Shown one piece after another: positions 1-64,000 of a stretch of 64,000 nucleotides of DNA. The notes beneath the pieces are model-generated. The model worked only from the letters and a program-made list of their open reading frames with translations. It ran no database searches and was not told where the DNA came from. Numbering within the stretch: the first letter of the stretch is position 1; each line of letters opens with the position of its first letter. A program made the position numbers and the translations under genes. Source of the DNA: Rhizobium sp. BK418 (GTDB lineage: Bacteria > Pseudomonadota > Alphaproteobacteria > Rhizobiales > Rhizobiaceae); the NCBI RefSeq assembly GCF_004341105.1, contig NZ_SLZK01000004.1, positions 186,001 through 250,000 of the forward strand, read 5' to 3'.

Positions 1-604
1 TGCGGATCGCATTGCGCCGCTGATTGTTCGACCAGGAATTTGCCGGTCCGCTGACATAGGCGATCTTGCGGTGACCGAGCCTTGCCAGATGGTCGACAGC
101 CTCGCGCACACCTGGGCCACTGTCGATGAGAACGCGGGGAATGCCCTCGATATCGCGATTGATCAGCACGAGCGGCAGCTGCGCAGCATGGGCGCGGATG
201 CGCTCTTCCGAAAGTCGCGAAGACGCCAGCACCAGACCCTCGACCTGGCCGGCAAAGCGCCCCACCAGCTTGTCTTCCTGCTTCGGGCTTTCGCCGGTAT
301 TGCCGAGGAAGATGCAGAATTCGGACCGATCCGCTTCGAGCTGGGCGGCCTGAATGAGCGGCGGGAAGAATGGATTGGCGATATCGGGCACGATGAGGCC
401 TATATTTCCGTGGCGCCCCGTGCTGAGCGCGCGGGCCGTATGGTTGGGCACATAGCCCAGGGCCTCAGCGGCCTTCATAATCCGTTCGACGGTCTCCGGC
501 AGCAGCATCTCTGGTCTCGTAAAGGCGCGCGAAACGCTGGATCTTGCGACGCCTGCCGCATCTGCGACCTGACTGATGGTAACGCCCTTGGCACGTTTAA
601 TCAT
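1..604 (-). CDS. LacI-family transcriptional repressor (partial, C-terminus off the left edge)
   Basis: About 201 N-terminal residues are present; the reading frame is open to base 1, so the C-terminal part of the ligand domain is outside the window. A LacI helix-turn-helix lies at residues ~8-27 (VADAAGVARSSVSRAF), followed by the hinge (YVPNHTARALS) and the start of the periplasmic-binding-like sugar domain (IGLIVPDIANPFF). The ATG at 604 is the only sensible start, just ahead of the DNA-binding domain. It is divergent from nagB, with the palindrome at 698-713 in the shared intergenic region and the same core palindrome at 4816-4827. It is therefore probably the local repressor of both the amino-sugar operon and the sugar transporter. 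The inducer is inferred to be a sugar phosphate or imported sugar. Confidence 0.93.
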   Translation of the reverse strand, partial: MIKRAKGVTISQVADAAGVARSSVSRAFTRPEMLLPETVERIMKAAEALGYVPNHTARALSTGRHGNIGLIVPDIANPFFPPLIQAAQLEADRSEFCIFLGNTGESPKQEDKLVGRFAGQVEGLVLASSRLSEERIRAHAAQLPLVLINRDIEGIPRVLIDSGPGVREAVDHLARLGHRKIAYVSGPANSWSNNQRRNAIR

Positions 605-691
605 GGTCACCGGAAACCCTTGCCCCTCGGCTCCGCTTACCACGAAATTTGGAGCCGCATCAATCAACGCACCGACACTGCCACTCAATCG

Positions 692-721
692 CTTGACATG
701 CAACCGGTTGCATGGAATTCT
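692..721 (+). promoter_or_regulatory. LacI operator inside the nagB promoter
   Basis: A perfect 16-bp palindrome, ATGCAACCGGTTGCAT (698-713), directly follows a consensus -35 hexamer TTGACA (693-698). A weak -10 (AATTCT, 716-721) lies 17 bp downstream of the -35 box. A central CG dyad is typical of LacI-family operators. Its 12-bp core recurs at 4816-4827, again directly after TTGACA. Binding here would block RNA polymerase on the nagB operon and could also repress the divergent lacI gene. Confidence 0.85.
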
Positions 722-799
722 GAGGTCAATTAGAACAAAGGGAACATGACCGGACGCCGCCGTTCCTGCGGTCGTGCGACGCTTGCTCCCATCGCCGAC

Positions 800-1600
800 A
801 TGGAGCCCATTTTGAACGTTGCCACCGCTCACCGTCCGTCGCCGCGAACAAGCCGGGCCATCGACAGGCTGACGGTCGAAAGCTTCGCCACGCGGACCGA
901 GATGGGAGCTGCCGCTGCCGCAGACATTGCCGGCGCGCTCATCAAATGTCTGTCCGGGCAGTCGACCGTGCGCATGGTGTTTGCGGCCGCCCCCAGCCAG
1001 GCCGAGATGCTTTCGGCACTTGCCGCTCAGCCAGGCATCGACTGGACGCGGGTAACGGCTTTTCACATGGACGAATATATCGGCCTTGATCCGACTTCAC
1101 CGGCGCGGTTTGCCAATTGGCTCGACACCTATGTCTTCACGCGGCTGCCGTTTGCCGCAGTTCACCGGATAACCCCGGAGCCGGATGTCGAGGCGGAGGT
1201 CGCCCGCTATTCCGGTTTGTTGAACGAGGCGCCGATCGATCTGGTGTGCCTGGGTATCGGTGTGAACGGCCACATCGCTTTCAACGACCCAGCGGTCGCA
1301 GATTTCAACGATCCGCTGGACGTGAAGATCGTTGAATTGGACGATGTCTGCCGAAAGCAGCAGGTAGATGACGACTGCTTCCCCGATCTTGCATCGGTAC
1401 CGCACAAAGCCATTACGCTGACCGTGCCGCGCCTGCTTCGCGCACGTCGTCTGTTCTGCGTCGTGCCGGGCGCGGTCAAGCGCGATGCGGTGTCGAAAAC
1501 CCTTTTCGGGCCGCTCAGCACCGATTGCCCGGCCACCATCCTGCGCAACCACGAGGCCTGCACTCTCTATATCGACAGGGACTCCGACCCCGATGCCTGA
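800..1600 (+). CDS. nagB: glucosamine-6-phosphate deaminase (NagB family)
   Basis: Converts glucosamine-6-phosphate to fructose-6-phosphate and ammonia in the cytoplasm. From the ATG at 800 the protein has 266 residues, the same length as E. coli NagB. Family motifs are clear: FHMDEYIGL (about residue 85, E. coli FNMDEYVGL) and GIGVNGHIAFNDP (about residue 152, E. coli GVGNDGHIAFNEP), which carry the catalytic Asp, Asp/Asn and His. The frame stays open upstream to 746, but those extra residues look non-coding. It is the first gene of a tightly overlapping operon: its stop overlaps the next start by 8 bp. The LacI operator at 698-713 sits just upstream. The allosteric behaviour cannot be judged from sequence. 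Confidence 0.93.
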   Translation: MEPILNVATAHRPSPRTSRAIDRLTVESFATRTEMGAAAAADIAGALIKCLSGQSTVRMVFAAAPSQAEMLSALAAQPGIDWTRVTAFHMDEYIGLDPTSPARFANWLDTYVFTRLPFAAVHRITPEPDVEAEVARYSGLLNEAPIDLVCLGIGVNGHIAFNDPAVADFNDPLDVKIVELDDVCRKQQVDDDCFPDLASVPHKAITLTVPRLLRARRLFCVVPGAVKRDAVSKTLFGPLSTDCPATILRNHEACTLYIDRDSDPDA

Positions 1601-2372
1601 AACCGACGCCATTGATGCCGATGCGCTTTGCGCCGATTATTTTGCCGCCACCCAGGCCCTGATGCGCCGCGTGCTGGAAGAGGAGAGGGTGCCGCTCGAT
1701 GAGGCGGCGTCAAAGCTTGCCGATCAGATCGCCGTCGATCGTCTGGTGTACATTTACGGCCCCGGCGGCCATTCGAACCTCGCCTCCCAAGAAGTCTTTT
1801 TCCGCGCCGGCGGCCTGATGCATATCAGCGCCATCCTCGATGAAGGCACATTGCTCTCAAACGGTGCGCTGCGCTCCATGGCGGTTGAACGTACGCCAGG
1901 CTACGGCAAGGTGGTGATCGCCAATCAGCGTCTCGGTGAAAGCGATCTGCTGATCCTGGTAAACGCCTATGGGATCAATGCCGCGCTGATCGATGCGGCG
2001 TTGGAAGCGCGCCAGCGTGGCGTCTTCCTGATCGGCGTCAGCTCTCGCCAGCATGCGATCAACACCTCCGCGGATCATCCAGCCCGCCATCCTACGAAAC
2101 AGAATCTGCACGACATCGTCGATGTCGCGATCGACTGCAAGGTACCGATCGGCGATGCTGTTGTCCGTGTGGCGGGCATGGGCGAAAATATCGCGGCAGT
2201 TTCCACCTTCGCCAACGCCTTCACATTGAACTGCCTCGTCATCCGGACGGTTGCGAAGCTCGCCGAAAGGGGCATCGAGCCACCTGTCTGGCGCAGCGGC
2301 AATGCGCCTGGCGGCGACGAGGCGAACGGCCGCTTCATCGCAAATTTCCAGGGACGGGTGAAGGCGCTCTGA
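1593..2372 (+). CDS. SIS-domain (sugar isomerase) protein of the amino-sugar operon
   Basis: A 259-residue protein with a single phosphosugar-binding SIS fold. The glycine-rich phosphate loop is at about residue 50 (YIYGPGGHSNLASQEVFF) and a second SIS element, LIGVSSRQHA, at about residue 150. It resembles the sugar isomerase domain proteins often found beside nagA and nagB and lacks the two-domain layout of GlmS. The ATG at 1593 is chosen because it overlaps the nagB stop, as expected in a translationally coupled operon; the longer frame upstream lies inside nagB. It probably binds or isomerises a phosphorylated amino sugar. The exact reaction is not known to me. Confidence 0.85.
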   Translation: MPETDAIDADALCADYFAATQALMRRVLEEERVPLDEAASKLADQIAVDRLVYIYGPGGHSNLASQEVFFRAGGLMHISAILDEGTLLSNGALRSMAVERTPGYGKVVIANQRLGESDLLILVNAYGINAALIDAALEARQRGVFLIGVSSRQHAINTSADHPARHPTKQNLHDIVDVAIDCKVPIGDAVVRVAGMGENIAAVSTFANAFTLNCLVIRTVAKLAERGIEPPVWRSGNAPGGDEANGRFIANFQGRVKAL

Positions 2373-3514
2373 TGGTCACCGTCGACGGTATCGATCCGAG
2401 CAGCGGCAAGGGTATCAGCGTCGATATCCTCGACGGGACGATTGCCGCGATCCGACCGGCGGAGAAGACGGACAAGAGTTTTCTTTCTGCGGGCCTCGTC
2501 GACCTACAAGTTAATGGTTTTCGCGGTTTTGATCTCAACGCCGGCAAGGTGACGGAAAATATCATGCTGTCGCTTTGCGAGGAGTTGTTGAGCGTCGGCG
2601 TGACCACTTGGCTCCCGACACTCATCACGGCGCCGGAATCGGCGATCCTGCAGGCGCTCCAGGTGATCGGCAAAAGCCGCGCCGGCCACCGGCTGATTGC
2701 TGAGATGGTGCCGGGCGTGCACGTCGAAGGACCATCGATTTCCAGGGAAGATGGTCCGCGAGGCGCGCATCCCTTGGCACATGTCCGGCCGCCCTCGGTT
2801 GCCGAATTTGAGCGCTGGCAGCAGGTATCCGGCAATCTCGTCGCCATGGTAACCCTGGCACCGGAGCTGGAAGGCAGCAGCGACTACATCCGGGCTTTGA
2901 GCGCCAAAGGCGTCCTTGTCGCACTCGGCCACACGGCAGCGACGCCGGAGCAAATCCATGCGGCTGCGGAGGCAGGCGCGAGCGTCTCCACGCATCTTGG
3001 CAATGGCGCGGCGGCTGTCTTGCCACGCCATCCAAACGTCATCTGGGCGCAGCTTGCCGATGATCGCTTGACGGCCGGTTTCATCGCCGACGGCTGGCAT
3101 CTGCCTGCCGATACGTTCAAGGCTATGCTGCGCGCCAAGGGCATGGAACGGGCATTCCTCGTTTCCGACATGGTGGCGCTCGCCGGCATGCCGGCCGGCC
3201 TTTACGAGCAGTCCGTCGGCGGCACTGTCGAGGTCTCGGCCGAGGGGCGCATCGGTATTGCCGGCACCCCCTATCTTGCCGGTGCCAGCCTGCCGCTGTC
3301 GGCAAATGTCGCGATGGCCGCCGAAATGGCAAGCCTGCCTCTGGCCGAGGCGCTTTTGCTCGCTACGCGCAACCCAGGCCGGCTGGTCGGGGGGCGCGGG
3401 CGGCTGCAGGTTGGTGCGAGGGCCGATCTCATTCGCTTCGACTGGTCGCAAGGCGATCGCGCGCTCCAAGTCCGCGAGACCTGGGTCCACGGTGAAAGGG
3501 CGTTTTGCAGATGA
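2372..3514 (+). CDS. nagA: N-acetylglucosamine-6-phosphate deacetylase (NagA)
   Basis: Hydrolyses N-acetylglucosamine-6-phosphate to glucosamine-6-phosphate and acetate, feeding NagB. The 380 residues match the usual NagA length (E. coli 382). Amidohydrolase-fold landmarks run in order: VDLQVNGFRGFD near residue 45, the metal-ligand motif HVEGPSISREDG near 125, LGHTAATPEQ near 190, STHLGNGAAA near 208, DGWHLPADTF near 240 and LVSDMVALAG near 265, holding the catalytic Asp. The ATG overlaps the last base of the preceding stop codon (TGATG), indicating coupled translation. Some natural substrates may carry other acyl groups, given the ceramidase-fold gene next to it. Confidence 0.93.
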   Translation: MVTVDGIDPSSGKGISVDILDGTIAAIRPAEKTDKSFLSAGLVDLQVNGFRGFDLNAGKVTENIMLSLCEELLSVGVTTWLPTLITAPESAILQALQVIGKSRAGHRLIAEMVPGVHVEGPSISREDGPRGAHPLAHVRPPSVAEFERWQQVSGNLVAMVTLAPELEGSSDYIRALSAKGVLVALGHTAATPEQIHAAAEAGASVSTHLGNGAAAVLPRHPNVIWAQLADDRLTAGFIADGWHLPADTFKAMLRAKGMERAFLVSDMVALAGMPAGLYEQSVGGTVEVSAEGRIGIAGTPYLAGASLPLSANVAMAAEMASLPLAEALLLATRNPGRLVGGRGRLQVGARADLIRFDWSQGDRALQVRETWVHGERAFCR

Positions 3515-4761
3515 TCCTGGCCGGAGCTGCCATCGTCGATATCACGCCAACGCCAGGCTTGCCGATGTCCGGCTTTGCGGCCCGTACCCTGCCGGCCGAG
3601 GGCACGCATGATGACTTGACGGCACGCGCAGTGGTGATCGGCGAAACTGCTATTGTCGTTGCCGATGTCATCGGCATCGATGCGACGATGAGTGCGCGGA
3701 TCCGCAATCGGTGTATGCTCCCGGCCGAAAATGTCGTTGTGGCGGCTCTTCACACCCATGGCGGCCCGGTTTCGATGGCGGGAAGGCTCAGTCTTACTGC
3801 CGATCCGGCCTATCTGGAGCGTCTGGAGGATGCCTGCGTCGCCGCAATCGACAAGGCAGTTTGCGCACGAAGGCCAGCCATGATCACGGTCGGGCAGGGC
3901 GCCGACCCGGAGGTCGCCCGCAACCGGCGCCATCCCGGCGGGCCGGTGGACACATGCCTGCCCATACTGCGTATTTGTGGCGAAGACGACGTGATGATCG
4001 CGGTTGTTATAGCCTATGCCTGCCATCCGGTCGTGCTTGGTGCAGACAACCGCCATTGGACCGCGGACTATCCGCACTTCGTCCGTCAGTGCCTGGAGGA
4101 GGTGTATCCGGGGGCTGTCGCACTGTTCATGACCGGCTGCGTCGGTGACGCCAATACAGGTCACTCGGCTCACGCTTCGATCACGCTTTCGGCCAGTCAG
4201 GATCGGACGTTCGACATGGCCGGCCGGATCGGCCGCAAAATCGCCGAGGCCGCGCTTCGTGCCGGAGAGCAGCCGGTGTCCGATCTGGTGAGCGTTCGCA
4301 ACGGCACCGTTGCGCTTGGTTTCGAGCGGCGTGAAACGGAAGCCGCTGCTGTCCTCGAACGGCGCTGGCGAACAGAGGCTCTGATGGCTGAACCAGCCCA
4401 CAGAGCGCTTCTGTGCTATTGGGCCGACTGGGCGAAAACCATCGCGCCAGTGATGCCCGAACCCATTGCGGCCCGTGTCACTGTCCTCGACTGGGGCGGC
4501 GCGCCGGTTGTCGCCTTGCCGGGGGAAATTTTTGCCGAGACGGCGCTCTCCATCCGTGCTGCGCTCGGTCGCGACAGGCCGGCCTTCGTCATCGGGTTTG
4601 CAGATGACAATCCGGGCTACATCCCGCCGGCGAGCGAGTTCCGGTTCGGTGGCTACGAGATCGATGAGGCCCACCGTTATTACGGGCTGCCGATGAGCTT
4701 TGCTCCGGGCGCCGCAGAAGCGCTTGCCGAATGCGCGATCGCACTTGCGACCCGCGGTTGA
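3511..4761 (+). CDS. cytoplasmic ceramidase-fold (neutral/alkaline ceramidase N-terminal domain) hydrolase
   Basis: A 416-residue protein similar to the N-terminal catalytic domain of neutral/alkaline non-lysosomal ceramidases, zinc amidases that cleave N-acyl bonds. The usual opening, AAIVDITPTPGLPMSGF, is followed by zinc-ligand-like motifs LHTHGGPVSMAG (about residue 83) and ACHPVVLGADN (about residue 172), and by MTGCVGDANTG (about residue 206). True ceramidases are near 700 residues, secreted, and have a C-terminal immunoglobulin-like domain; this one lacks a signal peptide and that domain. The ATG at 3511 overlaps nagA; ATG 3505 is also possible. Being last in the nagB-SIS-nagA operon, it more likely deacylates an imported N-acyl amino sugar than ceramide. 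That role is inference. Confidence 0.8.
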   Translation: MILAGAAIVDITPTPGLPMSGFAARTLPAEGTHDDLTARAVVIGETAIVVADVIGIDATMSARIRNRCMLPAENVVVAALHTHGGPVSMAGRLSLTADPAYLERLEDACVAAIDKAVCARRPAMITVGQGADPEVARNRRHPGGPVDTCLPILRICGEDDVMIAVVIAYACHPVVLGADNRHWTADYPHFVRQCLEEVYPGAVALFMTGCVGDANTGHSAHASITLSASQDRTFDMAGRIGRKIAEAALRAGEQPVSDLVSVRNGTVALGFERRETEAAAVLERRWRTEALMAEPAHRALLCYWADWAKTIAPVMPEPIAARVTVLDWGGAPVVALPGEIFAETALSIRAALGRDRPAFVIGFADDNPGYIPPASEFRFGGYEIDEAHRYYGLPMSFAPGAAEALAECAIALATRG

Positions 4762-4808
4762 GGAGGAAGAAGGGATGATCCATGTGATCGTCAAAAACCA
4801 TGCAAAGC

Positions 4809-4829
4809 TTGACACGCAACCGGTTGCAT
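4809..4829 (+). promoter_or_regulatory. second copy of the LacI operator, in front of the sugar ABC transporter
   Basis: GCAACCGGTTGC (4816-4827) is a perfect 12-bp palindrome beginning 2 bp after TTGACA (4809-4814). The arrangement is nearly identical to that upstream of nagB at 692-713; the outermost base on the left differs (C instead of T). No convincing -10 hexamer could be picked at 16-18 bp. The shared motif links the transporter genes 4866-10375 to the same LacI regulon as nagB/nagA. Confidence 0.85.
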
Positions 4830-4865
4830 GAGAGCTTTTTGTCAATAACAACAAGGGAACAGGAT

Positions 4866-6176
4866 ATGAAAATCACACCAGTCACGACCAGGGTTTCCAC
4901 CCGGGCATTGCTTCTGAGTGCAATCTTTGCCGGAACGTTCGCCGGCGGCGTGAGCGGCGCTTCGGCCGAAACGCTGACGGTCTGGAGCGGCTATCCGGAA
5001 ATGGCCCCCTTTTACCAGCATGTTGCCGAGGGGATGAAGGCCAGCCATCCGGACCTCGATGTAAAGGTGGAGGCGATTGCTCTGCGCGAGCACGAAAAAC
5101 GCGTCGCGCTCGGCCTGACCGGCGGCGGTCAGGAAGGGACCACCGTCATCGAGCTATCCGGCTCAACGGCCACCCGCTATCTTGAAAACGGCATCCTGCC
5201 GGAGGCACCGAAAGATATTTCCGCCTTCGTCAAGGATCCGAAGAATTTTGATGCGTTCTTCACCGATATCGCCAGCTATGACGGCAAGGTCTACGGCGTC
5301 CCACTTTTTCGCGGCCAGGGTTCGCTTTTCTACAATACCGACATGTTCAAGGCAGCCGGCCTGACAACGCCGCCGAAAACCATGGAAGACTACACAGAAT
5401 ACGCCAAGAAGCTGACCCAGCGTGACGGATCGGGCAAGCCGACCGTTTCCGGTTGGAGCCTGCGTTTGTCGGGGGGCGGGCAGGGCATTGCCGAAAAATT
5501 CTGGACCAACATGCACCAGTATGGCGGTGCGATCCTGGTGGCAGCCGGCGACGGCAAATGGAAGACGGATTTCGCCAATGAGGCTGGCCGCAAGGCGCTC
5601 AAGCAATATCTCGAGCTCGTCTTCACCGACAAAACGGTAACGCCGGAAATGCCTGCCGATGCCGATGCCTTCGAGCGGGGCCAGACCGCGATGTTCATTC
5701 GCGAATCCTGGGTCATCGGAGACATCGCCCAGAAGGCGCCCAACCTGAAATATGCGACCGCACCGCTTCCGACCGGATCGATCGCGCTGCCGACCAATCT
5801 CTATGTCGTCGGCGACGACGCCGCCGCCAAGATCGGCTGGGAATTTGCCAAAGAGGCGAACTCGCCGGAAAACCTCGTCTGGCTGTTGCAGAATGTCGGC
5901 TGGCTTCCGAACCGTTCAGGCGTCGACTACGCGCCGGTCACTTCCAAGCAGCCGGCTTTTGCGGCCTTTGTCGACTATCCCGAAGGCTACAAGTTCTTCA
6001 CGTTGCCGTCGATCGGTCCAATCGAGGAAATCCTCACCCGCGTTGCAGCCCAGCTCGTCGTCGCCTTCGCTGATCCGTCGCTTGCGAACGATGATGCCAA
6101 GATCGATGCTTTCCTGAAGAAGACGAGCGACGAAGTGGACACGATTCTCGATCGCGAAGGTCTGCTCGCGAAATAA
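4866..6176 (+). CDS. sugar ABC transporter substrate-binding protein
   Basis: A 436-residue periplasmic binding protein of the carbohydrate cluster CUT1 (maltose/UgpB-like). A Sec signal peptide covers residues ~1-37 (ALLLSAIFAGTFAGG, cleavage after ASA), and mature residues begin ETLTVWSGYPE. There is no lipobox cysteine. The ATG at 4866 was chosen because it directly precedes the signal peptide. It heads the transporter operon (binding protein, two permeases, epimerase, ATPase) behind the operator at 4809-4829. The ligand is predicted to be an amino sugar, possibly sulfated, from the neighbouring nagA/nagB and sulfatase genes. Confidence 0.93.
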   Translation: MKITPVTTRVSTRALLLSAIFAGTFAGGVSGASAETLTVWSGYPEMAPFYQHVAEGMKASHPDLDVKVEAIALREHEKRVALGLTGGGQEGTTVIELSGSTATRYLENGILPEAPKDISAFVKDPKNFDAFFTDIASYDGKVYGVPLFRGQGSLFYNTDMFKAAGLTTPPKTMEDYTEYAKKLTQRDGSGKPTVSGWSLRLSGGGQGIAEKFWTNMHQYGGAILVAAGDGKWKTDFANEAGRKALKQYLELVFTDKTVTPEMPADADAFERGQTAMFIRESWVIGDIAQKAPNLKYATAPLPTGSIALPTNLYVVGDDAAAKIGWEFAKEANSPENLVWLLQNVGWLPNRSGVDYAPVTSKQPAFAAFVDYPEGYKFFTLPSIGPIEEILTRVAAQLVVAFADPSLANDDAKIDAFLKKTSDEVDTILDREGLLAK

Positions 6177-6293
6177 TCGCCGGCAGTTCTGGCTGACATC
6201 GCCTGCCCGGGGCATCATCGCATCGTCCCGGGCGCATCCGAGAATCAGGCTTTGCTCCCGGTGCGCCAAGCCGCTCGTCTACAGGTTATCTGA

Positions 6294-7181
6294 ATGCTGA
6301 AGCGCAAACGATTCCTCTTTGCGATCCTCGCGATCCTGCCGACACTGGCGATCTTTGCCTATGTGCGGCTGTATCCAATCGCCGACACGTTGAGGCTCAG
6401 CCTTTTCCAGTGGAACATCCTCTCGAAGAACAAGCCCTTTATCGGGCTTGCCAATTTTCGCGAGCTGATGGGCGATCACCTGTTTCTCGACGCCCTGGTC
6501 AACACGACGATCATCGCTTTCGGAGTGCTGATTTTGACCATCCCGATGGCGCTGATCATTGCCGCGCTGATCTTCCATCGCACACGCTCGCGCATGGCAG
6601 GGTTTTACGAAACCGCCGTGTTTATTCCCCACGTCGTGTCGCTGGTCCCGGCCGCCATGGCCTGGAAGTGGATCTTCGATGCTCGCCTCGGGCCGCTCAA
6701 TGCGATGCTGACCTTCATCGGCATTCCGGCGCAGAACTGGCTGTTTGATCCCGTCCTCTCGGTCATCTGCATTATCGTGCTGTGCTCCTGGCAGGCGCTC
6801 GGTTATGCGGTGCTGATCTATCTCGTCGGCTTCAAGAACCTGCCGGTTTCGCTTTACGAAGCCGCCAAGCTCGATGGCGCCTCAGGACCGCAGAGCTTCC
6901 GGTATCTGTCGATCCCGATGCTAAAACCAATCACGCTTTACGTTTCGGTCGTGACCCTGGTCTCTGGCTTCAACGTCTATGCCCAGGCCTTCGTGCTCGC
7001 CTCGGACGCCCAAGGCGCGCCGGGACGTCAGGTGCGGGTGCTCGTGCTCGACATGCTGGAAAACAGTTTCCGCAATTACCGCGTCGGCTATGCGGCTTCC
7101 GAGGCAGTCGTGCTGCTCGTTATCGTCCTGGTATTGACGCTGATCCAGTTCTCCATGCTGAGAGAAAGGGGAAGGGCATGA
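6294..7181 (+). CDS. sugar ABC transporter permease (MalF/UgpA-like)
   Basis: A 295-residue inner-membrane permease. It starts with a transmembrane helix (FLFAILAILPTLAIFAYV) and carries the binding-protein-dependent transport EAA loop near residue 195 (SLYEAAKLDGASGPQSF), which docks on the ATPase. About six transmembrane segments are apparent. It is followed with a 4-bp overlap (ATGA) by the second permease, so the two are coupled. The 117-bp gap upstream holds no gene that I can support. Confidence 0.93.
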   Translation: MLKRKRFLFAILAILPTLAIFAYVRLYPIADTLRLSLFQWNILSKNKPFIGLANFRELMGDHLFLDALVNTTIIAFGVLILTIPMALIIAALIFHRTRSRMAGFYETAVFIPHVVSLVPAAMAWKWIFDARLGPLNAMLTFIGIPAQNWLFDPVLSVICIIVLCSWQALGYAVLIYLVGFKNLPVSLYEAAKLDGASGPQSFRYLSIPMLKPITLYVSVVTLVSGFNVYAQAFVLASDAQGAPGRQVRVLVLDMLENSFRNYRVGYAASEAVVLLVIVLVLTLIQFSMLRERGRA

Positions 7182-8074
7182 CTGCAGAACTTTCCTTGAT
7201 CCATGTCGAACCCACCGCCGAGGAACTGGCAGAGGGACAGCGCCTGCGCCGTAAGAAAAAGCTGACCAATCTTGCGATCGACGTGTTTCTGTTCATCGTC
7301 TCCATCCTCATGTTGCTGCCGCTCGTCTTCCTGGTTGCCAATGCCTTTAAGACGCCGGCGGAAATGCTGGCCTGGCCACCGACCGTCATTCCGCACGACC
7401 CGACGACCGCCAATTTCAGGGCTGTCCTTGCCGACACGCCGCTTATCCGCTGGATCGGCAACAGCATCGCCTTCGCGGTGATGTCGACGATCGCGATCGT
7501 CGCGACCTCGTCCATTGCCGGGTATGTTTTCGGGAAGTTCCGTTTCCGGACGATGAACATCCTTTTCGCGCTGTTCCTGGCAACCGCGATCGTGCCGTTC
7601 GAAGTCTATATGATCCCACTTTATTTCGAGGCCAAGAGCCTCGGCATCCTCAACTCCGTCTGGGGTCTGCTACTCGGTTATCTGGTGATGAGCTTCGGCA
7701 TCTTTCTCGTCCGCCAGAACGTCATCCATTCGATCCCGGACGAGTTGCTGGAGGCTGCGCGTATCGATGGCGCCGGCGAGTTCTGGATCTTCTTCCGCAT
7801 TGTCCTGCCGCTGCTTCGCGGCGCGCTCGGGGCTCTCGCCGTGCTTGCCTTCTTCCAGGCCTGGACCGCCTTCGCCTGGCCGATCATCATTGCGACGACA
7901 AGGTCGAGCTACACGATCGAAGTGGGCCTTGCGCTCTTCCAGACCGGCTTTACCGTCGATCTCGGGCGCCTCAGCGCCGCTTCCGCCATCGTCCTCATCC
8001 CATCCATCCTGCTGTTTGTCATCCTGCGACGAAACTTCGTTCAGGGCGTCGCCAGCACCGGTCTCAAGGAGTAG
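7178..8074 (+). CDS. sugar ABC transporter permease (MalG/UgpE-like)
   Basis: A 298-residue permease of the MalG type with about six transmembrane helices. A cytoplasmic N-terminal tail of ~30 residues precedes the first helix (VFLFIVSILMLLPLVF). The EAA loop is LLEAARIDGAGEFWIFF at about residue 190. The ATG at 7178 overlaps the stop of the partner permease. A longer frame extends upstream inside that gene but lacks permease character. It forms the heterodimeric channel with the product of 6294-7181. Confidence 0.93.
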   Translation: MTAELSLIHVEPTAEELAEGQRLRRKKKLTNLAIDVFLFIVSILMLLPLVFLVANAFKTPAEMLAWPPTVIPHDPTTANFRAVLADTPLIRWIGNSIAFAVMSTIAIVATSSIAGYVFGKFRFRTMNILFALFLATAIVPFEVYMIPLYFEAKSLGILNSVWGLLLGYLVMSFGIFLVRQNVIHSIPDELLEAARIDGAGEFWIFFRIVLPLLRGALGALAVLAFFQAWTAFAWPIIIATTRSSYTIEVGLALFQTGFTVDLGRLSAASAIVLIPSILLFVILRRNFVQGVASTGLKE

Positions 8075-8079
8075 CGGCA

Positions 8080-9303
8080 GTGGCGTTTTTAGACGAGGCA
8101 CGCAAGACCTATGCCGCAGCCAATGCCGGCACGCTCTATTGGATGCTGCAGCGACCGGTGCTCCATGGCGGGTTCTTGAACACGAAGCAGAACAGCCTGA
8201 CGCTGCAAGATTACAGCGGGCAAGACGCAATGCGCGGTCCGGATTACACCTATGGATGGATCCAGGGACGCGGGTTGGAAGCACTGGTCGGTCACGCCGA
8301 ATTCTTCGAGACGGAACTGCCGCCGCTCGCCGAAAAGCTCGATGAAGCTGGCCGGCGGCTCTATGATCGTCTGGCCGCGTTGCAGATGCCGGACGGCCAT
8401 GCCTATTTCTGCTACGATCGTGCCATGACCGCGATTTATGCCGATGGCGCCAATCGCATCTTCGCGCAGGAGAAGCCGGCGCTGATCTATTCCTATTCGG
8501 ACGCCTTCGTTGCCAAGGGACTGGTCGCAGCCGCAAGCCGCTACGGGTTGCCGGGCCTTGCCGATCATCTCGCCTATTTCGACAGGGTCATCGCTGCAAT
8601 AGAGAGCGGTCGCTTCCAAATCGACGAACGTCGTCCGCTGTCCCTCGACAGTCTCGCCGATCAGGCCGATGACTTCGGCCCGCGCATGATCCTGCTTGGC
8701 GCAGCAGCCATGCTGAAGCGCTTTGGCCATACGGCTCATCTGGCATTTGCCGATCGTTTCATCGCCCATGTCATCGATCGGCATTTCGACCCCGCGACCG
8801 GTCTGCTACGCAATGTGCCAGGAGAAGATCTCTGCAATGTCGGCCACGGCATTGAGTTCGCCGGTTTCGCATTTGACTATCTCGACGAAAATGCCGATCC
8901 GGCACTGATCGAGATATTGGAGCGCATCGCAATCTCCTCTTTCGACAAGGGCTTTGTCGAGCCTGGCATCGCGCTGACGGTCTCTATTGCGACCGGTCAG
9001 GCACAGAGCCCCTATTGCCCTTGGTGGTCGCTGCCGGAAACGATCCGGGCGGCCGCGCTTGCGCATACCCGCACCGGCAGCGCCGAGAGCTTGCGGGTGT
9101 GGACGGCAGCACATGCTGCCTTCTTCAAGCACTACTGGCGCGGCACGCCGCCGATCGCCTACCAGACCATGACCACGGACGGGCCGGTCGACTTCGTGCC
9201 CGCCACACCCGATCTCGACCCCGGCTATCATACCGGTCTTAGTCTGCTTGCAGCCATTCACGCTGTCGACCGTCTGCAGTCGACCACTCGAAAATCAGGA
9301 TGA
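8080..9303 (+). CDS. N-acylglucosamine 2-epimerase (AGE)-family protein
   Basis: A 407-residue alpha/alpha6-barrel protein of the AGE / cellobiose-epimerase superfamily, cytoplasmic. The motif [17 protein letters not shown] (about residues 248-264) corresponds to the AGE active-site stretch with an epimerisation histidine (classically NPGHxxE), and [11 protein letters not shown] near the C-terminus supplies a second conserved His. It starts with GTG at 8080, with the Shine-Dalgarno AAGGAG at 8066-8071. It sits between the permease and ATPase genes of the same transporter, so it most likely acts on the imported sugar, for example as a 2-epimerase or aldose-ketose isomerase. A hydrolase role on an oligosaccharide cannot be excluded. 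Confidence 0.8.
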
Positions 9304-9307
9304 ACTT

Positions 9308-10375
9308 ATGGCTTCCGTTGAAATCCAGAATGTCCGCAAAGCCTATGGCGACTTCGAAACCATCAAGGGCGTTTCTGTCGAAGTACCAGACGGCGCCTTC
9401 GTTGTGCTGGTCGGGCCTTCGGGTTGCGGCAAGTCCACCTTGCTGCGGATGATCGCGGGGCTCGAAGAGATCACCGGCGGCACGATCCGTATCGATGGTC
9501 GCGTCATCAACGATGTCGAGCCGAAGAACCGCGACATTGCCATGGTCTTTCAGAACTATGCGCTCTATCCGCATATGACTATTGCCGAGAACATGAGCTT
9601 TTCGCTGCGGCTCGCCAAGGCCTCCAAGGAGGAGATCGCCACACGGGTGGCCGATGCGGCGCGCATCCTCGGTCTTGGCGATTATCTCCAGCGTTACCCG
9701 AAGCAGCTGTCCGGCGGCCAACGCCAACGCGTCGCCATGGGACGTGCTATCGTACGCAATCCGAAAGTCTTCCTGTTTGACGAACCGCTTTCCAATCTCG
9801 ACGCCAAACTGCGTGTCCAGATGCGAGCCGAATTGAAGGATATCCACGCGCGCTTCAAGACCACTACCGTTTACGTCACCCATGATCAGATCGAGGCAAT
9901 GACAATGGCCGACCGTATCGTCGTCATGCGCGACGGTATTGTCGAGCAGATCGGTTCGCCCCTCGACCTCTATGACAGGCCGGTCAATACGTTCGTTGCA
10001 AGCTTCATCGGGTCACCGTCGATGAATTTCCTGTCGGCCAGGATCGGTGAGGACCGAAAGTCGGTCGTGACGGAAAACGGCATTCGTCTGCCTGTCGGGT
10101 CTGAGGCTTTGCTTGCGTCCGGCGCCGCCGTCAGCTACGGCATCCGCCCCGAACACCTGACGATCGCGCCAAACGGGGACGGCATTCCAGTTGTAGTCAC
10201 CAATATCGAACCCACCGGCTCGGAGACGTTCGTTCAAGGCATGGTCGATGGCCAAAAGATCTCCGCACAGCTACGCGAACGTCTCGTCGTCAAGACGGGT
10301 GAGTTGCTCAATCTGACGCTTGCTCCGGCAAACAGTCATCTGTTCGATGCAGCGTCAGGCGTGCGGCTCTCATAG
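9308..10375 (+). CDS. ugpC: sugar ABC transporter ATP-binding protein (UgpC/MalK-like)
   Basis: A 355-residue ATPase energising the sugar importer. Walker [12 protein letters not shown] (about residue 38), the ABC signature [14 protein letters not shown] (about residue 136) and Walker [16 protein letters not shown] are intact. A C-terminal OB-fold (TOBE) domain follows from about residue 235, as in MalK/UgpC. The ATG at 9308 precedes [13 protein letters not shown]; an upstream in-frame extension lies inside the epimerase gene. Such ATPases can be shared by several CUT1 importers, so the symbol reflects family only. Confidence 0.93.
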
Positions 10376-10462
10376 ACGGGTGAAAATGTCCGTCCCGCCA
10401 TCTTTCTTGGGCATGCCAGCCGCCGGCGAAAAGCCCTCGGCTGAGATCGACGACGAACACGG

Positions 10463-11488
10463 ATGGAGACAATGGCGAAGACAAGGGTCGCGATAATCGG
10501 GCTCGGTATGGCAGCGGGCCATCATGCCCGCGCCCTGTTAGATCTCTCTGACCGCATCGAATGCGTGGCCGCCTACAGCCGGACGGCCGGCCGACGACAG
10601 GTTTTTGCCGAACAGTTTCCGACCATCCCCATAAGCGACAACCTCGATGCGATCTTTGAAAATCCGTCGATTGCGGCAATCCTGATCGTGACGCCCCCGG
10701 GCAGTCATCTGGAACTCGTCCGTCGCGCTGCAGCGGCCGGAAAACATGTTCTGCTCGAAAAGCCCTTGGACATCTCCCTCGACCGCTCCGAAGCGATCGT
10801 CAAGGCAGCGAAAGACGCCGGCATACTCCTCGGGGTGGTGCTGCAAAACCGGTTTCGCGATGCCGCGCTCAAACTCGATGAAATCGTTAAGTCCGGGCGC
10901 CTGGGCGATCTCGTGGAAGCATCGGCTGCGATCCGCAACTGGCGTCCGCAAAGCTATTACGACGCCGAAGGTCGCGGGACGGTGGCGCGCGACGGCGGTG
11001 GCGTGCTGCTCACCCAAGGCATTCACACGATCGACCTGCTGCTGAACTATGCGGGTATGCCCACAGGGATCTCCGCATTCGTCCGCACAACCCCTGTTCA
11101 CAGGATGGAAACGGAGGACCTCGTTGCCGCAGCCTTCTCCTTCGAAGGCGGCGCAATCGGTTCGCTCAACGCCACGACCTGCGCCTATCCTGGTTTTACA
11201 GAGCGCATCGAATTGATCGGTACAAACGGCACCGCTGTCCTGACCGGTGACAGATTGGACGCTGCCTTTATCGACGGTACCAGAGAAATAGCGGGCGGTG
11301 AAACGACTGGAAGCGGGGCGGGGGCAAATCCGATGGCGTTTGGCCACGATATGCACCGGGCGTTGATCGGAAATTTCATCGATGCGATCGAAAACGGTGC
11401 GTTGCTTCGCGTTACCGGGGATGACGCGTTGAACGCCCACCGATTCATAGGTGCTGTCCTGGCGGCAGGCGCTACAGCTATTTCCTGA
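10463..11488 (+). CDS. Gfo/Idh/MocA-family NAD(P)-dependent sugar dehydrogenase
   Basis: A 341-residue oxidoreductase with an N-terminal Rossmann fold (VAIIGLGMAAGHHARAL, residues ~7-23) and the family lysine motif EKPLDIS at about residue 98. The C-terminal substrate/dimerisation domain contains GGGVLLTQGIHTIDLLL (about residue 178), which supplies the usual Asp and His catalytic pair. Likely role: oxidation or reduction of a pyranose or amino sugar delivered by the upstream transporter. Two ATGs are possible, 10463 and 10472; neither has a strong ribosome site. It is probably the last gene of the 4866-11488 operon. Confidence 0.9.
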   Translation: METMAKTRVAIIGLGMAAGHHARALLDLSDRIECVAAYSRTAGRRQVFAEQFPTIPISDNLDAIFENPSIAAILIVTPPGSHLELVRRAAAAGKHVLLEKPLDISLDRSEAIVKAAKDAGILLGVVLQNRFRDAALKLDEIVKSGRLGDLVEASAAIRNWRPQSYYDAEGRGTVARDGGGVLLTQGIHTIDLLLNYAGMPTGISAFVRTTPVHRMETEDLVAAAFSFEGGAIGSLNATTCAYPGFTERIELIGTNGTAVLTGDRLDAAFIDGTREIAGGETTGSGAGANPMAFGHDMHRALIGNFIDAIENGALLRVTGDDALNAHRFIGAVLAAGATAIS

Positions 11489-11874
11489 TGCGGCGCGGCT
11501 TGATCTCCGAAGGCTGGAACGGCCCCGTCCTCGAAGATTAAATGCTTCAACGGTGACGATATATCGCGTGATTGCCTGGCGTATAACGGTATTAAGGTGC
11601 GGCCGTCCGATGCGACCCGATGCGAGGTCGAGCTTTCTGATGGCGACGAACTATCCTTCCTGCAGACCTTGCGCAACGCGGACGAAGGAATAAATCTAGT
11701 CTGCATCGAAGCTGCGGCTCACGATCGATTGCGGCGACATCAGTTGCGCGAGAGTGGGGCGCTGGTACCGATACCGCGCGGAGTCTCTCATCTCTTCCAC
11801 CTCGAAATGCAATTCGACAGTGGCAGGTAGCTCGTGAAAACGCGTGGCACTGGTCGATAATATTGGATGTAAGT
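11489..11874. other. 386-bp gap between the dehydrogenase and the FGE gene
   Basis: No recognisable gene. It holds a 10-bp palindrome CGATATATCG (11557-11566) and one short open frame on the plus strand (described separately at 11597-11830). A promoter for the FGE-sulfatase genes should lie here, but I could not pick convincing -35/-10 boxes. Confidence 0.5.
11597..11830 (+). CDS. small hypothetical protein, possibly a remnant
   Basis: A 77-residue frame starting at GTG 11597. I do not recognise it. The composition is protein-like (acidic and hydrophobic residues well mixed, e.g. CEVELSDGDELSFLQTL and HLFHLEMQFD). There is no clear ribosome site. It may be a residue of a larger lost gene between the sugar operon and the FGE gene, or chance. 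Low confidence. Confidence 0.25.
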   Translation: MRPSDATRCEVELSDGDELSFLQTLRNADEGINLVCIEAAAHDRLRRHQLRESGALVPIPRGVSHLFHLEMQFDSGR

Positions 11875-12828
11875 ATGAGCGCATGCTGTTCGGCAGTCAG
11901 CCGCAACAATGAGGCCAACGGGCCGGAAAATGTCACGAAGATCGTCTCCCGCGGTAAGGCCGGCGCGGTGATCGCCGTCAAGGGCGGTGAGAGTTTCGTC
12001 GGAACGAATGATGCCGTAATTGCTGTGGACGGCGAGGGGCCGGAACGCAAAGTCACGATTAACGACTTTTTCCTCGAAGCCGAGACGGTCACCGTCGCTC
12101 GCTTTGCCGCGTTCGTCGAGGCGACCGGCTATGTGACGGAAGCCGAAACCTTCGGCTGTGCTGCGGTCTTTTCCGGCCTGCTGCGGGACAAGGCTTTGCT
12201 TGCGCAAAGCGTTACGCTGACCCCATGGTGGGGGAGGGTGGACGGCGCCATATGGCGCATGCCGGAAGGTCCCGGGAGTTCGGTCGAGGAGCGTCTGGAC
12301 CATCCCGTCACGCAGGTTTCCTGGAACGATGCGGTCGCCTTTGCGAGCTGGGTTGGCGGTCGCCTGCCGACCGAGGCGGAATGGGAGCACGCCGCACGCG
12401 GCGGCACCCGAAGGCGACGGTATCCCTGGGGTGACGACGAACCGACCGACGAGACGATCTTCTGCAATATCTGGCAGGGGCGTTTCCCGCATGACAATAC
12501 ACGGGCGGATGGGTTCTACGGTACGGCACCGGCACGCAGCTTTGCGCCGACCGAGGACGGCTTCTACAATTTCTCCGGCAATGTCTGGGAATGGACGAGC
12601 GATCCGTTTCGCGTGCGCTCTTTGTCGCGCCAGGCAAAGATCCGCAACGAGCAGGCAAGGCAAAGCGCCGACAAGGTCCTGAAGGGAGGCTCTTTTCTTT
12701 GCCACAAGAGCTACTGCTTCCGCTACCGTATCGCAGCCAGAATGGGCCTGTCTCCAGACAGCGCATCCAGCAATACCGGTTTCCGCATCGCCTACGATGT
12801 CCAGCCGGACGGAGTTGAGGCTCCGTAG
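11875..12828 (+). CDS. formylglycine-generating enzyme (sulfatase maturase, SUMF1/FGE family)
   Basis: Oxidises the active-site Cys of type I sulfatases to formylglycine, using O2 and copper, in the cytoplasm. The 317-residue protein has the FGE fold throughout: HPVTQVSWNDAVAFASWVGG, LPTEAEWEHAARGG, YPWGDDEPT, FSGNVWEWTSD and a C-terminal GGSFLCHKSYCFRYRIAAR. The two cysteines of that last motif, about C276 and C281, have the same five-residue spacing as the copper-binding pair C272/C277 of the Streptomyces FGE, so it should be a true FGE and not an SUMF1-like relative. ATG 11875 is preferred over TTG 11863. It lies 54 bp upstream of a sulfatase and the two probably form one transcript. The N-terminus carries an extra CC pair (MSACC) of unknown use. 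Confidence 0.93.
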   Translation: MSACCSAVSRNNEANGPENVTKIVSRGKAGAVIAVKGGESFVGTNDAVIAVDGEGPERKVTINDFFLEAETVTVARFAAFVEATGYVTEAETFGCAAVFSGLLRDKALLAQSVTLTPWWGRVDGAIWRMPEGPGSSVEERLDHPVTQVSWNDAVAFASWVGGRLPTEAEWEHAARGGTRRRRYPWGDDEPTDETIFCNIWQGRFPHDNTRADGFYGTAPARSFAPTEDGFYNFSGNVWEWTSDPFRVRSLSRQAKIRNEQARQSADKVLKGGSFLCHKSYCFRYRIAARMGLSPDSASSNTGFRIAYDVQPDGVEAP

Positions 12829-12882
12829 CGCATGTCCCCAAGGGCGTGTGGCGGACGAAGACACAAGCATTGGAGGGAATAG

Positions 12883-14379
12883 GTGGGAACGGCCGAGAAG
12901 CGTCCGAACATCATTTTCGTCATAACGGATCAGCAGCGGTTCGATACGATTGCCGCCGGCGGCTTTGCGCACATGAAGACGCCGACCCTCGACCGGATGG
13001 CAAGGGAAGGGACCTATTTCCGTCAGACCTATGTAACGTCACCCTCCTGCGCTCCGTCGCGTGCCAGTCTGTTTACCGGTGTCTACCCGCACACCAATGG
13101 CGTCTTTCGCAATGACGAGCAATGGGCCTTCAGTTGGGTGCAGCAACTGGCCGAGTCCGGCTATCGCTGTGTCAATGTCGGCAAGATGCATACTTCCCCT
13201 TTCGAGGATGCCTTCGGCTTCCACGAGCGCCACGTGGTCGAGAACAAGGACCGGGCAACGGCGAGACTGCCGTTTTTTCTGGATCATTGGGACAAGGCGA
13301 TCTGGGCTCGCGGTTTTGAAAAACCGAGCCGGGTCACCTATCGTCGGCGGGAAGATTATCGCTCATCGCTCGGCGCCTTCGTCTGGGAACTCCCGGACGA
13401 GCTCCATTCGGATAATTTCGTCCCGGCATTCGCCCAGATGTGGCTGGATTGCTACACGGGTAGCGAACCGTTTTTTCTGCAGATCGGCATCCCGGGCCCG
13501 CATCCGCCCTATGACCCCACGCAGCACTACCTGGACCTTTATGAAGGCGTCGATCTCCCCGAGCCGATCCTCAGCGACGACGACCTTGCCGCGCAGCCGA
13601 TGGCCTTGAAGAAGCTGCGAGCGCAGCATCTCGCCGTCGATCATGATGCCGTCGTGCATCTGGCCGAGCCGACCAAGGAGCAGTTGCGCCGCCAGCGGCA
13701 GCATTATTTCGCCAATGTCTCGATGATCGACGCGCAGATGGCCAAGCTGATCGAGGCTGTCGAGCGGCGGGGTGTTCTCGATGATACGATCATCATCTTC
13801 ACCTCGGATCACGGCGACAGCCTGAACGATCACGGCCACAGCCAGAAATGGTCGATGTACGAGCAGAGCGTACGTGTTCCTGCTATCGTCTGGTCGCCGG
13901 GGCGGGTAGCCCAGGGCCGAGTTGTCGACGACCTCGTCTCGCTCTTCGATTTTGCGCCTACCATTCTCGAAATGGCCGGTTTGCCCGTTCCCGACTGGAT
14001 GGAGGCGCAATCGCTGACGCCCTACCTCGAAGGCAAGGACTGCGAGCCGCGCAAGTTCGTCTTCTCCGAACATGCTGGCGATCGCATTTTCAACGGCAGC
14101 GAATTCATGACCATGATCCGCAGCCAGCGCTACAAGCTCGTGCATTTCGTCGATAGTGATGAAGGCCAGCTGTTTGACATGGAACGCGACCCGAAGGAGA
14201 TCAACAACCTTTGGGACGATGCGACCCATCAAGGCACCAAGCAGGAATTGATCGCAGAAATCCTGAAATGGCGGATCAGAAGTGCGCTGAAGACGCAAGG
14301 TTGGACGCTGGCAAGCGTCAAGTTCGGGGCCCATTCCGGCCGCACGCCAACAAGCAACGCGCGACAGGTCGGAGAATGA
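12883..14379 (+). CDS. cytoplasmic type I sulfatase (first copy)
   Basis: A 498-residue formylglycine sulfatase. The core motif SPSCAPSRASLFTG contains C56, the residue converted to formylglycine by FGE (C-x-P-S-R). Metal ligands are DQQ near residue 16 and SDHGDS around D309/H310. There is no signal peptide, so it works in the cytoplasm on imported sulfate esters. The start is GTG 12883, with Shine-Dalgarno GGAGGGA at 12872-12878 at good spacing. It shares the whole architecture with the second sulfatase at 16138 (GYRCVNVGKMHT, ELPDELH, HPPYDP), so the pair are paralogues probably attacking different positions of one substrate. The substrate is inferred to be a sulfated sugar from the region; a phosphonate or phosphate ester cannot be ruled out. 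Confidence 0.9.
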   Translation: MGTAEKRPNIIFVITDQQRFDTIAAGGFAHMKTPTLDRMAREGTYFRQTYVTSPSCAPSRASLFTGVYPHTNGVFRNDEQWAFSWVQQLAESGYRCVNVGKMHTSPFEDAFGFHERHVVENKDRATARLPFFLDHWDKAIWARGFEKPSRVTYRRREDYRSSLGAFVWELPDELHSDNFVPAFAQMWLDCYTGSEPFFLQIGIPGPHPPYDPTQHYLDLYEGVDLPEPILSDDDLAAQPMALKKLRAQHLAVDHDAVVHLAEPTKEQLRRQRQHYFANVSMIDAQMAKLIEAVERRGVLDDTIIIFTSDHGDSLNDHGHSQKWSMYEQSVRVPAIVWSPGRVAQGRVVDDLVSLFDFAPTILEMAGLPVPDWMEAQSLTPYLEGKDCEPRKFVFSEHAGDRIFNGSEFMTMIRSQRYKLVHFVDSDEGQLFDMERDPKEINNLWDDATHQGTKQELIAEILKWRIRSALKTQGWTLASVKFGAHSGRTPTSNARQVGE

Positions 14380-14384
14380 ACAGG

Positions 14385-14402
14385 ACGCCGTAGCGGCGTT
14401 TG
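14385..14402 (+). terminator. possible weak terminator after the first sulfatase
   Basis: ACGCCG (14385-14390), loop TAG, CGGCGT (14394-14399) form a 6-bp GC-rich stem six bases after the sulfatase stop, followed by only TTT. This could end the FGE-sulfatase transcript but is short. Confidence 0.35.
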
Positions 14403-14482
14403 AACGCCTTTCGGGTGCGTAGACACGTTGCACGCCGGTTTCTGCTCATCAAGGAAAGACGACCTGCCTCATCCACCGACGG

Positions 14483-14797
14483 TTAGAAGGTCTCGCCGAC
14501 TGCCTCCCGACGCCTCCGGTCGAGTTCCTCGCTGTACCGGTGCAATGTCTGCGCTTCGCTCAGCTGTCCGATAACCTTTCGCTCGATGAGATTGTTGACC
14601 ACGGCCAGCGCTTCGCTTCGGCTCTTGTCGAAGAGGCCGGCGGCCTGTTTGGCATTCATCTGTGGCTGCAGGAAATCATTGCGATGACGGAGGAATTTCT
14701 CGACGGTTTGCGGCCAAGCGACGCGCCAAGGACTTGACCGCAAGTGATGAGGGAGAAACTCTTTGTACCGGTGAAATAGTATTCGAAAGCCCGTCAC
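14483..14797 (-). pseudogene. hypothetical 104-residue frame, probably the tail of a lost gene
   Basis: I do not recognise this protein. From about residue 30 onward it looks like a real, helix-rich C-terminal tail (QPQMNAKQAAGLFDKSRSEA then VNNLIERKVIGQLSEAQ), with charge patterning unlike a random frame. The first 25 residues look poor and there is no ribosome site. It may be the surviving end of a longer gene left at the junction between the FGE-sulfatase pair and the second LacI unit. Confidence 0.35.
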
Positions 14798-14950
14798 TTC
14801 GACGACTGGATCATACTAGCGAAATAAGGCGGGATGCCGATAATATCTTCTGATCTATTTGCGATCGCCGGAAGCTATCTCCTGCTCCGCATAGCCACGG
14901 AAACGTTCGCAAGGCGCACCAGGCCACCATCGCCTGCGGCATTCAGCTTG

Positions 14951-15991
14951 TCATCGTGTTTCCTTGCGAATGGCACTTTCCCGCACCATCATCTTCCACT
15001 CGACCAATGTCGTGCTCGGCTGCGCTCCATTGATCCGCGCGAATATGGCTTCGGCCGTCAGCCGACCGATCGTCTCGCGGTCCGGGCGGATCGTCGTGAG
15101 CGCCGGGCTCACGCAACCGGCCGCCTCGTTATCGCCAAAGCCGATCACGCCGATCTCTTCGGGTATGCGCTTGCCGCGTTTCTTGAGTGCACGAAGTACG
15201 CCGAATGCGACCACATCACTGTTGCAGGCAATCGCATCGATGTGCGGGTGACGTTCGAGAAGCTCGTGTGCAAGGCGCTCTCCGAGTTCGGAGCTGCCGC
15301 CCTGCTGATCGGTATGCGTGACGATCTCCGGCAGGCCGGCCATGGCGGCGGCTGACTGCAGCCCTTTCAGGCGCTTCTGCGCACGCCTGTCGTTCTCTCG
15401 GACGCTGCCGAGGAAAGCAAGTCGCCGATAGCCGCCGGCAATCAGCTGGCTGGCCTGCGCCGCGCCGACTGCGGTGTGATCGAAGCCCACGGCCGTGTCG
15501 ATCACCTCGCCGCCGGTATCCCACATTTCGATGATAGGAATGCCGGATGCCTTGAGGAGTTCGACTACTTTCGGCGCGTGATCTACGCCGATGATGGCGA
15601 CCGCTGCGGGGCGCCAGCTGAGAAGCGAACGAACGAGCCGCAGCTCCTGAGCGGCATCGTACCTCGTATTGGCGAGCATGACCTGCATATCCCGCTCCAG
15701 GAGTGCCGATTGCAATGAATCGATGATGCTCGCGAATTCCGAATAATAAAGCGATGTCACGACGACGCCGACAATATCGGAGCGCGTGCTCGACAGGCCG
15801 CCGGCAAGGCGGTTCGGTACGTAGTTCAGCTCCTCCATTGCCGCATTGATGCGGCGGCGAAGTTCCGGCCTGACCGTGTTGGGCGCGCGCAATGCGCGTG
15901 AAACGGTGTTGACTGAAACGCCCACTTTCTCCGCGATCGAGGCAAGTGTCGGCGCGTTGCGCGCATCCTTTTCGACAGTCTCAAATTCCAT
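14951..15991 (-). CDS. LacI-family transcriptional repressor of the second sulfatase/importer unit
   Basis: A 346-residue regulator. The LacI helix-turn-helix lies at residues ~17-36 (SIAEKVGVSVNTVSRALR), the hinge at YVPNRLAGGLSS, and a type I periplasmic-binding-like effector domain follows (IGVIGFGDNEAAGCVSPAL, then TTIRPDRETIGRL near the end). The ATG at 15991 is preferred: the longer frame to 16087 runs through the divergent promoter and the palindrome at 16022. It is divergent from the sulfatase at 16138 and presumably represses the sulfatase-ABC operon and itself until a sugar derivative is bound. Confidence 0.93.
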   Translation of the reverse strand: MEFETVEKDARNAPTLASIAEKVGVSVNTVSRALRAPNTVRPELRRRINAAMEELNYVPNRLAGGLSSTRSDIVGVVVTSLYYSEFASIIDSLQSALLERDMQVMLANTRYDAAQELRLVRSLLSWRPAAVAIIGVDHAPKVVELLKASGIPIIEMWDTGGEVIDTAVGFDHTAVGAAQASQLIAGGYRRLAFLGSVRENDRRAQKRLKGLQSAAAMAGLPEIVTHTDQQGGSSELGERLAHELLERHPHIDAIACNSDVVAFGVLRALKKRGKRIPEEIGVIGFGDNEAAGCVSPALTTIRPDRETIGRLTAEAIFARINGAQPSTTLVEWKMMVRESAIRKETR

Positions 15992-16021
15992 TCGCGTGAA
16001 ACTCGCCAAAGTGAGCGTTGC

Positions 16022-16033
16022 GTTATCGATAAC
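16022..16033 (+). promoter_or_regulatory. probable operator of the second LacI regulator
   Basis: GTTATCGATAAC is a perfect 12-bp palindrome with a central CG, as in LacI-family operators, placed between the divergent lacI (start 15991) and sulfatase (start 16138) genes. It differs from the GCAACCGGTTGC operator of the first LacI, so the two halves of the locus are wired to two separate repressors. Confidence 0.65.
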
Positions 16034-16137
16034 TTTATGCCATTTTTTTGATCGAGAGGCAAGCGGAGAGGAACGGCGTCTGCCCATTTCAACAGTCGGA
16101 AGCCCAGTGCCGGGATCGGCGGGCTGGAGGAGAAAGC

Positions 16138-17574
16138 ATGGCTGAAAGGCCGAATATCATTCTGATCATGACGGACCAGCAGCGCTACGACACGATTGCG
16201 GCGCTCGGTTTTCCGTATGCCATGACTCCGAATATTGATGCGCTTATCGAAAAAGGCGTGGCACTGACCAACTGTCACATTACCGCGCCGAGCTGCGTTC
16301 CCTCGCGTGCAAGCCTTTTTACCGGCTACTACCCGCATACGACCGGCGTGTTGGCAAATGGCCAGAAATGGCAGCGAACGTGGGTCGAGCAACTGCGCGA
16401 CGCCGGCTATCGTTGCGTCAATGTCGGCAAGATGCACACGATCCCCTATAATTCGGATTCAGGTTTCCACGAGCGGTACGTCGTGGAAAACAAGGACCGC
16501 TACCTAGAAGGCCGCTGGTACTTTGACGAGTGGGACAAGGCGCTTGCCGTCAATGGCCTCGTCAAACAGCAGCGCGAATCCTACCGCACGCGCGATGACT
16601 ATCGCGAGCGGCTTGGCTGCTTCGATTGGGAACTGCCCGACGAACTGCACGCCGACGCCTTTGTCGGCAACATGGCCAAGTGGTGGGTCAACACCTATCC
16701 GCTAACCGAGCCACTGTTCCTGCAGGTCGGCTTCCCTGGACCGCACCCGCCCTTCGATCCGCCGGCGCGTTACTCGGAAATTTATCTGAAACGCAACGAC
16801 CTGCCATTGCCGAAGCCCGCGCCGGAAGAGCTGCAGTCGCTGCACCAGGAGCTGAAGGACAAGCGGCAGCATGATGTTGAAGTCGATCATGACTCCGTCG
16901 TCTGGAGCCTCGATCCGACGCCGGACCAGATGCACCGGCTCTGGGCGCACTATCTCGGCAACGTCACCTTGATCGACGAAAAAATCGGCGAGCTTCTGGC
17001 CGCGCTGAAGGAGCGCGGCTATCTGGAGGATGCGATTGTCATTTTTACGTCCGACCACGGCGAGTGCCTCGGCGAGCATGGGTTGATCCAGAAGTGGTCG
17101 ATGTACGACGTCGTCACCCGCGTACCGACGGTCATCTGGTCGACCGCCAATCGCTTCGAAGGCGGCCGCTCGATCGATGGGCTCTGCCAGCTCTTCGACC
17201 TTGGCCCGACAATCCTCGAATATGCCGGGATCGCCCCGCCAAAAAGCTTCGAGGCCCGGAGCCTCAAGCCGGCGCTCGAAGGCCGGGACTGGATCCCGCG
17301 CAGTCATGTGTTTTGCGAGCAGATCGGCGACGTTGCGATGGCTGGAGGCGTGGAATTCATGACAGGGGTCAGGAGCGAGAGATGGAAGCTCGTTCACTTC
17401 AAAGGATCGACGGACGGTCAGCTGTTCGACCTCGAAAACGATCCGAAGGAGGTCAACAACCTCTGGAGCGACCCCGTTTACGCTGGCCAGAAGCAGGAGC
17501 TTCTCGACGTTATGCGCGACTGGCTGATCAGTTCGAACTTCAAGACGCGTGACGTGATGGCAGGTGCCCGATGA
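16138..17574 (+). CDS. cytoplasmic type I sulfatase (second copy)
   Basis: A 478-residue sulfatase. APSCVPSRASLFTGYYPH carries C53, the formylglycine precursor in the C-x-P-S-R signature. Metal-binding elements are TDQQRYD near residue 12 and TSDHGECLGEHG around D306/H307. No signal peptide is present. ATG 16138 follows the ribosome site GGAGGA (16126-16131); an upstream in-frame extension runs into the regulatory region. Closely related to the product of 12883-14379. It leads the operon of 17617-20215, an Ssu/Tau-type importer, behind the LacI palindrome at 16022. It depends on the FGE at 11875 for activation. Confidence 0.92.
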   Translation: MAERPNIILIMTDQQRYDTIAALGFPYAMTPNIDALIEKGVALTNCHITAPSCVPSRASLFTGYYPHTTGVLANGQKWQRTWVEQLRDAGYRCVNVGKMHTIPYNSDSGFHERYVVENKDRYLEGRWYFDEWDKALAVNGLVKQQRESYRTRDDYRERLGCFDWELPDELHADAFVGNMAKWWVNTYPLTEPLFLQVGFPGPHPPFDPPARYSEIYLKRNDLPLPKPAPEELQSLHQELKDKRQHDVEVDHDSVVWSLDPTPDQMHRLWAHYLGNVTLIDEKIGELLAALKERGYLEDAIVIFTSDHGECLGEHGLIQKWSMYDVVTRVPTVIWSTANRFEGGRSIDGLCQLFDLGPTILEYAGIAPPKSFEARSLKPALEGRDWIPRSHVFCEQIGDVAMAGGVEFMTGVRSERWKLVHFKGSTDGQLFDLENDPKEVNNLWSDPVYAGQKQELLDVMRDWLISSNFKTRDVMAGAR

Positions 17575-17616
17575 ACGGTCGGCTTCCGCATTCAGACACG
17601 CTTTCGCGAGGGAGGC

Positions 17617-18429
17617 ATGACATTGTCCGTTGCAACAAGTGAAGAAAAGCCGGAGCCCGCGGTACGGCCATCCCTCCTGTCCGGGTCGGCAGGCATGCTG
17701 ATCATCAACATCATCGCGGTCGTCGTCGGGATTGCGATTTGGGCGCTCGTCACCAGCCAGGGCGTTGTCGGTCTGCCGACACCGATCGCAGTCGCCGAAC
17801 AGGCCGTGATCCAGGCTGAGAACGGCCTTCTCTGGTCGGATGCGCTGGCAAGCCTCGGCCGCGTCTTTACTGGGTTCGCCCTTGGAATCATCGTCGCCAT
17901 CCCCGTCGGTTTCCTGATGGGCTGGTATCGTATTGCTCGCGGCATCGTCGAACCCTATGTCCAGTTCTTTCGCACGATCCCACCGCTCGCTATCATTCCG
18001 CTGGCGATCGTCACCATGGGCATTGACGAAACGCCGAAGATCTTCGTCATCTTCCTGGCCTCGTTCCTGACCAGCGTTGTTGCGACCAACCAGGGCGTCG
18101 TCAATGTCGACAAGACGCTGATCAACGCCGCCCGTGTGCTTGGTGCCAACGACTTCACCATCTTCCGTCGCGTCATCGTGCCGGCCTCGCTGCCCTATAT
18201 CATGGTCGGCATACGCATCGGTCTCGGTTCATCGTGGGCGACAGTGGTCGCTGCCGAACTCATCGCAGCACAGTCGGGTCTCGGCTTCCGCATGCAACAG
18301 GCCCAACTCTACTATGATCTTCCGACGATTTTCGTCAGCCTCATCGCCATCGGTGTTCTCGGTCTCATCATGGACCGCATCGTGATCGTGATCGATGGTC
18401 TGCTGACGGCATGGCAGGAAAAGCTATGA
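17617..18429 (+). CDS. ABC transporter permease, nitrate/sulfonate/taurine type (SsuC/TauC-like)
   Basis: A 270-residue inner-membrane permease with about six helices, starting with [19 protein letters not shown] near residue 27. Family motifs: [19 protein letters not shown] (about residue 115) and the EAA-like loop [18 protein letters not shown] (about residue 167). It belongs to the family importing sulfonates, taurine, nitrate or pyrimidine-like compounds. Position directly after a sulfatase suggests a sulfur-containing or sulfated substrate; that is inference. Confidence 0.92.
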
Positions 18430-19196
18430 GCACCAAGATCTCGTTCCAGAACGTCAACAAGACTTTCGATATTGCCGGGCAGACATCCTTCGCTGCGCTC
18501 AAAGGTCTTAACCTCGACATCGAGGATGGCGAGTTCATCACCGTTGTCGGTCCGTCCGGTTGCGGCAAGTCGACTGCCATGAACATTGCTGCCGGCCTTA
18601 TTGCGCCCTCGTCAGGGCAGGTGCTGGTCGACAATGTATCGGTGAAAGGCCCTGGGCCTGAACGCGGCGTGATTTTTCAGCAATATGCCCTCTTTCCCTG
18701 GCTGACGGTTCGCCAGAACGTCGAGTTCGGCTTGAAGGTTGCAGGTCATGCCAAGGCGGAGCGGCGCAGGATTGCCGATCACTTCATCGGTCTCGTCGGC
18801 CTCAGTGATTTTGCCGATTCGCTGCCGAAGACGCTTTCCGGCGGCATGAAGCAGCGCTGCGCAATTGCGCGAGCCTATGCGGTGAACCCCAAGATCCTGC
18901 TGATGGACGAACCTTTCGGTGCTCTCGATGCGTTGACCCGCGTACAGCTCCAGGACCAGTTGCTTGCCACATGGAGCAAGGAGCGTCGCACAGTCATGTT
19001 CATCACCCATGATGTCGACGAGGCGGTGTATCTGGCGAGCCGCGTCGTCGTCATGGCCGCCCGGCCGGGCCGTCTCCACCGGATCATACCGGTCGATCTG
19101 CCTTATCCGCGCACGGAGGAGATGCGGCTTTCAAGGGAATTTTCGACATTGCGTAACGAGGTCTGGCGGTCGGTCTACCATCCGGCCGCCGCCTGA
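18426..19196 (+). CDS. ABC transporter ATP-binding protein (SsuB/TauB-like)
   Basis: A 256-residue ATPase. Walker A is [16 protein letters not shown] near residue 45, the Q-loop [12 protein letters not shown], the signature [14 protein letters not shown] near residue 140 and Walker [16 protein letters not shown]. The ATG at 18426 overlaps the permease stop (ATGA), whereas ATG 18411 lies inside the permease. Its C-terminus ([18 protein letters not shown]) is typical of the SsuB/TauB group. Partner of the permease at 17617 and the binding protein at 19238. Confidence 0.93.
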
Positions 19197-19237
19197 CCTT
19201 TGCGTTCATCATCGGCTGTCACAAGGAGGAAATGAAT

Positions 19238-20215
19238 ATGCTGACGAGACGTAATCTGATGAAGACCACAGCGGCCGTGGCTGCGGTGAGCGCGTTTTCC
19301 ATCGGCGGAAGGGCCAATGCACAATCGGCCGACATGACAATCGGCTACATTCCCGATTTTCCGAATGCGAGCGTGCTGGCAATTGCCGAGGATCAGAAGC
19401 TCTGGGAAGCCGAAGGCGTAACGCCGTCAATCAAGGTCTTCACCAATGGTCCGATCCAGATCCAGGCCATGGGTGCCGGCAGCCTGAATTTCGGTACGAT
19501 CGGCCCCGGCGCCCTCTGGCTTCCTGCAAGCGGCAAGGCCAAAGTGCTTGGCGTCAACGATATCGGCTTCTCCGATCGCGTCATCGCGCAAGCCAATATC
19601 GCATCGATCCAGGATCTGAAGGGCAAGAAAGTGGGCGTTCCGCAGGGAACATCCGGTGACATGATCCTGCGCATGGCACTGACCAAAGCCGGTATGACGA
19701 TCGGCGACATTCAGGTGGTGCCGATGGATCCGTCGACCGTGGTAGCCGCCTTCACCTCGAAGCAGATCGATGGCGCCGGCATCTGGTACCCGCTGATCGA
19801 TACGATCAAGCCACGCGTTCCCGAGATGAAGGAACTGGCATCCAACCAGGACTTCTATCCCCAGACCTCGTTCATCAACACCTTCGTCGCCCGCAACGAG
19901 ATCGTCGAACAGAATCCTGACCTTGTGAAGAAATTCCTGCGCGTCATGAAAAAGGCGATGGATTATCGCGCGGCAAATCTCGATCGTTCTATCGAGATCA
20001 CGACCGCCTTCATCAACGCGCCGGCGGAAACAACCGAGAAGGTTGCCCGCAGCCGGAAGATCCTCACCAGCAAGGAACTGGACGATTTCACCAAGGATGG
20101 CACGGTCAACAAGTGGCTGCTGGACTTCAACAAGATGTTTGCGGAGTTCGGCACGGTTAAGGATCCGCTGCCGCCCGAGCAGTTTTTCACCAGCGACCTT
20201 TTTATGAAGGCCTGA
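19238..20215 (+). CDS. ABC transporter substrate-binding protein, SsuA/NMT1 family
   Basis: A 325-residue periplasmic protein with an N-terminal twin-arginine-like signal (LTRRNLMK then a hydrophobic stretch, cleavage near ANA). Its fold elements (MTIGYIPDFPNASVLAIAED, LKGKKVGVPQGTSGDMILR) are those of the sulfonate/nitrate/thiamine-precursor binding family. ATG 19238 has the best spacing (7 bases) from the Shine-Dalgarno AAGGAGGA at 19223-19230; ATG 19232 is too close. Last gene of the sulfatase-importer operon, followed by the terminator at 20223. Confidence 0.92.
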   Translation: MLTRRNLMKTTAAVAAVSAFSIGGRANAQSADMTIGYIPDFPNASVLAIAEDQKLWEAEGVTPSIKVFTNGPIQIQAMGAGSLNFGTIGPGALWLPASGKAKVLGVNDIGFSDRVIAQANIASIQDLKGKKVGVPQGTSGDMILRMALTKAGMTIGDIQVVPMDPSTVVAAFTSKQIDGAGIWYPLIDTIKPRVPEMKELASNQDFYPQTSFINTFVARNEIVEQNPDLVKKFLRVMKKAMDYRAANLDRSIEITTAFINAPAETTEKVARSRKILTSKELDDFTKDGTVNKWLLDFNKMFAEFGTVKDPLPPEQFFTSDLFMKA

Positions 20216-20222
20216 CTTCAGC

Positions 20223-20250
20223 CCGGCCGGTGCAAACCGGCCGGTTCTTC
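20223..20250 (+). terminator. terminator between the convergent SsuA-like and cupin genes
   Basis: CCGGCCGGT (20223-20231), a GCAA tetraloop and ACCGGCCGG (20236-20244) form a perfect 9-bp stem, followed by TTCTTCC. It lies in the 72-bp gap between converging genes and could act in both directions, although the U-tract is imperfect. Confidence 0.7.
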
Positions 20251-20287
20251 CTGCGCAGGCCCGTGGGCGGCGCCAAAATCGACCATC

Positions 20288-20635
20288 CTATTTTTCTTCC
20301 AATATATTCACCGGCTGATCCCATTGGATGAGCACGACACAGCCTGTATCGCTCCAGACAGAATGTTCGGTGCCGCGAGCGTTGACGATATAGCTGCCGC
20401 GGCCGTAGTCGCCCGCCTCATCGGATTGGACGCCTTCGAGTACGAGAATGGTTTCGAGTCCCTCGTGCCGATGGCGCGGAACAGAGGCGCCGGCTTCATA
20501 CTTCAAGAGTGCCACGCCCGGTTGGTCACCCTCGAAGGACCGGATCCAGTGAATCGTGACCCCCTCGCGGAAGGGGCCGAAGTCAAGGTCCTTCCAGCCG
20601 CCCGAAGTCAGGAGTTCGTGCGTGGTTTCAGGCAT
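20288..20635 (-). CDS. small cupin-domain protein (ChrR-like) of the biuret/triuret operon
   Basis: A 115-residue single cupin. The metal-binding motif [17 protein letters not shown] (about residues 53-69) gives the H-x-H-x4-E pattern of cupin motif 1, and [18 protein letters not shown] is motif 2. It is the last gene of the operon and overlaps the preceding isochorismatase-fold gene by 8 bp. The function is unknown: possibly a sensor, an isomerase or a dioxygenase acting on a ureide. Confidence 0.8.
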
Positions 20636-21296
20636 GGGCGATGCTCTCCAGAATATCGTCGACGCGAGCCGTCCAGCCGACGATCGCGCCCTGGGCGCGT
20701 ATCATTGCAATGGCGGCGGCCTTGAAGTCGGGGAAATAGCTGTCCGTCGCATCCTCGGCGAGTAGGCATTCGTAACCGCGGTCATTCGCCTCCCGCATCG
20801 TCGTCTGCACGCAAACCTCCGTCGTCACGCCGGCGAAGACGAGCTGCCGGATGCCCTTCTGCTGCAGCACTTCGCCGAGCTCCGTCGCATAGAAGGCGCC
20901 TTTGCCTGGTTTTTCGATAACCACTTCACCTTTGACCGGTGCAAGTTCCGGGAGAATAGCCGTGCCAGGTTCGCCGGAGATAAGGATGCGGCCCATCGGG
21001 CCTTCGTCGCCGATCCTGAGCGAGGGATTGCCACGATCGCGTTTGGACGGCGGCAGATCGGAAAGATCGGGCCTGTGGCACTCCATCGTGTGGATGACCG
21101 GCAGCCCGGCGGAACGGAAGCCCTGGATGAGTCGCTTCACATCGGGCACGATCCTCGTGATGCGGCTGACATCATTGCCGAGGCTGGCGCCGAAGCCGCC
21201 GGGCTCGGCGAAATCGCGCTGCATGTCGATGACAATGAGGGCGAGCCGGTCGGGCTTGACCGGAAAGACGAAGGGTTCTGCCTTGATTTCCCCCAT
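20628..21296 (-). CDS. trtA: isochorismatase-like cysteine hydrolase, probable triuret hydrolase (TrtA)
   Basis: A 222-residue cysteine hydrolase. The catalytic triad is visible as D24 (IDMQRDF), K129 ([13 protein letters not shown]) and C162 ([20 protein letters not shown]). It closely resembles the biuret hydrolase two genes upstream (shared [26 protein letters not shown]) but is clearly a separate subgroup, missing the [10 protein letters not shown] stretch of BiuH. TrtA is known as a BiuH relative (about 40% identity) encoded beside biuH in plant-associated bacteria; it converts triuret to carboxybiuret, which decays to biuret. That context is matched here, but specificity cannot be proven by eye. 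The ATG at 21296 overlaps the ATPase stop. Alternative: an amidase for another ureide. Confidence 0.75.
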
Positions 21297-22846
21297 CAGT
21301 GATGCCCTGCCATATGGGCGCCGATCACGCCGATGTCGGCCGAACGCGCCGGCGTCTCGTAGACGAGTCTTCCTTCGGAAATGACCATGATACGATCGGA
21401 CATCTCGAGCAGTTCGTCGAGGTCCTCGGAGAGCAGCAGCACCGCCGCGCCGGAATTGCGCGCCTTCATGATGCGAGCTCGGATCTCGGCAACGGCGGAA
21501 AAATCGAGTCCGAAACATGGGTTCGACACGATCAACAGGTCCACTTCGCCGGTCAGTTCGCGGGCAAGCACGGCGCGCTGGACATTGCCACCGGAAAGCG
21601 ACGCAATCGGCGAGGACGACGAGGCCGTCTTCACTTTGAAGTCGGAGATCAGCGTCGTGGCGCGCTTCTTCATCCTGCCCTTGTTCAGCCAGATCGCGTC
21701 TTTGCCGTCCGCCTTGAGGTCGAAGGTGCGAAAGGAAAGATTTTCGCTGACGGTCATGCGCGGCGCGCAGGCGTTCTGCAGCGGTTCCTCGGGGATGAAG
21801 CGGACATTGTTCTTGCGCGTCTCGCGACGTGTGGCGCCGTAGGGCTCGCCGTTGACGCTGACGCTGCCGGCATCGGTCGGCCGCTGGCCGGCGAGGATTT
21901 CCGTCAGTTCCTTCTGGCCGTTGCCGGAGATGCCGGCGATCCCGACGATCTCGCCGGAACGGACCATCAGATTGTCGATCTCGATGGTTTTGAGACCGGA
22001 TCGATCCGGCGCCTTCACCTGTTCGACCTTCAGCACCGGACCGGCGCTCTCGGAGACTGGAACGCGGGTATCGAGCTTGGCCAGTTTGACGTCCCCGATC
22101 ATCATCGCCGCCATATCTGCGGTAGAGAGCTCGCCGACCTTTCCTGTGCCGACCAGCTTGCCGCGCCGCAGGATTGAGACGGCATCGGCGAATTTCGTCA
22201 CCTCGTGGAACTTGTGGGAGATCATCAGCACGGTGAGCTCGCCGCGCTCGGTCATCGCGCGCACGAGGCCGAGCATCTCGTCGGCTTCCGCGGGCGTCAG
22301 CACTGAGGTCGGTTCGTCGAGGACGAGGAAGGAGCGGCCGAGATACAGCTGCTTGACGATCTCCAGCTTCTGCTTCTGGCCGGCGGCAAGCTCGCTCACC
22401 GGTCGCTCGAGCGGGATCTTGAACGGCATCCGCTCCATGAAGACGGAAAGATCCCTCCGCTCCTTGGCCCAGTTGATGATAGCGGGGACTTCCGCGCGGC
22501 TGATGACGAGGTTTTCGGCGCCCGTCAGCGAAGGGACCAGCGTGAAATGCTGATAGACCATGCCGAGGCCGTAGCTCGCCGCGTCCTTGGGCGAGGCAAT
22601 CGCCACCTCGCGACCATCGACCGAGAGAGAACCGGAGGTGGCGTGATAGAAGCCCATGATGCATTTGACGAGGGTCGACTTGCCGGCGCCATTTTCACCG
22701 AGCAGAGCGTGGAAGCTGCCCGAGGATACGTTGATCGAGACATGGTCGAGCGCGGTGAAGCTGCCAAAGCGCATCGTCATGTCGATCGTGTCGAGACCGA
22801 CAGCCTTGCCGGCTTGCGGTAGCGGCGTGTCACGGATCGTTCTCAT
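21296..22846 (-). CDS. ABC transporter ATPase with two nucleotide-binding domains (BMP/ureide importer)
   Basis: A 516-residue fused ATPase of the sugar/nucleoside (RbsA-like) class. Domain 1 has Walker [17 protein letters not shown], signature [15 protein letters not shown] and Walker [17 protein letters not shown]. Domain 2 has a degenerate Walker [17 protein letters not shown], with the GKS/T lysine position altered, and signature [15 protein letters not shown]. Only domain 1 is likely fully catalytic, as usual in this class. ATG 22846 starts just ahead of the first domain; the longer frame lies in biuH. It is translationally coupled to both neighbours and powers the permeases at 23634-25687. 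Confidence 0.92.
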
Positions 22847-23544
22847 GGCAGCTGGCTCACGAGCGTTGCGGAATTGGAGACGGAGCCGAAGACGCCGCCT
22901 TGCATCTTCACCATCTTGATGGCGGCGAGGTGGTTGCCATAATCGGTTGCGCCGCAGCAGTCTTCGAGCAGCAGGCATTCGAAGCCGCGGTCGTTGGCTT
23001 CGCGCATGGTCGTGGAAACGCAGACGTCGGTGGTAATGCCTGTGAGGACGATGTTTTCGATACGCCTCTGGTTGAGGATCAGTTCGAGATCGGTAGCACA
23101 GAAGGAGCCCTTGCCGGGTTTATCGATGATGGTCTCGCCCTCAACCGGATAAAGTTCCGGAATGATGTCCCAGCCGGGTTCGCCGCGTGTGAGGATGCGC
23201 CCGCAAGGGCCTGGATCGCCGATGCCGGCGCCGATGCGCTGTGAACGCCAGCGCTTGTTGGCCGGCAGGTCGGCAAGATCGGGCCGATGGCCCTCGCGGG
23301 TGTGGATAATGTGATAGCCCTTGGCGCGCATGGCGGCCAAGACCGTTTTGATCGGCTCGATCGGCGCCTGAACCAGCGACAGGTCATAGCCCATGTGATC
23401 GACATAGCCACCCTTGCCGCAAAAGTCGGTTTGCATGTCGATGATGATGAGGGCCGTATTATCCGGTCGCAGGGCACCGTTATAAGGCCAGGGATAGGGA
23501 TCAGCGTCGATATAATGTCCTTTGGTCGCGACCATGGCGTCCAT
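22843..23544 (-). CDS. biuH: biuret hydrolase (BiuH, isochorismatase-like cysteine hydrolase)
   Basis: Hydrolyses biuret to allophanate and ammonia. The 233-residue sequence matches the R. leguminosarum enzyme as I recall it, including the N-terminus [19 protein letters not shown]. The catalytic triad falls at exactly the published positions: D36 (IIIDMQTDF), K142 ([10 protein letters not shown]) and C175 ([17 protein letters not shown]). The ATG at 23544 has AGGAG about eight bases upstream. It lies between the permease and ATPase genes of a BMP-type importer, so uptake and hydrolysis are encoded together. The product, allophanate, can be handled by the hydrolase at 36702-38513. Confidence 0.95.
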
Positions 23545-23633
23545 CGTCTTCTTCTCCTATTCACCCGTGGGTTTGAATGTTTGCCGTCGCGGTTCGATCG
23601 CTTCGACCCGTTCGATACGCCGAACCTCCTTCC

Positions 23634-24560
23634 TCATTTCGTCAGCGACAGCGCGCCGGGCGCGCCGGACAGCGAGCGCGTGGGCGAGGAGGTGACGATC
23701 ATGATGGCGAGCGTGAGCACGTAAGGGGCGGCGTAGAACAGGTAATAGCCCTGGGTCACGCCGATCGATTGGAGCGCCGGCCCGAGCGCGCCGGCGCCGC
23801 CGAAGAGCAGAGCTGCCAGGAAGCAGCCGATCGGGTTCCAGCGCGCGAAGATGACGAGCGCCACTGCCATCAGGCCCTGGCCTGAAGAAATGCCCTCGTT
23901 CCAGGAACCGGGATAATAGAGCGAGAGGTAGGCGCCCCCGATTGCCGCCAGCGAACCTCCCACGGCGGTTGCGAGCAGTCGCACGCGATCCGGATTGATG
24001 CCCATGGTGCGCGCTGCGTCGGTGCTGTCGCCGACAACACGCAGGATCAGTCCGACACGGGTATTCTTGAAAGCCCACCAGAGCACAAGGGCGAGTGCCG
24101 CTCCAAGCAGGAAGAGCACGTTGATGTTCAGCGCCGCCTCGATCTGCGGCAGGCGTGACCAGAAACCGAAGGGGATCGACGGCAGATGCGGAGCGGCCGG
24201 CTGAATGAAGGACTTGCCGAGGAAGAAGGCGAGGCCCAGGCCGAACTGCATCATGGCAATGCCGATCGCGATGTCGTTCACCTTAGGCCATTTGCAGATC
24301 CAGCCGTGAAGGAGACCGAAGACGGCGCCAGTCGCCATGGCGGCAAGCACGCCGAGCCAAGGTGAATTGGTCATGACGGCGACCGCGTAGGCCGTCATCG
24401 CGCCGAAGACGAGCGTACCTTCAAGCCCGAGATTGATGCGCCCGGAGCGTTCGGTGATCGTCTCGCCGAGGCTGACAAAGATGAAGGGAGTGGAGACGCG
24501 GATGGCGCCCGCAAGGATCGCAAGCGGCACGCCCCATATGCCGATGCCCGTCTCTTCCAT
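23634..24560 (-). CDS. BMP-family ABC transporter permease 2
   Basis: A 308-residue membrane protein with 8-9 predicted helices of the RbsC/nucleoside-permease type (LAILAGAIRVSTPFIFVSLG near the N-terminus, RSGRINLGLEGTLVFGAM as family signature, RWNPIGCFLAALLFGGAGAL late). The ATG at 24560 overlaps the stop of the partner permease. Forms the importer channel with 24560-25687. An 89-bp gap with no gene separates it from biuH. Confidence 0.92.
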   Translation of the reverse strand: MEETGIGIWGVPLAILAGAIRVSTPFIFVSLGETITERSGRINLGLEGTLVFGAMTAYAVAVMTNSPWLGVLAAMATGAVFGLLHGWICKWPKVNDIAIGIAMMQFGLGLAFFLGKSFIQPAAPHLPSIPFGFWSRLPQIEAALNINVLFLLGAALALVLWWAFKNTRVGLILRVVGDSTDAARTMGINPDRVRLLATAVGGSLAAIGGAYLSLYYPGSWNEGISSGQGLMAVALVIFARWNPIGCFLAALLFGGAGALGPALQSIGVTQGYYLFYAAPYVLTLAIMIVTSSPTRSLSGAPGALSLTK

Positions 24561-25687
24561 CAGAGGCTCCTTTTCCAGAGGTCGGGATTGAAGATCTTGA
24601 AGCGGCCGTAGAAGGTTTCGCAGAAGAGGATGACGATGAAGAGCGTGCCCTGCAGTACCAGCACCGTGGCATCCGGCAGGCCCATGCGGCGCTGAATGAG
24701 GCCGCCGGAAGCATCGATGCCCCCCAGCAGGATTGCAACCGGGATGATCGCCAGCGGATTGTGGCGGGCAAGGAAGGCGACGAGGATGCCGGTATAGCCG
24801 TAACCCGCAGCGAGCGAGGCGTTGGCGCTCCCCTGGACGGCGACGACTTCGATCATGCCGGCAAGCCCCGCGAAGCTGCCGGCGATCGCGGTGAAACCTG
24901 CGATCAGCCTGCCGACCGGCAATCCCTGGATCTGGGCGGCGCGTATATTGCCGCCGGCGATGCGGGCGGCAAAACCGTAGCTCGTTACCTCGATCAGGAC
25001 CCAGGAGAGGATGCAGGCAAGGATCCCGATCACAAGGCCCCAATGCACATCCATGCCGGGGATATTGCCGAGCATATAGTCCGCCGGCAGCGGCTTGGTC
25101 GAGGGTTTGTTGAGGCTGGCGGGATCGCGCAGCGGCCCCTCGACGAACTGGTTCATCAGCGCGATGGCGATATAGGAAAGCAGCAGCGAGGAGATGGTCT
25201 CGTTGACGCCGCGGTAATGGCGCAGGAAACCGGCAAGGCCGATCCAGGCGCCGCCGACCACCATGGCGGCGATCGCCATGAGAACAAGGGAGGGTAGGAC
25301 GGCAGGCGTCCCCACGAGCGGCATGGCCATCGCTGCGGCTGCAACGCCGCCCAGCACGACCGCTCCTTCCCCGCCGATGATGACGAGGCCGAGGCGGGCG
25401 GGCAGGGCGACGCAGAGCGCCGTCAGGAGAAGGGGTGCGGCGCGGCTTAAGCTGTTCTGTACGGAAAACCAGCTGCCGAAGCCGCCGGTGTACATGAGCT
25501 GGAAGAGCATGGCCGGCGACTTGCCGATCGCCAGGATGAATAGGGAGAAGAGCCCGAGACCGATCAGGATGGCCGCAAGGCCAAGCACGATCGGTTCGGC
25601 CTTGCGCGCGGTCCATTCGAGCAGGGGACGCAGGGGGGCTGGTTCGGAAGCGACTGATATTGCGGGATCATTGGCCTGAACGGTCAT
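24560..25687 (-). CDS. BMP-family ABC transporter permease 1
   Basis: A 375-residue permease with about ten helices. After a cytoplasmic N-terminus of ~30 residues the first helix is IVLGLAAILIGLGLFSLFIL. It carries RLGLVIIGGEGAVVLGG and the GVNETISSLLLSYIAIALMN stretch characteristic of nucleoside-type (YufP-like) permeases. Partner of 23634-24560, and downstream of the binding protein by 21 bp. Likely substrate biuret, triuret or a related ureide, judged from the operon. Confidence 0.92.
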   Translation of the reverse strand: MTVQANDPAISVASEPAPLRPLLEWTARKAEPIVLGLAAILIGLGLFSLFILAIGKSPAMLFQLMYTGGFGSWFSVQNSLSRAAPLLLTALCVALPARLGLVIIGGEGAVVLGGVAAAAMAMPLVGTPAVLPSLVLMAIAAMVVGGAWIGLAGFLRHYRGVNETISSLLLSYIAIALMNQFVEGPLRDPASLNKPSTKPLPADYMLGNIPGMDVHWGLVIGILACILSWVLIEVTSYGFAARIAGGNIRAAQIQGLPVGRLIAGFTAIAGSFAGLAGMIEVVAVQGSANASLAAGYGYTGILVAFLARHNPLAIIPVAILLGGIDASGGLIQRRMGLPDATVLVLQGTLFIVILFCETFYGRFKIFNPDLWKRSL

Positions 25688-25708
25688 GGCGCCTCTCCCG
25701 GTCGAGCT

Positions 25709-26833
25709 TTACGCCGTGGATCCGACGACGCCCTCGACCAGATAGTTCATGCTTTCGAGCTCGATCGCATCCTCCGCGTAGCTTTTCTCGGCCGTGACGA
25801 CGATGTTGCCCTTGTTATCCTTGAGCGGCCCCTTGAAGACCGAGAAGCCGCCCTTCATCATCCCGGCATGTGTTGCTTCGAATGCCTTGCGGCCCGCCTC
25901 GGGAACACCCGGACCAAGCGCGCTCATCTTGACAAAACCGTCCTTCAGGCCGCCGCGCACGAAGTTGTCGAGCTTCTCGCCGGCCTGCGCTTTCTTGACG
26001 AAGTCGCTATAGACATTTCCCCAGGCCCATTCGGCGCCGGTGAGGTATTTCTCGGGCGCAAGCGGGCTCTGATTGGCGTGATAGCCGCAGACGAAGGCGC
26101 CGCGGCCGGCAGCGGTTTCGACCACCACCTTCGGGCTGTCGACATGGCAGGTGATGACGTCGGCGCCTTGGTCGATCAGCGCGTTGGTCGCTTCCGCTTC
26201 CTTGACCGCCAGCGACCACTCGCCGGTGAAGATCACCTGGCAGGTGATGATCGGATCGACGCTGCGCGCACCCAGCAGGAAGGCATTGATGTTCTGCAGC
26301 ACCTGCGGGATCGGCTTGGCGGCGACGAAACCGATTTTCTTGCTCTTCGTCGCATGACCGGCAGCGATGCCGTTCAAATACTGGCCCTGGAAAATATAGC
26401 CGAAATAGGAGCCGGTATTGGCCGGGTGCTTGCCCTCCTGCCAAAGCCCGCCGCAATGGCGGAACTGGATATCGGGATATTTAGCGGCCATGGCCAGCAT
26501 GTGCGGATCGAAATAGCCGAAGGAGGTCGGGAAGAGCAAGGTCGCGCCATCGAGATTGATCATCGATTCCATCGTCTTCTGAGCGTCTACCGTCTCGGGA
26601 ACATTTTCTTCTTCGACGACGGTGATGCCGGGCAGCACCTTGACCGCCGCCGCCCCCTCGGCATGCGCCTGGTTGTAACCATAGTCATCCTTAGGCCCGA
26701 CATAGATGAAGCCCAAGGTCAGGGCCGTCTGCGCAAGCGCGCGCGAGGAAAGACCGGGCACGACGCCGGCGAGAGCGGCAGCGGCAGAAGCCTGAAGGAA
26801 ATGGCGTCGTTTCATGGAAAGGAAACTGGTCAT
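25709..26833 (-). CDS. BMP-family substrate-binding protein (predicted biuret/triuret binder)
   Basis: A 374-residue periplasmic binding protein of the basic-membrane-protein (PnrA/Med) family. A twin-arginine signal is visible (MKRRHFLQASAAAALAG, cleavage near ALA), after which TLGFIYVGPKDDYGYNQAHA matches the family start. Other landmarks are KKIGFVAAKPIPQVLQNINAF and CHVDSPKVVVETA. ATG 26833 has AAGGAG seven bases upstream; ATG 26815 is the alternative. First gene of the seven-gene minus-strand operon, divergent from the GntR gene. BMP proteins usually bind nucleosides or purine-like molecules; a ureide ligand is inference from the BiuH/TrtA context. Confidence 0.92.
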   Translation of the reverse strand: MTSFLSMKRRHFLQASAAAALAGVVPGLSSRALAQTALTLGFIYVGPKDDYGYNQAHAEGAAAVKVLPGITVVEEENVPETVDAQKTMESMINLDGATLLFPTSFGYFDPHMLAMAAKYPDIQFRHCGGLWQEGKHPANTGSYFGYIFQGQYLNGIAAGHATKSKKIGFVAAKPIPQVLQNINAFLLGARSVDPIITCQVIFTGEWSLAVKEAEATNALIDQGADVITCHVDSPKVVVETAAGRGAFVCGYHANQSPLAPEKYLTGAEWAWGNVYSDFVKKAQAGEKLDNFVRGGLKDGFVKMSALGPGVPEAGRKAFEATHAGMMKGGFSVFKGPLKDNKGNIVVTAEKSYAEDAIELESMNYLVEGVVGSTA

Positions 26834-26884
26834 CGAAATGCTCTCCTTGCGGCGGTTTTGGCCGATTCAATTGGTTACAGAAAA

Positions 26885-27147
26885 GTGTATGCAATGGTCA
26901 TGCCAGATTTTAGCTTGTTGATTCTACGCAAGAAATTTCCATTGCTTCACCGCACGCCGAAAGGTGCATGCAATTTCATCCAGAAGGTAGATTAAAAATT
27001 ATGCATAGCCTGCAAAAGAGCCTTATCTCTGCACTGTTGCGTGGATTTCCATATGGAGGGCCAGTGAAGAAGTACAGTTTCTCTCGACATATCAATTATA
27101 TGTGCCGACGTTTGACTTTGTTCGGTCGAGCGCGCATGTGTATGCAA
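26885..27147 (+). promoter_or_regulatory. GTGYATGCAA repeats in the biuret-operon / GntR intergenic region
   Basis: The 300-bp divergent region holds three copies of GTG(T/C)ATGCAA: 26885-26894, 26964-26973 and 27138-27147, all in the same orientation. TGCATGCA is itself palindromic, so each copy resembles a short GntR-type dyad. The rest of the region is AT-richer than its surroundings and contains no gene. These are candidate binding sites for the adjacent GntR regulator, flanking the promoters in both directions. Confidence 0.55.
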
Positions 27148-27863
27148 CCGTAACAACGCAGAATCATCAATTGAAGCAAATCAGGCGCAGAGAGCTCATC
27201 AGGGCAGGAACCACCGTCGAGCAGATGGTACGGGCGATTGCCGATATGATTGTCACTGGGCAGATGCAGCCGGGCGACAAGCTTGACGAAATTTCGCTGG
27301 CGGCGCGCTTTGACGTGTCACGCACACCCGTCCGTGAGGCTCTTCGTGAGCTCGGTGCGATGGGGCTCGTCGACCGGGAACCGAATCGCAGCGCCGTCGT
27401 CACCACCGTGACCGAAACCTATCTGCATTCCATGTTTGAGGCGATGGCCGAACTCGAAGCGATCTGTGCGAGGCTCTCGGCAGAGCGTATGACGGTCGAT
27501 GAGCGGCGCACGCTGGAACTGGAGCACAAGGCCTCGATGAGGCTCGTGCATGCCGGCGCGGAAGAGGACTATGCGGCTTATAACACCGAGTTTCACACAC
27601 GCCTTTATCGCGGCGCGCATAACGATCATGTTTTGGAGATGGTGACCCAGACGCGGGCGCGGCTTGCCCCATTTCGACGGGCACAATTTCGGCTGCCTGG
27701 CCGGTTGGCAAGATCCTACGAGGAGCATGGCCGGATCGTGATCGCGATCATGCGAGCAGACGGCACTGCTGCCGCACAAGCAGCCTATTTGCATGTGGAG
27801 ATGGTCAGTGATGCGAGCGCGGTGTTTGCCGCAACCGGCGAGGCGAACGCGCGAAACAGTTGA
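27138..27863 (+). CDS. GntR-family (FCD) regulator of the biuret/triuret operon
   Basis: About 241 residues. The winged-helix DNA-binding domain begins around TVEQMVRAIADMIVTGQMQP and includes DEISLAARFDVSRTPVREALRELGAMGLV. The all-helical FCD effector domain follows, with AAYNTEFHTRLYRGAHNDHV containing the usual metal-binding Asp/His positions. The start is uncertain: no ATG precedes the DNA-binding domain, and GTG 27102, GTG 27138 or TTG 27171 are all possible. GTG 27138 has a weak GAG ribosome site. It is divergent from the importer operon and presumably senses biuret, allophanate or a related compound. Confidence 0.88.
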   Translation: MYATVTTQNHQLKQIRRRELIRAGTTVEQMVRAIADMIVTGQMQPGDKLDEISLAARFDVSRTPVREALRELGAMGLVDREPNRSAVVTTVTETYLHSMFEAMAELEAICARLSAERMTVDERRTLELEHKASMRLVHAGAEEDYAAYNTEFHTRLYRGAHNDHVLEMVTQTRARLAPFRRAQFRLPGRLARSYEEHGRIVIAIMRADGTAAAQAAYLHVEMVSDASAVFAATGEANARNS

Positions 27864-27953
27864 GGTCGTGCGCTCACCCGCGAGCCATTTCCGCTCCTGT
27901 TATCCAACAACATGGAATGACGCGTCGTCTTGAGATTATAGGAGGAAATGCCG

Positions 27954-28343
27954 ATGAAGAAGATCTTCAATCCGCCGTCGGTTCGCCGTCCGTTCGGAAA
28001 TTATAATCATGGTTTGCTTGTGCCGCCGGGCGCTTCGCTTCTTGTCACCTCAGGTCAGCTTGGTATTGGTCTCGACGACGAGGTGCCGCAGGACATCAGC
28101 GGCCAGGCCGAGTTATGCTTCGAAGCGATCAAAGCCATTCTCGCTGATGCGCAGATGAGTTTTGCGGACGTCATCCGCATTGCCGGATTCGTGACCAAAC
28201 GCGAGGACTTCCCAGCCTATATGGCGGTGCGCGACAGATATACGCTGGAACCGAAGCCCGTCTCGACGTTGGTCATCATCAGCGGGTTCACCCGGCCGGA
28301 ATTTCTCGTCGAAGTCGAAGTCACAGCCGCCAAGATAGTATGA
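27954..28343 (+). CDS. Rid-family protein (YjgF/RutC-like) lacking the catalytic arginine
   Basis: A 129-residue Rid-fold protein. Family features: LLVPPGASLLVTSGQLGIG, ISGQAELCFEAIKAILADAQ and the C-terminal EFLVEVEVTAAKIV. The active RidA arginine normally sits in a PARS-like motif before the last strands; here the matching stretch reads PVSTLVI, so the imine-deaminase residue is missing. It may belong to a non-RidA subgroup such as those beside ureide or pyrimidine degradation genes. ATG 27954 is seven bases from AGGAGGA (27940-27946); ATG 27948 is too close. It follows the GntR gene by 90 bp on the same strand. Confidence 0.85.
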   Translation: MKKIFNPPSVRRPFGNYNHGLLVPPGASLLVTSGQLGIGLDDEVPQDISGQAELCFEAIKAILADAQMSFADVIRIAGFVTKREDFPAYMAVRDRYTLEPKPVSTLVIISGFTRPEFLVEVEVTAAKIV

Positions 28344-28365
28344 TGCCCAGTGGCGCCATGCGCTT

Positions 28366-28947
28366 TCAGAAATTCTCCATCGACGTCTTCACCTTCGCCA
28401 GAAAACGCGCTCGCGTCTCCGCGGTACAGTTGTTCATGTCGTAATGAGCAAGGAAGGTGACCGGGCGCAGAGGATTGGTCTGCGCCCGCAAAACCCGCTT
28501 GACGATTTTCTTTGGCGGATTGCCGGCCGCGAAGGCGCGGAATGGCGTTGCGCCATAGGTCAGCACGGCGGCAAGTTTCCTGATATGGCGTAACCGCGAT
28601 TCCACCTTGCCGTCGATGAGTTCGAAGGAGACGCCCGGAAGCCAGACGCGGTCGAAGTATCCCTTCAGGATTGCCGGAAAGCCAAAATTCCAGACCGGCG
28701 TGACCAGAACCAGCGCTTCGGCGCGCTTCAGCCGCTCGACGTAGGATTTCACCAACTCGGTATTGCCGGGATAGTCGTGGTAGGCGAGCCGGTCATGCCG
28801 GGAAAGAACGGGATCGAAGTCTTCGGCGTAGAGATCGCATCCATCCACCTCGTGGCCGGCATGGCGCAGGCTTTCCAGCGCCTGCCTATAGAGCGCTTTG
28901 CCGTAGCTTTCCTCCACCGGATGCGAGTGCAGCACGAGAACCCTCAT
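28366..28947 (-). CDS. NAD(P)H-dependent flavodoxin-fold oxidoreductase (MdaB/KefF-like)
   Basis: A 193-residue flavodoxin-like protein, probably an FMN or FAD quinone reductase. The N-terminal VLVLHSHPVEESYGKALYRQ is the phosphate-binding loop, and ALVLVTPVWNFGFPAILKGYFDRV the second flavin contact. Overlaps the start of the FAD-oxidase gene by 4 bp and is the last gene of the 28366-34417 operon. It could recycle flavin or a quinone-like intermediate for the neighbouring oxidase. The substrate is unknown. Confidence 0.88.
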   Translation of the reverse strand: MRVLVLHSHPVEESYGKALYRQALESLRHAGHEVDGCDLYAEDFDPVLSRHDRLAYHDYPGNTELVKSYVERLKRAEALVLVTPVWNFGFPAILKGYFDRVWLPGVSFELIDGKVESRLRHIRKLAAVLTYGATPFRAFAAGNPPKKIVKRVLRAQTNPLRPVTFLAHYDMNNCTAETRARFLAKVKTSMENF

Positions 28948-30353
28948 GAGGCCTCCATGACGCTCGCAAGGCCTGGGAAGAGATAGTTCTTGCCGGCATT
29001 AAAATCGAAGTCTGGGTTCTCCCAGGCGATCATCTTGCCGGGGTTCAGAAGCCCCTTCGGATCGGTTTCGTGTTTGAAGGCGAGTTGCACCTTGTCGGTG
29101 CGCTTCATGCCGCCTTCCTCAAGCGTGTAGCGGTGCGGGTTAAAGATCGGGCAACCGTGATCCTGGTGGATCTTGATGATCTCCTCGAGCCGCTCCTCGG
29201 TGGTATAGCGCACCAGCGGCAGTCCGGAACATTGGATCTGCCCGTCGAAGCGGATGAACTCGAGATGGCCCGGCACCTCGTCGCCGAAGATCTCTACCAT
29301 CTTGGCGACCTTGGCCACGTGATCCGGTCCAGGATACTGGACCTGCAGATAGGTGAGACCCGGATCGACTTTCAGCGCGCGCAGCGTCGTGTGGTTCCAG
29401 GCAAGTTCATAGGCATGCGGAATGCCCTTCATGCTCTCGGCCTTATCGGAGCGGAAGATGACCTCGCCCTTGTGGGCCGAGGTGAAGGCGAGAAATGCGT
29501 CCATCGCATGCGGCGCGATCATTAGCACCACCACCGACTGCCCCTTGCGAATATAGGGTTTGTGGCGGGTGAAGTAGTCATGGGGGATCGGAGAAGCGAT
29601 TGGCGCTATTTCTTTGACGAGAATGCCGTTGCATTTGGCAAGCGCGTCCGAAAAGCGCACGCAGGCCATGAAGTCATCATAGCCGACGAGAACATCGACC
29701 CAGTCATAGGCGGGCGCCAGCGGCATTTCGATCTCGGTGATGACACCGTTGGTGCCGTAGGCATGGCTGACCTTCTGCAAGTCCCAGCCGGTGAGATCGA
29801 GAACGCGCGGTTCGGCTTCCATGGTGACGACGCGCAGGCGCAGAATATTGCCGAGATCGCGCAAGCCACCCCAGGTGATCGAGCCGACGCCGCCGGAGCC
29901 GCCGGCGATGAAACCGCCCACGGTCGCCATCTGCGCCGTCGATGGGTGGAACCGCAGCTCCTGGCCGGAATGAGCCTTGGTTTGTTTGTCGAGCTGGGCA
30001 ATGATGATGCCTGGCTCGCAGATCACCCGGCCGGGATGGATTTCCTTGATCTTGTCCATAGCGGCAAGGTTGAGCACGATGCCGCCTGAGAGTGGCATCG
30101 CCTGGCCGTAATTGCCGGTGCCGCCGCCGCGCGGCGTGACCGGCACGCCATGCGCGAAGGCGACCTTCAGCGTCCGGATGACCTCGTCTTCGTTTTTCGG
30201 CGTGACGACGAGATCGGCCGTCACATTGTCGAGCTGGGCCTTCAGGATCGGTGAATACCAGTAGAAATCACGGCTCTTCTGGCGCACGAGCGCCGGATTA
30301 TCTTCGATGGCGATGCCTTCGAGGTCCTTCTTGATCGTCTGATAATCCGGCAT
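28944..30353 (-). CDS. FAD-binding oxidoreductase (GlcD / vanillyl-alcohol-oxidase fold)
   Basis: A 469-residue flavoenzyme. The FAD (PCMH-type) domain shows VTPRGGGTGNYGQAMPLSGG (about residue 73) and GGFIAGGSGGVGSITWGGLRD (near residue 145). The C-terminal substrate domain ends in TDPKGLLNPGKMIAWENP, typical of the GlcD/D-lactate dehydrogenase group. ATG 30353 is chosen, one base after the amidohydrolase stop. In this operon it probably oxidises an alpha-hydroxy acid or an alcohol-like product made by the amidohydrolase. The substrate cannot be named. Confidence 0.9.
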   Translation of the reverse strand: MPDYQTIKKDLEGIAIEDNPALVRQKSRDFYWYSPILKAQLDNVTADLVVTPKNEDEVIRTLKVAFAHGVPVTPRGGGTGNYGQAMPLSGGIVLNLAAMDKIKEIHPGRVICEPGIIIAQLDKQTKAHSGQELRFHPSTAQMATVGGFIAGGSGGVGSITWGGLRDLGNILRLRVVTMEAEPRVLDLTGWDLQKVSHAYGTNGVITEIEMPLAPAYDWVDVLVGYDDFMACVRFSDALAKCNGILVKEIAPIASPIPHDYFTRHKPYIRKGQSVVVLMIAPHAMDAFLAFTSAHKGEVIFRSDKAESMKGIPHAYELAWNHTTLRALKVDPGLTYLQVQYPGPDHVAKVAKMVEIFGDEVPGHLEFIRFDGQIQCSGLPLVRYTTEERLEEIIKIHQDHGCPIFNPHRYTLEEGGMKRTDKVQLAFKHETDPKGLLNPGKMIAWENPDFDFNAGKNYLFPGLASVMEAS

Positions 30354-30354
30354 G

Positions 30355-31668
30355 TTAGGCTCCAACGACACTGTCGAGTTCACGATAGTCCGGCAGGCTG
30401 CGGTCGATCACCTTGCCGCGGCGAAGAACGACGCGGTCGGACTGCGGACGGGAAAGAAATTCGCTCCAGCGCCTGGCGCTGAAGAGCACGAGGTCGGCCG
30501 CTGCGCCAACGGCGATGCGACCCATATCCGGCCGGCCGAGAATATCGGCAGGCGAGGTGGTCACGACGCGCGCGGCCGTGTCCAGCGGATGATCGAGATG
30601 CAGGATGCGAACCGCCTCTCGGAACACCTCCACCGGATCGAGATCACCGTAGGCGTAGAACGGATCGCGGGTATTGTCGGAGGCGACCGCGGTAGCGACG
30701 CCGGCCGCCGCCAGTTCCTTGAACAAGGTGACGCCACGCCACCGCGGCGTGCGGCCGGCATAGCGATCCTGCAGATAGGTGTTGCACATCGGCAGCGAAA
30801 CGATGCAGAGGCCAGCCTTGGCGACGAGTTCCACGGTCCCCTTGGCCGTTTCCTCGTCCTGGCGGGCAAGTGAACAGCAATGGCCGGCAGTCACCTTGCC
30901 TTCGAAGCGGTTTCGCAGCACCGCCTCGGCGATCGCCTTCAATGTCTCCGCGCTCGGATCGTCGGTTTCATCCACGTGGAGGTCGATATCGAGCCCATTG
31001 TCGGCGGCGGCTTTGAAAAGCACATCGAGCTGGCTGTTCAGATCGGGGTTCATGCGGGTGACGCCGCCGATCAGTCCGCCCGTGTCCCGGATCACGGCGA
31101 CGAGGTCGGCGAAATAGCTTGTGTGCGCGATGTCATCCAAGGGAAAAAGCGCCACCGCCTGCAGCGCAAGCTTGTCCTTCCAGATTTCGCGCATTTCCGC
31201 AAAAACCTCAAAGGAAATGCGGTGCTGGGGAGCAAGCGAGTCGAGATGGGTGCGGATCAGGCTGGTGCCGTGCGCATAGGCCGAGCGCAGGGAAAACTCC
31301 ATTCGCTTTCTCACATCCGCAGCCGACCAGTAGGTTTCGCGGTCGGCGCGCACCGCCTCCAACGCTCCCATGAAGGTTCCGTCCGGATTGGCATTGCGCG
31401 GCCAAATATGGCCCTTGTCGAGATGGGTGTGCATGTCGGCGAAGCAGGGCCAGACCATGCCCTCCTTCAGGTCCGATTTCGCGAATTCGACCGGCGCTTC
31501 ACCCGGCGGCAACACGGCGGAAACGATGCCGTCCGTGATGACGATGTCGGCTTTGACCAACCCTTCGGCAGAAGGCGCATCGTAGTTGGCGACGGCGATG
31601 GCAGGCAGGGTCGCGTTGCTCAATACGAACCGGCCGGCATTAGGCGGGGAGAGGAAGGAATAGGTCAT
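30355..31668 (-). CDS. amidohydrolase of the cytosine-deaminase family
   Basis: A 437-residue cytoplasmic metal-dependent hydrolase. The pattern of ligands follows CodA-type cytosine deaminases: FADMHTHLDKGHIWP (two His), DIDLHVDETDDPS (His and the catalytic Glu), TAGHCCSL (His) and ASDNTRDPFYAYGD (Asp). This family deaminates or hydrolyses cyclic ureides and imines such as cytosine, creatinine, isoguanine and N-alkyl triazines. ATG 31668 overlaps the permease stop; the longer frame lies inside the permease. Transporter, creatininase-like and FAD-oxidase neighbours suggest a nitrogen-rich heterocycle as substrate. Confidence 0.88.
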   Translation of the reverse strand: MTYSFLSPPNAGRFVLSNATLPAIAVANYDAPSAEGLVKADIVITDGIVSAVLPPGEAPVEFAKSDLKEGMVWPCFADMHTHLDKGHIWPRNANPDGTFMGALEAVRADRETYWSAADVRKRMEFSLRSAYAHGTSLIRTHLDSLAPQHRISFEVFAEMREIWKDKLALQAVALFPLDDIAHTSYFADLVAVIRDTGGLIGGVTRMNPDLNSQLDVLFKAAADNGLDIDLHVDETDDPSAETLKAIAEAVLRNRFEGKVTAGHCCSLARQDEETAKGTVELVAKAGLCIVSLPMCNTYLQDRYAGRTPRWRGVTLFKELAAAGVATAVASDNTRDPFYAYGDLDPVEVFREAVRILHLDHPLDTAARVVTTSPADILGRPDMGRIAVGAAADLVLFSARRWSEFLSRPQSDRVVLRRGKVIDRSLPDYRELDSVVGA

Positions 31669-32513
31669 CAGTTTTCCCGTTTCAGGCTGCTCTCGTGCCA
31701 ACGGTGCAGGGCAAGCCAGGAAATGAACGAGGTTATGGCAAAGATTGCGACCCCGAGCAGGGAGAGCATCAGCAGCGCTGCGAAGAGGCGCGGAATGTTG
31801 AGCCGATACTGTGCTTCGAGCAGGCGGAACGCGAGCCCGGAGCCGGCGCCCGCCGAGCCGGCGGCAAATTCCGCGACGACGGCGGCAATCAGCGCGAGGC
31901 CACCGCCGATCCTGAGACCGGTCATGAAATACGGCTGGGCGGCCGGCAGCTTCAGAAAGAGCAGCGTCTGCCACCGCGAGGCGCCATAGAGTTCGAAAAG
32001 ATTGATCAGATTGTGATCGACGCTCTTCAGCCCCTGGACCATGTTCGAAAGGATCGGGAAGAAGGCCACGAGGAAGGCGCAGATCAATAGCGCCACCTGC
32101 GTTGACGGCGCATAGATCAGGATGAGCGGCGAGATCGCCACGATCGGCGTGACCTGGAGAATGACGGCGAGCGGATAGAAAGCGAGCTCGATCCAGCGCG
32201 ACTGCACCAGGAAAATGGCAAAGCCGACACCGCCGATGAGGGCGAGCATCAGCGACATGAAGGTGATCTTCGCGGTGACCCAGAGAGCAGGGGCAAGCGT
32301 GCGCCAGTCGGTCACGAAGGCGCTGGCGACGGCGGCCGGGCCTGGGAGTATGTAAGGCGGGACGCCAGACAGCTTCACATAGGCGTACCAGACCAGGATC
32401 AGGGAAGCGATCAACAGGAAGGGAATGCAGAGACGCAGAGCCAGATCGCGGCGCCTTGCCCTTGCCGCGCTGGCAAGGAGCAGCGATGAGATCTCGGTTT
32501 CGTCATTCATCAA
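31668..32513 (-). CDS. ABC transporter permease (SsuC/ThiX-like)
   Basis: A 281-residue permease with six predicted helices (LCIPFLLIASLILVWYAYV is the first). The cytoplasmic loop INLFELYGASRWQTLLFL is the ATPase-docking EAA loop. It belongs to the nitrate/sulfonate/hydroxymethylpyrimidine importer group. It overlaps both the ATPase gene upstream and the amidohydrolase downstream, so uptake and first catabolic step are translationally coupled. Confidence 0.92.
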   Translation of the reverse strand: MMNDETEISSLLLASAARARRRDLALRLCIPFLLIASLILVWYAYVKLSGVPPYILPGPAAVASAFVTDWRTLAPALWVTAKITFMSLMLALIGGVGFAIFLVQSRWIELAFYPLAVILQVTPIVAISPLILIYAPSTQVALLICAFLVAFFPILSNMVQGLKSVDHNLINLFELYGASRWQTLLFLKLPAAQPYFMTGLRIGGGLALIAAVVAEFAAGSAGAGSGLAFRLLEAQYRLNIPRLFAALLMLSLLGVAIFAITSFISWLALHRWHESSLKREN

Positions 32514-33334
32514 TGATCCTCCGCCGAGTTGATCGCCCCGATGAGCGAATGCGAGACCGTTTCGCAGGCTTTGCGATATTCTTCCGACGTGCGGTAATGT
32601 GCGTCCCGCTCCAGCCGGGTCGTCAGCGGAAGGTCAGCATGCACGCGCCCCGGCCTTGCCTTCATCACGACGATGCGGTTGGAGAGATACGCGGATTCGA
32701 AAACCGAATGCGTGACGAAAATGACGGTGATGCCGGTCGCCCTCCAAAGCCGCAGCACGTCATCGTTCAGCCTTTGGCGGGTGATCTCGTCGAGTGCGGC
32801 GAAAGGCTCGTCCATCAGCAGGAGTTTCGGCTTCGTCACCAGCGCGCGGGCAATGGACACGCGCATCTTCATCCCGCCGGAGAGCTCGCGCGGGTAAGCC
32901 TTGGCGAAATCCTGCAGGCCGACGGTGTTCAAGACGTCCAGGATTTCATCATGCGCCGCCGCCTTCGAAATGCGCTTGAGCTTCAGCGGCAGGTGGACGT
33001 TGTCGAACACGTTCTTCCAGGGCATCAGCGTCGGCTCCTGGAAGACGAAGCTGATATCTCCCTCCGGGAGACCCTTGGAATTGATGCGCGAACTCGGCCA
33101 GTCAATCGCGCCCGACGTGGCATCGCCGAGGCCTGCGATGATGCGCAACGCCGTCGACTTGCCACAGCCGGAAGGCCCAAGCAGGCTGATGAACTCACCG
33201 CTTTCCACGGTGAGCGACATGTTCGAAAGGGCCACCGTTCCACTGGAGAAGACCTTCGAAACCGATTGCATGACGACCAGCGGCCGCTTGCGCGTCTCTT
33301 TCGGGAATAGGGCCTGAACTTCTGCTGGTGGCAT
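32510..33334 (-). CDS. ABC transporter ATP-binding protein (SsuB-like)
   Basis: A 274-residue ATPase. Walker [18 protein letters not shown]-loop FQEPTLMPWKNV, signature LSGGMKMRVSIARAL and Walker B LLMDEPFAALDEITR are intact. ATG 33334 is preferred to 33385, which would add a poor N-terminus. Partner of the permease at 31668 and the binding protein at 33401. Confidence 0.92.
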   Translation of the reverse strand: MPPAEVQALFPKETRKRPLVVMQSVSKVFSSGTVALSNMSLTVESGEFISLLGPSGCGKSTALRIIAGLGDATSGAIDWPSSRINSKGLPEGDISFVFQEPTLMPWKNVFDNVHLPLKLKRISKAAAHDEILDVLNTVGLQDFAKAYPRELSGGMKMRVSIARALVTKPKLLLMDEPFAALDEITRQRLNDDVLRLWRATGITVIFVTHSVFESAYLSNRIVVMKARPGRVHADLPLTTRLERDAHYRTSEEYRKACETVSHSLIGAINSAEDH

Positions 33335-33400
33335 TGCCTGTCTCGTTTGCGCAATGGTATGTGATCCGCATTGACCGCGGATCACGGGCGGCGTTTCGGC

Positions 33401-34417
33401 TTACTTCTTCATCGCCATTCCGGTGCCCTTGCAGACGAATTTCGTCGTGAAGGCTTTCGTATAATCCGTTTCCGGCTTGAACACCTTGATCGCCACCATC
33501 TCGTCGAAGAAGGCCTTGTAATGGGCGTCCGTCAGGCAGCCGATGCCTTTGTCTAGGCTGTCGCCCGATTCGATGATGCCGTATTCTTTCATCTTGGCGA
33601 TGGAGTAGGCGATCTGACCATCCGTCATTTCCGGATTGTCTTTCTTGATCAGTTCGTTTGCTTTGGTGTTGTCGCCGTAGAGATAATGGTACCAGCCTTC
33701 GATCGAGGCATCGACGAAGCGCTGAACGACATCGGGCTTGCTGTCGATCATCGCCTGCGTCGTGGTGATCATCGTCGAATAGGGAGAGTATCCGTTGTCG
33801 GCAAGCAGGAAGACCTTTGGCTCGAATCCGGCCTGCTTCTGGATCTCATAGGGTTCGGAGGTAAGGTAGCCCTGCTGCGCTGACTCCTTGTCGGCGAGGA
33901 ACGGCGCCGGACTGAAATTGTAGGGCTTGTACTGCTCGTCCCTGAAGCCTTTGAAGTTCGCCTTCATCCATTCGAAATAGGTGAGGTAGCCGTCCTTGCC
34001 GAGAAACAGCGTCTTGAGCTTCGCAAGGTCTTCGAATTTTTCAATGCCGGCATCAGGATGGGCGATCAGCACTTGTGGATCTTTCTGGAAGATCGCTGCG
34101 ACGTCGACGAGCGGAATGCCCTGTTCGACGGCCGAGATCTCGCCCTGCGGCCCACCCATGTAAAAATCGATCTTGCCGGAGATCAGCAGTGCGCTGTTTG
34201 CCGCGTTCGGGCCTCCCTGGACGATCGTCACATCGAGACCGTGTTTCGCGTAGGTGCCATCGGCAACCGCCTGATAGAAGCCGCCATGTTCGGCCTGCGC
34301 CAGCCAGTTGGTGCCATAGCTGACTTTATCGGCCGCTTGCGCGCCGGCCATCCAGGCCAACATGCCGCCAAGACCTATAAGTGCGGAAGAGACGCTATGC
34401 TTCAAGATATTGGACAT
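33401..34417 (-). CDS. ABC transporter substrate-binding protein (NMT1/THI5-like)
   Basis: A 338-residue periplasmic protein with a Sec signal (SALIGLGGMLAWMAG, cleavage after AQA). Mature sequence starts DKVSYGTNWLAQAEHGGFYQ, the opening of NMT1/THI5-like binding proteins for small aromatic or heterocyclic nitrogen compounds. ATG 34417 follows AAGGGGAACG; the open frame to 34546 crosses the LysR site and is not coding. First gene of the six-gene operon ending at 28366 and divergent from the LysR gene. Confidence 0.92.
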   Translation of the reverse strand: MSNILKHSVSSALIGLGGMLAWMAGAQAADKVSYGTNWLAQAEHGGFYQAVADGTYAKHGLDVTIVQGGPNAANSALLISGKIDFYMGGPQGEISAVEQGIPLVDVAAIFQKDPQVLIAHPDAGIEKFEDLAKLKTLFLGKDGYLTYFEWMKANFKGFRDEQYKPYNFSPAPFLADKESAQQGYLTSEPYEIQKQAGFEPKVFLLADNGYSPYSTMITTTQAMIDSKPDVVQRFVDASIEGWYHYLYGDNTKANELIKKDNPEMTDGQIAYSIAKMKEYGIIESGDSLDKGIGCLTDAHYKAFFDEMVAIKVFKPETDYTKAFTTKFVCKGTGMAMKK

Positions 34418-34495
34418 GTCGACGTTCCCCTTCTGAATTCGCAACGTCTGAGCCGACGTCCGATTTTCTTCATAGGAGCGATTGCTTTGCTCTTT

Positions 34496-34532
34496 GAAAA
34501 GCATCAAATTTCGTGCGCAATGATGCCTTTTC
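34496..34532. promoter_or_regulatory. LysR-type binding site, copy 1 (importer operon)
   Basis: An interrupted inverted repeat, AAAAGCATC (34497-34505) and GATGCCTTTT (34522-34531), sits between the divergent binding-protein (start 34417) and LysR (start 34599) genes. The same repeat, with the same arm spacing of 25 bp, occurs upstream of the creatininase gene at 36420-36455. The arms are followed by a second short dyad, GATGCC/GGCATC. Confidence 0.8.
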
Positions 34533-34598
34533 GGCATCTCACCCAAAGCCTGTGCCTAATTTATGCTGCGTGCTTGATTTTTGTGCAACGAGGTCCCG

Positions 34599-35549
34599 AT
34601 GCTGCACTCCAGAAAGCTTCTCTATATCAACGAGATCGCGCGATCGGGCTCGATCCGCAAGGCGGCGGCGCGTTTGAACGTGGCGTCTTCGGCGATCAAC
34701 CGGCAGATCCTCGCATTGGAGGAGGAAATGGGGGCGCCGCTGTTCGAGCGCCTGCCGCGCGGGCTGCGTCTGACGGCCGCCGGCGAGCTCTGCATCGAGC
34801 ATATTCGCGACGTCTTGAAGAACTACGAGCGGCTGGAGGGGCGCATCCGCAGCTTGAAGATGCAGCAGGCGGGCAAGGTGCGGCTGGTGACGACGGTTGG
34901 CCTTGCGGCAGGCCCGCTGCCGGACATCATCGCGCGGTTCCAGTCGGAACATCCACGCGTCTTCATGCAATTGCGCAACGACGCCGGCACTTTAACTGTC
35001 AATCCCGTGTTGTCCGGCGAGGTCGACATTGGCCTCGGCTTCAATATTCCTGCAACGCCCGGCATCCGCACCCTCGGCAATTTCGACATTCCGATCGGCG
35101 TGGTCCTGCCGCCCGGCCATCATCTGATCGGCCCCGGCCCGATCAATCTGGCGGATATCGTCCAGGAGCGCCTGGTGCTGGCGCAGCAGGGAACAAGTCT
35201 GCGCGATGTGATCAATCTGGCAATGGCGCGCCTCGATGTGCACGTCGAGCCCGTTCTCGAAACCAATGCATCGGAGATGCTGAAAAAACTGGTCAAATCC
35301 GGAGCAGGGGTGACCATGTTGAACCCGCTCGATGTCATTGTCGAGTGCAGGCAGGGCGAACTGGTTTTTCGGCCGATCGCCGAGCCGCACGCGCGCCATC
35401 AGGCGATGAAGCTCTTTGCCCGCGCGCGGGCGCCGCTTGATTCCGCCACCAGCCTCTTCGTCGAATATCTCCTGGCCGAGCTGGCCGGTCTGGTGGAGGA
35501 GCTGCAGGCGAAGGGACACATCGTGGCAGAAAAATCGGCCGCGATCTGA
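34599..35549 (+). CDS. LysR-family regulator of the importer/amidohydrolase/creatininase genes
   Basis: A 316-residue LysR regulator. The helix-turn-helix is at residues ~17-36 (GSIRKAAARLNVASSAINRQ), with the linker RLTAAGELCIEHIRDVL and an effector-binding domain (LVTTVGLAAGPLPDIIARFQ onward). ATG 34599 has GAGGT just upstream; ATG 34581 is a longer alternative. It is divergent from the importer operon, and the creatininase gene downstream converges on it. Paired identical sites at both target promoters point to it as the common activator. Confidence 0.92.
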   Translation: MLHSRKLLYINEIARSGSIRKAAARLNVASSAINRQILALEEEMGAPLFERLPRGLRLTAAGELCIEHIRDVLKNYERLEGRIRSLKMQQAGKVRLVTTVGLAAGPLPDIIARFQSEHPRVFMQLRNDAGTLTVNPVLSGEVDIGLGFNIPATPGIRTLGNFDIPIGVVLPPGHHLIGPGPINLADIVQERLVLAQQGTSLRDVINLAMARLDVHVEPVLETNASEMLKKLVKSGAGVTMLNPLDVIVECRQGELVFRPIAEPHARHQAMKLFARARAPLDSATSLFVEYLLAELAGLVEELQAKGHIVAEKSAAI

Positions 35550-35568
35550 ACCGCGTGCAGAAACAGAC

Positions 35569-36366
35569 TTACTTCGAGAAAAGATCGGAAAGCGGGTAGC
35601 GCTTGAGGTCGTAAAGCAGTTCGATGAAACCCTTGACCTGATGGCGGCAGATAGCGTCGCCCTTCTCGGCTGTGCCGAGCGACGCGTCGCCGACGACGCC
35701 GTAGGGATTGAGGTCGTGAGCGATCCAGGCGAGCGAATGGGGGGGCAGCGGTTGAAGGTATTTCGATTGCTCGCCCATCCACTCCGCCTTGGACGCAAAG
35801 TTCTGCGCCTTGTCCATTCGTACCAGATCAGGGCGGAAATGGAGCATAAGCGAGGTTTCGACCTCGCCGCCGTGGATGCCGTATTTCAACTCGTGCTCGC
35901 TGATCATGCCATCGGGATGGCCGAAGCGGCCCCACTGCGTCGAGACGACGGCCATTTGGTGGCGGACGCGCAACTCTCTGGCGACGATGCTCATGATATC
36001 GACATTGCCGCCATGCGAATTGACGATCACCATCTTGCGGATGCCGGCTTCCGCCACCTTGGCGCCGATCGCGGTCCAGACCGGGATGAGCAGTTCAGCG
36101 GCGAGCGACAACGTTCCCGGCCCGTAAACATGCTCGTTGGCTTTGCCGATCTCCTGTGTCGGCAGCACCAGACAATCGAGATCGGCGGGTTTCTGCTTCT
36201 GCAGCTCGGTAAGCATGCCGTTGGCAATGGCGACATCGGTTGCAATAGGCAGATGGGGGCCATGCTGTTCGGTCGAGGCGATGGGAAGCACGGCGATTGT
36301 GGTGTCGGCTGAAAGTCCGGCAAAATCGTAGCTGTTCAGTTCGTTCCAGTAGAATGGCAATGCCAT
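35569..36366 (-). CDS. creatininase-family amidohydrolase
   Basis: A 265-residue cytoplasmic metal-dependent hydrolase of the creatininase / MftE-like family. Metal-ligand motifs are present: STEQHGPHLPIATD (about residues 36-49), VNSHGGNVDIM (about residue 118) and GIHGGEVETSLML (about residue 162). Family members open cyclic or linear amides (creatinine, formamidopyrimidine, peptide-like bonds). ATG 36366 is preferred over 36381 because GAGAGGTG sits at proper distance. It is a single-gene unit with its own copy of the LysR site at 36420. No creatinase is seen nearby, so true creatinine catabolism is unproven. Confidence 0.88.
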   Translation of the reverse strand: MALPFYWNELNSYDFAGLSADTTIAVLPIASTEQHGPHLPIATDVAIANGMLTELQKQKPADLDCLVLPTQEIGKANEHVYGPGTLSLAAELLIPVWTAIGAKVAEAGIRKMVIVNSHGGNVDIMSIVARELRVRHQMAVVSTQWGRFGHPDGMISEHELKYGIHGGEVETSLMLHFRPDLVRMDKAQNFASKAEWMGEQSKYLQPLPPHSLAWIAHDLNPYGVVGDASLGTAEKGDAICRHQVKGFIELLYDLKRYPLSDLFSK

Positions 36367-36419
36367 CTGCGCACCTCTCATTGCTTATCAAGCAGTGAGT
36401 AGGGAAAATTATTGCGCAC

Positions 36420-36455
36420 GAAAAGCATCAATTTGCGCCCATGCCGATGCCTTTT
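36420..36455. promoter_or_regulatory. LysR-type binding site, copy 2 (creatininase promoter)
   Basis: AAAAGCATC (36421-36429) and GATGCCTTTT (36446-36455) repeat copy 1 (34496-34532) with identical arm sequences and identical spacing. The flanking sequence ATTGCGCACGAAA also appears, inverted, inside copy 1. The site is 54 bp upstream of the creatininase start codon. Confidence 0.8.
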
Positions 36456-36701
36456 AGAGGCTGGAGAAGCCCTATCGCTTTCGGGAGCCTCTGCTATCAC
36501 GGACAGGTTTGAATTGAGGGCATGCCTTATGAAAATATGCGCCGATGCCGGACAGCGACGCACAGAAATCAATGACCCAAATCTAAGCAAAAGCACTCCG
36601 TCGCTCCCGCCTACCCATTCAGATCGCGCGGGTCCTGGCAATGAGACCCCGGAGAACGAGCTGCATCGCCTTTGACAGAAGTTTCTGCATCTCGTCTCCC
36701 T
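36456..36701. other. gap between the creatininase promoter and the end of the guanidine operon
   Basis: Together with the LysR site this gap is about 335 bp. I see no gene, strong hairpin or repeat in it. It marks the boundary between the LysR regulon and the 3' end of the riboswitch-controlled operon. Confidence 0.5.
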
Positions 36702-38513
36702 TCAGGCCGACGGACTGGTTGCCCTGATATAGTTGCGCCAGCCGCCGAACTCGGTGATCTCCCGTCCGCCGGTCGCGGCATGGCCCTCGCAGAGAAATCC
36801 CGTAAGGCAAGTTCCGTCGTTCAGGGTGATCTTGCCCACGCCAAGTGGAGCCGGAATATTCTGCACGAAGCGGGCGAATGCCGCCGGTGGCAGGGCCCAG
36901 ACTTCAACTTCGACGCCTTCGCCCCTGAAGTCCGGATCTCGCACCAGCCCCGGCTTGGGAGGGATCGTGCCATTGAGGGCAAAGAGCCGGTAGCTGCCAT
37001 CCGTCCGGCCTGCTTTCACCCTGTATCCGCCCGGTCGCGTCAGCTCATGGTTCAGCGGCATATCCGTCAGATGCGCCCCGACAACCACGATCGGGACGAA
37101 GCCATCGGCGGGCGGCATCACGCGGCTTGCCTCCGGTAACGCGACGCTGCGGTCCTTCCCCATGCCGGTTTCCGCTGCCCGGTGCATGGCGTCGGCGAAG
37201 GGCGCGATCGCATCGTCGGTGAAGGCAGGTCCGACCAGCGTCACGCCTGAAGGCAGATGGCCGCTCGCGTCAAAGCCGGCGGGAATGGCGATCGCCGCGC
37301 AGTCGAGCAGGTTTGCAAAGTTGGTATAGCGGCCGAAATGGCTGTTCTTGACGATCGGGTCGGCCTGCATCTCCTCGACGGTATAGGTTGTGGGGGACGT
37401 CGGCAGCATCAGCAGATCCACCTTCTCCCATTCGACCCTTGTTTTCTGCCGCAAGGCTTCCAGCTTGTACCGGCCTTCAAAGGCCGCGACGGCATCATAA
37501 GCTCCAGCCTCCTCGATGATGGCCCGCACTGTGGGATCAAAGTCGTCGCTGTTTGTCGCCAGGAACTCCTTGACCGCCGCCAGCCGTTCGGCAACCCAGG
37601 GACCGTTGTAGAGCAGTTCGGCGGCCTGCCGGAACGGCGCGTAATCGAAGGGAACGATGGTGGCGCCGAGCGCGCGCGCTCTTTCGATTGCGGCGTCGTA
37701 GAGAGTTTCGACCTGCCGGTTGCCGAAGAATTCCCGCTCGGCGCCGTCTAACACACCGATTCGCAAACCCGAGGCGGGCAGGGTGGATGGAGCCGCCTTG
37801 CGCGAAAACGGATCGGCGGCATCGTAGCCCTCCATCACCTGGCGGATCGCGACGCCGTCGCCGACCGTTGGGGCAAAGACGGTGACGACATCGACGCTGC
37901 GGCAGGCCGGCACGACCCCGACATTCGGCACCAGTCCCGGTGTCGGCTTGATGCCGACGAGATTGTTGAAAGCCGCCGGCACGCGACCGGAGCCGGCTGT
38001 ATCCGTGCCGAGCGAAAAGCTTGCCAAGCCCGAGGCGACGGCGACCGCCGAGCCGGAGCTCGAACCGCCCGACACATAGTTCCTGTCGAAGACCGAGCGC
38101 GGCGCACCGTAAGGCGAGCGTGTACCATTGAGGCCCGTTGCAAACTGGTCGAGGTTGGTCTTGCCGACGACGATCGCGCCTGCTGCCCGCAGCCTTGCGA
38201 CGACGGTGGCATCCTTCTCGGGAAGGTAGGCGAAAGCCGGGCAGGCCGCCGTGGTCGGCAATCCCGACACGTCGATATTGTCCTTGACGGCAAAGGGAAT
38301 GCCCCAGAGCGGCAGGCTGTTCGGCTGCGGCGCACGCTCCATCAGCGCCCGGGCTTCGGCCCGCATTGCTTCATCCGGTGTCGGCGTGATGAAGATTGCC
38401 GGATCCTCCGAGGCTGCACGTCGGGCAATGACGGTCTCGACGACCTCCAGCGGTGTTGTACCTGCCTCATAGGCTGCGCGAAGGCTCGTCAGATCAAGAA
38501 TGGTCGGCAGCAT
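36702..38513 (-). CDS. atzF: allophanate hydrolase (AtzF/DUR1-type)
   Basis: Hydrolyses allophanate to CO2 and ammonia. The 603-residue protein has an N-terminal amidase-signature domain with the Ser-cisSer-Lys triad: K77 (GIPFAVKDNID), S152 region (VSGGSSSGSAVAVA) and S175 (GTDTAGSGR). A C-terminal domain typical of AtzF starts near residue 470 (VVVGAHLTDMPLNHELTRPG, then LFALNGTIPPKPGLVRDP), which releases the second nitrogen. It lies 3 bp after the carboxylase stop and is the last gene of the guanidine operon. It is the only allophanate hydrolase in the window, so the BiuH pathway probably depends on it too. Confidence 0.94.
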   Translation of the reverse strand: MLPTILDLTSLRAAYEAGTTPLEVVETVIARRAASEDPAIFITPTPDEAMRAEARALMERAPQPNSLPLWGIPFAVKDNIDVSGLPTTAACPAFAYLPEKDATVVARLRAAGAIVVGKTNLDQFATGLNGTRSPYGAPRSVFDRNYVSGGSSSGSAVAVASGLASFSLGTDTAGSGRVPAAFNNLVGIKPTPGLVPNVGVVPACRSVDVVTVFAPTVGDGVAIRQVMEGYDAADPFSRKAAPSTLPASGLRIGVLDGAEREFFGNRQVETLYDAAIERARALGATIVPFDYAPFRQAAELLYNGPWVAERLAAVKEFLATNSDDFDPTVRAIIEEAGAYDAVAAFEGRYKLEALRQKTRVEWEKVDLLMLPTSPTTYTVEEMQADPIVKNSHFGRYTNFANLLDCAAIAIPAGFDASGHLPSGVTLVGPAFTDDAIAPFADAMHRAAETGMGKDRSVALPEASRVMPPADGFVPIVVVGAHLTDMPLNHELTRPGGYRVKAGRTDGSYRLFALNGTIPPKPGLVRDPDFRGEGVEVEVWALPPAAFARFVQNIPAPLGVGKITLNDGTCLTGFLCEGHAATGGREITEFGGWRNYIRATSPSA

Positions 38514-38516
38514 TGG

Positions 38517-41500
38517 TCAGCACTCCTCTAGAACGACGATGATATCGCCCGCTTTGACGTTTCGTCCGGGGCCGGCGCGCAGGTCGCGGACACGGCCCGG
38601 CGCATGTGCGGTGACGTTGATTTCCATTTTCATGGATTCGATGATGGCAAGCGTGTCTCCGGCAGCAACCGGTGCGCCCGGCTCGACCAGCAATTTCCAG
38701 ATATTGCCGGGCACGGCGCTGGCAACCCCGAAGCATCCATCGGGAATGTCCCCATCTGGGCTTTCGCCGGTGCCCTCGTCGGCCACGAAGCTGTCGAGGC
38801 CTGCCTCCTTCCAGCGCTGGCGCTCGGCATCGAAAGCCGCCTGCTGGGTTGCCTTGAAGGTTCCGATCGAAGCCGCGTTCGCCAGCAATTCCTTGTCATA
38901 AGCCGCGTAGGAAAATTCCCTCTCCTCGATTCGGACGGGATAGCCGCCATGCGGGAAGGCGCTACGGGCGTCCGCCAGTTCCCGGTGGTCGACCGGGAAG
39001 AAACGGATCTGATCGAAGAAATCGAGCAGCCATGGCTTGCCTTTGGCAAAGACCGGCGTCTGCCGCCAGGTGTTCCATACCTGAATGGTGCGGCCGAAGA
39101 GTTGGTAGCCGCCGGGGCCTTCCATGCCATAGATGCACATATAGGCCCCGCCGATGCCGACGGCATTTTCCGGCGTCCAGGTGCGGGCCGGATTGTACTT
39201 CGTCGTGACCAGCCTGTGGCGCGGATCGACCGGGGTCGCGACCGGTGCGCCGAGATAGACGTCCCCGAGGCCGAGCACGAGGTAATTGGCGCTAAAAACG
39301 ATATCACGCACAGCCTGTTCGTCCGCAAGCCCATTGATGCGGCGGATGAACTCGATATTGGACGGGCACCAGGGCGCGTTCGGGCGCACGAGTTCCTGAT
39401 ATTTGCGCATGGCGAGTTCCGCATCCGGATCGTTCCAGGAAAGCGGCAGATGCACGATGCGGCTCGGCACTTTGACGTCCTGGGCTGCGGGAAGGCTCGC
39501 TTCGATCTCGGCCAGCAGGCCAAGCAGGCGTTTGCGGGTGAGTGCCGTCCCATCATAATGGATCTGCAGCGAGCGGATACCGGGTGTGAGATCGATGATT
39601 CCGGGCAGGCGCGCCTGCGAGACGGCCTGCATCAAAAGATGCACCCTGAGCCGCAAGGCGATATCAAGCGTCATCGGTCCGTATTCGACCAGCAGATTGT
39701 CATCGCCCTGACGACGATAGACGACGGAGACCGGTCCATCCTCGCGTTTGCCGATAACAGGCGAGCCGACCTCCTCCTTTACCCGATGCACCACCGGACC
39801 GGCGATGGGATCTTCGGGCCGCGCGACGGGGTGGAAGCGGATGCGGTCACCCGGCTTGAACTGGCCCATCTTCCATTGTTCATCACGGGCAATCACTGCC
39901 GGGCAGACGAAGCCGCCGAGGCTCGGCCCGTCCGGCCCGAGGATGATCGGCATGTCGCCGGTGAAGTCGATTGCACCGATCGCATAGGCATTGTCATGCA
40001 GGTTGGAGGGATGGAGGCCAGCCTCGCCGCCGTCGCTGCGCGCCCATTTCGGCGCGGGACCGATCAGCCGCACGCCGGTGCGGTCGCTGTTGAAGTGCAC
40101 CTCGTAGCTTGTCGAAAACAGCGTCTCGATATCGCCTTCCTGAAAGAAATCGGGCGCGCCATGCGGGCCATAGACGACGCCGACCTCCCATTCGCGCGTC
40201 AGCTGCGCCGGCTCGTTCGCCGGCTTCGGCGCCTCGGCCGCGGCTTGGCGGGCAAGATGCAGCACATGGCCTGTTTTCAGCGTGCCGGTGGCATTGCCTC
40301 CGAACTGACCGAGGCCGAAGGTGGCGCGCGAACCGAGCACGACGGGAGCGGCAAAGCCGCCTGCCACGGCAAGGTAGGCACGCTGTCCTGGCCCGTCGAT
40401 GCTGCCGATCGCGATAATCTGGCCGGCATGAATGGTGACGGCCTCGTCATGCGGCAATTTCCTGCCGTCGACGTGCATCGCCATCCTGGCGCCGGCAAGG
40501 GCAACCACCGTATCGGTATGGAATTTCAACACTGGCCCGGACACCGTCAGCTCCAGCGCCGCGACCATATCGCCATTGCCGACGAGGCGGTTGGCGTGGC
40601 GGAAGGAACGTTCGTCCATCGGGCCGCTCGGCGGCACGCCGACATGCCAGAGGCCAAGCCGGCCCGGCAGCTCCTGGATGCTTGATTGCGCGCCGGGTGC
40701 AATCACCTCGACGACATCGGGCACGAAGGAGAAATCACGCAGTGCCGTCGTTGCAACCTTGCCGCCGGCAAGCAGTTCGGAGCCGGCGATGGTTCTGAGG
40801 TAGTCGAGATTGGTTTCGATGCCGGAGATCAATGTGCCGGCAAGGGCGGTCTTCAGCTTCTCGATCGCCGCCGGACGGTCGTCGGCTGAGACGATCACCT
40901 TGGCGAGCATCGGATCATAGAAGGGCGTCACGTCCGTGCCGGTCTCGATCCAGCCGTCGACACGTGCATCCTCAGGGAAGGATACCTCCGTCAGCAGGCC
41001 GGCACTCGGGCGGAAATCGGCATGCGGCATCTCGGCATAGACGCGTACCTCGATCGCGGCCCCTTTCGGCTGCAAGGTCTCCGCGCCAGAAAGAACATCC
41101 TCGCCCGCAGCCTGGCGGATCATCCATTCGACGAGGTCGATGCCGAACACGGCTTCGGTGACCGGATGCTCGACCTGCAGGCGGGTGTTGACCTCAAGGA
41201 AATAGAACTCCTCGCGCTGGGGATCGTAGATGAATTCGACGGTGCCGGCAGACTCGTAGGAAACGGCCGAACCGAGACCGACGGCCGCCTTGTGCAGGCG
41301 GGCGCGGGTCGCTGCCGAAAGACCGGGGGCAGGGGTCTCCTCGACCACCTTCTGGTTGCGCCGCTGCAGCGAGCAGTCGCGTTCGCCAAGCGCGATAACC
41401 TTGCCTTTGCCATCACCGAAGATCTGCACTTCGACATGGCGGGCCTCGGCAACGAAACGCTCGATATAGACGCGCGCGTCGCCGAAGCTTGCCCGCGCGG

Positions 41501-42056
41501 TGCGCTGCACGCTTTCGAAGGAAGCCCTCAGGCTTTCCGGATCGGCGCAGAGCTGCATGCCGATGCCGCCGCCGCCGGCCGTGCTTTTCAGCATGACGGG
41601 ATAGCCGATCGTCTCGGCGGCCGAAAGCGCTTCATCGGCGCTTGAAAGCAGACCCGTGCCGGGCAAAAGCGGCACGCCGCTCACCTTGGCAAGTTCACGG
41701 GCCGTATGCTTGAGGCCGAAGGCCGAAAGATGTTCGGGTCGGGGACCGATAAAGGTGATGCCTTCGGCGGCAAGGCGCTCGGCAAAGCTGATATTTTCCG
41801 AAAGGAAGCCGTATCCGGGATGTACCCCTTGCGCGCCCGTCGCCCTGCAGGCGGCGATGACGGCATCGACATTGAGATAGCTTTCGCTGGCCGGCGCCGG
41901 CCCAAGGCGGACCGCTTCATCGGCGATTAAAGCGGGTTTTGTGAAGCGGTCGGCATCGGAATAGACGGCGACGGAGGCGATGCCCATCCGTCTCAGGCTC
42001 TTGATAACCCGAATGGCGATTTCGCCCCGGTTGGCGATCAGGACTTTCTTGAACAT
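38517..42056 (-). CDS. biotin-dependent guanidine/urea carboxylase
   Basis: An 1179-residue multidomain carboxylase. In order: biotin carboxylase domain (residues 1 to ~450; MFKKVLIANRGEIAIRVIKS, ATP-grasp loop STAGGGGIGMQ), carboxyltransferase halves similar to the KipA/KipI proteins (APGAQSSIQELPGRLGLWHV near 485; VVYRRQGDDNLLVEYGPMTL near 780; AVGIGGAYMCIYGMEGPGGY near 970), and a C-terminal biotin carrier domain with ESMKMEIN, biotin-Lys ~1143. ATG 42056 directly precedes the first domain. Urea carboxylases and guanidine carboxylases share this layout. The guanidine-I riboswitch and the DUF1989 pair in the same operon favour guanidine as substrate (product carboxyguanidine). The active-site residue separating the two types was not resolved by eye. 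Confidence 0.94.
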   Translation of the reverse strand: MFKKVLIANRGEIAIRVIKSLRRMGIASVAVYSDADRFTKPALIADEAVRLGPAPASESYLNVDAVIAACRATGAQGVHPGYGFLSENISFAERLAAEGITFIGPRPEHLSAFGLKHTARELAKVSGVPLLPGTGLLSSADEALSAAETIGYPVMLKSTAGGGGIGMQLCADPESLRASFESVQRTARASFGDARVYIERFVAEARHVEVQIFGDGKGKVIALGERDCSLQRRNQKVVEETPAPGLSAATRARLHKAAVGLGSAVSYESAGTVEFIYDPQREEFYFLEVNTRLQVEHPVTEAVFGIDLVEWMIRQAAGEDVLSGAETLQPKGAAIEVRVYAEMPHADFRPSAGLLTEVSFPEDARVDGWIETGTDVTPFYDPMLAKVIVSADDRPAAIEKLKTALAGTLISGIETNLDYLRTIAGSELLAGGKVATTALRDFSFVPDVVEVIAPGAQSSIQELPGRLGLWHVGVPPSGPMDERSFRHANRLVGNGDMVAALELTVSGPVLKFHTDTVVALAGARMAMHVDGRKLPHDEAVTIHAGQIIAIGSIDGPGQRAYLAVAGGFAAPVVLGSRATFGLGQFGGNATGTLKTGHVLHLARQAAAEAPKPANEPAQLTREWEVGVVYGPHGAPDFFQEGDIETLFSTSYEVHFNSDRTGVRLIGPAPKWARSDGGEAGLHPSNLHDNAYAIGAIDFTGDMPIILGPDGPSLGGFVCPAVIARDEQWKMGQFKPGDRIRFHPVARPEDPIAGPVVHRVKEEVGSPVIGKREDGPVSVVYRRQGDDNLLVEYGPMTLDIALRLRVHLLMQAVSQARLPGIIDLTPGIRSLQIHYDGTALTRKRLLGLLAEIEASLPAAQDVKVPSRIVHLPLSWNDPDAELAMRKYQELVRPNAPWCPSNIEFIRRINGLADEQAVRDIVFSANYLVLGLGDVYLGAPVATPVDPRHRLVTTKYNPARTWTPENAVGIGGAYMCIYGMEGPGGYQLFGRTIQVWNTWRQTPVFAKGKPWLLDFFDQIRFFPVDHRELADARSAFPHGGYPVRIEEREFSYAAYDKELLANAASIGTFKATQQAAFDAERQRWKEAGLDSFVADEGTGESPDGDIPDGCFGVASAVPGNIWKLLVEPGAPVAAGDTLAIIESMKMEINVTAHAPGRVRDLRAGPGRNVKAGDIIVVLEEC

Positions 42057-42058
42057 GC

Positions 42059-42709
42059 TCAGTCCTCGCCGTCCCAGATCAGCACCCGGATCGGCGTCGG
42101 GTCGAAGCCGTTGCAGGGATTGTTGATCTGCGGGCAATTGGAGATGACGCAGAGCACATCCATCTCGGCGACGAGCTCGACATAGTCGCCGGGCGCGGAG
42201 ATGCCATCGACGATCGTCATCTCGCCATTCGGCTTGATCGGCACGTTCATGAAGAAATTGATGTTCGGCACGATGTCGCGCTTACTCATGCCATGTTTGC
42301 TGACCTCGAGGAGGAAGTTGTCGCGGCACGCATGCAGATATTTCGTGCCGTGGCCGAAGCGCACCGTATTGCTCTCGCAGGAGCAGGCGCCGGCCGACGT
42401 GTCATGACGGCCGCAGCTGTCGGCCGTCATGGTCAGCATGACGTTTCCTTCGTTCGACATGATCTTCGTGCCGATGCCGATATAGGCGGCGCCCTGCGTG
42501 CGCATCGTGTCCTGATTGGAATAGCGCTCGGAGAAATCATCGGCCCGGTAGAAGAGCGTGTCGATCGCCTGCTGGCCGAAACTGTCCTCTATGCGGATCG
42601 TCTGACCCTTGCGCACGATGCCGGACCACGGGGCTTCGGCCGCTATGAAATGATCCTGAGCGGCGTTTTGCGGGCTGCGGGCAGGGGAGGTCTGGATGAA
42701 ATCGGACAT
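42059..42709 (-). CDS. DUF1989 protein, carboxyguanidine deiminase subunit (urea carboxylase-associated)
   Basis: A 216-residue DUF1989 protein, long annotated as urea carboxylase-associated. It retains TADSCGRHDTSAGACSCESN, with Cys and His residues placed like metal ligands, and RDNFLLEVSKHGMSKRDIVPN and VELVAEMDVLCVISNCPQIN, all typical of the family. With its partner (42720-43541) it should form the CgdAB-type heteromer that deiminates carboxyguanidine to allophanate and ammonia. The stop lies 2 bp before the carboxylase start. Which of the two is CgdA or CgdB was not assigned. Confidence 0.88.
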   Translation of the reverse strand: MSDFIQTSPARSPQNAAQDHFIAAEAPWSGIVRKGQTIRIEDSFGQQAIDTLFYRADDFSERYSNQDTMRTQGAAYIGIGTKIMSNEGNVMLTMTADSCGRHDTSAGACSCESNTVRFGHGTKYLHACRDNFLLEVSKHGMSKRDIVPNINFFMNVPIKPNGEMTIVDGISAPGDYVELVAEMDVLCVISNCPQINNPCNGFDPTPIRVLIWDGED

Positions 42710-42719
42710 GATCGTTTCC

Positions 42720-43541
42720 TCAGGCCAGCATCAGGGCATTGTTTTCGAAGCCGCGCACGGCTTCGGCCGTTGCCGTGCGGCAAAGATCATCCGCAGCCGG
42801 CACGGCCGCCCTGTAGCGGGTGATGACGACAGGCTTCGGCTGATAGGCGGGATCCGGATCGAGCGGATGCGGGCAATTGGAAAAGCCGACCAGCATGTCC
42901 ATCTCGGCGCGCAGCTCGACGTAATCGCCGCTATTGGAACGCTTGCCCTGCCAGCTGAAGCCGCCGGCCTCGGCGAGGCGGACAGGGGCAAAAAGATTGA
43001 GCATACCGGGGATGTCGCGGCGATCGAGACCGAGCTTGCCGGCCACGAGGACCAGGTTGTCGCGGGTGTTGCGGGTCTTCTCGCCGGGATATTTGGCGGC
43101 GTTCGAGGCAGCCGTCGAGCCGCCCATCAGGCAGTCATGGGCGCCGGAACTATCCTCCGTCATCGAGAACATGACGCGGCCCATGTCGGAAAAGATCACG
43201 CGCCCCTTGCCGAGCGCCGTCGTCCATTGGACCTTTGCCGTATCGACAAGATTGATCCGTTCGCTGGTATCGGCGGCGCTCCAGGCGACCAGGGCCACGG
43301 TGGAATTGCCCTCGGCCTGATCGACGCGGATCGCCTCGCCGCGTTGAAGTTTCGTCGACCAATACCAGCCGCCGGGGACGGTTTCCTGATGGATGATAGC
43401 CGCGGCGGCGATTACCGGAGCCGGCAAAGGGCTTGGGCTAGGCAGGGCCTTGGGGGCGAATTCCAGCCCCTTCTTCTGATGCTCCTCATAGCGCGCGCGA
43501 TTGGCGGCGATCTCTTCGGGGGAACGTCTCACATGCATCAT
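42720..43541 (-). CDS. DUF1989 protein, second carboxyguanidine deiminase subunit
   Basis: A 273-residue DUF1989 paralogue with an N-terminal extension (RRSPEEIAANRARYEEHQKK). The stretch matching the metal site of its partner reads MTEDSSGAHDCLMGGST, so one Cys pair of the partner is absent; division of labour between a catalytic and a structural subunit is likely. Family end motif VELRAEMDMLVGFSNCPHPL is intact. ATG 43541 (or 43538) overlaps the ATPase stop. Pathway role: carboxyguanidine to allophanate, between the carboxylase and AtzF. Confidence 0.87.
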   Translation of the reverse strand: MMHVRRSPEEIAANRARYEEHQKKGLEFAPKALPSPSPLPAPVIAAAAIIHQETVPGGWYWSTKLQRGEAIRVDQAEGNSTVALVAWSAADTSERINLVDTAKVQWTTALGKGRVIFSDMGRVMFSMTEDSSGAHDCLMGGSTAASNAAKYPGEKTRNTRDNLVLVAGKLGLDRRDIPGMLNLFAPVRLAEAGGFSWQGKRSNSGDYVELRAEMDMLVGFSNCPHPLDPDPAYQPKPVVITRYRAAVPAADDLCRTATAEAVRGFENNALMLA

Positions 43542-44362
43542 CGCATCTCTCCTGACGGTGCCAGGTCGTCCCGGCTGCGCCCCAGGGAAGCGACCGGGCC
43601 GTCCCGGTCGGGGCTGAACATCGATGGTTCGCCGGCAAGGCGCGGCGGCCAGATGGAAATGTCCTTGGTGATAGTGGCGCCGTAGCGCTCTTTTTCTTCC
43701 GGTCGGTCGCGGCGCCGTTCGAAGGCGACGACGCGGCTTGCCAGCGTGAAGGCTTCGCGCATGTCGTGCGTGACCATGACGACTGTCATCTGCGTTTCGT
43801 GCCAGAGCCGCTTCATCAGCGTGTGGATTTCGGCGCGAATGCCGGGATCGAGCGCACCAAAGGGTTCGTCGAGAAGCAGCACCTTCGGCTTCATGATGAG
43901 CGCTTGGGCGAGCGCCAGGCGCTGCTGCATGCCGCCGGAGAGCTGAGCCGGATATTTGCTCTCCGAACCGGCGAGCCCGACCTCGGCGATCAGCTCTCGC
44001 GCTTCCGCAATGGCGTTGCGGCGCGCAGCGCCGAAGAGCCTGGCCTTGTAGCGCGCGGCGGATAGTTCCTTGCCGAGCAGCACATTGCCGAGCACCGTCA
44101 GATGCGGAAAGACGGAATAGCGTTGGAAGACGACGCCGCGATCCGCTCCCGGCTCAGGCGGCAGCGGCTCACCGTCGAGCAGGATCTTGCCCCTGGTCGG
44201 CCGCTCCTGGCCGAGCAGCATGCGCAGGAAGGTGCTTTTGCCGCAGCCCGACGGGCCGACAAGGGCGAGAAAGGCGCGCGAGGCGACGGTCAGCGACAGG
44301 TCCTCGAGCACGATCTGGTCGCCATATTCCTTCCAGACCCTTTCGATCTTCAGCTCGCTCAT
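43538..44362 (-). CDS. ABC transporter ATP-binding protein (guanidine importer)
   Basis: A 274-residue ATPase of the nitrate/sulfonate type. Walker [18 protein letters not shown]-loop FQRYSVFPHLTV, signature LSGGMQQRLALAQAL and Walker [16 protein letters not shown] are present. Beyond the usual domain it has a ~55-residue C-terminal tail (from about ERRRDRPEEKERYG) rich in charge and Pro, of unknown use. ATG 44362 overlaps the permease stop. Confidence 0.92.
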   Translation of the reverse strand: MSELKIERVWKEYGDQIVLEDLSLTVASRAFLALVGPSGCGKSTFLRMLLGQERPTRGKILLDGEPLPPEPGADRGVVFQRYSVFPHLTVLGNVLLGKELSAARYKARLFGAARRNAIAEARELIAEVGLAGSESKYPAQLSGGMQQRLALAQALIMKPKVLLLDEPFGALDPGIRAEIHTLMKRLWHETQMTVVMVTHDMREAFTLASRVVAFERRRDRPEEKERYGATITKDISIWPPRLAGEPSMFSPDRDGPVASLGRSRDDLAPSGEMR

Positions 44363-45177
44363 CCTTGCTTCTCCAGTTCCGACCACGGGAAGACGGCGAT
44401 GCGCAGGCGGTCGAGGAGGGCGTTCATGACGACGGCAAGCAGGGTGATCCAGACGACATAGGGAAAGATGATGTCCATCGAGAGATAGCGGCGGACGAGA
44501 AAGATGCGGTAGCCGAGGCCGGATTCCGAGGAGATCGCCTCGGCCGCAATCAGGAACAGCCATGCGGGGCCGAGCTGCAGTTTTAGGCAGGTGATCAGCC
44601 GCGGCAGGATCTGCGGCAGCACGACACGCAGGCCGATCTGCCAGGAGGAGCCGCCGAGCGTCTCGGCCTTGACGATCTGCTCGCGCGGCAATTCCAGAGC
44701 CTTCAGTGCGAGATCACGGATCATCGTCGGCGCGACACCAATGACGATGAGGGTGATTTTCGAGGTTTCGCCGAGCCCCATGATGATGAAGAGGATCGGC
44801 AAGAGCGCCAGCGGCGGCACCATGGAGATGACGGCAATGAAAGGGGCAAGAAGCGCCCTGAGATAGGGCAGCATGCCAATCAGCATGCCGATGACGAGTG
44901 CAATCATTGTCGAGATGCCGAGGCCGGAGAGCAGGCGGATCAGGCTTGCGCCCGTGTCCGACCAGAGCAGGAATTCGCCGGTGCGCGGATCGGCGACGAA
45001 GGCCAGACGATTGATCGCATCGGCAAAGCCGGCAAGGCTCGGCAGAAGCTTGTCATTGGCGTTCGCAGCCAGTCGTGTGGCCGAGCCGAAGGCATAGGCA
45101 AGGGCAAGCAGCACGAAGGGCAGCATCATCAAGGCTAACTGTGCCCCGCGGCTCGGCCTCGTGTTGATCCAACGCAT
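44359..45177 (-). CDS. ABC transporter permease (guanidine importer)
   Basis: A 272-residue SsuC-type permease with six predicted helices (LALMMLPFVLLALAYAFG first). The loop LALKALELPREQIVKAETLG is the ATPase contact region. ATG 45177 is preferred to 45222 because GGAG lies at good spacing and the longer N-terminus is poor. It lies 57 bp after the binding-protein gene under the same riboswitch. Confidence 0.91.
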   Translation of the reverse strand: MRWINTRPSRGAQLALMMLPFVLLALAYAFGSATRLAANANDKLLPSLAGFADAINRLAFVADPRTGEFLLWSDTGASLIRLLSGLGISTMIALVIGMLIGMLPYLRALLAPFIAVISMVPPLALLPILFIIMGLGETSKITLIVIGVAPTMIRDLALKALELPREQIVKAETLGGSSWQIGLRVVLPQILPRLITCLKLQLGPAWLFLIAAEAISSESGLGYRIFLVRRYLSMDIIFPYVVWITLLAVVMNALLDRLRIAVFPWSELEKQG

Positions 45178-45234
45178 GGGAAATGCTCCGCTGGTGAAGG
45201 AGGGGAGGCGGCGGTAAACCACGCCTCCCTGCGA

Positions 45235-46308
45235 TTAGAGCGAACCGTCGGCGGCGGCCTTCATGTAGGTCTCGGTGAAGCGCAGCTTCACATTGCCGGT
45301 ATCGCCAAGAACCTTGCCATCAGGCATTTCGATGCCGATGACATCGGCTGACGGCGCACCGTTGCCGAGCAGCCCTTTTTCGAAGAGAAAGTTGCGCACC
45401 AGATCCATAGTCTTCGGCAGGCTCGGCGAGGCGGTGAAGGCAACGGCATCTGCCGGCTTGTCGAAAAGCTTGGTGGCGGCGAGTTGAGCGTCAAAGCCGG
45501 CAAGATCAGTGCCGGATGCCGAACCCATGGCCTCGCGGGCTGCCTTGCCCTCGGCGGTTTCGGCGCGCAGCAGGGCGGCCGTCTCGTACCAGATGCCGGC
45601 AAGCGCCTTGCCGAAGTTCGGATTGTCTTTCAATACGCCGCTATTGGCGACCATCAGGTCGATGATTTCGCCCGGCACCTGCGAACTGTCAAAAACCTTC
45701 TTGGCCGTGGGGTCTTCGAGGATGGTGGAGACCAGCGGGTTCCAGGTGACGACGGCGGTAACGTCTGGTGTCTTGTAGGCCGCGACCATGTCGGCGTCGG
45801 AGGTGTTGACCACCTTAACGTCACGCTCCGTCAGCTTGATGCTTTCGAGCGCGCGGGCGAGCAGGTAGTGCGAGACGGAGAATTCGACGAGGTTGACGTT
45901 CTGGCCCTTGAGATCGGCAAGGGCAGTCTTGTCCTTCAGGATGACCGCATCATTGCCGTTCGAGAAGTCGCCGACGATCACCGCTGTTGTATCGACGCCG
46001 CCGGCGGCCGGGATCGACAGGCCATCCATGTTGGTCAGCGTCACGGCATCGAAGGCTCCCGCCGTGTACTGGTTCATCGACTCCACGTAGTCATTGAACT
46101 GTGTGACATCGATCTTGATGCCGTATTTGTCGGCCCATTTCTTGACGATGCCGTGATCTGCGGCATAGCCCCAGGGCATCCAGCCGACATATATGGACCA
46201 GGCGACCTTGAATTCGCTCTTCTGCTCGGCCGTGGCGATGGAGCTGAAACCCAGCGCCAGCGACGCCGAAAGGGCGGTGATGGAAAGGATCTTCGAAAAA
46301 GTCTGCAT
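45235..46308 (-). CDS. ABC transporter substrate-binding protein (predicted guanidine binder)
   Basis: A 357-residue periplasmic protein with a Sec signal (MQTFSKILSITALSASLALG, cleavage after ATA). The mature part begins EQKSEFKVAWSIYVGWMPWG, the hallmark start of the urea/guanidine-type binding proteins found with DUF1989 and urea carboxylase genes. ATG 46308 is decided by the Shine-Dalgarno AAGGGG at 46316-46321, which is also the strand masked in the expression platform. The frame is open to 46509, but that stretch is the riboswitch. First gene of the 36702-46308 operon. Confidence 0.93.
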   Translation of the reverse strand: MQTFSKILSITALSASLALGFSSIATAEQKSEFKVAWSIYVGWMPWGYAADHGIVKKWADKYGIKIDVTQFNDYVESMNQYTAGAFDAVTLTNMDGLSIPAAGGVDTTAVIVGDFSNGNDAVILKDKTALADLKGQNVNLVEFSVSHYLLARALESIKLTERDVKVVNTSDADMVAAYKTPDVTAVVTWNPLVSTILEDPTAKKVFDSSQVPGEIIDLMVANSGVLKDNPNFGKALAGIWYETAALLRAETAEGKAAREAMGSASGTDLAGFDAQLAATKLFDKPADAVAFTASPSLPKTMDLVRNFLFEKGLLGNGAPSADVIGIEMPDGKVLGDTGNVKLRFTETYMKAAADGSL

Positions 46309-46315
46309 TGAAATT

Positions 46316-46372
46316 CCCCTTTTGCTTTTCTTCAAAAGGGATCGGCAATGACCATCGTGCCGCCAATCCCTT
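46316..46372 (-). promoter_or_regulatory. riboswitch expression platform: two mutually exclusive hairpins over the ribosome site
   Basis: Read on the minus strand, AAGGGAT (46372-46366) plus GGC can pair with GCC and ATCCCTT (46342-46336). The alternative pairs CCCTTTTG (46340-46333) with CAAAAGGG (46324-46317), which covers the Shine-Dalgarno of the binding-protein gene. The hairpins share bases 46336-46340, so only one can form. The first frees the ribosome site and the second hides it, which suggests translational control. The pairing logic is inference from sequence complementarity. Confidence 0.7.
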
Positions 46373-46487
46373 GGCTTACGAGGTCTCCCGGGCTTTTGTC
46401 CCGCCGTGCACCCGACAGGATTTCTCCCCCGCCGGTGATGGCTCTCGGACCAGCCGCGCTTCAGAAAGCGCCGGAACCCTAGCCACC
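46373..46487 (-). ncRNA. guanidine-I (ykkC) riboswitch
   Basis: All the strongly conserved blocks of the ykkC class are present in order on the minus strand: CTAGGGTTCCGG (from 46482), CTGGTCCGAGAG, then ACGGCGGGACAAAAGCCCGG and GGGAGA (to 46384). Between the blocks are self-complementary arms such as GCGCTTTCTGAAGCGC, as expected for the P1a/P2 helices. It lies 64 bp upstream of the binding-protein start codon. Guanidine-I riboswitches turn genes on when guanidinium is bound, so it should control the whole operon down to AtzF. Confidence 0.97.
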
Positions 46488-46916
46488 AACTCTGTTCATA
46501 TCGAAGCAAGCGCTATGCCAGATCTTACATCCGGTTGATTTTTAATGATAAAGTTACGTTTCCTGCGGAGCGTTGCTTAAAAAGTGCATCCAGTTGCTCA
46601 ATGAATGTGCATCTGGAAATAGAATTGGACCTATGTCGAGCATTGGCCTGAATACCCGCGGACCCAGAAAGTCGCGCAGGTTGCCCATCTTCGGATAGTG
46701 CGGCGCTCCTATTGAAATGGCTGCGACAGTCTAGTTTAAATTGTTGAATCGTGGAATATGATCGAATAGTTGCATTTCCGAGGCGGTCGTCGGTGCGGCT
46801 TCGGATGGGATCAGCGATCATCGGGCCAGCTTTCGAATGACGACTGCCCAATGGTTTCGTCACCGACGCCAGTTGACTCGAACATCGGTCGATGAGGTAG
46901 CGCATGGAGGTTGCAA
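46488..46916. other. intergenic region upstream of the guanidine riboswitch
   Basis: A 429-bp stretch between the riboswitch (minus) and the peptidase gene (plus). It must contain both divergent promoters. It is visibly more AT-rich near 46500-46760. I could not choose reliable promoter boxes and see no gene that I can support. Confidence 0.5.
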
Positions 46917-47510
46917 ATGTCTCGCCATAAGCTGTCTTTCGTTCTCGTGCTTGCATCGCTGCTTGCTGCCCAGACTGTAGAAGCGGACGGTCCCGGCGGT
47001 GTTGCCCGTAGCTTCAAGTCGGCACCAATATTCCTTTATATTTCCGAAGGACGCCGGACTGCCGCGCCCTTTGCGCACGTAATGTTTTGTGCCCGACATC
47101 CGGATGAGTGCTCTGTTCGCGGTAAAGCTTCGCAAATCCTGCTGAGCCCTTTTGCAGACAAGCAGCTTCACGCTGTTAACGCCTCGGTCAACGGCTCGAT
47201 TCGTCCGGTCGACGAGCAGTCCGATCAGGGCGATGTCTGGCAGGAGAACGTCGAGTCCGGCGATTGCGAGGATTATGCGCTGACAAAGCGTGACCACCTG
47301 ATCGCGCTGGGCTGGCCGTCGAAAGCATTGCGCATTGCCGTCACCAAGACGTCCAGCGGCAAAGGCCACGCGGTCCTGGTCGTCAGGACCGACCGTGGCG
47401 ACCTGGTGCTTGACAACCGTACGAATGAAATCAGGGACTGGAAGGATGCCGATCTTCGCTGGCTGATGATCCAGTCTGGCGAAGACCCGCGCGTATGGTT
47501 CGAACTTTAG
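46917..47510 (+). CDS. bacterial transglutaminase-like cysteine proteinase (BTLCP, LapG-type fold)
   Basis: A 197-residue secreted or periplasmic protein: signal peptide FVLVLASLLAAQTVEA, then a transglutaminase-like core with the catalytic Cys at about residue 117 (ESGDCEDYALTKRDHLIALG), His in GKGHAVLVVRTDRG and Asp in LVLDNRTNEI. The family (Peptidase_C93) includes LapG, which cleaves adhesins, but rhizobia carry several short members of unknown substrate. ATG 46917 has GGAGG six bases upstream. It is isolated: no LapD/LapA-like partner is nearby, and neighbours on both sides are transcribed independently. Confidence 0.88.
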   Translation: MSRHKLSFVLVLASLLAAQTVEADGPGGVARSFKSAPIFLYISEGRRTAAPFAHVMFCARHPDECSVRGKASQILLSPFADKQLHAVNASVNGSIRPVDEQSDQGDVWQENVESGDCEDYALTKRDHLIALGWPSKALRIAVTKTSSGKGHAVLVVRTDRGDLVLDNRTNEIRDWKDADLRWLMIQSGEDPRVWFEL

Positions 47511-47595
47511 ATCCAGCGGACCGGTTTCCGATGCCGGCTTCGTTCGGTGACATCGCGTTCGAGCTCATCGAGCCGTGCAAGACAGCAAGGCGGCC

Positions 47596-48294
47596 CTATT
47601 CTCCGGTAAAGATGACCATGAAGCGCTTGCGCGACCGTTCGATATGGTCGCGCATCGCTGCTTCGGACGCAGCCGAATCCCGTTGCTTGATGGCGAGAAT
47701 GATGCGGGCATGTTCATCGTTCGCGTCGGATGTCGCGCGCGAATGAAAATAAAGGCGGAACAGATGCACATGCGTGTGCAGGCGCGTCAGCGTTTCGTGG
47801 ATGAGGCCGTTCCCGCTGCCGAGTGCGATCATGTCGTGAAAGGCGCCGTCGCTCTGGGCGAACCGACCATAGGCTAGCCGCGCATCCTCTTGCCGGATGC
47901 TACGCATTTCGCCATCGATGGCTTCGAGAGAGGCAATCATCTCCTCACTCATCATTTCGGCGGCGCGAGCTGCGGCGAAAGGTTCGACGAGCAGCCGCAG
48001 TTCGTAAAGTTCCTGCAATCGGTAGCGATCCATCTGCGGGGCCGCACTGTAGCCGATCAGATGCGTCTTGACGACGAGGCCTTGAGCTTCCAGCCGCGAA
48101 AGCGCTTCGCGGATCGGCGTCTGCGAAACCCCGAGCTCGCGAACGAGGTTATCGACGGATATACGGCCTCCGGGTGGAATCTTGAGCGACATCAGCTGCG
48201 CATAGATGGCGCTGTAGACCTCGTCTCCAAGGCGCGGCGGGCGACGCAGCAGGCCGGTCTCGTTTCGAATTGAGCCGTTAATCTCTTTTGCCAT
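47596..48294 (-). CDS. GntR-family (FCD) transcriptional regulator
   Basis: A 232-residue regulator. The winged helix spans about residues 20-85 (GDEVYSAIYAQLMSLKIPPG, VRELGVSQTPIREALSRLEA), followed by the FCD effector domain (LYELRLLVEPFAAARAAEMM, SDGAFHDMIALGSGNGLIHE). ATG 48294 is chosen; the frame upstream to 48351 overlaps the divergent promoter. It is divergent from the dehydrogenase operon starting at 48378, which it most likely represses. Confidence 0.91.
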   Translation of the reverse strand: MAKEINGSIRNETGLLRRPPRLGDEVYSAIYAQLMSLKIPPGGRISVDNLVRELGVSQTPIREALSRLEAQGLVVKTHLIGYSAAPQMDRYRLQELYELRLLVEPFAAARAAEMMSEEMIASLEAIDGEMRSIRQEDARLAYGRFAQSDGAFHDMIALGSGNGLIHETLTRLHTHVHLFRLYFHSRATSDANDEHARIILAIKQRDSAASEAAMRDHIERSRKRFMVIFTGE

Positions 48295-48309
48295 TCTCGA
48301 TATGCTCCC

Positions 48310-48369
48310 TTGACGCCAAATCCTCCTATCAGCATAGTGGCCTCGCTGCAATCAGATATCCGATCGGAT
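48310..48369 (+). promoter_or_regulatory. promoter and palindromic operator of the dehydrogenase operon
   Basis: TTGACG (48310-48315) and CATAGT (48333-48338) are separated by 17 bp, a good sigma-70-type promoter directed at the gene at 48378. ATCCGATCGGAT (48358-48369) is a perfect 12-bp palindrome just downstream of the expected transcription start, nine bases before the GTG start. This is the place where a GntR repressor bound there would block transcription. Confidence 0.55.
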
Positions 48370-48377
48370 TTTACGTC

Positions 48378-49382
48378 GTGACTGTTGTTGATGCCGCCCG
48401 TCTCGCGAATCTTGCTGACTGTGCTCTTGAGAGGGCTGGCGTCCCTAGTGACCATGCGATCCAACAGCGCGATCTGCTGATGGAAGCGGAATTGCGCGGC
48501 GTATCGTCCCATGGGCTGTTGCGGCTCGACCGTATCATCCGGCGTATCCGGAATGGCGTGACCAATCCGAAGGCGCGCGGCAGCCACGAATGGCGGGGAA
48601 GCGCCTTCCTCGCAGTTAACGGCGAACGGGGCCTTGGGCCTGTGATCGCCAATGCGGCGCTGGAGGCCTTAAAGACGAGGGCGACGGAGACCGGCGTCGC
48701 CATTGGCGCCATCCGCAATTCCAATCATATCGGCATGCTTGGCTGGTACGCCGAACGTATCGCCACGGACGGCTTCACCATCATCGCGCTTTCGACCAGC
48801 GAGGCGCTGGTGCATCCATGGGGTGCCCGCAAGGCCATGCTCGGCACCAATCCTATCTCCATCGGCGTCCCGACCGGCGGTCAGCCATTCATGATGGACA
48901 CCGCAACCAGCTTAGTCTCTATGGGCGAGATCCACGATCACGCCAGCCGCGGGCAAGCGATTCCGCCCCATTGGGCGCTCGATGCCGACGGCAATCCGAC
49001 GACCGATGCCAATGCGGCAAAGAACGGCTCGATCGCGCCCTTCGGACAGGCCAAGGGCTATGCGCTCGGCCTCGGCTTCGAGCTTATGGTCAGCAGCCTG
49101 ACGGGTGCCGCGCTCGGCCGTGACGTCCGTGGCACGCTTGACGATACCAGCGTCTGCAACAAGGGCGATCTCTTCATCGTCATCGACGGCCCGCGCCGCG
49201 ACCTGCAGGCATATCTTCAAGACATTCGCAATGCACTGCCGGCGGAAGGCTTTTCCGAGGTGCTCGTCCCGGGCGAGCGTGGCCGCGCCTGCCGCGACAA
49301 GCGCTTGAGCGAAGGCGTCCCGATCGCGGACGAGGTCTGGGAACGCCTACAGGTATTGGCCGGCGTCAAGGCCGCGGCATAG
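48378..49382 (+). CDS. Ldh-family NAD(P)-dependent dehydrogenase (malate/L-lactate/ureidoglycolate type)
   Basis: A 334-residue dehydrogenase of the Ldh2/MDH2/DpkA superfamily, which lacks the classical Rossmann fold. Signatures: AELRGVSSHGLLRLDR (about residue 36), AIRNSNHIGMLGWYAERIA (about residue 110, catalytic His), LGTNPISIGVPTG and QAKGYALGLGFELM. Likely substrate is a 2-hydroxy acid, or a cyclic imine as in the DpkA branch. GTG 48378 is the only start close to the conserved N-terminus; upstream sequence is the operator. First gene of an operon running to 53951. Confidence 0.9.
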   Translation: MTVVDAARLANLADCALERAGVPSDHAIQQRDLLMEAELRGVSSHGLLRLDRIIRRIRNGVTNPKARGSHEWRGSAFLAVNGERGLGPVIANAALEALKTRATETGVAIGAIRNSNHIGMLGWYAERIATDGFTIIALSTSEALVHPWGARKAMLGTNPISIGVPTGGQPFMMDTATSLVSMGEIHDHASRGQAIPPHWALDADGNPTTDANAAKNGSIAPFGQAKGYALGLGFELMVSSLTGAALGRDVRGTLDDTSVCNKGDLFIVIDGPRRDLQAYLQDIRNALPAEGFSEVLVPGERGRACRDKRLSEGVPIADEVWERLQVLAGVKAAA

Positions 49383-49401
49383 AAATTCAGGAGGTTTGGA
49401 T

Positions 49402-50652
49402 TTGTCGCTATTTGGAGCCATGCGCACACCGCGCAATCTCGTCTTCGGGGCGGGTCAGCGCGGCGCACTTCCAGGCTATGCGGCCAGGCTCGGCCGCCGT
49501 GCGCTCGTCGTTACGGATGCCCGCTTGAGTGAAGACGCCGATTTCCGCAGGCTCATGGATGGGCTGAAGGCCGCAGGCGTCGAGTTCAGCATCTTCGACG
49601 GCACGATTGCCGAACTGCCGCTCGAATGTATCGCCAAGGGTGTCGAAACCGGCAAGGCCTTCGGCGTCGATCTTGTCATCGGAATCGGCGGCGGCAGTTG
49701 CCTCGATGCAGCCAAGGTCGCGGCCCTGCTGCTCGCCCATCCCGGCAAGGCCTCGGACTACTACGGCGAATTCAAGGTTCCTGGGCCCGTCCTGCCGCTC
49801 ATTCTGCTGCCGACCACGTCGGGAACCGGTTCGGAAGTGACGCCGGTCGCTGTGATCACCGACCCGGACCGGGCGATCAAGGTTGGTATCGCCAGCCCGC
49901 ACCTGATCTGCCATACCGCGATCTGTGACCCCGAACTGACCTATTCTTGCCCGCCCGTCCTGACTGCCGTCTCCGGCGCGGATGCGCTGACGCATGCAAT
50001 CGAAGCCTATACGACGATCCGTCGCCAGCCGACGGCAAGCATCGTCCACGAGCATGTCTTCCTCGGCAAAAATGCCTTGAGCGACGCCTATGCGCTGATG
50101 GCGATCTCCCACATTTCCGCCAGCCTGAAGCGCGCGTGTGAGAACGGCAATGACCGGGAAGCCCGCGAACGCCTGATGTTAGGAGCCACCGCCGCCGGGC
50201 TTGCCTTCGGCACGGCCGGGACGGCGGCGGCGCATGCCGTGCAATATCCCGTAGGCGCGATGACGCATACCGCACATGGAGCAGGGGTGGCCGTAATGAT
50301 GCCCTATGTGATGGAATTCAACCGCAGCTATTGCGAACTGGAGCTTGCCGAGATCGGCCAGGCGATGGGGCTGGAGCTTGCGGACAAGTCCATCTCCGAA
50401 AGGGCTGACGCCACGATCGATGCTGTCGCCACCATCTTCGCGTCCATCGGTATCCCGAAAACCATTGCCGATCTAGGCATCGTCGTGGCGCAACTGCCCC
50501 AGGTGGCTGAACAGGCCATGAGCAGCGCCCGGCTGATCAAGAACAATCCGCGTCCTCTCGACCTGACGACGATGGCGATCCTGGTGAACGCTGCCTTCAC
50601 AGGCGATAGGGCCCGCCTGAGAGCCAACGCAGGTGCACGAAAGATAAACTGA
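49402..50652 (+). CDS. iron-containing alcohol dehydrogenase
   Basis: A 416-residue group III alcohol dehydrogenase. NAD-binding segment GIGGGSCLDAAKVAALL, motif LPTTSGTGSEVTPVAVITD and metal ligands in GADALTHAIEAY and YPVGAMTHTAHGAGVAVMMP are all present. TTG 49402 is favoured, seven bases from AGGAGG (49389-49394); TTG 49396 is too close and ATG 49420 too far. Likely oxidises or reduces an alcohol/aldehyde pair next to the now-broken aldehyde dehydrogenase gene that follows. Confidence 0.91.
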   Translation: MSLFGAMRTPRNLVFGAGQRGALPGYAARLGRRALVVTDARLSEDADFRRLMDGLKAAGVEFSIFDGTIAELPLECIAKGVETGKAFGVDLVIGIGGGSCLDAAKVAALLLAHPGKASDYYGEFKVPGPVLPLILLPTTSGTGSEVTPVAVITDPDRAIKVGIASPHLICHTAICDPELTYSCPPVLTAVSGADALTHAIEAYTTIRRQPTASIVHEHVFLGKNALSDAYALMAISHISASLKRACENGNDREARERLMLGATAAGLAFGTAGTAAAHAVQYPVGAMTHTAHGAGVAVMMPYVMEFNRSYCELELAEIGQAMGLELADKSISERADATIDAVATIFASIGIPKTIADLGIVVAQLPQVAEQAMSSARLIKNNPRPLDLTTMAILVNAAFTGDRARLRANAGARKIN

Positions 50653-50654
50653 CG

Positions 50655-51168
50655 ATGACAATGACGCAGAAGATTACCCCGCAGGTCGGTTTCGATCTCA
50701 AATCTGTTCCGACCGATCTTTTCATCGGCGGCAAATCGCGGGACGGTTCGTCCGGCAAGCGTCTCGATGTCTTCGACCCCTCGACCGGTGTGGTGATCGC
50801 CGCTGTGGCGGACGCCTCGATCGAGGATGCGCTCGATGCTGTGAGTGCCGCTTACGAGGCTGGACCGGCCTGGGCAGCGACGGCTCCGCGCAGGAAGTCG
50901 GAGATCCTGCGCCGTTGCTTCGAGTTGATGATCGAAGGCAAGGACATGCTTGCCGAGCTCATCAGCCTAATGTCTATACACGCGATCTCGCCCGCGGCCT
51001 GCGCGTTTCGAAGCGACTGGAGGCTGGCATGATCGGCCTCAACCGCGGCATCGTCTCGGACCCGCCGCGCCATTCGGCGGCGTCAAGCAGAGCGGCCTCG
51101 GGCGCGAAGGCGCTCATCACGGCATCCTGGAATCTTCGGAGACCAAATATATCGCGGCCACCTGGTAG
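50655..51168 (+). pseudogene. aldehyde dehydrogenase (succinate-semialdehyde type) remnant with internal deletion and frameshift
   Basis: The first ~104 codons are a normal N-terminus (DLFIGGKSRDGSSGKRLDVF, AAYEAGPAWAATAPRRKSEI). Near base 50966 the sequence jumps straight to the C-terminal part (NVYTRDLARGLRVSKRLEAG, MIGLNRGIVSD) in another frame, so about 300 codons including the catalytic Cys are missing. A one-base loss just after this (at about 51050) shifts the frame again; the final PFGGVKQSGLGREGAHHG and TKYIAATW are readable to a TAG at 51166. No functional enzyme can be made. Confidence 0.92.
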
Positions 51169-51190
51169 GCCGCATTAGGGAGGAAGAACA

Positions 51191-52303
51191 TTGAAGATTA
51201 CCAAAGTTGAACCTTTTCAGATAACGCTTGGCGAAGGTGCCGGCTCATCGAAGAGCGCGTTCGTCCGCATCGAGACGGAGGATGGCGAATTTGGCCTCGG
51301 CGAAGCCTCGCCCATGCAGGGGGGCTATGCCTCGCTGGTCGTCATCGCCCGGGACATGGCGCCGTTTCTGGTGGGCAAAGATGTTCTCGATCATGCGGTT
51401 CTGCTCGATCAGCTTTTTCATCGCTGCGTGAAGCTCGGACCGGAAGGTATTACCACTGCGGCTCTTGCCGCTCTTGATATTGCTCTTTGGGATCTGAAGG
51501 GAAAGCTGTTCAAGCAGCCTGTCTATAAGTTGCTCGGCGGTGCCTGGAAAACCAGCCTTACCTGCTATTCATCGATCGGCGGTAACGCGGCAAGAACGGT
51601 CGACGAGGTTGTCCGCATCGTCGAAAGGCGCGTCGCCAAGGAAAATCCAGCTGCCGTCAAGATCCGCTGGGACGGCGACCGTAGCCGTCAAGATGTCGAT
51701 ATCCCCGGCGACATCGCCAAGGCAAAAGCCGTGCGCAAGCTGCTCGGTGATGATTTCGTTCTCGGCTTCGACGCCAATAATGGCTATTCCGTCGGCGGCG
51801 CCATGCGCGTCGGCCGCGTCTTGGAGGATCTGGGCTACACCTGGTTTGAGGAGCCGGTGCAGCACTATAACGTCCGCGCCATGGGTGAGGTCGCGCAACG
51901 GCTCGACATTACCGTCTCGGCCGGAGAACAGACCTACACGTTGCAGGCCCTGCGCGATCTCATCGATGCAGGTGTCCGTATGGTCCAGCCCGACATCGTC
52001 AAGATGGGCGGTATTACCGGCATCATGAAATGTGCAGCCATCGCACATGCCGCCGGCGTCGAGCTCGTGCCGCACCAGACGCAGCCGACCGTCGGCCATC
52101 TCGCCAATATTCACGTTCTCAGCACCATCATGCATTTAGCCAAGCCGGTTGAACTGGCGGATAACTGGGAGAGAGGAGCTCCCGTATTTGTCAATCCATC
52201 GGAGCCGAAGAACGGCCGGTTCGAACTGCCGCAGGCACCGGGCCTCGGTATGGAATTCGATGCCGCTGAAATGGAGCGGCGCAAAATCGCAATACAGCAT
52301 TAG
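51191..52303 (+). CDS. enolase-superfamily enzyme (mandelate racemase/muconate lactonizing type)
   Basis: A 370-residue acid-sugar dehydratase or racemase candidate. The N-terminal capping domain is followed by a TIM barrel with metal ligands in LGFDANNGYS (Asp), WFEEPVQHYN (Glu) and SAGEQTYT (Glu). A K-x-R pair (AAVKIRWDGD) and the later Asp (QPDIVKMGG) and His (ELVPHQTQPT) are consistent with the mandelate-racemase His-Asp dyad. It begins at TTG 51191 with GGGAGGA six bases upstream. Substrate unknown; the binding protein next to it suggests an imported acid. Confidence 0.9.
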   Translation: MKITKVEPFQITLGEGAGSSKSAFVRIETEDGEFGLGEASPMQGGYASLVVIARDMAPFLVGKDVLDHAVLLDQLFHRCVKLGPEGITTAALAALDIALWDLKGKLFKQPVYKLLGGAWKTSLTCYSSIGGNAARTVDEVVRIVERRVAKENPAAVKIRWDGDRSRQDVDIPGDIAKAKAVRKLLGDDFVLGFDANNGYSVGGAMRVGRVLEDLGYTWFEEPVQHYNVRAMGEVAQRLDITVSAGEQTYTLQALRDLIDAGVRMVQPDIVKMGGITGIMKCAAIAHAAGVELVPHQTQPTVGHLANIHVLSTIMHLAKPVELADNWERGAPVFVNPSEPKNGRFELPQAPGLGMEFDAAEMERRKIAIQH

Positions 52304-52334
52304 CCGCAGCAACACTATCCTTGGGAGGAAGGAA

Positions 52335-53951
52335 ATGAGCTCGTCACGCAGAGAATTTCTGATTCAGTCCGGACTGGCCGTCACGACGGCCGCCGTCGCT
52401 TCGACGATCGGTCTGGGCAGAGCCCGAGCCGGCGATATGGATACGATTTCGATCGCGCTCGCATCCCGCGCACCGGTCGGCCTCAATCCACAACAGACTG
52501 GCCTGAACGGTGGTGACAACTGGGCGGTCAACCAGCTCTTCGACACGCTGGTGAAGCCGCCGGAGGGTCGTTGGGCCGTCAAGCCGGATGAATTCCTGCC
52601 GAGCATTGCTGAGAGTTGGGAATCGTCGGCCGATGCCAAGACATGGACGTACAAGATCCGCAAGGGCGTCAAATTCCACAAGAACTACGGCGAGGTCACG
52701 GCCGACGATGTGGTCTTCACTTTCCAGCGGCAGCTCGACCCCAAGCAGGTGACGGCAAACAAGGTGATCTACGCCAATATCGCCAGCTGCGAAGCCGTCG
52801 ATCCCATGACCGTCCGCTTCACCCTGAAGAGCCCTGACCCGCTCTTCAATGGAAGCTGCGCTTCCACGCTCAGCGTCTCGATCTTGTCGAAGAAGGCATT
52901 CGAGGAAAAAGGGGAGCGGTTCAATACCGACGCGATCGGTACTGGGCCGTATCAGCTTCAAACCTTTGATGCCAATGACGGCCTTCTTCTCACTGCCTTT
53001 CCTGAACACTTCGACGGACCGCCGGCGACCCCCAACCTTCGCATTACCTTCATCGCCGATACGACCGCACGAACGCTCGCTTTCGCGGCCGGCCAGGTCG
53101 ACATGATCGAAGGCGTGCGCGCGCCGGGATGGATCGAGACGATGAAGCAGCGGTCGGCTGACACCATCTTCGACGCGACGGCTCCTGGCTCGCACAACAC
53201 GCTGAACATCAATCTGACGCGTAAGCCGCTGGACAATCTGAAGGTCCGTCAAGCGATCCGCTATGGCATCGACAACGCGGCGATTGCCGCCGCTTTCCAG
53301 GGCATCGCAAGCCCGATGGTCGGAATTATCGCCTCGCAATTTGCAGGCTCGGTAAAGGTGGCGGATCTGCCTGCGGAACTGCAATACAAACCGGATCCGG
53401 CAAAGGCCAAGGCACTGCTTGCCGAGGCGGGCTTTCCCAACGGCGTTACCATTCCCTGCTATGTCAGCCAGCGGGAAGACTATGCCTCGATCATGCTGAT
53501 GATCCAGGAGCAGTTGCGCGCCTCCGGTATTACGCTCGACCTGAAGATCATCGATCACACCACGTTCCACTCCGACAATCGCCAGGACAAGAACGCGCTC
53601 GCGCTTTATTCCTCGAGCTTCCCGCCGGTTCCAACGCTGACGCTCGCATCGCAGCTCGCCGCTTCCGCGGAGGTCAAGACTGACGGCAAGGGTGGCGGCA
53701 ATTACAGCCACTACGGCGTCGCTATTCCCGGGATCGACGACCTCCTTGCCAAAGCGCAGAACGAGCCGGACTTCGACAAGCGCATCGCCCTCATTCAGGA
53801 GGCGGAGAAGAAGGTGCTGACGGACCTGCCGCTGCTTGGGATCATCGCGCTGTCCTACGTGATCGCCAGGAACCCGCGGGTCGATATCGGCTACAAGGTC
53901 GAGTCGGGACCGGCCTATTGGTCGCTCGCAAAAGCCAAACGCGTCGGCTGA
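52335..53951 (+). CDS. family 5 (peptide/opine-type) substrate-binding protein, orphan
   Basis: A 538-residue periplasmic binding protein of the DppA/OppA family. The N-terminus has a strong twin-arginine signal, SSRREFLIQSGLAVTTAA, with cleavage near ARA. Family features: NPQQTGLNGGDNWAVNQLFD, LAESWESSADAKTWTYKIRK and GVKFHKNYGEVTADDVVFTF. Translation starts at ATG 52335 behind GGGAGGAAGG. It closes the catabolic operon but has no permease of its own. The nearest compatible Dpp-type channel is encoded at 58110-62269. Confidence 0.91.
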   Translation: MSSSRREFLIQSGLAVTTAAVASTIGLGRARAGDMDTISIALASRAPVGLNPQQTGLNGGDNWAVNQLFDTLVKPPEGRWAVKPDEFLPSIAESWESSADAKTWTYKIRKGVKFHKNYGEVTADDVVFTFQRQLDPKQVTANKVIYANIASCEAVDPMTVRFTLKSPDPLFNGSCASTLSVSILSKKAFEEKGERFNTDAIGTGPYQLQTFDANDGLLLTAFPEHFDGPPATPNLRITFIADTTARTLAFAAGQVDMIEGVRAPGWIETMKQRSADTIFDATAPGSHNTLNINLTRKPLDNLKVRQAIRYGIDNAAIAAAFQGIASPMVGIIASQFAGSVKVADLPAELQYKPDPAKAKALLAEAGFPNGVTIPCYVSQREDYASIMLMIQEQLRASGITLDLKIIDHTTFHSDNRQDKNALALYSSSFPPVPTLTLASQLAASAEVKTDGKGGGNYSHYGVAIPGIDDLLAKAQNEPDFDKRIALIQEAEKKVLTDLPLLGIIALSYVIARNPRVDIGYKVESGPAYWSLAKAKRVG

Positions 53952-54020
53952 GGCGGGATCGTCCTGTTTGGTTGAGGATCGGTGGCGGTCGCTAGCCGGC
54001 GTACGGCAGACGGTGCACCG

Positions 54021-54908
54021 CTACTCCATCAGCTCCTCTCTAAGCCAGTTGCGGAAGAGGCGGAACGTTCTGGATCGGAGCTTCGATTCGGCGAACAGGA
54101 AGAAATAGTGTTCGTGTACCGTTTCGTTTTCGAAGAGGGCGACGAGCTGGCCGTGGGCGAGCTCCTGCTCGACCAGCCGGCGGCGTACGATGGCGATACC
54201 GAGACCTTCGACGGCGGCGGTCGGTTCAAGCCCGGAGCTTTCCATGTCGATGAAGCGCGTATGGGCGAAGATCCTTGGCGCGCGGGGGCCGAGCCAGCGT
54301 TCCCAGTTGCGGGTGAATTCGGCCGAGCGCAAAAGTGTATGGCACTCCAGATCCTCAGGTGTTTCGAGTTTCGGGGCGCGGCGCAGATACGAGGGGCTAC
54401 AGACCGGTGTCAGGTCGGCGTCGCCGAGCATTTCACAGACGAAGCCCTTGCGGCTGACCGCTTCGCCGACATGAATCGTGCCGTCGACGCTCTCGATGTC
54501 CTGAGCGCTGGTGACGAATTTCACCACGATATCGGGGTTGCGGGCATAAAGTGTGCCGAGCGCCGGCATGATGCATTTTTGCAGGAAGACGCGCGGGCTG
54601 CCGATTACCAGCGGCCGCCGTTCGATGCCGACGGCAAGATCGCTCGTCACACCGCGGATCGCATCGAGCGAGCCATGAATTTTCGCCCAGTAGACCTCAC
54701 CGGCAGGCGTAAACGAAATGCGCCGATGCGAGCGCTCGAAGAGATCGCAGCCGAGAAAGGTTTCGAGATTCTGAATTTGCCGACTGACGGCGCCGGCCGT
54801 CAGGCAGAGTTCGTCAGCCGCCTTGGCGATGCTCATGTGCCGCCCGACCACCTCGAAAATCGGCAGCGAGGTCATCGGCGGCAGGCTCCGCCCCGGTCTC
54901 TGCACCAT
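54021..54908 (-). CDS. LysR-family regulator (GcvA/AmpR-like)
   Basis: A 295-residue LysR protein. Helix-turn-helix at about residues 26-45 (SIAKAADELCLTAGAVSRQI), followed by RISFTPAGEVYWAKI and an effector domain ending in EHYFFLFAESKLRSRTFRLF. The GcvA/AmpR subgroup is suggested by the LTAGAVSRQIQNLE recognition helix. It is divergent from the peptide-type transporter operon at 55035, with two dyads between them. Confidence 0.92.
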   Translation of the reverse strand: MVQRPGRSLPPMTSLPIFEVVGRHMSIAKAADELCLTAGAVSRQIQNLETFLGCDLFERSHRRISFTPAGEVYWAKIHGSLDAIRGVTSDLAVGIERRPLVIGSPRVFLQKCIMPALGTLYARNPDIVVKFVTSAQDIESVDGTIHVGEAVSRKGFVCEMLGDADLTPVCSPSYLRRAPKLETPEDLECHTLLRSAEFTRNWERWLGPRAPRIFAHTRFIDMESSGLEPTAAVEGLGIAIVRRRLVEQELAHGQLVALFENETVHEHYFFLFAESKLRSRTFRLFRNWLREELME

Positions 54909-54942
54909 CCCTCATCCTCCTCGTCTTCTCCATAACTTTTCG

Positions 54943-54988
54943 TTGAGAAAAACTCAATCGAGAGGAAAAAAATTCGATTTTTTGCCTC
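54943..54988. promoter_or_regulatory. two inverted repeats between the LysR gene and the transporter operon
   Basis: TTGAG-AAAAA-CTCAA (54943-54957) is a perfect T-N11-A type LysR box. Five bases on, GAGG and CCTC (54962-54965, 54985-54988) flank an A-run and a T-run (54967-54983), making a 27-bp near-perfect palindrome with one mismatch. The order, a recognition site followed by a second dyad nearer the target promoter, is the usual layout for a LysR-activated divergent promoter. Confidence 0.65.
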
Positions 54989-55034
54989 CTGGAGCGGCAT
55001 TACGGTTACTGCAGGAATGAATGGGAGGAGAACA

Positions 55035-56642
55035 ATGAAACGCCTGTCACTGGCAAGCCTAGCCGCAGCGCTTGCAACCGCCACCGCACTCGCCGCCGTT
55101 CCGGCCTCGGCCGAACAATTGCGCGTCGGCCTCGCCGCGCTCGCGACCTCGGTCGATCCGCACTTCCACCGCGCCGGCTACAATTTCGATCTTCGCGAAA
55201 ACGTCTCGGATGCGCTTGTCTATGCCAACGGCGTCAACGGCAGTGTCGAACCGCGCCTTGCGCAATCCTGGCGCATCGAAGGCGACACGAAATGGATCGT
55301 CACCTTGGAGCCGAAGGCCAAGTTCGATGACGGCAATCCGCTCGGCGCCGACGACGTGATCTATTCGCTCTGCCGGGTGCGCAACGTTCCGAACAGCCCC
55401 GGTCTCTTTTCCAGTTTCATCGCCACGATCGCGGGCATCAAGGATATCGGCGACGGAAAGATCGAGATCGACACCAAGAAGCCCGATCCGAACCTTCTGC
55501 GCAGCCTCAGCAATATCGGCATCGTCGAAAACCCCACGGGCCGTACGCTGGCCTATGACGACAAGACTTGCGGCAATGACAACTGGCTGGATACGGCCGG
55601 CTTCAACAATGGCAAAATCTCGCCCGGTATTGGCCATTACAAGGTCAAGACGTTCACACCCGATGTCGAGATCGCGCTGGAGCGCAACGAACAATATTAC
55701 GGCACGCCCGCCGCCTACGATACCGTGCTGGTCAAATCGCTGCCCGATAACAGTGCCCGCATCGCTGCACTACTCGGTGGCTCGGTGGACGTCATCAATG
55801 CCGTGCCGATCAACAGCATCGACAGTATCCAGTCCTCCGACAAGCTGCATCTTTCCTCCATGCCTTCGACGTTGTTGATCTTCCTGCTGCCAGACCAGGG
55901 CCAGGAACCGACGCCGAAAGTTTCCGGCACGAATGGCAAGAACCCTTTCCTCGATCCGCGCGTGCGCCGGGCGCTGAGCCTCGCCATCAACCGCGACGAA
56001 ATCGCCGAGAAGATCATGGGTGGCATGGCGCAGCCGGCGAGCCAGATCATCGTCGACGGCATCTTCGGACATAATCCGACGCTCGAACCCTACCCCTACG
56101 ATCCGCAGGAGGCAAAGCGCCTGCTCGCCGAGGCCGGCTATCCGAACGGCTTCTCGCTGACGCTGAGCGCGCCCAGCGACCGTTACGTCAACGGCGCGCA
56201 AGTGGCTCAGGCAGTCACGGCCATGCTTTCGCAGATCGGACTCAACGTGACGCTCGAGACTTTCCCGCTCAGCATCTACTTCACCAAGGCGAGCGCCTAC
56301 GAATTCAGCCTCTATCTCGCGGGTGCTGCCGCCGATACCGGCGAAGGCCTCAGCCAGATGATCAACGTCGTCGGTACCCGCAATCCGGATCGCGGCTGGG
56401 GCGGCGCCAATCGCGGCCGCTATTCGAGCCCGGTGACCGACAAATTCCTGGAAGAGGCGCAGTCGACGCTCGACGACGCCAAGCGTGACGAACTGCTCCG
56501 CTCCGCCGTCGCCCAATCCCGCAAGGACGAGGCTTTGGTGCCGCTCTATCACGAGTTCGGCGTCTGGGGTGTGCGCAACGGCGTGCATTTCGATGCCAAT
56601 GCAAACCTGACCAACATTTTCTACACAGCGCGTCCCGAATAA
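55035..56642 (+). CDS. family 5 (peptide-type) ABC transporter substrate-binding protein
   Basis: A 535-residue periplasmic protein. Signal peptide LASLAAALATATALAAVP with cleavage after ASA, then EQLRVGLAALATSVDPHFHR. DDGNPLGADDVIYSLCRVRN and RVRRALSLAINRDEIAEKIM are conserved family segments. ATG 55035 has GGGAGGAG upstream. Cognate binding protein of the 58110-62269 transporter. The family binds peptides, opines, oligosaccharides or aminopolycarboxylates; the ligand here is not evident. Confidence 0.92.
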   Translation: MKRLSLASLAAALATATALAAVPASAEQLRVGLAALATSVDPHFHRAGYNFDLRENVSDALVYANGVNGSVEPRLAQSWRIEGDTKWIVTLEPKAKFDDGNPLGADDVIYSLCRVRNVPNSPGLFSSFIATIAGIKDIGDGKIEIDTKKPDPNLLRSLSNIGIVENPTGRTLAYDDKTCGNDNWLDTAGFNNGKISPGIGHYKVKTFTPDVEIALERNEQYYGTPAAYDTVLVKSLPDNSARIAALLGGSVDVINAVPINSIDSIQSSDKLHLSSMPSTLLIFLLPDQGQEPTPKVSGTNGKNPFLDPRVRRALSLAINRDEIAEKIMGGMAQPASQIIVDGIFGHNPTLEPYPYDPQEAKRLLAEAGYPNGFSLTLSAPSDRYVNGAQVAQAVTAMLSQIGLNVTLETFPLSIYFTKASAYEFSLYLAGAAADTGEGLSQMINVVGTRNPDRGWGGANRGRYSSPVTDKFLEEAQSTLDDAKRDELLRSAVAQSRKDEALVPLYHEFGVWGVRNGVHFDANANLTNIFYTARPE

Positions 56643-56709
56643 CGCGCGGTAACTTGGCAAGGCGGCTTCGTTCCGCCTTGCCCCTTTCCTCACGAGAGTT
56701 CGAAGCCAG

Positions 56710-58110
56710 ATGGGTACTGAATTCAACGACGCGCTCGCGTCGCAATACGACTATCGAGGACTGCGGGAAGCTTTTGCGGCACCTGCGCTCTACCAGGCTT
56801 TCCTTGATGTCGAGAAGGCCGTGGCGCTCGCTCAGGGGGAGCTCGGCATGATACCGTCGGCCTCCGCCACTGTTATCGCCGGCCATTGCCGCTATGAATG
56901 TCTCGACATGCAGAGGCTCGAAGTCTCCTACCGCACGACCCGACATCCGTTGATGCCGCTCATCAACGAACTCCTCAGGCTCTGCGGACCCGAGCACGGC
57001 GGTTACGTCCACTGGGGTATCACGACGCAGAACGTCATCCAGACAGGTCTGCTCCTGGTCGCCAAGCGTGCGCAGACGGTGCTTGACGGACTGTTCGCCG
57101 ATATCCTGCGTCATCTCGGACGCCATGCGCGCAACCACGCCAATACTGTCATGGCGGCGCGGACCCATTACCGCCACGCCGTGCCAATCACCTTCGGCTT
57201 CAAGGTCGCCGTCTGGATCGAGGAATTCCTGCAGGCCGCGGACCGGCTGAAGGAAGCCGAAAAGCGGGCTTTCGTGGTCATGACTGGCGGCGCGGTCGGC
57301 TGCTTCTCGGCGCTCGGCCGTGAAGGCCCTGCCTTCCAGTCGCGTGTCGCTGCCTTGCTCGGCATGGGGGAGATGGCAATTCCCTCGCGGGCGATCCGCA
57401 CGCATATGTGCGAATATGTCAATGCACTGAGCCTTGCGGCCTCCGTCTGCCATAAGATCGCCGAGGAGGTCTATCAGAGCGCATCGGAAGAATACGGAGA
57501 GTTGCATGAGGGTCGTATCGAAGGCACCATCGGCTCCTCCACCATGCCGCAGAAGATCAACCCCATCCTCTGCTACGGCATCGTCGCCAACAGTAACAGG
57601 CTCTATTCCTGCGCCGGCATGCTGATGGCGACAGCACACCGCCCCTTCGAGTCGGACGGAAGCGCCAATCAGATGTTCGAGGACGGACTGGCCGAGGTCA
57701 TCAACGCCATTTCCGAAATCCTCGTGCGGACCGAACTTCTGGTGCGTGACCTCCATGTCGATCCGGCACGGATGCGGGCCAATCTCGACCTGTCGCATGG
57801 TTCGATCTTCGGCGAATATGCCATGATGCAGCTCGGCAAAACGCTCGGCAAGCATCGGGGCCACGAGCTGGTGCATGACGCCGCGATCGCTGCGGCCGAT
57901 GGCAAGTCGCCGTTCCTGGAGGAGCTTGCGCATCTGCCGGGTGGCGCGCAGCTCGCCTCGGATATCGAAGGCCGACTCGAAAAGGGCAGCATCAGCGGCA
58001 TCTGCGCCGAATATGCGCAGTATTATGGATCACTGGCCGCTGATATCGCGGAGGCGATCCCGACGGCCGAAGCGCGCAACATCAACGTCTACCTGAGGGC
58101 CGACCGCTGA
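56710..58110 (+). CDS. fumarase/aspartase-superfamily lyase (adenylosuccinate lyase / CMLE-like)
   Basis: A 466-residue cytoplasmic lyase. The superfamily signature GSSTMPQKINP, the flexible loop with the catalytic Ser, is intact, as are MAARTHYRHAVPITFGFKVA and HWGITTQNVIQTGLL, the other two conserved regions. Such enzymes split off fumarate or a similar unsaturated acid, or lactonise muconates. It is inserted between binding-protein and permease genes of a peptide-type importer, so it should act on the imported molecule. A substituted aspartate or aminopolycarboxylate is one possibility. Purine biosynthesis is unlikely in this setting. Confidence 0.88.
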   Translation: MGTEFNDALASQYDYRGLREAFAAPALYQAFLDVEKAVALAQGELGMIPSASATVIAGHCRYECLDMQRLEVSYRTTRHPLMPLINELLRLCGPEHGGYVHWGITTQNVIQTGLLLVAKRAQTVLDGLFADILRHLGRHARNHANTVMAARTHYRHAVPITFGFKVAVWIEEFLQAADRLKEAEKRAFVVMTGGAVGCFSALGREGPAFQSRVAALLGMGEMAIPSRAIRTHMCEYVNALSLAASVCHKIAEEVYQSASEEYGELHEGRIEGTIGSSTMPQKINPILCYGIVANSNRLYSCAGMLMATAHRPFESDGSANQMFEDGLAEVINAISEILVRTELLVRDLHVDPARMRANLDLSHGSIFGEYAMMQLGKTLGKHRGHELVHDAAIAAADGKSPFLEELAHLPGGAQLASDIEGRLEKGSISGICAEYAQYYGSLAADIAEAIPTAEARNINVYLRADR

Positions 58111-59090
58111 TGCTCCCCTTCGTGCTGCAACGCCTGCTGCAAAGTATAATCGTCGTCCTTGTTCTGTCGGTCGTGCTTTTCGTCGGTGTCTGGATGATCG
58201 GCAATCCGGCCGATATCCTGATCTCCTCGGAAGCCTCCGAGACGGACAGGCTTGTGGCGATCACCGCGCTCGGCCTCGACAAGCCGCTCTGGCAGCAATA
58301 TCTCGTCTTTTTGAACAATGCGGTACATGGCGACTGGGGCGCCTCCTTCGTCTACAAGGAGCCGGCGGTCAGCATCATCCTGCAGCGCCTGCCGGCAAGC
58401 CTGGAACTCGGCGCGGTCGCCTTCGTTATCGCGATCGCGATTTCTGTGCCTGCCGGGCTTTATGCGGGGCTGAGACCACAATCGCCGATCGGCCGCGGTA
58501 TCATGGCCTTCTCGCTGATCGGCGTCAGCATTCCCACCTTTTGGCAAGGGATGCTGCTGATCGTCGCCTTCGGCATTGCGCTCCCGATCCTGCCCGTCGG
58601 CGACAGGGGACAGGTCGCCACCCATCTCGGCATCACCACCAGTCTCTGGACGCTCGATGGCTGGTCGCACATCGTCATGCCGGCCTTTAGCCTGGCGCTT
58701 CTGAAGATGTCACTCCTGATGCGTGTCACGCGCGCAGCAACGATGGAAATCTCGCGCCTCGATTTCATCAAGTTCGCCTATGCCAAGGGCGTGCGCACCC
58801 GCAAGGTCGTCGTCGGCCATATCCTGCGCAATGCGCTGGTGCCGCTGATCACCGTCACCGGCATCGAACTCGGCAATCTGCTCGCCTATGGCGTCATCAC
58901 CGAAACAGTCTTTTCGTGGCCAGGGCTCGGCAAACTTCTCATCAACTCAATCAAGGTTCTCGACCGACCGCTGATCGTCGCGCAGCTCACCTATACGGCG
59001 CTACTCTTCATCGCCATCAATTTCATCGTCGATATCCTGCATATGGCGATCGATCCGCGCGTCAAATCCGTTCTGAGGCGCGCATCATGA
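58110..59090 (+). CDS. peptide-type ABC transporter permease (DppB-like)
   Basis: A 326-residue permease with six predicted helices. The N-terminal helix is SIIVVLVLSVVLFVGVWMIG; the family motif RVTRAATMEISRLDFIKFAY (about residue 207) and the late GVITETVFSWPGLGKLLINS are DppB/OppB hallmarks. Its ATG overlaps the stop of the lyase gene (TGATG), tying lyase and transporter translation together. Confidence 0.93.
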   Translation: MLPFVLQRLLQSIIVVLVLSVVLFVGVWMIGNPADILISSEASETDRLVAITALGLDKPLWQQYLVFLNNAVHGDWGASFVYKEPAVSIILQRLPASLELGAVAFVIAIAISVPAGLYAGLRPQSPIGRGIMAFSLIGVSIPTFWQGMLLIVAFGIALPILPVGDRGQVATHLGITTSLWTLDGWSHIVMPAFSLALLKMSLLMRVTRAATMEISRLDFIKFAYAKGVRTRKVVVGHILRNALVPLITVTGIELGNLLAYGVITETVFSWPGLGKLLINSIKVLDRPLIVAQLTYTALLFIAINFIVDILHMAIDPRVKSVLRRAS

Positions 59091-60292
59091 GCACTACCGG
59101 TTTCAGGGACTTCGTGCGGCGTTTTGCAGAAAGCCGCAGTGCCGTCATCAGCCTTCTCATCTGTCTCGTCTTCGTGTTCTGCGCGCTCTTTGCGCCGCTG
59201 ATTTCACCCACCGATCCTTACGACCTGACCAAGCTGCAGCTTTCGGATGCGCTGAAGCCTGCCGGCTCCAAACACGTGTTGCGCGGTGAAGAGATCCGCG
59301 CCGATTTCCGTATTGAAGGAGCCGCGATCTCGGCCCAGCCCGCCGCGACGGTCCAGACCCGCGAGACGATCGTCACGACGTCCTGCGGCGAGAACTGTCT
59401 GAGCGTCGGCATCCAACCGGAAGGCACGCCGCTCGCCAGCCTGCAGATCCGCAACCTGCCGGCGGGTGTGACAGTCGAGGGCGGCAAGAAACACATCGCC
59501 CAGCCCTGGTGGACGGTTACCAATCCCGAGGGCGGCAAGGTCAGGCTGACCGGAACGCTTCCGACGAATTTCAGCTTCGTCGCCATCGCGAAGTCGATGG
59601 ATCAGGAAACCGGCTTCGTCTTCCGCCTCGGTACCGACAGCTTCGGCCGCGATATGCTTTCGGCGATCCTTTACGGCATCCGCATCAGCGTCTTCGTCGG
59701 TCTCGTGGCGGCGGGCTCCGCTTTGGTGATCGGTACCGGTCTCGGGTTGCTTTCTGCCTGGCGGGGCGGAGTGACAGACGCGCTCATCATGCGCGCCGTC
59801 GACTTCATGCTCGGCCTGCCGGCACTGCTCGTCGGTCTGGCGATCCTCGCCATCCTCGGTAACGGCGTCAGCAAGGTGGTGCTCGCCATCGTCATTGTGC
59901 AATGGTCTTACTATGCGCGCACGGCACGCTCCTTCGCCATGAGCGAGCTCGGCAAGGAATATGTCGAGGCGGCCCGCTGTCTGCGCCTTTCGCCGATGCG
60001 TATCATGCTGCGTCACGTGCTGCCGAACTGCATGCCGCAGATCATCGTGCTCTTCACGCTCAATATCGCCGCTGCGATCTCGCTGGAATCCTCGCTGAGT
60101 TTCCTCGGCGTCGGCCTGCCCCTGACCCGCCCTTCGCTCGGGATGCTAATTGCCAGCGGCTATGAATTCATCTTCTCGCATAAATACTGGATCAGCATCT
60201 ATCCGGGTGTTGCCTTGCTGGTGATGATCGTCGCCATGAACCTGCTCGGCGATCGGCTGCGCGATCTCAACAATCCGCGACTCGACCGCTAG
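59087..60292 (+). CDS. peptide-type ABC transporter permease (DppC-like) with a large periplasmic insertion
   Basis: A 401-residue permease. The N-terminus (SAVISLLICLVFVFCALFAP) and C-terminal core (LGTDSFGRDMLSAILYGIRI onward, EYVEAARCLRLSPMRIMLRH) are ordinary DppC. Between the first helix and the core there are about 110 extra residues (roughly 55-175), including TSCGENCLSVGIQPEGTPLA, PAGVTVEGGKKHIAQPWWTV and LPTNFSFVAIAKSMDQETGF. Normal DppC proteins are near 290-300 residues with only a short link here. The insert is predicted to be periplasmic and may contact the binding protein. ATG 59087 overlaps the DppB stop. Confidence 0.9.
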   Translation: MSTTGFRDFVRRFAESRSAVISLLICLVFVFCALFAPLISPTDPYDLTKLQLSDALKPAGSKHVLRGEEIRADFRIEGAAISAQPAATVQTRETIVTTSCGENCLSVGIQPEGTPLASLQIRNLPAGVTVEGGKKHIAQPWWTVTNPEGGKVRLTGTLPTNFSFVAIAKSMDQETGFVFRLGTDSFGRDMLSAILYGIRISVFVGLVAAGSALVIGTGLGLLSAWRGGVTDALIMRAVDFMLGLPALLVGLAILAILGNGVSKVVLAIVIVQWSYYARTARSFAMSELGKEYVEAARCLRLSPMRIMLRHVLPNCMPQIIVLFTLNIAAAISLESSLSFLGVGLPLTRPSLGMLIASGYEFIFSHKYWISIYPGVALLVMIVAMNLLGDRLRDLNNPRLDR

Positions 60293-60303
60293 AGGAGCCG
60301 GAG

Positions 60304-61272
60304 ATGACAAAACCCTTCTTTCAGGTCGACGGCCTCAATACCTGGTTCTTCACCCGTCAGGGAGTGATCAAGTCGGTGCGCGACATTTCCTTTAATCTCG
60401 GCCGCGGCGAAGTGCTCGGCATCGTCGGCGAATCCGGCTCGGGCAAATCGGTGACCGGCATGTCGATCATGGGCCAGATCGACGAGCCCGGCCGTATCGT
60501 CTCCGGCTCGATCATGCTTGACGGCGAGGAACTGACCGCGCTCAGTTTCAAGGAGATGCGCCCCTATCGCGGCCGGAAGATTGCCATGGTCTTCCAGAAC
60601 CCATTGATGACGCTGAACCCGCTGATGCGGGTGCGGGACCAGATGTATGAGGCGATCGGCGAGCACGAAAACGTTTCCCGCAGGGAAATGCACGACCGTT
60701 GCATCGAGGCGCTGAAAGCGGTCGGCATTCCCTCTCCCGAAGAGCGGCTGAACGCCTATCCGCACGAAATGTCCGGCGGCATGCGCCAGCGCGTCGTCAT
60801 CGCCACTGCTCTCTTGATGAATCCCGACATGATCATCGCCGACGAGCCGACGACGGCGCTCGACGTCACCATCCAGGCGCAGATCATCTACCATATCCGC
60901 CGCCAGATCGACGAGCGTGGCCTCGGCATGATCTGGATCACTCATGATCTCTCGACGCTTTCCGAACTCGCCGACCGGATCATGGTCATGTATGCCGGCG
61001 CGACGATGGAAGTCGGCACGACCGAGGAAATCATCGGGGCGGCGCGCCATCCCTATACCCGCAAGCTTCTCGATTCTGTGCCTTCGCGCAACGTGCCGGG
61101 CGAGAAGCTGAAGCAGATCCCGGGCAACATGCCTTCGCTGCTGACGCTCGGAAAGGGCTGTCCCTTCGCGAGCCGCTGCGAGCGTGCCACAGCGGTCTGC
61201 AATGAGCCGGTGTCGGCGACGGAGGCATCTGCCACGCACCGCATCTGGTGCTACCACCCATTCGAGGACTGA
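60304..61272 (+). CDS. peptide-type ABC transporter ATPase (DppD-like)
   Basis: A 322-residue ATPase. Walker [17 protein letters not shown], signature [17 protein letters not shown] and Walker [18 protein letters not shown]. The C-terminal cluster [17 protein letters not shown] is the cysteine-rich motif of Dpp/Opp ATPases that may hold an iron-sulfur cluster. It starts 11 bp after DppC. Confidence 0.93.
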
Positions 61273-61276
61273 AAGC

Positions 61277-62269
61277 GTGAACGAGACCATTTTCGAGGCG
61301 AAGGATTTGTCGCGCAGCTTCATGGTGGGGCGCAGCGCCCTGCAGAAACTGGTGGACAGGCTTGCTGACATCCATCCGCCCGCCGCCCTGCGTGCTGTCG
61401 ACAACGTCTCGTTGTCGCTGAAGGCCGGTGAAACGCTCGGCGTCGTCGGTGAGTCCGGTTGCGGGAAATCGACTTTGGCGCGCATGATTGCCGGCATCCT
61501 GCCGATTTCCTCAGGCGAGCGGCGATTTCGAGGCGAGGTCTATGAGAGCTTCCTTGCTCGCAAAAAGGACGCACTGAAGATTCAGATGGTCTTCCAGGAC
61601 CCGCTCTCTTCGCTCAATCCGCGCTTGCGGGTGGGCGAGATCGTCGGCGAGGCGGCCGTGTTGCATGGCCTGGTGCGGCGCTCGAAGATGCGCGACTACG
61701 TCATCGACATCCTCGCTCGCGTCGGTCTGCCGGCCGATAGCATCAACCGCTATCCGCACCAGTTTTCCGGCGGCCAGCGCCAGCGCGTTGGCATTGCACG
61801 GGCGCTCGCCGTCAAGCCGGATATGCTGATATGCGACGAGGCAGTGGCGGCTCTCGACGTTTCGGTGCAGGCTCAGATCATCAATCTGCTGATGGACATC
61901 AAGCGTGACAGCGGTCTCGCCATGATCTTCATCAGCCACGACCTCGGCGTCATCCGCCATCTCTGCGACCGCGTCGCCGTCATGTATCTTGGCCGTGTTG
62001 TGGAACTTGCGGAAACCGAGCAGCTCTTCGCCGCCCCGACGCATCCCTATACGCGCATGCTGCTCGACGGTATGCCGAAGATTTCTCTCCAGCGCCGTCA
62101 GTTCATGCCAATCAACGGTGAAATCCCGTCGCCGCTTAATCCCCCGTCCGGTTGCCATTTCCATCCGCGCTGTCCGATGGCGACGGACCAATGCTGCTCC
62201 AGGCGACCGGAATTGCGTGAGGCGGCACCGGGGCATATGCATGCGTGCCTGAACATCGAGCCGGGTTGA
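61277..62269 (+). CDS. peptide-type ABC transporter ATPase (DppF-like)
   Basis: A 330-residue ATPase, last gene of the operon. Walker [31 protein letters not shown], signature [17 protein letters not shown] and Walker B LICDEAVAALDVSVQAQ; the C-terminal CHFHPRCPMATDQCCSRRPE is the cysteine motif. GTG 61277 is four bases after the DppD stop with GAGG upstream; a longer frame lies inside DppD. The B loop reads DEAVAALD instead of the usual DEPVSALD, a mild variation. Confidence 0.92.
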   Translation: MNETIFEAKDLSRSFMVGRSALQKLVDRLADIHPPAALRAVDNVSLSLKAGETLGVVGESGCGKSTLARMIAGILPISSGERRFRGEVYESFLARKKDALKIQMVFQDPLSSLNPRLRVGEIVGEAAVLHGLVRRSKMRDYVIDILARVGLPADSINRYPHQFSGGQRQRVGIARALAVKPDMLICDEAVAALDVSVQAQIINLLMDIKRDSGLAMIFISHDLGVIRHLCDRVAVMYLGRVVELAETEQLFAAPTHPYTRMLLDGMPKISLQRRQFMPINGEIPSPLNPPSGCHFHPRCPMATDQCCSRRPELREAAPGHMHACLNIEPG

Positions 62270-62403
62270 AGAGGCCCGAAAAATCACGGGCATCTGCCAG
62301 CGCCGGTGGGCATCATGCGTTGAGCGCCAGACTGAGTCGCCGAAAGCGCCGAATTACCAGTCTCGACATCGTCTGATGGTCCGATCACAGCAGTAAGGGT
62401 TCT

Positions 62404-62760
62404 TCAGCGGCCTTCTCGCGCTTTCGTGCTGCGAAGAACGGATAGGCCGAGAACCACAAGAAAGATGCCGCAGATCAGTGCATTCCAGAAGAAGATCAGC
62501 TTTGCGGCGTCGCGGAATATCCATGGCGAAACAATAAGCCAGATACCGATCAAGAGATTCACCCACTCCTCCCACAGACGGTAGGAGGCGAGTGCTGCAG
62601 CGCTGAGGATGGCGACGGCGACGCCGCAGATGAGGACGTTCCAGGCGTCAGTGCCGAGCGGTACAGAATCCGGACTGAAGCTTCCAAGTGCCCAGGGGGA
62701 GGCGATAAGCTATACAGCGATGATGAAGGCGCTGTGGTCTTGCCAGCGACGACGTTCCAT
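62404..62760 (-). pseudogene. SPW-repeat membrane protein gene interrupted by one in-frame stop
   Basis: The minus strand encodes two SPW modules: LIASPWALGSF and LIVSPWIFRDAAK, each with a transmembrane hairpin (AWNVLICGVAVAILSAAALA; LIFFWNALICGIFLVVLGL). Codon 17 (62712-62710) is TAG where the family usually has an aromatic residue or Gly just before the first SPW. A TGG-to-TAG change explains it. Apart from this codon the 118-codon frame is intact to the TGA at 62404. The gene is therefore a recent nonsense mutant, or there is a sequence error. Confidence 0.85.
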
Positions 62761-62866
62761 TTCTCGATCTCCCTGATTTCACGAAAGCCAATCACAGCTG
62801 GCGGCCCCATTGCGTCGGATCAAATCCTCGCGGAGACGAATTCCCATGGGCGCACATGGCCTGTTT

Positions 62867-62880
62867 TTGACAACCGTCAA
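62867..62880 (+). promoter_or_regulatory. FNR/FixK-type box in front of the alcohol dehydrogenase gene
   Basis: TTGACAACCGTCAA is a perfect TTGA-N6-TCAA dyad of the Crp-FNR (FixK/NNR) class. Its centre is about 61 bp upstream of the start codon at 62935, a distance that would allow activation at about -41. It suggests oxygen-limited or nitrosative control of the alcohol dehydrogenase. Confidence 0.6.
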
Positions 62881-62934
62881 TGACCGTTTGTCGTGATTTC
62901 AAGATCATGACATCCTGACGATGAGGAGCAGCTC

Positions 62935-63918
62935 ATGAAGGCAATGGTCCTGGAAGCGATCGGGACGCCCCTGCGTGCGATGGATCGGCCTGATCCCGTG
63001 CCCGCAGCGGGGCAATTGATGATGAGGGTCGAGGCCTGCGCCGTGTGCAGGACGGACCTTCATGTCTGCGATGGCGATCTCCCCAATCCGAAGCTTCCGC
63101 TCATTCCCGGCCATGAGACCGTCGGCATCGTCGAGGCGGTCGGGGAGGGGGTCGGGCCGTCGCGCATCGGGCAAAGGGTCGGCGTGCCCTGGCTCGGTCA
63201 CACATGCGGTTGCTGCTCCTTCTGCCGGAGCGGAGAGGAAAACCTCTGCGACGAGCCACAGTTTACCGGTTACACGCGTGACGGGGGCTTTGCCACCCAT
63301 GTCGTTGCGGATGCCGACTATGCCTTTGTACTCGACAGTTCGGCCGATCCCGTTGCGCTTGCGCCGCTCCTCTGCGCGGGCCTCATCGGCTGGCGTTCGC
63401 TGAAGAAGGCAGGTGACGGCAAGAGGATAGGGCTCTACGGGTTCGGCGCGGCCGCGCATATCATCGCGCAGATCTGCCGTTGGCAGGGCCGCGAGGTCTA
63501 CGCGTTCTCTCGCCCGGGCGATGAGACAGCGCAACGCTTCGCGTTCGAACTCGGCGCCGTCTGGGCAGGAGGCTCGCATGAACTGCCGCCTGTAGCGCTC
63601 GATGCGGCCATCATTTTTGCGCCCGTCGGCGAACTCGTGCCTGCCGCATTGAAGGCGGTGCGGAAGGGAGGCCGGGTCGTCTGCGGCGGCATCCACATGA
63701 GCGACCTGCCCGCAATGCCCTATTCGCTGATCTGGGGGGAGCGAGCGGTGGTTTCGGTCGCCAATCTAACGAGGAAGGACGCCGAGGAATTCTTCCCCGT
63801 TGCCTATCAGGCAGGTGTCCGAACCCACACGAAAACCTATCCGCTTGCGCATGCCAATGCGGCGCTTGACGATCTGCGCGCCGGCCGTCTGAGCGGCGCG
63901 GCTGTCCTGAAGCCTTGA
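62935..63918 (+). CDS. adhA: zinc-dependent alcohol dehydrogenase (AdhA-like, MDR superfamily)
   Basis: A 327-residue medium-chain dehydrogenase. Catalytic-zinc residues sit in AVCRTDLHVCDG (Cys) and PGHETVGIVEAVG (His, Glu); the structural-zinc cysteines are in GHTCGCCSFCRSGEENLCDE. The nucleotide-binding loop IGLYGFGAAAHIIAQ replaces the usual GxGxxG with GFGAAA. The ATG at 62935 has GAGGAG in front. Single-gene unit behind the FNR/FixK-type box. After its stop (63918) only 82 bases remain, with nothing recognisable. Confidence 0.93.
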   Translation: MKAMVLEAIGTPLRAMDRPDPVPAAGQLMMRVEACAVCRTDLHVCDGDLPNPKLPLIPGHETVGIVEAVGEGVGPSRIGQRVGVPWLGHTCGCCSFCRSGEENLCDEPQFTGYTRDGGFATHVVADADYAFVLDSSADPVALAPLLCAGLIGWRSLKKAGDGKRIGLYGFGAAAHIIAQICRWQGREVYAFSRPGDETAQRFAFELGAVWAGGSHELPPVALDAAIIFAPVGELVPAALKAVRKGGRVVCGGIHMSDLPAMPYSLIWGERAVVSVANLTRKDAEEFFPVAYQAGVRTHTKTYPLAHANAALDDLRAGRLSGAAVLKP

Positions 63919-64000
63919 GTGGCGCTATCGGGATGGGGCGGTATCGGATCCGGTTTCGATCGTCTTGATAAAGACAGGCCCATCATCATCTCCCCGCCAG

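Follow-up and report, generated by a model that had tools for sequence, protein, structure and literature searches.

The window, that is the whole 64,000-nucleotide stretch of Rhizobium sp. BK418 DNA that was analysed, carries on its minus strand a Guanidine-I aptamer, genes for guanidine import and assimilation, and a second aptamer of the Guanidine-II class. The features of this operon are as follows.

46520-46506, minus strand: sigma-54-like box TGGCA-N6-TTGC, upstream of the aptamer
46493-46383, minus strand: Guanidine-I aptamer (RF00442, 88.8 bits, E 1.3e-14, cmscan)
46308-45235, minus strand: substrate-binding protein gene, first after the proposed switch (TIGR03427, 553.1 bits; ATG at 46308)
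45222-44359, minus strand: ABC permease gene (longest ORF, start unsettled)
44563-43538, minus strand: ABC ATPase ORF, running through Guanidine-II (longest ORF, start unsettled)
43610-43561, minus strand: Guanidine-II (mini-ykkC) aptamer (RF01068, 40.0 bits, gathering score 32)
43541-42720, minus strand: UAAP1 gene, carboxyguanidine deiminase subunit type (TIGR03425, 299.6 bits)
42709-42059, minus strand: UAAP2 gene, carboxyguanidine deiminase subunit type (TIGR03424, 335.1 bits)
42137-38517, minus strand: urea/guanidine carboxylase gene (TIGR02712, 1797.2 bits; longest ORF, start unsettled)
38513-36702, minus strand: allophanate hydrolase gene (NF006043, 803.3 bits)

The element at 46493-46383 belongs to a known riboswitch class, Guanidine-I. 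The RF00442 match is full length (model positions 1-107 of 107), scores 88.8 bits (gathering score 63), and includes strongly conserved consensus stretches of the family such as CUAGGGUUCCG and CUGGUCCGAGAGC in the cmscan alignment. It is the sole Guanidine-I match in the genome, and cmscan reported no other family at this position. The initial annotation had recognised a ykkC aptamer here, which was borne out, but the span it gave (46316-46487) cuts off the aptamer start at 46493. As in the class, the aptamer precedes guanidine import and assimilation genes, in this case of the importer, UAAP1, UAAP2, carboxylase and allophanate hydrolase families; UAAP1/2 and the carboxylase go by the names carboxyguanidine deiminase and guanidine carboxylase. 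By analogy with its class the aptamer probably binds guanidine, and the class together with the function of the genes suggests that guanidine would raise expression (the ON direction). The available text of a review describes this import and assimilation pathway and places the importer family of this operon type under guanidine-I (PMC12186494); the binding-protein gene of the window matches that family.

The Guanidine-II match has the two-hairpin form of its class, scores above gathering and is the only one in the genome. Within the genus, Guanidine-I was found in 108 of 148 genomes and Guanidine-II in 121 of 148; in 105 of the 110 Guanidine-I loci of the genus, a Guanidine-II element lies on the same strand 2767-2810 bases further downstream. 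In the window it occupies the 3′ part of the predicted ATPase frame, the stop of which abuts or overlaps the UAAP1 start. The same layout is seen in 16 of the 18 sampled genus loci that have an ATPase match (L244-L261, the exceptions being L254 and L259; L262 and L263, without an ATPase match, stand outside this count). Operons of Raoultella and Klebsiella also combine Guanidine-I and Guanidine-II on one import and assimilation set; there, in the available text of PMC12186494, Guanidine-II precedes the carboxylase and allophanate hydrolase genes, whereas in the window it precedes the deiminase genes. A second ORF resembling a substrate-binding protein is found on the minus strand at 34411-33404, with a weak likeness to SsuA (30.1 bits, below the cut-off of 163.5).

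The expression platform of the Guanidine-I aptamer is made up of the following elements.

46385-46350, minus strand: lower stem of hairpin A:B, GACC/GGUC plus CGU/ACG, formed in minimum-free-energy folds
46375-46362, minus strand: hairpin A:B, GCCAA-GGGA-UUGGC, formed in minimum-free-energy folds
46372-46362, minus strand: strand B, AAGGGAUUGGC, with either A or C as partner
46346-46336, minus strand: strand C, GCCGAUCCCUU, pairing with B and, in its 3′ part, also with D
46372-46362/46346-46336, minus strand: antisequestor B:C, AAGGGATTGGC/GCCGATCCCTT, 11 pairs including one G-U
46341-46333/46324-46316, minus strand: sequestor hairpin C:D, UCCCUUUUG/CAAAAGGGG, formed in folds
46320-46315, minus strand: Shine-Dalgarno sequence AGGGGA, 6 nt upstream of the ATG at 46308

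The three helices A:B, B:C and C:D are linked as a chain of mutually exclusive neighbours, strands B and C being shared. C:D, which includes the pairing of CCCUUUU with AAAAGGG, overlies the Shine-Dalgarno sequence of the binding-protein gene. Two competing stems had been proposed from the letters, AAGGGAT/ATCCCTT and CCCTTTTG/CAAAAGGG; both are present at their assigned positions with CCCTT common to the two, and the second does mask AGGGGA, 6 nt before the ATG. The first stem also exists, although it comprises the 11 pairs of B:C and not seven. The two-stem anatomy of the initial annotation stands, but its mechanism is incomplete as a third hairpin, A:B, shares strand B. The reported lack of a U-run likewise held: between 46250 and 46900 there are no terminator-like sites on either strand, and the interval from aptamer to gene contains no G+C-rich hairpin followed by a T run. 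What the interval does contain, as in translational riboswitches, is a set of alternative conserved stems, one of them over the ribosome site.

Minimum-free-energy folding, which had been suggested as a check, gives A:B together with C:D only, and B:C is absent; we refer to this as the OFF form. We dropped such folding as a test of the switch, as it returns the OFF form only and at full length the aptamer is partly misfolded. The folding energy of the region is lower than that of most shuffles, with z -2.20 for 46300-46382 (3 of 200 shuffles as good) and z -2.19 for 46300-46495 (6 of 200). Among 5000 dinucleotide shuffles of the window platform, one gave two overlapping stems of equal or greater stability whose second member covers the ribosome site, and two gave the three-helix chain.

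In order to place the platform among its relatives, we assembled 237 loci from family, genus and order searches, leaving out below-cut-off matches (10 in one search and 30 in another), G570 (an order-level match at a contig end) and L170 (a shortened locus). The loci were classed by the pattern of their aptamer end motifs: GAG/CUC, as in the window, in 154; GUGCAG/CUGCAY in 43, with three more in a shifted register and one wobble form; GUGCGG/CCGCAC in 10; GUGUGG/CACCACGC in two; and no end motif in 24. The core hairpin is present in 130 of the 154 GAG/CUC loci. For the chain counts, the 25 of 237 loci without a binding-protein gene in sense were excluded. Among distinct core platforms with a binding-protein gene, 72 of 73 have the chain at no more than 1 in 300 shuffles, the exception being L212 (9 of 300), and so do six of nine other platforms of the GAG/CUC end type (not L146, L165 and L197). 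In the GUG type (GUGCAG/GUGCGG) the chain reached this level in 8 of 57 platforms and was not significant in 49, and it was significant in none of 17 platforms without end motifs. We therefore rejected the idea of a chain in every platform type after these last two counts; judged by shuffling, the predicted three-helix chain is a feature of one lineage and limited to the core type. For genes besides the binding protein the automatic starts are partly plainly wrong (L004), and the corresponding shuffle results carry little weight. One genome, G613, has three Guanidine-I copies (L186, L190 and L224) with core-like platforms and different genes downstream. L186, which by reading precedes an oligopeptide-type binding protein, keeps the chain (1 of 300 shuffles), as does L190 (0 of 300); in L224 the automatic search did not find it kept (37 of 300).

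The pairing itself is strongly maintained. All 11 B:C pairs are kept in 125 of the 130 core loci and 10 of 11 in the other five, and the conserved pairing extends exactly over the Shine-Dalgarno sequence. On a tree of 133 loci we then compared the number of substitutions that keep pairing with that expected by simulation. For B:C the number was 28 of 39 against an expected 14.9 (matched in 0 of 20000 simulations), and for the upper stem of A:B it was 7 of 7 against 3.0 (likewise 0 of 20000). Lower A:B gave 18 of 24 (10.9 expected; p 0.002) and C:D 17 of 39 (10.4 expected; p 0.003), where the alignment is gapped and rests on sequence similarity. Many of the pair-keeping substitutions are G-U changes on one side of a pair that happened repeatedly at a few positions, so the events are possibly not independent. 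Double changes were also seen, from G-C to A-U in B:C (inferred twice) and from G-C to A-U in A:B (in L212). A stricter covariation G-test with a phylogenetic null gave nothing significant; its best pair (E 6.4) lies outside all proposed helices, and the doubly changed B:C pair comes 18th (E 38). For such a test the helices show too little variation.

Over the same 133 loci, positions 6-28 of the platform changed 0.96 times each on average, much like the aptamer core, where most bases show 0. The corresponding rates are 5.79 for the aptamer as a whole, 25.5 for the 40 upstream bases and, within the gene, 3.2, 2.0 and 17.4 for the first, second and third codon positions. Strand B is nearly invariant at 0.91, against 4.27 for the adjoining loop. 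Overlapping strands that are each bound to pair in two ways would fit this rarity of changes in the platform core.

We propose that a guanidine-I riboswitch controls translation of the importer through a chain of three mutually exclusive helices, a reading that we consider probable though by no means secure. Without guanidine, A would pair with B and C with D, so that the Shine-Dalgarno sequence is hidden (OFF). With guanidine, A:B would be weakened, B would hold C, and D would be released (ON). The analysis establishes the aptamer match, the helices with their overlaps and conservation, and the lack of a terminator-like site, whereas we infer the switch itself. The best candidate for weakening A:B would be a helix P0 that closes the ends of the aptamer and takes up the CUC beside A. 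The two strands of this candidate helix are as follows.

46492-46490, minus strand: GAG, candidate 5′ strand of P0 (about one change per position over 133 loci; 32 at the adjoining base)
46382-46380, minus strand: CUC, candidate 3′ strand of P0, overlapping the lower stem of A:B

In GUG-type relatives the aptamer ends are complementary. All six P0 pairs are present in a fixed register in 50 of 58 distinct loci, and in the other eight the ends pair by eye with a shift or rearrangement; one of the six pairs is A-U in 41 loci and G-C in 10. The ends reach -7 kcal/mol or below in 43 of 44 distinct cases (median -12.2 kcal/mol), whereas controls gave -4.1 kcal/mol when the 3′ strand came from a different class and -5.8 kcal/mol when it was shuffled. 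Motif-less loci (-3.2 kcal/mol) and loci outside the order (-2.5 kcal/mol, with 3 of 24 at -7 or below) are weak by the same measure. In these cousin RNAs of the order P0 is thus well supported by modelled energy. L003, L149, L161, L166 and others from other genera of the order combine a strong P0 with a different platform. A possible anti-P3 stem, CCGGGAGA/UCUCCCGG (CCGGGAG with CUCCCGG), was spotted by eye in cousins; the window platform has no partner for such a pairing.

The window type behaves differently. Its ends have a median of -4.8 kcal/mol over 72 distinct cases, compared with -4.5 when swapped and -4.6 when shuffled, and the window's own ends also come to -4.8 kcal/mol; P0 in this type would have three pairs at most. 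A general P0 for the window type thus failed the energy test, and P0 in the window is a guess prompted by how seldom GAG and CUC change. The next two bases downstream of GAG are equally conserved, for which P0 offers no explanation. In the available text of PMC6031431 P0 is stated not to occur in guanidine-I.

The conserved bases at the aptamer start may also be explained by a sigma-54-like promoter. A TGGCA-N5/6-TTGC box precedes 193 of the 237 loci, mostly 11-12 bases upstream of the aptamer, compared with 15 of 4740 shuffled upstream stretches. Of the 213 loci that carry end motifs 192 have it, as against 1 of the 24 that lack them. The usual sigma-54 spacing would presumably put the transcript start near 46494, at the first bases of the aptamer. 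Such a start site fails to account for the matching 3′ partners in the GUG type. A search of the phylum gave 27 loci, 24 of which belong to other orders; five of the 27 have the box and five a T-run within 155 bases. COG3665 genes, 59% of which are named urea carboxylase, are counted among predicted sigma-54 targets in the available text of PMC12316311.

We then compared the folding energies of the OFF and ON forms. With the aptamer held, the window gives -70.7 kcal/mol for OFF and -64.5 kcal/mol for ON, a gap of 6.2 kcal/mol; with P0 held as well, the values are -61.1 and -61.0 kcal/mol and the gap is 0.1 kcal/mol. Across 75 core loci, occupying CUC lowers the median gap (ON minus OFF) from 3.0 to 1.1 kcal/mol; 53 of the 75 shift by more than 1 kcal/mol, and in some the shift is negative (lowest -2.3 kcal/mol). 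In equilibrium folding of 84 platforms, median access to the ribosome site rises from 0.02 to 0.10 with CUC taken, by more than 0.2 in 16 of the 84, and the site stays mostly hidden. When the modelled transcript stops short of D, B:C wins in all 42 platforms whether P0 is present or not, and the idea that P0 settles the outcome at this stage was dropped. The energy model, from which ligand energy is excluded, is that of a balanced system that is sensitive to CUC and does not amount to a full switch.

Another reading, rather unlikely in our view, is that the riboswitch is the same but A:B and P0 are uninvolved and the aptamer acts, for example, through folding kinetics or by stacking beside B:C; this corresponds to the two-stem model of the initial annotation. 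In its favour, shuffling yields B:C and C:D by themselves only once in 5000, B:C wins in all 42 platforms before D is transcribed, and P0 is without energy support in the window type. Against it, B mainly folds with A in the minimum-free-energy structures, 18 of 24 changes in the lower stem of A:B preserve pairing where 10.9 would be expected, and unless A:B is weakened the 75 core loci favour the OFF form by 3.0 kcal/mol (median).

It is improbable that the platform acts on transcription, for example through Rho access or RNA decay when untranslated, with the hidden ribosome site as only one part of the mechanism. Untranslated leaders can invite Rho, which is a point in its favour. So is the mainly transcriptional control described for the guanidine-I class. 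The absence of any terminator-like site in 46250-46900 and a conserved pairing that lies exactly over the Shine-Dalgarno sequence in core loci argue against it, and in both respects the window differs from the guanidine-I class as described in the available text of PMC12186494, where control is usually transcriptional, by termination. That the ribosome-site hairpin acts independently of guanidine, either as a fixed brake or as a four-U-like heat sensor, as the dominance of OFF in equilibrium folding and the pairing of CCCUUUU with AAAAGGG might suggest, is very improbable, given that it lies directly behind a conserved guanidine-I aptamer, that B is nearly invariant (0.91 against 4.27 in the loop) and that a fixed brake would not need B:C, so the conservation of B:C (28 of 39 against 14.9 expected) counts against it.

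The proposed three-helix switch shares features with several known systems. Alternative pairing over a ribosome site is a general mode of translational riboswitches with a sequestor and an antisequestor, and the available text of a review holds expression platforms to be variable in sequence almost without exception (PMC7266159), whereas the window-type platform core shows only the 0.96 changes per position noted above. The helix at the aptamer ends of the order's cousin loci resembles P0 of the PRPP riboswitch (ykkC subtype 2b) as given in the available part of PMC6031431; the window aptamer differs in being Guanidine-I by covariance model, and the window-type P0 in having at most three pairs that energy does not support. 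A translational guanidine-I platform of this form, a guanidine-I P0 or its sigma-54 control was not found in the open-access papers searched, which is weak evidence of absence. The sensor class is known, and its conserved, apparently translational platform seems undescribed.

A broader reading, possible but doubtful, is that the Rhizobiales have a guanidine-I variant with a sigma-54 start, the 5′ end of the transcript closing the aptamer by a P0 that the class is said to lack, that in Rhizobium this closure captures strand A and drives the three-helix relay over the importer's ribosome site, and that Guanidine-II within the ATPase frame gates the deiminase genes. If this were true, one operon would read nitrogen limitation once and guanidine twice. 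Should the switch itself be real, it would be a test case for a guanidine aptamer that reports to the ribosome without a terminator and for whether P0 exists in guanidine-I, as well as for the way in which rhizobia might combine nitrogen status with guanidine as a nitrogen source.
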